DNA from: Oscillospiraceae bacterium
GTDB taxonomy: Bacteria > Bacillota > Clostridia > Saccharofermentanales > Saccharofermentanaceae
DNA length: 10,486 nucleotides
Assembly (NCBI GenBank): GCA_902782985.1
Contig: CACZPC010000120.1
Location: 1-10,486, forward strand
Direction of reading: 5' to 3'
In this document: positions 1 to 10,486 of the stretch, piece after piece
Layout of the letters: each line of letters opens with the position of its first letter
Position numbering within the stretch: the first letter of the stretch is position 1
Translations under genes and position numbers: made by a program
Notes under the pieces: model-generated
The model's input: the letters and a program-made list of their open reading frames with translations, nothing else
Told to the model about the DNA's origin: nothing
Database searches by the model: none

Positions 1-437
1 ACAAGCAACACGGGATAATTAGTATAAAGATGGAATGCAGAACACCAGCGATACTTCTTAACATATATCTGGTCCTTCTCTACCCATGCATTAACATATC
101 TGCGCTTATTCAAGCTGCTGATGGAAAGACATTCAGCCTCAATAACTTCATATGACTTACTGGGCTTGGCATCGATAAAATAATAGATAAAAGTAATGAT
201 AGCAATCAGTGTTATCACAGCTCCCGCTATACCTACATGGATCGACTCCAATGACAGGAATCCGTATGCAGTTACGGCAATTCCGATGGCGATTCCGATC
301 CCCTCGGCAGGAAGCGACCACGACTTCATCTTTTCTGCATTACGGCAACGTCTTGCCTCTTCTTCAGTAGCAGGTCTGTATGAGACATCCTCCCTGTTAC
401 CGCGCTTCTTCATTTTCTCAAAATTCTCTTTGATCAT
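1..437 (-). CDS. Two-helix membrane protein of unknown function (partial, C-terminus outside window)
   Basis: The minus-strand frame is open from the ATG at 437-435 to the window edge, giving 145 complete codons with no stop, so the 3' end is missing. A GAGGAG ribosome site lies at 447-452, 9 nt before the ATG. The N-terminus (about residues 1-40) is charged and rich in Lys, Arg and Glu, beginning MIKENFEKMKKRGNRED. Two hydrophobic helices follow at about residues 43-63 and 67-88, with only a few residues between them, so the pair looks like a helical hairpin. A more polar C-terminal part then starts (about residue 90 on) and contains beta-like stretches and aromatic residues. I do not recognise the family. 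The layout of short cytosolic tail, two close helices and a soluble domain resembles the 4097-4702 protein in this window, but I see no clear sequence match between them. No signal peptide or enzymatic motif is visible. Confidence 0.8.
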   Translation of the reverse strand, partial: MIKENFEKMKKRGNREDVSYRPATEEEARRCRNAEKMKSWSLPAEGIGIAIGIAVTAYGFLSLESIHVGIAGAVITLIAIITFIYYFIDAKPSKSYEVIEAECLSISSLNKRRYVNAWVEKDQIYVKKYRWCSAFHLYTNYPVLL

Positions 438-508
438 AATTCTATACTCCTCATTCCAAATTGTGTTTTTCAACTCACTCATTATATCAATGCAAGCAAG
501 TCGAATTG

Positions 509-537
509 AGGATAGCATATTAGATTTTTGTTAACAA
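509..537 (-). promoter_or_regulatory. Candidate sigma-A promoter for the 1-437 gene
   Basis: On the minus strand TTGTTA (537-532) and TATCCT (514-509) are separated by 17 bases, each matching the consensus hexamer at four of six positions. Transcription would start near 502, giving a leader of about 65 nt before the ATG at 437. The match is only moderate. No better pair was seen in the 438-615 gap, and nothing else there looks functional. Confidence 0.35.
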
Positions 538-604
538 GAATATGATCATGTCATAATCCGTTTACAGTTATATATCCCGTCATCCTCCCGGCATACGATA
601 TCTT

Positions 605-647
605 CGACAACAAATAAAGGATCGACGATCATCGATCGCCGATCCTT
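605..647 (-). terminator. Intrinsic terminator of the NlpC/P60 gene
   Basis: An 8-bp stem (617-624 with 640-647, AAGGATCG/CGATCCTT) continues past one mismatch into a 5-bp stem (626-630 with 634-638) with a 3-base loop. Read on the minus strand it is followed by the U-rich run TTTATTTGTTG. It lies about 22 nt beyond the stop codon of the hydrolase gene. Confidence 0.8.
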
Positions 648-669
648 ATATAGATCTTCATTTATATAA

Positions 670-1953
670 TCATGTATAGATACGTCTGATAGTAACTATA
701 GGATGTCTGTCGATATCACCCGTGACAACGCCCCATGCGCGTCCTCTGGCATCGATACACTGGCCGTCTCCGATATAGATACCCACGTGACCGCAATATC
801 CTCCGCCGGTATCCCAGCATACGATATCTCCGGGCTGAACATCTTCACGTGCTACCGGAGCGCCGACGCTGCAAAGCGACTGCGACTGGTGAGGAAGTGA
901 AACGCCAAGCTGGTTATAGCAATAGCATACAAGACCCGAACAGTCTACTGCGGAACTGGAGCTTGCACCCCATACATAGGATACGCCGATCATCGACTGG
1001 GCAATATTGGCGATAGTCTGTCCGTTATTACCGACATTTTCATATGTACCGCCTACTACCTGGTTATAGTCGACTCCGGTACCGCCGCCCGATGACGATC
1101 CGCCGCCTCCGCCGCCTCCGCCGTTATTCGAAGGTGGAACGGGTGTAGGAGTGGGAGTAGGAGTGGGAGGAGGATTCTCCGTCGTATAGGATACATATAC
1201 ATATCCTTCAGTGCCGTCCTCCGTAATGACTCTGAACCACTTATCTGCTATTCCGATGCAACGAAGTCTGTCATCTTTATATAAAGTAGCTATCATCTCA
1301 TCTTCGGTACTCGGTCCGGATCTGAGTATGAGGCTGTCTGCATCTACCCAGACTATCCTGTCTATGTCCTGCCAGACCATAGTATAGGAAAGATTATCGG
1401 TAAGAACGTATCCTTCTACGCCGTCTCTTGTCCTGATCTTGGACCAGCTGTCACCGTATGCGATCCTCTGTACACCCTCTCCGACGGGTATGGCTTCAAG
1501 AGTAAGAGAATCCATATACGGCTCCTCTTTAATTATCGTCCCCTGATCCTCGATATAATATGTCGTATCATCAGGAGCAAAGTACATAGGATCCAAAAGC
1601 TCTACCTTAAGACCGGACTGGTCATATGACTGATATACGGTATAACTCGGTACATCTCTGTATTCCGAACTGGTCTGCTCCGGCTCATAGCCTTCTGCAT
1701 AGGAAGCCGTGATAGTTCCTCCGTTAAGGATATCCTGATCGACTTCACGCTCTTCAACGGGCTCCTCGATCTCCTCTGTCTCCTCCTCCGGGAAAGTCGC
1801 GGCATACGCACGTCTTACCTGAAGTGCAGGACTCGTTCCTTCACGCATTCCTATGGGTAGGCATACGATCGGCACGGTAACAGAGGCACTGACAAGCACC
1901 GAAAGCAGGGCTCTGCCTGCAGTTATTCTTGATCTGTTTACATTATTATTCAT
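670..1953 (-). CDS. Secreted SH3-domain / NlpC-P60 cell-wall hydrolase
   Basis: This is a 427-residue exported protein that probably cleaves peptide stems of peptidoglycan (NlpC/P60 family, usually D-Glu/diamino-acid endopeptidases). A basic start and hydrophobic helix (about residues 14-36) form the export signal, and an AYA-A site near 49-52 is a possible cleavage point. An acidic region (about 54-70) follows, then two bacterial SH3-like domains (about 135-190 and 200-257), a Pro-Thr repeat and Gly/Ser linker (about 260-293), and the NlpC/P60 domain (about 311-427). Catalytic Cys338 (DCSGL) and His389 (GHVGIYIG) are present. The third polar position, usually His 12 residues later, is Asp401 (IDARG). 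I chose the ATG at 1953 because AGGTG lies 5 nt upstream. The frame extends 13 codons further to a TTG, but that start has no ribosome site. It sits downstream of the ABC-F gene with about 100 nt between and has its own candidate promoter. Confidence 0.92.
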   Translation of the reverse strand: MNNNVNRSRITAGRALLSVLVSASVTVPIVCLPIGMREGTSPALQVRRAYAATFPEEETEEIEEPVEEREVDQDILNGGTITASYAEGYEPEQTSSEYRDVPSYTVYQSYDQSGLKVELLDPMYFAPDDTTYYIEDQGTIIKEEPYMDSLTLEAIPVGEGVQRIAYGDSWSKIRTRDGVEGYVLTDNLSYTMVWQDIDRIVWVDADSLILRSGPSTEDEMIATLYKDDRLRCIGIADKWFRVITEDGTEGYVYVSYTTENPPPTPTPTPTPVPPSNNGGGGGGGGSSSGGGTGVDYNQVVGGTYENVGNNGQTIANIAQSMIGVSYVWGASSSSAVDCSGLVCYCYNQLGVSLPHQSQSLCSVGAPVAREDVQPGDIVCWDTGGGYCGHVGIYIGDGQCIDARGRAWGVVTGDIDRHPIVTIRRIYT

Positions 1954-2006
1954 AGTAACACCTATACGGATTGTACCATCCTCAGACAACAAGTCTGCAT
2001 CAGGTA

Positions 2007-2024
2007 TGTAACCGTCTTGTTACA
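2007..2024. promoter_or_regulatory. Inverted repeat TGTAAC-N6-GTTACA at the NlpC/P60 start region
   Basis: Perfect 6-bp arms (2007-2012 and 2019-2024) flank a 6-base centre just downstream of the candidate -10. On the minus strand the same bases can be read as TGTAAC-N5-GGTTAC, one base off the WalR-type direct repeat TGTWAH-N5-TGTWAH that controls NlpC/P60 wall hydrolases in Bacillus. The operator role is inference. Confidence 0.3.
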
Positions 2025-2058
2025 ATTATATTAGCAACCCGAGATCAAAATCCGTCAA
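2025..2058 (-). promoter_or_regulatory. Candidate promoter of the NlpC/P60 gene
   Basis: Minus-strand TTGACG (2058-2053, overlapping the ABC-F stop codon) is 17 bases from GCTAAT (2035-2030). A perfect TATAAT (2030-2025) lies immediately after but would need a 22-base spacer. Either -10 would give a leader of about 65-75 nt before the ATG at 1953. No terminator is visible between the ABC-F gene and this point, so read-through from ABC-F is also possible. Confidence 0.4.
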
Positions 2059-3524
2059 ACATGAGGCAAAACGACCTTCGCATCAGCCACCGCCTCCTGA
2101 AAAGAACGGTCATGCTCGACAAAGAGCATGGTTATATCACTCTCTTTGACAAACCTCTCGATCTCCTTTCGCATATAGATATCTATATAATTCAAAGGCT
2201 CATCCCAGATATACAGATCAGCATGTTCACACAGGCTCAATGCTATCAGTACACATTTCTTCTGTCCCAGCGACAAGGAATCCGCATCACGTCTTAACAT
2301 ATCAGGCGTAAATCCCATCTTTATAAGAATGGTATTAAATAGCGTCCTGTCGACACCTGCATCAGCGGCGAACATATCGATATTTCCTTTCAGCAAAGAT
2401 GTGTCCTGACCTACATAGGAGACCTTAAGGCCCTGTGCAATATTGATGTCGCCTGTTGCCGCTATCCCCTCCGAATCGTTTGTCCCCGCAAGATACTTGA
2501 GGATAGTGCTCTTGCCCGATCCGTTGCGTCCGATAAGGGCAGTCTTCTTCCCTTTCTCCAGTACGATATCTACACCGCTTACGACGGGATATCCGTCCCG
2601 CATGAATACTGCATCCTTGATGAGCACCGGGATCCTGCTGTGATGATCGCTGCCCGTGATCTTAAGTCTCTCCGTCTTCTCCAGATCCTTAAGAAGGCTT
2701 TGCTTCTCCTCAAGCTTTTTCTCATTCCTGTTCTGAAGATTCTTTGCAAGAGACATCAGCTTTCTGGCCTGCTCGCCTTCGTACGCGCGCCTGAAATGGT
2801 CTTCCTTGACCTTGCTCGAAGCATGTGCTCTGTTCTTGCTCCTCTCCGCCTTGGCAGACCACGAAGCATTCTTCTTCATCGCGGATTCGATGGATGACAT
2901 CTCCTTTTTCAGCTGTGCATTTCGAGCCTTCTCATTCTCCATGCGATCTTCGTTATTCTCCCACCAGACCGAATAAGTCGCATTGACGAGCTCCGGTCCC
3001 GTCTTGGCAATGACGAGCGTGTGGTCGGTACAGCGGTCAAGGAAATCCCTGTCATGTGAGATCAGTATAAATCCGTCCTTGCTCCTTAAATAATCCGCGA
3101 CCTTTTCGCGGCCTTCCATATCCAGATGATTGGTAGGTTCGTCTATCAAGGGATAAGCATTTTCCGAAGAAAAAAGAGATGCCAGCATGAGCTTGGTCCT
3201 TTCTCCGCCCGACAACGTCTCGAAAGGCCTGTACATGATATCGGGATCTGCACCCATCTGATTCAATTCCTTGCGGATCTTCCAATCCGGTACATTCGGG
3301 ATCTCACGTGACGGGAATGATACTATAGGCGGCACCCCTGAGATCTCTCCCTCATATTCGACCTCTCCTTTAAGGATCTTGAAAAATGTTGTCTTACCTC
3401 TGCCATTTCGCCCGGCAAGCGCCAGACGCCATGAAGTGTCGATACCGATATTTACATCCCTGAATAAGAAAACATCAGTGCCATCATATCCGAATGACAT
3501 ATTCTTAATGTTTATCAAAGCCAT
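2055..3524 (-). CDS. Lsa-type ABC-F ribosome protection ATPase
   Basis: A 489-residue cytosolic protein with two ABC ATPase domains and no membrane segment. Family members bind the E-site of antibiotic-stalled ribosomes and push the P-site tRNA so that the drug leaves. Lsa types typically protect against lincosamides, streptogramin A and pleuromutilins. Domain 1 has Walker A GRNGRGKT (38-45), signature LSGGE (104-108), Walker B LIDEPTNHLD (126-135) and switch His157. A charged, helical inter-domain linker (about 185-290) corresponds to the arm that reaches the peptidyl-transferase centre. Domain 2 has Walker A GRNGSGKS (332-339), a looser signature LSLGQ (417-421), IWDEPLNYID (439-448) and His471. 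The RPFETLSGGE, PLIDEPTNHLD and YIWDEPLNY blocks are close to Lsa(A). The start at 3524 has GGAGG 5 nt upstream; a longer in-frame start 13 codons earlier has none. Expression is probably controlled by the leader at 3525-3698. The exact drug profile cannot be read from sequence, and a housekeeping ABC-F paralogue is possible. Confidence 0.9.
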   Translation of the reverse strand: MALINIKNMSFGYDGTDVFLFRDVNIGIDTSWRLALAGRNGRGKTTFFKILKGEVEYEGEISGVPPIVSFPSREIPNVPDWKIRKELNQMGADPDIMYRPFETLSGGERTKLMLASLFSSENAYPLIDEPTNHLDMEGREKVADYLRSKDGFILISHDRDFLDRCTDHTLVIAKTGPELVNATYSVWWENNEDRMENEKARNAQLKKEMSSIESAMKKNASWSAKAERSKNRAHASSKVKEDHFRRAYEGEQARKLMSLAKNLQNRNEKKLEEKQSLLKDLEKTERLKITGSDHHSRIPVLIKDAVFMRDGYPVVSGVDIVLEKGKKTALIGRNGSGKSTILKYLAGTNDSEGIAATGDINIAQGLKVSYVGQDTSLLKGNIDMFAADAGVDRTLFNTILIKMGFTPDMLRRDADSLSLGQKKCVLIALSLCEHADLYIWDEPLNYIDIYMRKEIERFVKESDITMLFVEHDRSFQEAVADAKVVLPHV

Positions 3525-3550
3525 ATTTACCTCCGTGTCTAAAATGCGGA

Positions 3551-3579
3551 GAACAAAAACCACGGCCCTGAAGCCGCGG
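3551..3579 (-). terminator. Attenuator terminator hairpin upstream of the ABC-F gene
   Basis: On the minus strand CCGCGGC (3579-3573) pairs with GCCGTGG (3566-3560), seven pairs including one G-U, with a 6-base TTCAGG loop. TTTTTGTT follows directly. It stands about 35 nt before the ABC-F start codon, inside the transcript of the upstream promoter, so it can only act as a conditional terminator. Confidence 0.8.
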
Positions 3580-3638
3580 CAGAAAGCAATATTATATAAA
3601 AGAACACAACAAAAACTCTCCGCATGAATATCAGATTA

Positions 3639-3659
3639 TCAGCAGAAAGTCTTCTTCAT
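3639..3659 (-). CDS. Six-residue leader peptide MKKTFC controlling the ABC-F gene
   Basis: ATG at 3659-3657 opens a six-codon frame (Met-Lys-Lys-Thr-Phe-Cys) closed by TGA at 3641-3639. It is preceded by an excellent ribosome site, AAGGAGG at 3673-3667, 7 nt from the ATG. So strong a site in front of such a short frame, about 25 nt downstream of a good promoter and followed by an intrinsic terminator, is the signature of a regulatory leader ORF. Codons 4-6 form the RNA segment that pairs with 3623-3616. A drug-stalled ribosome here would change folding downstream. It is unlikely to have a role as a peptide. Confidence 0.75.
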   Translation of the reverse strand: MKKTFC

Positions 3660-3692
3660 CGGTGTTCCTCCTTATCTTGTGATCATAAGCTG

Positions 3693-3721
3693 ATGATACA
3701 GTAATCTCTTACTGCGGTCAA
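3693..3721 (-). promoter_or_regulatory. Sigma-A promoter of the leader ORF / ABC-F unit
   Basis: Minus-strand TTGACC (3721-3716) and TATCAT (3698-3693), each five of six to consensus, are spaced by exactly 17 bases. The -35 box overlaps the stop codon of the thioesterase gene. Transcription would begin near 3686, shortly before the leader ribosome site at 3673. Confidence 0.75.
3699..3714. promoter_or_regulatory. Palindrome filling the -35/-10 spacer (candidate operator)
   Basis: A perfect inverted repeat, CAGTAA-N4-TTACTG (3699-3704 and 3709-3714), occupies 16 of the 17 spacer bases of the ABC-F promoter. No U-tract follows, so it is not a terminator for the thioesterase gene. Its position suits a dimeric DNA-binding regulator, but no regulator gene is in the window. 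Confidence 0.45.
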
Positions 3722-4107
3722 CAGGTCCTGTATCCGACCATTGTGGCAGTAGCGATAAGTCTTCCGTCCTCATCGGTAACCCTAACGAGATAATTAGCTA
3801 TCGTCCTGCCGTTCTTGATGACCTCAGTCTCTGCATAGAGAAACCTGCCGCGTGCAGGAGCATTAAAGACAATACTCGAGTTGAGAGTTATGGATTCCGA
3901 AGGACCGCAATTAGCCGCCAGAGCAAATGTAAAATCCGCAAGAGTATAGATGCAGCCGCCCATGACTACATTATTACCGTTCAGATGCTTGTCCTCGACG
4001 GTAATACGCGTCTTAGCATATTCCTCGCGGACCTCCAGTATCTCGATCCCGGTCAGTGCCGCATATCTGTCATTGGCGAAATATCTCTTAACTTCCTCAG
4101 GCTGCAT
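3718..4107 (-). CDS. PaaI-like hotdog-fold thioesterase
   Basis: A 129-residue cytosolic protein, the usual length of a single hotdog domain, probably hydrolysing an acyl- or aryl-CoA thioester as a dimer or tetramer. The family core is seen as HLNGNNVVMGGCIYTLAD (about residues 41-58). Asn43-Gly44, Gly50-Gly51 and Asp58 occupy the conserved positions of PaaI-type enzymes, whereas the common His of the HGG motif is Met49. Later strands carry NSSIVFNAPARG (about 76-87) and the typical VxDEDGRLIATATM ending (about 110-123). The ATG at 4107 lies inside the end of the upstream gene, overlapping it by 11 nt, so the two are translationally coupled. The substrate cannot be told from the sequence. 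No terminator follows; the ABC-F promoter begins at its stop codon. Confidence 0.85.
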   Translation of the reverse strand: MQPEEVKRYFANDRYAALTGIEILEVREEYAKTRITVEDKHLNGNNVVMGGCIYTLADFTFALAANCGPSESITLNSSIVFNAPARGRFLYAETEVIKNGRTIANYLVRVTDEDGRLIATATMVGYRTC

Positions 4108-4702
4108 TCTTCTTTTCCTTCTTAACCTGCTTTACCTTATTATCCTTCCTATCGGAAACAACGGTATTATCCGTTATGATCGAAGCATACCCCAACTTAT
4201 CCTTGCCTGCCAATATCTTATTCCTGTACTCGATACCGGTACCTATGATAGGGGCATCATCCTTCTTGGGAAGAAAACAAACGGAATGCTTATTTATTAC
4301 GATGCATGCAAGTTCTTTCTTCTTGATCTCCACAGATCCGGACGCATATTCATAACGTACACCCTTCTCATCGATAGTAAGAGTCTGCGGCTCTATGACA
4401 TTGGAAAACTCCTTGATCCTCAAGCTGAATGACATGACAAGAGCAAGGCTGAAAACAAGACCTACAAGAGCTGCCACCGCACCGACGGAACCGATCACCC
4501 TGACCGGACCGTTCCCCAGAAAGAACAACGCGATAAAAAGAGCCGATAAGATCAGCGAAATATAAACATAGGTATGAAGAACAGAGATTATCCCCCTGAT
4601 CTTCTCCCCCGGATTCTTCTTTATACGCTTGGCGAAAAGAGAAACATTCAAGAACTCGTCAAAATACTGCTTATCTCTAACCTTGCTGTATTCAAGGACC
4701 AT
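4097..4702 (-). CDS. Two-helix membrane protein with soluble C-terminal domain, unknown function
   Basis: A 201-residue protein. Residues 1-40 are polar and basic (RIKKNPGEK), two hydrophobic helices lie at about 44-62 and 67-92, and a soluble part of about 110 residues follows. Its first half (about 104-158) reads as alternating strands (TLTIDEKGVRYEY, GSVEIKKKELACIVI, SVCFLPKK), a layout like YcxB-type proteins with a PH-like domain; I infer this from pattern, not from a firm match. The tail is strongly basic (about 185-200, KKEKKN). The helices are not preceded by a cleavable signal, so both ends are probably cytosolic. AGGAG at 4717-4713 lies 10 nt before the ATG at 4702. It overlaps the thioesterase gene by 11 nt and is the first gene of that pair. 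I saw no convincing promoter in 4703-4746. Confidence 0.75.
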   Translation of the reverse strand: MVLEYSKVRDKQYFDEFLNVSLFAKRIKKNPGEKIRGIISVLHTYVYISLILSALFIALFFLGNGPVRVIGSVGAVAALVGLVFSLALVMSFSLRIKEFSNVIEPQTLTIDEKGVRYEYASGSVEIKKKELACIVINKHSVCFLPKKDDAPIIGTGIEYRNKILAGKDKLGYASIITDNTVVSDRKDNKVKQVKKEKKNAA

Positions 4703-4807
4703 TTCATCAACACTCCTGTATCGTAACCTTATTTAACCGATTAATCTTACCACAGACAGAGATAGATTGGCATAAAAGATACTTGAGAAATGGACGTCGC
4801 AATCCGG

Positions 4808-4842
4808 TAAAACAAAAACAGGAGAAGGATCGCTCCTTCTCC
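4808..4842 (-). terminator. Intrinsic terminator of the LRR/ChW gene
   Basis: A perfect 9-bp stem (4821-4829 with 4834-4842, GGAGAAGGA/TCCTTCTCC) has a 4-base loop. On the minus strand it is followed by TGTTTTTGTTTT. It lies about 40 nt past the stop codon and separates this unit from the 4702 gene downstream. Confidence 0.92.
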
Positions 4843-4879
4843 CGTTCTTGTATTGAATAGGATAATCCCGGATAGGGGA

Positions 4880-7624
4880 TCAAGCCTGATAGAATGTACC
4901 GGACGTGCTTCCGGGAGCAGGTGTTCCTGCAGGTACAATGAGGATCTCAATACCCTCGAGTCTGTAAGCATAACCTGCACTACCACAGGATTCACCGTCA
5001 CATGCCCAGCCTGTCCAGCCGAAGTTCTGTACGTGTGTTCTGTAATAGATATCATACTCGTCGGCATTCACACCCGTAAGCTGGATCTGGATAGCCTCAA
5101 GTCTCAAGGACTGACCTTCCGTACCCGAGAAGCCGCCGTCCGATGTCCAGCCGTCTTCCCATCCGATATTCTGGATGTGAGTCCTGTATTCTACGCCTAC
5201 GCCGTCAAGACCGTTAACACTGATGTGGATACCCTCAAGTCTCAAGGATCTTCCGGTCGTACCTGCACAGAGACCGTCTGTAACAGCTGACTGCCATCCG
5301 ATATTCTGAACGTGCGTATCGTAAGAGATATAGTTTACAGACTGTCCCTTGGGAACGATCTTAATCTGCATACCCTCAAGTCTCAATGACTGTCCGGATG
5401 TACCTGCAGTCTCACCGTTCTTTACCCAATCCATCCAGCCGATGTTCTGGACGTGAACTCTGTAGTAGATATCATAGTCGGCAGCAGCAGAACCCGTAAG
5501 TTCGATCTGCATAGCCTCAAGACGCAGGCTGTGTCCCTGAGTACCTGAAGCCTCACCGTTATAGTGCCAGTCAGACTCCCAACCGATATTCTGGATGTGA
5601 GTCTTATATCTGACTCCGAGATCAAGGTTAGACTGTACATTGATCGCCATAGCCTCAAGTCTTAAGGAACGGCCTTCCGTACCGGCCATAGCTCCGTCAT
5701 AGACGTAGTCCTGCCAACCGATATTCTGAACATGAGTGCTGTAATTGACCGATACATCGGAACGTGTAGCACCGAGGACCGAACCGGGTGCGGAAGGAGC
5801 CACAGCAGATCCTACTGCAGATGCTGCCGAAGAGCTCGAAGAGCTCGAAGAACCTGAGGAGCTCGAAGATCCGGATGATCCGGAGGAACTTGAAGAACCT
5901 GATACACCGGAATAATAGAGAACTACGTTGTCATTATTACCCTGTGTTCCCGGACCGTTACCGCCGACAATCGAAGAATAGGAAGCAGCACCGTCAAGGT
6001 TGAAGATCTTATTGACTGAGGCCTGAAGTTCGCCCGAAGTCATGCGGCCGTGAGGATAGCAATAATCACCGAAAGGCTCCAGAACTCCGAACTGCATAGC
6101 CCATGTGAATGATGCCCAGCCGTAGTATTCAATATCGTAAAAATCGCTGTACCAGTCTGTTCTTCCGTAATCAAGTGCGACACCGAATCCCATATAACCT
6201 GCAAATCTGTGAGCCATAAGAGCAAAATCCTCTCGGCTGACCAGATCATTCGGGCAGAAAGAATCAGAACAGATATACGGATAACCGAAGCAGATATTGT
6301 ATGTCTCTGCCCAAGCTACTGCCTCTTCATAAGAAGTACCGTTTACATCATTAAATCTGGAGCCTCCGCCTACAGATGGAGATCCTGCAGCTTCATAAAG
6401 AGCCTGAACAGCCTGACCTCTCGTTACAAAGGAAGAACCGGAATGTCCGTCATTAGTTGTCGTATAGCACTCGGAAACGATCGAAGGATTGCCGCCGGAC
6501 GTAACAACAGTCTTACCGTCATCAACAACTACACAGTGTGTAAGATCACAGAAATATTCATCTGTTCCGCCGAATTCGATAGTGTATGAATGAACGTCAC
6601 CGAGATGAGATTCATGAGCATATGCACCCTCGTTATAGGTCTTGATGAGATAAGGATTATTACTTATGTTGACCGAAGGAAGATCACGCATACCGTATGC
6701 ATAGAGATTATAAAGCTGCGGATTACCCGAAAGATCAAGAGATGTCAGTTGATAATCGCAATCAAGTCGAAGATCTGCAAGTCTTGGGTTATTTCTTACG
6801 TTAATAGAAGTAAGATTATCGTTAAAACCCGCGATAAGGAGCATAAGATCAGGCTGATTACTCATATCAAGACTCGTACAGTTAGTCTTTGCGCAATTAT
6901 ACATTTCAAGTCTTGTATTATTGCTGAGATCAACATTTCCGATCCCCCAGTTATCCCAGATGTCGAGTCTCTTAAGAAGAGGATTATTGGTAACATCAAT
7001 GGATGTAAGGTGATTACTGAAGCAATTCAGTTCGCAAAGCAACGGATTATTGCTTACATCAAGACTATAAAGACCGCAGTTACTGCAGAACAGATTCTCA
7101 AGCTGAGGATTGTTGCTGATATCAATGCTTCCGAGATTCGGATTATTATTACACTCAATGTAAGCGAGATTCGGATTGCCGGAAAAGTCGATCGAAGTCA
7201 GCTGATTACCGAAGCAGTATACCCATTCAAGATTAGGAAGATCGGTAAGATCAAGCTCGGTAAGCTGATTATTGGAACACCATATACCCGTAAGATTGGG
7301 ATTCTCGGAAAGATCAAGCTCGGTGATCCTGTTATTAAGACACCAAAGTCCGATCGCATTCGGGAAGTATTTGATTCCCTCAACCGAATAAACATTGCTG
7401 TTCTCACACTTAATGTTGTTAACAATGCCACGCTCGCTGTCAGAAAGATAACCATTACCGTCCGTATCATAAACCCTGACACAGTTTCTGAAATTCGGAT
7501 CCGGGAAATGTGCGCCGTCGATGGCAATACCGTTTCCAGCCGCAAATACAGGTAACCCGCCCGTACATTGAAGCATGATTCCCGCAGTAAGCGCGGATAC
7601 AATCATTTTAGATAAACTTTTCAT
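4880..7624 (-). CDS. Large secreted surface protein: LRR, SLH-like segments and six ChW repeats
   Basis: A 914-residue exported protein. Residues 1-29 are a signal peptide (basic start, hydrophobic core, VFA-A cleavage). An EF-hand-like loop YDTDGNGYLSDSE sits at about 52-64. Eleven leucine-rich repeats of 21-22 residues (about 95-330) follow the scheme LTSLDLSxNPxLxxLxCxxN with a recurring Cys. Residues 393-545 resemble SLH modules (VTRGQAVQALYEAAGSP; FNDVNGTSYEEAVAWAE; CPNDLVSREDFALMAHRFA; WYSDFYDIEYYGWAS), with the first apparently incomplete. A Ser/Gly linker (about 573-610) leads to six ChW repeats (about 627-905), each built around THVQNIGW and GTxGxSLRLEA. SLH modules usually hold proteins to the wall, and LRR and ChW modules are usually taken to bind partners or polysaccharides, so an adhesin or surface-binding role is likely; no catalytic domain is visible. 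The ATG at 7624 has GGAAAGGA 8 nt upstream. The frame runs 21 codons further upstream, but that extension would place extra residues ahead of a complete signal peptide. Confidence 0.93.
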   Translation of the reverse strand: MKSLSKMIVSALTAGIMLQCTGGLPVFAAGNGIAIDGAHFPDPNFRNCVRVYDTDGNGYLSDSERGIVNNIKCENSNVYSVEGIKYFPNAIGLWCLNNRITELDLSENPNLTGIWCSNNQLTELDLTDLPNLEWVYCFGNQLTSIDFSGNPNLAYIECNNNPNLGSIDISNNPQLENLFCSNCGLYSLDVSNNPLLCELNCFSNHLTSIDVTNNPLLKRLDIWDNWGIGNVDLSNNTRLEMYNCAKTNCTSLDMSNQPDLMLLIAGFNDNLTSINVRNNPRLADLRLDCDYQLTSLDLSGNPQLYNLYAYGMRDLPSVNISNNPYLIKTYNEGAYAHESHLGDVHSYTIEFGGTDEYFCDLTHCVVVDDGKTVVTSGGNPSIVSECYTTTNDGHSGSSFVTRGQAVQALYEAAGSPSVGGGSRFNDVNGTSYEEAVAWAETYNICFGYPYICSDSFCPNDLVSREDFALMAHRFAGYMGFGVALDYGRTDWYSDFYDIEYYGWASFTWAMQFGVLEPFGDYCYPHGRMTSGELQASVNKIFNLDGAASYSSIVGGNGPGTQGNNDNVVLYYSGVSGSSSSSGSSGSSSSSGSSSSSSSSAASAVGSAVAPSAPGSVLGATRSDVSVNYSTHVQNIGWQDYVYDGAMAGTEGRSLRLEAMAINVQSNLDLGVRYKTHIQNIGWESDWHYNGEASGTQGHSLRLEAMQIELTGSAAADYDIYYRVHVQNIGWMDWVKNGETAGTSGQSLRLEGMQIKIVPKGQSVNYISYDTHVQNIGWQSAVTDGLCAGTTGRSLRLEGIHISVNGLDGVGVEYRTHIQNIGWEDGWTSDGGFSGTEGQSLRLEAIQIQLTGVNADEYDIYYRTHVQNFGWTGWACDGESCGSAGYAYRLEGIEILIVPAGTPAPGSTSGTFYQA
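4907..5746 (-). repeat. Tandem duplication of a three-ChW unit (2 x 420 bp)
   Basis: The six HxQNxGW motifs begin at residues 631, 676, 724, 771, 816 and 864. Each of the last three is exactly 140 residues after its partner in the first three. Partner repeats also share flanking words: IELTG/IQLTG then YDIYYR, and IKIVPKG/ILIVPAG. The array is therefore two gapless copies of a 140-residue triplet rather than six independent repeats. The DNA copies have diverged visibly. Confidence 0.85.
5828..5905 (-). repeat. Ser/Gly-codon low-complexity linker
   Basis: Short imperfect repeats of GAGCTCGAA and related units encode the Ser/Gly-rich linker between the SLH-like and ChW parts. Several different Ser codons are used, so this is selected composition as much as simple slippage, although repeat-length variation between strains is plausible. 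Confidence 0.7.
6635..7342 (-). repeat. Eleven leucine-rich repeats
   Basis: The repeat starts (TELDL, TSIDF, GSIDI, YSLDV and similar) fall at about residues 101, 122, 143, 165, 186, 207, 229, 250, 272, 294 and 316, giving a 21-22 residue period. Most repeats end in NP or NN and carry a Cys in the following strand. Confidence 0.85.
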
Positions 7625-8027
7625 CTGATTTATCCTTTCCCCTATAATAAAAATACCATTAACCATTTGTTCACAAAAAGCACACATATTACCACAATTG
7701 ATTTTTTAATATGTGCCATAGTTGCAAACGCCAATGTAAAAAGGACTAAATCCGTACAAACCCCACCGTTTTCAACCCTTTTCAGAGCTTTTTATAACGC
7801 TCGTTAACCATCACTACTTTACTACGTACAAGTCCGGTTGTCGATACGGAAATTCAAAAAGTTGTTACAAATCCGCCACATTGTCAGTAATTGCACAAAT
7901 ATAACGGGCAAAATCTATGCGATTTATTTAATTATCATTAAGAATGTGAATAGTCTCATCGAAAAGCTATGTATCCGCGGACGCAGTTGCATCGCCCTTT
8001 CAAAAGACAATTTCAAATGGAATCAGC
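7625..8027 (-). promoter_or_regulatory. Long intergenic region upstream of the LRR/ChW gene
   Basis: About 400 bases hold no gene I can support. An inverted repeat CACATATT/AATATGTG (7683-7690 and 7708-7715, 17-base gap) lies about 60 nt before the start codon. A weak promoter candidate on the minus strand, TTGGCG (7734-7729), 17 bases, TATTAA (7711-7706), overlaps one arm of it. The word TTGTTACAA (7862-7870) also occurs at the NlpC/P60 promoter (2017-2025). I recognise no riboswitch. Confidence 0.3.
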
Positions 8028-8066
8028 ACAAAACAAAAACCCCGCAACCACTGTGGTTACGGGGTT
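8028..8066 (-). terminator. Intrinsic terminator of the tRNA-Thr gene
   Basis: A 13-bp stem (8038-8050 with 8054-8066), with one G-U pair on the minus strand and a 3-base loop, is followed by TTTTTGTTTTG. It lies just beyond the tRNA 3' end. Confidence 0.92.
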
Positions 8067-8072
8067 ATAGAT

Positions 8073-8148
8073 TGGAGCCGATTGCGAGACTCGAACTCGC
8101 GACCTGCTGATTACAAATCAGCTGCTCTACCAACTGAGCTAAGTCGGC
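8073..8148 (-). tRNA. trnT: tRNA-Thr(UGU)
   Basis: A 76-nt tRNA on the minus strand with encoded CCA (8075-8073). The D-arm is GCTC/GAGC, the anticodon stem GCTGA/TCAGC encloses loop TTTGTAA with anticodon TGT (reading ACA and other ACN codons), and the T-arm is GCGAG/CTCGC with a TTCGAGT loop. The acceptor stem GCCGACT/AATCGGC pairs at six of seven positions; position 6-67 is C-A. It stands alone with its own promoter and terminator. Confidence 0.96.
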
Positions 8149-8164
8149 GTCTTACGCGTGAATG

Positions 8165-8194
8165 ATTATATATTGAAGTCAGGCAAAATGTCAA
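8165..8194 (-). promoter_or_regulatory. Consensus sigma-A promoter of tRNA-Thr
   Basis: Minus-strand TTGACA (8194-8189) and TATAAT (8170-8165) are both perfect, spaced by 18 bases. Transcription would start near 8158, about 10 nt before the mature tRNA 5' end. Confidence 0.9.
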
Positions 8195-8222
8195 CATCTT
8201 TTTTCATAAAATAAAAGAGTTC

Positions 8223-8723
8223 CTAGATTCCCGGAAAACGCTTGATCTCACCGATCCATTCTTCGTATCGCTTCATATCATTTCGAGCTAAGGCGGAATC
8301 CCCGGGACACCCTGTTCTTACAGCACACGATCTTCCAAACGAGGCACCGTCGCACAGCTCTTTGATACCGGTGATATAATCTCCGACAGCACCGCTGTAT
8401 GTGGCGAGGATATAGACCTTTCTGCCGCGCCAGTCAATATCTGACAGATATGTTCTTACTTCTTCAGGAGCAGCGGACATCCATATGGGAAAAGCAAGTA
8501 TTATCACTCCGTATCCGTCTATCATGCTGTCCGGAGGATACACGGGCGCTATTTGACCCTTTTCCTTCCTGTTGACAATGATCCTTTCAAGCTCTCCGGG
8601 ATCATCCGGGAATAAGGTGCGCGGCCTTATTTCCGTAAGATCGCTCCCGAGCAAAGAAGCGGTCTTCTCCGCCCAAGATCTCGTATTTCCGGAATGGCTG
8701 AAATAAACTACGATACTGCTCAT
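8223..8723 (-). CDS. Flavodoxin-family protein
   Basis: A 166-residue cytosolic FMN-binding electron carrier or small quinone/iron-related reductase. The first strand and phosphate loop read SSIVVYFSHSGNTR (2-15), the SxSGNT signature being at 9-14. The 60s loop (PIWMSAAP, 79-86) supplies Trp81 for stacking on the flavin, and the 90s loop is TYSGAVGDY (108-116). Length and motifs fit the flavodoxin_4-like group common in Clostridia. Electron partners cannot be told from sequence. The ATG at 8723 opens directly on the first beta strand, as usual for the family; a TTG six codons upstream has no ribosome site either. There is no recognisable Shine-Dalgarno before the ATG, and a TATAAT sits only 6 nt away. 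It is transcribed divergently from the kinase-like operon and convergently to nothing; the tRNA promoter follows its stop. Confidence 0.9.
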   Translation of the reverse strand: MSSIVVYFSHSGNTRSWAEKTASLLGSDLTEIRPRTLFPDDPGELERIIVNRKEKGQIAPVYPPDSMIDGYGVIILAFPIWMSAAPEEVRTYLSDIDWRGRKVYILATYSGAVGDYITGIKELCDGASFGRSCAVRTGCPGDSALARNDMKRYEEWIGEIKRFPGI

Positions 8724-8748
8724 GATTGGATTATATCTCAAATATTAA

Positions 8749-8757
8749 TGTTATAAT
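8749..8757 (+). promoter_or_regulatory. Extended -10 promoter of the 8785-10281 operon
   Basis: TGTTATAAT matches the extended -10 form (TG, one base, TATAAT) perfectly. No good -35 box lies at 16-18 bases upstream, which an extended -10 can tolerate. Transcription would start near 8764, about 20 nt before the start codon. Confidence 0.6.
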
Positions 8758-8784
8758 ATTTATATCGAAAGGCACGGTGTATAT

Positions 8785-9723
8785 ATGGCGATCATCACCA
8801 TCTCCCGCCAAAGCGGAAGTCTTGGAGACGAACTGGCAAATTATCTCAAGGAAAAACTGGGTTGTGAGATCATCTCCCGCAGTTATGCGATGGAAAATTT
8901 CTTCGGCGAACTCCCCGATGAGGAGATCGACCGTTTAAATGAAAGTGCCAAATTCTTCCTGGACAAGATGAACGGTACGGATATCACCTATAAGGATCGC
9001 CTTATGGAAGCTCTTAAGGATAAGGCCGATAACTCGGAAGATCTGATCGTACTGGGCATTGGCGGATGCGTGATCCTAGGAGAACGTGAGGACACGATCA
9101 ATATCAGGGTATATGCCGGTGAGGATACCAGATGCGGCAGGATTTCAAAGAGATACAATCTCAGCCATGAAGATGCCGCCTCCACGATCGCCATCGGTGA
9201 CAGAAAGCATAAGAGATTTGTAAGTTTTCTTTTTAATACCGATCTTTCTTCGCCCGAGCTTTATGACCTCACATTAAATACGGATAAGCTCTCGGTAGAG
9301 GAATGCGCCGATGCGGTCTTATCACTCGCTTCAAAGCACGATAAGCGTCTCAGGATAAGCCGCGAGACAATGGACAACAACTCTATAGATCACCAGAGCC
9401 GCACCCCTGTATTTAAGAATCCGACAGAAGAGGAATTTGCCCGCATCCTCGATATGTACAATATCGAATGGATGTATGAGCCGAAGACATTCCCCATCGA
9501 GTGGGATGCGGAAGGAAATATAAAGATGGCCTTCTCTCCCGATTTTTATCTTCCTAAGTTCAATATCTACCTTGAGCTTACGACGATGGAGCAAAAATAC
9601 GTAACCAAGAAGAACAAGAAGGCAAGGATGGTCATGGAGCTCTACCCCGGAACGAATGTAAAGATCGTTTATAAAAAAGACTTCCTGGCACTTGTCGAAA
9701 GATTAAAACAATTCGGAGGTTGA
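8785..9723 (+). CDS. Cytidylate-kinase-like domain fused to a putative PD-(D/E)XK-like domain
   Basis: A 312-residue protein in two parts. Residues 1-185 match the cytidylate-kinase-like family (Cytidylate_kin2): MAIITISRQSGSLGDELA at the start, DLIVLGIGGCVIL at 86-98, a lid region RCGRISKRYNLS around 116-127, and the typical YDLTLNTDKLSVEE ending (160-173). The P-loop is GSLGDE where relatives have GSGGRE, so the basic residue is Asp. Residues about 205-310 look like a restriction-endonuclease fold: helix EEEFARILD (215-223), YEP (231-233), FSPDFYLP (250-257) and IYLELTTMEQ (261-270). Asp253 and Glu264 fit the PD and E positions, but the Lys of ExK is Thr266. It could be an inactive or structural nuclease-like domain. 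The ATG at 8785 has weak GGTG 5 nt upstream. The downstream phosphoribosyltransferase starts 6 nt after the stop, with its ribosome site inside this gene's last codons. I do not know the cellular role. Confidence 0.8.
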   Translation: MAIITISRQSGSLGDELANYLKEKLGCEIISRSYAMENFFGELPDEEIDRLNESAKFFLDKMNGTDITYKDRLMEALKDKADNSEDLIVLGIGGCVILGEREDTINIRVYAGEDTRCGRISKRYNLSHEDAASTIAIGDRKHKRFVSFLFNTDLSSPELYDLTLNTDKLSVEECADAVLSLASKHDKRLRISRETMDNNSIDHQSRTPVFKNPTEEEFARILDMYNIEWMYEPKTFPIEWDAEGNIKMAFSPDFYLPKFNIYLELTTMEQKYVTKKNKKARMVMELYPGTNVKIVYKKDFLALVERLKQFGG

Positions 9724-9729
9724 TGACGG

Positions 9730-10281
9730 ATGCCGTCTGTATTGCAGGACAGTATTGAGATAAAGAAGATAGTCTATGATGAGGAGACCATAAGAAAGCG
9801 GGTAAAGGAGCTCGGCAGGCAGATCACCGAAGATTACAAGGATGAAGAACTGGTCGTTATAGGAGTCATCAAGGGCTCGCTGTATTTCTTCTCCGATCTT
9901 ACAAGAGCGATCGATCTCCCGCTTAAGATCGATATGATAGGATTCGGCAATATACCCGATACGACTTCAAAGACAGGTGTAGTGCGCATCACAAAGGATA
10001 TCGATATAGATATCACCGATAAGCACGTACTGATCGTAGAGGACGTAATAAGGACCGGTCTTACCACGGCATATCTCATCTCCAATCTCGAGAGCAAGAA
10101 GCCGAAGGACATCACACTTTGCACGATGCTCCTGAATCCGAACAGACTTCTTATGACGATCCCGGTAAAGTATTACGGCTTCGAGATCGATGACAGATGG
10201 CTCCTCGGATATGGTCTTGACAGAAAAGAGATCGGCAGGAATCTTCCCTACATAGTGGAACTTCAGCAAAAGGATCAATGA
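9730..10281 (+). CDS. hpt: Divergent hypoxanthine phosphoribosyltransferase family protein
   Basis: A 183-residue cytosolic protein of normal HPRT length, collinear with bacterial Hpt. Canonical Hpt makes IMP or GMP from hypoxanthine or guanine plus PRPP. Retained features are the start IEIKKIVYDEETIRKRVKELG (9-29), the PPi loop VIKGS (46-50), the acidic pair Glu104-Asp105 of the PRPP loop, Trp157 at the base-stacking aromatic position, Asp164 (GYGLD) and the NLPYI ending. Altered features: the PRPP loop reads EDVIRTGLT, with Arg108 where the proposed catalytic Asp (Asp137 in human HPRT) normally stands. Asn136 replaces the Lys that reads the purine 6-oxo group. The flexible loop lacks the usual Ser-Tyr (GFGNIPDTT, 71-79). 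A changed substrate or lost catalysis is therefore possible. GGAGG (9715-9719) lies 10 nt before the ATG, within the upstream gene, so the two are co-expressed. Confidence 0.88.
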   Translation: MPSVLQDSIEIKKIVYDEETIRKRVKELGRQITEDYKDEELVVIGVIKGSLYFFSDLTRAIDLPLKIDMIGFGNIPDTTSKTGVVRITKDIDIDITDKHVLIVEDVIRTGLTTAYLISNLESKKPKDITLCTMLLNPNRLLMTIPVKYYGFEIDDRWLLGYGLDRKEIGRNLPYIVELQQKDQ

Positions 10282-10293
10282 TGATACAAAAAG

Positions 10294-10331
10294 AAAGATC
10301 CCTCGGTGATTACCGAAGGATCTTTTTATAT
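10294..10331 (+). terminator. Intrinsic terminator of the hpt operon
   Basis: AAAGATCC/GGATCTTT (10294-10301 with 10318-10325), one C-A mismatch, then TCGGT/ACCGA (10303-10307 with 10312-10316) and a 4-base loop. TTTTTATA follows on the plus strand. On the minus strand TTTCTTTTTG follows, so it could also stop transcription arriving from the right. Confidence 0.9.
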
Positions 10332-10486
10332 AAATAGCTCCAGCGAACCTTACCACAGTACTTCGAACTCATCCGGCACCCTTTGTAACTCCACGAGCCT
10401 TCTGTGATATCGCAACGACTACTTGACTGCTGCGACTCAAATCTCACACCGTGCAACTCATGTCTCCCATTCACCGCATATTTTAA
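10332..10486. other. Unassigned right edge
   Basis: No gene is supported here. A minus-strand frame is open from the window edge to a TAA at 10312-10310, but it ends inside the hpt terminator hairpin, is Ser/Cys/Arg-rich and matches nothing I know. Short words such as GAGTTGC, GAGTCGC and GAGTTAC recur on the minus strand without a clear period. Confidence 0.3.

Follow-up and report, generated by a model that had tools for sequence, protein, structure and literature searches.

In the leader of Bacillus subtilis vmlR, as the cited account describes it, a short upstream open reading frame (uORF) lies within a 5' anti-antiterminator hairpin and is followed by an intrinsic terminator; a hairpin near the gene sequesters the Shine-Dalgarno (SD) sequence, and pairing on the read-through transcript is proposed to disrupt it (Takada 2022, PMC9226507). 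A vmlR-type uORF variant, MRK, occurs in other Bacilli, and NusG-dependent pausing is documented for vmlR (PMC9226507). Clostridioides difficile cplR, as described, combines transcription and translation attenuation, and its uORF start codon is essential (Obana 2023, PMC10201436). Its uORF, MR[I/M], begins with methionine and a basic residue, as does the published uORF of vmlR2, MK[L/Q], but not those of vmlR (MIN) and lsaA (MAGN). The lsaA leader has a predicted uORF, MAGN (PMC10201436); the msrD leader encodes MYLIFM, at whose stop codon a macrolide-specific, peptide-dependent stall is reported (PMC10314930); and the Listeria ABC-F gene lmo0919 is induced by lincomycin, with attenuation (PMC6310831, PMC10201436).

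The leader analyzed here precedes an ABC-F gene on the minus strand of a 10,486-nt stretch (hereafter, the window; contig CACZPC010000120.1, assembly GCA_902782985.1) from a genus that we take by inference to be Saccharofermentans. Going by the published descriptions, it resembles vmlR in having a uORF within a 5' hairpin, a terminator and, by prediction, SD sequestering and a candidate read-through pairing, and differs in its uORF (MKKTFC versus MIN) and in the ABC-F subfamily of its gene. With cplR it shares the start of the uORF, a uORF-sequestering 5' hairpin, a terminator and, as we propose, dual control; in cplR the SD is covered by the stem of the terminator, whereas in the window a separate segment beyond the terminator is predicted to cover it. 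LsaA is the nearest PDB relative of the window ABC-F protein, and a uORF is predicted in the lsaA leader; a comparison limited to the two peptides sets MAGN against MKKTFC. The msrD leader also has a six-codon peptide and an intrinsic terminator before an ABC-F gene, but its reported stall needs the peptide, whereas in the window's genus codons 3–6 drift and 7/70 uORFs stop after three codons. The lmo0919 leader may have a fold similar to that of the window-type leader.

Our searches found no paper on Saccharofermentans with ABC-F and, in the open-licence literature, none on MRKTIC, MKKTFC, MRKTVC or MKKTIC; among the matches listed there, no title or abstract opening names this leader. Since the peptide has no literature match and the logic is that of the published vmlR and cplR leaders, we take the leader as an addition to a known type: a probable uORF attenuator with a well-resolved set of relatives across the genus. 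We consider it probable (roughly 70%) that it is a drug-inducible, vmlR/cplR-like attenuator acting on both transcription and translation of an ABC-F ribosome-protection gene.

Leader architecture and the ABC-F gene

A preliminary description, made from the sequence alone, had listed a strong ribosome site, a six-codon ORF (MKKTFC), a terminator and two exact copies of CTTTCTGC, and all are present in the sequence (Table 1). The copies lie at 3649-3642 and 3586-3579, and GCGGAGAG (3623-3616) can pair with either through 8 pairs, two of them G-U. The terminator stem has 9 pairs, 6 of them G-C. Folded over 3510-3686, the leader reaches −52.2 kcal/mol (z −3.54), and 0/200 shuffles are equally stable. 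In this minimum-energy state (MFE), which is the fold without a ribosome, the uORF hairpin (helix 1:2) is formed and extends well past the 8-mer, over most of the uORF and its SD.

Table 1. Features of the leader and its flanks in the window, numbered from the first letter of the window
Feature	Position	Strand	Basis or remark
Thioesterase gene just upstream of the leader	3718-4107	-	before the leader in 5/70 loci
Sigma-70-type promoter, TTGACC-17-TATCAT	3693..3721	-	consensus matches 10/12
uORF Shine-Dalgarno, GGAGG	3667..3671	-	sequence
uORF MKKTFC-stop, ATG 3659 to TGA 3639; 5' arm (segment 1) of the uORF hairpin	3639..3659	-	
Segment 2, 3' arm of the uORF hairpin	3599..3625	-	1:2 present in MFE
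AUGCGGAGAG in segment 2, also able to pair with segments 3 and 4	3625-3616	-	
Segment 3, GCUUUCUGC, candidate antiterminator partner of segment 2	3579..3587	-	9 pairs with GCGGAGAGU
CUUUCUGC of segment 3	3586-3579	-	sequence
Intrinsic terminator, stem 3580-3559, U-rich tail to 3552	3552..3580	-	pattern search
Segment 4, GUUCUCCGCAU, complement of segment 2	3544..3554	-	2:4 covariation; 4:5 helix in MFE
CUCCG in segment 4, complement of the ABC-F SD	3551-3547	-	
ABC-F Shine-Dalgarno, ACGGAGG	3530..3536	-	sequence; CGGAG:CUCCG paired in MFE
ABC-F ribosomal-protection-like ATPase, 489 aa, Lsa-like; start ATG 3524	2055..3524	-	

Transcription in the window would begin near 3686. Promoter-like sites with at least 9/12 consensus matches occur within the 75 nt before the uORF SD in 64/70 orthologous leaders, compared with 26/350 single-base shuffles, and in 62 of these 64 the −10 element ends 17-25 nt before that SD. 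No Rfam riboswitch or T-box family scored above its gathering threshold at the leader, the window's only match being a tRNA. That tRNA (8148-8076) has a 12/12 promoter match directly upstream (8165-8194, minus strand). Also on the minus strand, 4883-7624 encodes a protein of 914 aa that combines leucine-rich repeats with an S-layer-homology match and, following a Ser-rich linker, six ChW repeats.

The ABC-F protein passes the NCBIfam model ribo_prot_ABC_F (NF000355; 395.5 bits, cut-off 380). Its earlier label, 'Lsa-type', is apt as far as kinship goes, since the best PDB sequence match is LsaA (7nhk, 349.7 bits; next match 147.4), and too strong as a family assignment, the score against ABCF_Lsa_all (NF000167) being 514.8 bits against a curated cut-off of 750. 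A role in resistance is suggested by family alone.

The uORF and its hairpin across the genus

Genus genomes provided 74 ABC-F places, from which 70 leaders were taken, leaving out two C-terminal fragments without a start (G055:C86, G072:C58) and two genes of 40% identity (G066, G040). Every leader has a uORF, of six codons in 63 and three in 7. Codon 2 always encodes K or R (AGA, AAG, AGG or AAA), while codons 3-6 drift, MRKTIC being found in 35/70 (L033 counted). Codons 2-3 pair with U-rich sequence; codon 2 could begin with G and keep this pairing, yet in none of the 70 leaders does it do so. The constancy of codon 2, the drift of codons 3-6 and the three-codon forms fit stalling within the first two or three codons. 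Two of the three-codon ORFs (L042, L071) nevertheless keep the bases ATCTGC or TTCTGC, which pair with segment 2, after the stop; in a third (L041) the corresponding bases are partly changed. This pattern fits a role as RNA for the uORF bases beyond the first codons.

Helix 1:2 forms in every one of the 65/70 leaders that were folded, with a mean of 22 expected pairs (range 13-27). In an alignment of 55 of the 70 leaders, which omits 7 leaders lengthened by insertions and 8 distant leaders, the GGAG of the uORF SD is invariant and 91.5% of 1:2 cells are paired, as opposed to 33-57% when the arms are slid. Covariation is weak because the helix is mostly invariant: 15/500 shuffles reach its pairing percentage and 40/500 its covariation score, and 5/200 partner permutations (a test run on 66/70 leaders) attain the real score.

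ABC-F genes (E <=1e-90) were found in 73/85 genus genomes, and a covariance model of the 5' domain (R2; E <=0.01) matched beside ABC-F in 66/85, the best match in each of these 66 lying just upstream of the gene by coordinates. R2 was built from 25 of the leaders that it finds, and its 20-pair structure was supplied because the automatic consensus of the 5' domain retained just 7 pairs. None of the 12 genus genomes lacking an ABC-F match at 1e-90 has an R2 match; the seven with ABC-F and no R2 match carry a 40%-identity ABC-F gene (six) or a gene fragment (one). Incompleteness is common among these genomes (the one that contains the window is at 73%), so a missing gene or leader is weak evidence. 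With a uORF in 70/70 leaders and a 5' domain that co-occurs with the gene, the preliminary assignment to the uORF-based, ribosome-mediated attenuators before ABC-F genes is supported.

At a threshold of 0.001, R2 matched 13 of 391 genomes drawn from across the class, and 9 of these 13 belong to the genus; among the other four matches, one precedes an ABC-F gene and three have no ABC-F in the stretch examined. The match in G480 (L193, E 7e-4) precedes a 39%-identical ABC-F gene of another family of the class, and five matches outside the genus (G124, G090, G416, G461, G472) have no ABC-F gene within the 2.3-2.8 kb examined. The first codons of the L193 uORF read MRI, and its leader also has a terminator-like hairpin. 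Further weak R2 matches occur in the family (G111:C71, E 0.044) and as second matches in G046 and G050.

Twenty more ABC-F upstream regions, 18 from other genera of the family and 2 from this genus, precede proteins ~39-45% identical. Their uORFs read MRK-stop in 12, MRR or MKR in 2 and MRKSSC in 1 (L153), with none visible in 5. The MRK-stop leaders (L158-L163, L165, L166 by eye, L168, L170-L172) are differently built and precede ~40%-identical ABC-F genes. L153, from another genus of the family, precedes a 45%-identical ABC-F gene match that holds two stop codons; its uORF, like those of the window genus, has six codons and ends in Cys.

Pairing of segment 2 with segment 4

The preliminary description had overlooked a partner of segment 2 that lies after the terminator, UUCUCCGCAU (3553-3544, minus strand), which is better than the terminator-side CTTTCTGC. 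Here AUGCGGAGAG(U) at 3625-3615 complements (G)UUCUCCGCAU at 3554-3544 through 10-11 pairs; a helix as long, spanning at least 60 nt, arose in 23/1000 shuffles of 3538-3636. Across the genus, own partners score 22.17 for 2:4, compared with a mean of 18.78 and a maximum of 19.89 for permuted partners (0/200 reach the own score). Double-change cells number 20 against 6.4 in shuffles (0/500 reach this), and 89.4% of cells are paired as opposed to 31-50% when slid. By these sequence comparisons, 2:4 is the most clearly covarying of the switch helices.

Lineage-specific sequences keep the helix: CGGAUAAGUC:GAUUUAUCCG in its usual form, GCGGAGAAUC:GAUUCUUCGC, GCCUGCGGA:UCUGCAGGC and, in an outgroup of 50% identity, GCGGCGGAG:CUCCGCCGU. 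Nearly all of the 48 leaders with GCGGAUAA have 9-11 perfect 2:4 pairs; the exceptions to 2:4 are L059, L061 and L071, with merely 5 contiguous pairs. The 12 labels given to segment-2 types need 11 changes on the ABC-F tree, that is, repeated change (the tree covers 66/70 rows, and 3 rows with 2 labels fall outside the 2:4 test).

Segment 4 also bears on translation. In the window, 2:4 and helix 4:5, in which CUCCG pairs with the CGGAG of the ABC-F SD, use the same segment 4 bases, so 2:4 would free that SD; segment 2 resembles the SD that it replaces in this pairing. Masking the uORF as for a ribosome whose P site holds codon 2 or 3 makes 2:4 the most stable state (−37.3 kcal/mol), 0.7 kcal/mol below 2:3; masking as for codon 1 in the P site instead favors 2:3 (−38.6, against −37.3 for 2:4). 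The full-length 2:3 state is predicted to retain 4:5 and to pair the terminator 3' arm (3571-3561) with bases around the ABC-F start (3525-3515). Because 2:3 thus keeps 4:5 and occupies the start region, 2:4 rather than 2:3 looks, under one energy model, like the translation-ready form.

The predicted effect on SD access is small. In the window access goes from 0.07 to 0.09 on masking, since little energy separates the 2:3 state from the 2:4 state. Over 65 leaders the mean is 0.40 unmasked and 0.44 masked, with a rise of at least 0.1 in 16 and a fall of at least 0.1 in 6; for most relatives, then, the folds do not predict that the SD is released. The rises include the window's nearest relative, L009, and L069-L072, the outgroup of 50% identity. 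Mean access stays at 0.48 on masking in the 47 GCGGAUAA leaders that were tested, 6 of which show a rise of at least 0.1 and another 6 a fall. Local pairing takes up at least half of the SD in 21/45 GCGGAUAA leaders. A GAUUUUC:GAGAAUC hairpin considered as the holder of the SD in most relatives was rejected, being literally present in 6/48 GCGGAUAA leaders.

These observations bear on whether control could be mainly translational, exerted by 2:4 against 4:5 at the ABC-F SD, with a terminator that merely limits leakage. Such a scheme would suit the segments 4 of the window, of L009 and of the distant L069, each of which contains the anti-SD, and in cplR with a mutated poly-U translational control alone was, as described, enough (PMC10201436). 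It sits poorly with the indifference of the 47 GCGGAUAA leaders to masking and with the terminator stem, which is conserved and covaries in the genus (14 double-change cells, compared with 5.0 in shuffles). We regard it as rather unlikely, at about one chance in five, and prefer attenuation at both levels.

As 2:4 can form only after the polymerase has passed the terminator, and has no predicted SD effect in most Saccharofermentans species, it might instead serve as a post-termination latch: on read-through mRNA it would stop segment 2 from re-forming the uORF hairpin and thereby prolong the induced state. We think this idea unlikely; if true, it would be a job done by neither antiterminator nor anti-SD.

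Inserts interrupt the region in some leaders. Hairpin-forming ones of ~57 nt (~165 nt in L010) lie between segment 4 and the ABC-F SD in L010, L024, L028 and L038; they share AAACACTGAT...CTGACGCAC and resemble small mobile repeats, and segment 4 still adjoins the terminator. In L051, L052 and L054, other inserts separate the terminator from segment 4, which is still near the SD.

Segment 3, the terminator and a proposed mechanism

The preliminary description took the duplicated 8-mer as its key evidence. Duplication of any 8-mer is not rare by itself (628/5000 dinucleotide shuffles of 3544-3661), whereas duplication with a complement between the copies is (20/5000). The window's arrangement is thus real, but the exact CTTTCTGC duplication occurs in 1/70 leaders and the terminator-side copy in 7/70, so the duplication is not what the genus conserves. 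Own partners of 2:3 score 15.43 against a permuted maximum of 15.13 (0/200 permutations reach the own score). The own score is helped by seven leaders with CUUUCUGC beside the terminator, which occupy four places on the ABC-F tree, three of them near the base of the close relatives; the arrangement may therefore be ancestral, though the forks there are poorly supported.

The proposed exclusivity of two states, 1:2 plus 3:4 (off, in the earlier numbering) and 2:3 (on), is not supported as drawn for the window: 2:3 and the terminator have only 2 nt in common there and, by the computed energies, can coexist. There, the 2:3 antiterminator with a 7-bp terminator comes to −28.0 kcal/mol, a shortened antiterminator with the full terminator to −27.0, and 2:4 with the full terminator to −27.6. 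Folding with and without a masked uORF, the check that had been suggested, gives a terminator loss that is weak: mean occupancy falls from 0.95 to 0.86 over 65 leaders and from 0.97 to 0.94 in the window. Equilibrium folding thus gave no support for a strong antiterminator; antitermination by 2:3 is kinetically plausible. Between segment 2 and the terminator, 29/68 leaders have TTNTTT, a motif to set beside the NusG-dependent pausing documented for vmlR.

A purely transcriptional attenuator, off with 1:2 and the terminator, on with 2:3 (CTTTCTGC with GCGGAGAG) and with segment 4 idle, could draw on the 2:3 complementarity, which is real and exceeds all permuted partners, and on the GCGG or CGCGG of segment 2, for which the 5' arm of the terminator itself offers a partner in most relatives. 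Given the 2-nt overlap, the single exact duplication and a 2:4 covariation that it leaves unexplained, we judge it improbable, somewhat more so than mainly translational control. Slightest of all is the chance that the thioesterase gene upstream simply has an ordinary terminator here, in the intergenic stretch, with uORF and complementarities arising by accident: that gene does end at 3718, just before the leader, but within the rest of the 420 nt upstream of each ABC-F gene it directly precedes the leader in only L001, L009, L059, L061 and L066 of the 70 loci. The leader, by contrast, remains next to ABC-F, all 70 leaders have the uORF, and 2:4 covaries.

We observed the elements and their complementarities, their conservation and covariation throughout the genus, and the masked and unmasked folds; from stalling onward, through the identity of the drug, antitermination, read-through and SD release, the attenuator acting at both levels is described conditionally. 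Without drug, the uORF and its SD would be folded in the long 1:2 hairpin, the terminator would form and most transcripts would end near 3552; on leaky read-through transcripts, CUCCG would cover the ABC-F SD. Inducing drugs would be those that stall ribosomes in the first codons. A ribosome so stalled would cover segment 1 and free segment 2, which could weaken the terminator via segment 3 and, once RNA polymerase is past the terminator, pair with segment 4, lifting the anti-SD off the ABC-F SD.

The leader suggests that this genus, whose members are anaerobes of gut and rumen, carries on its chromosome a resistance-type ABC-F locus that is inducible, and its naturally covarying, genus-wide set of sequences could separate antitermination from SD control.
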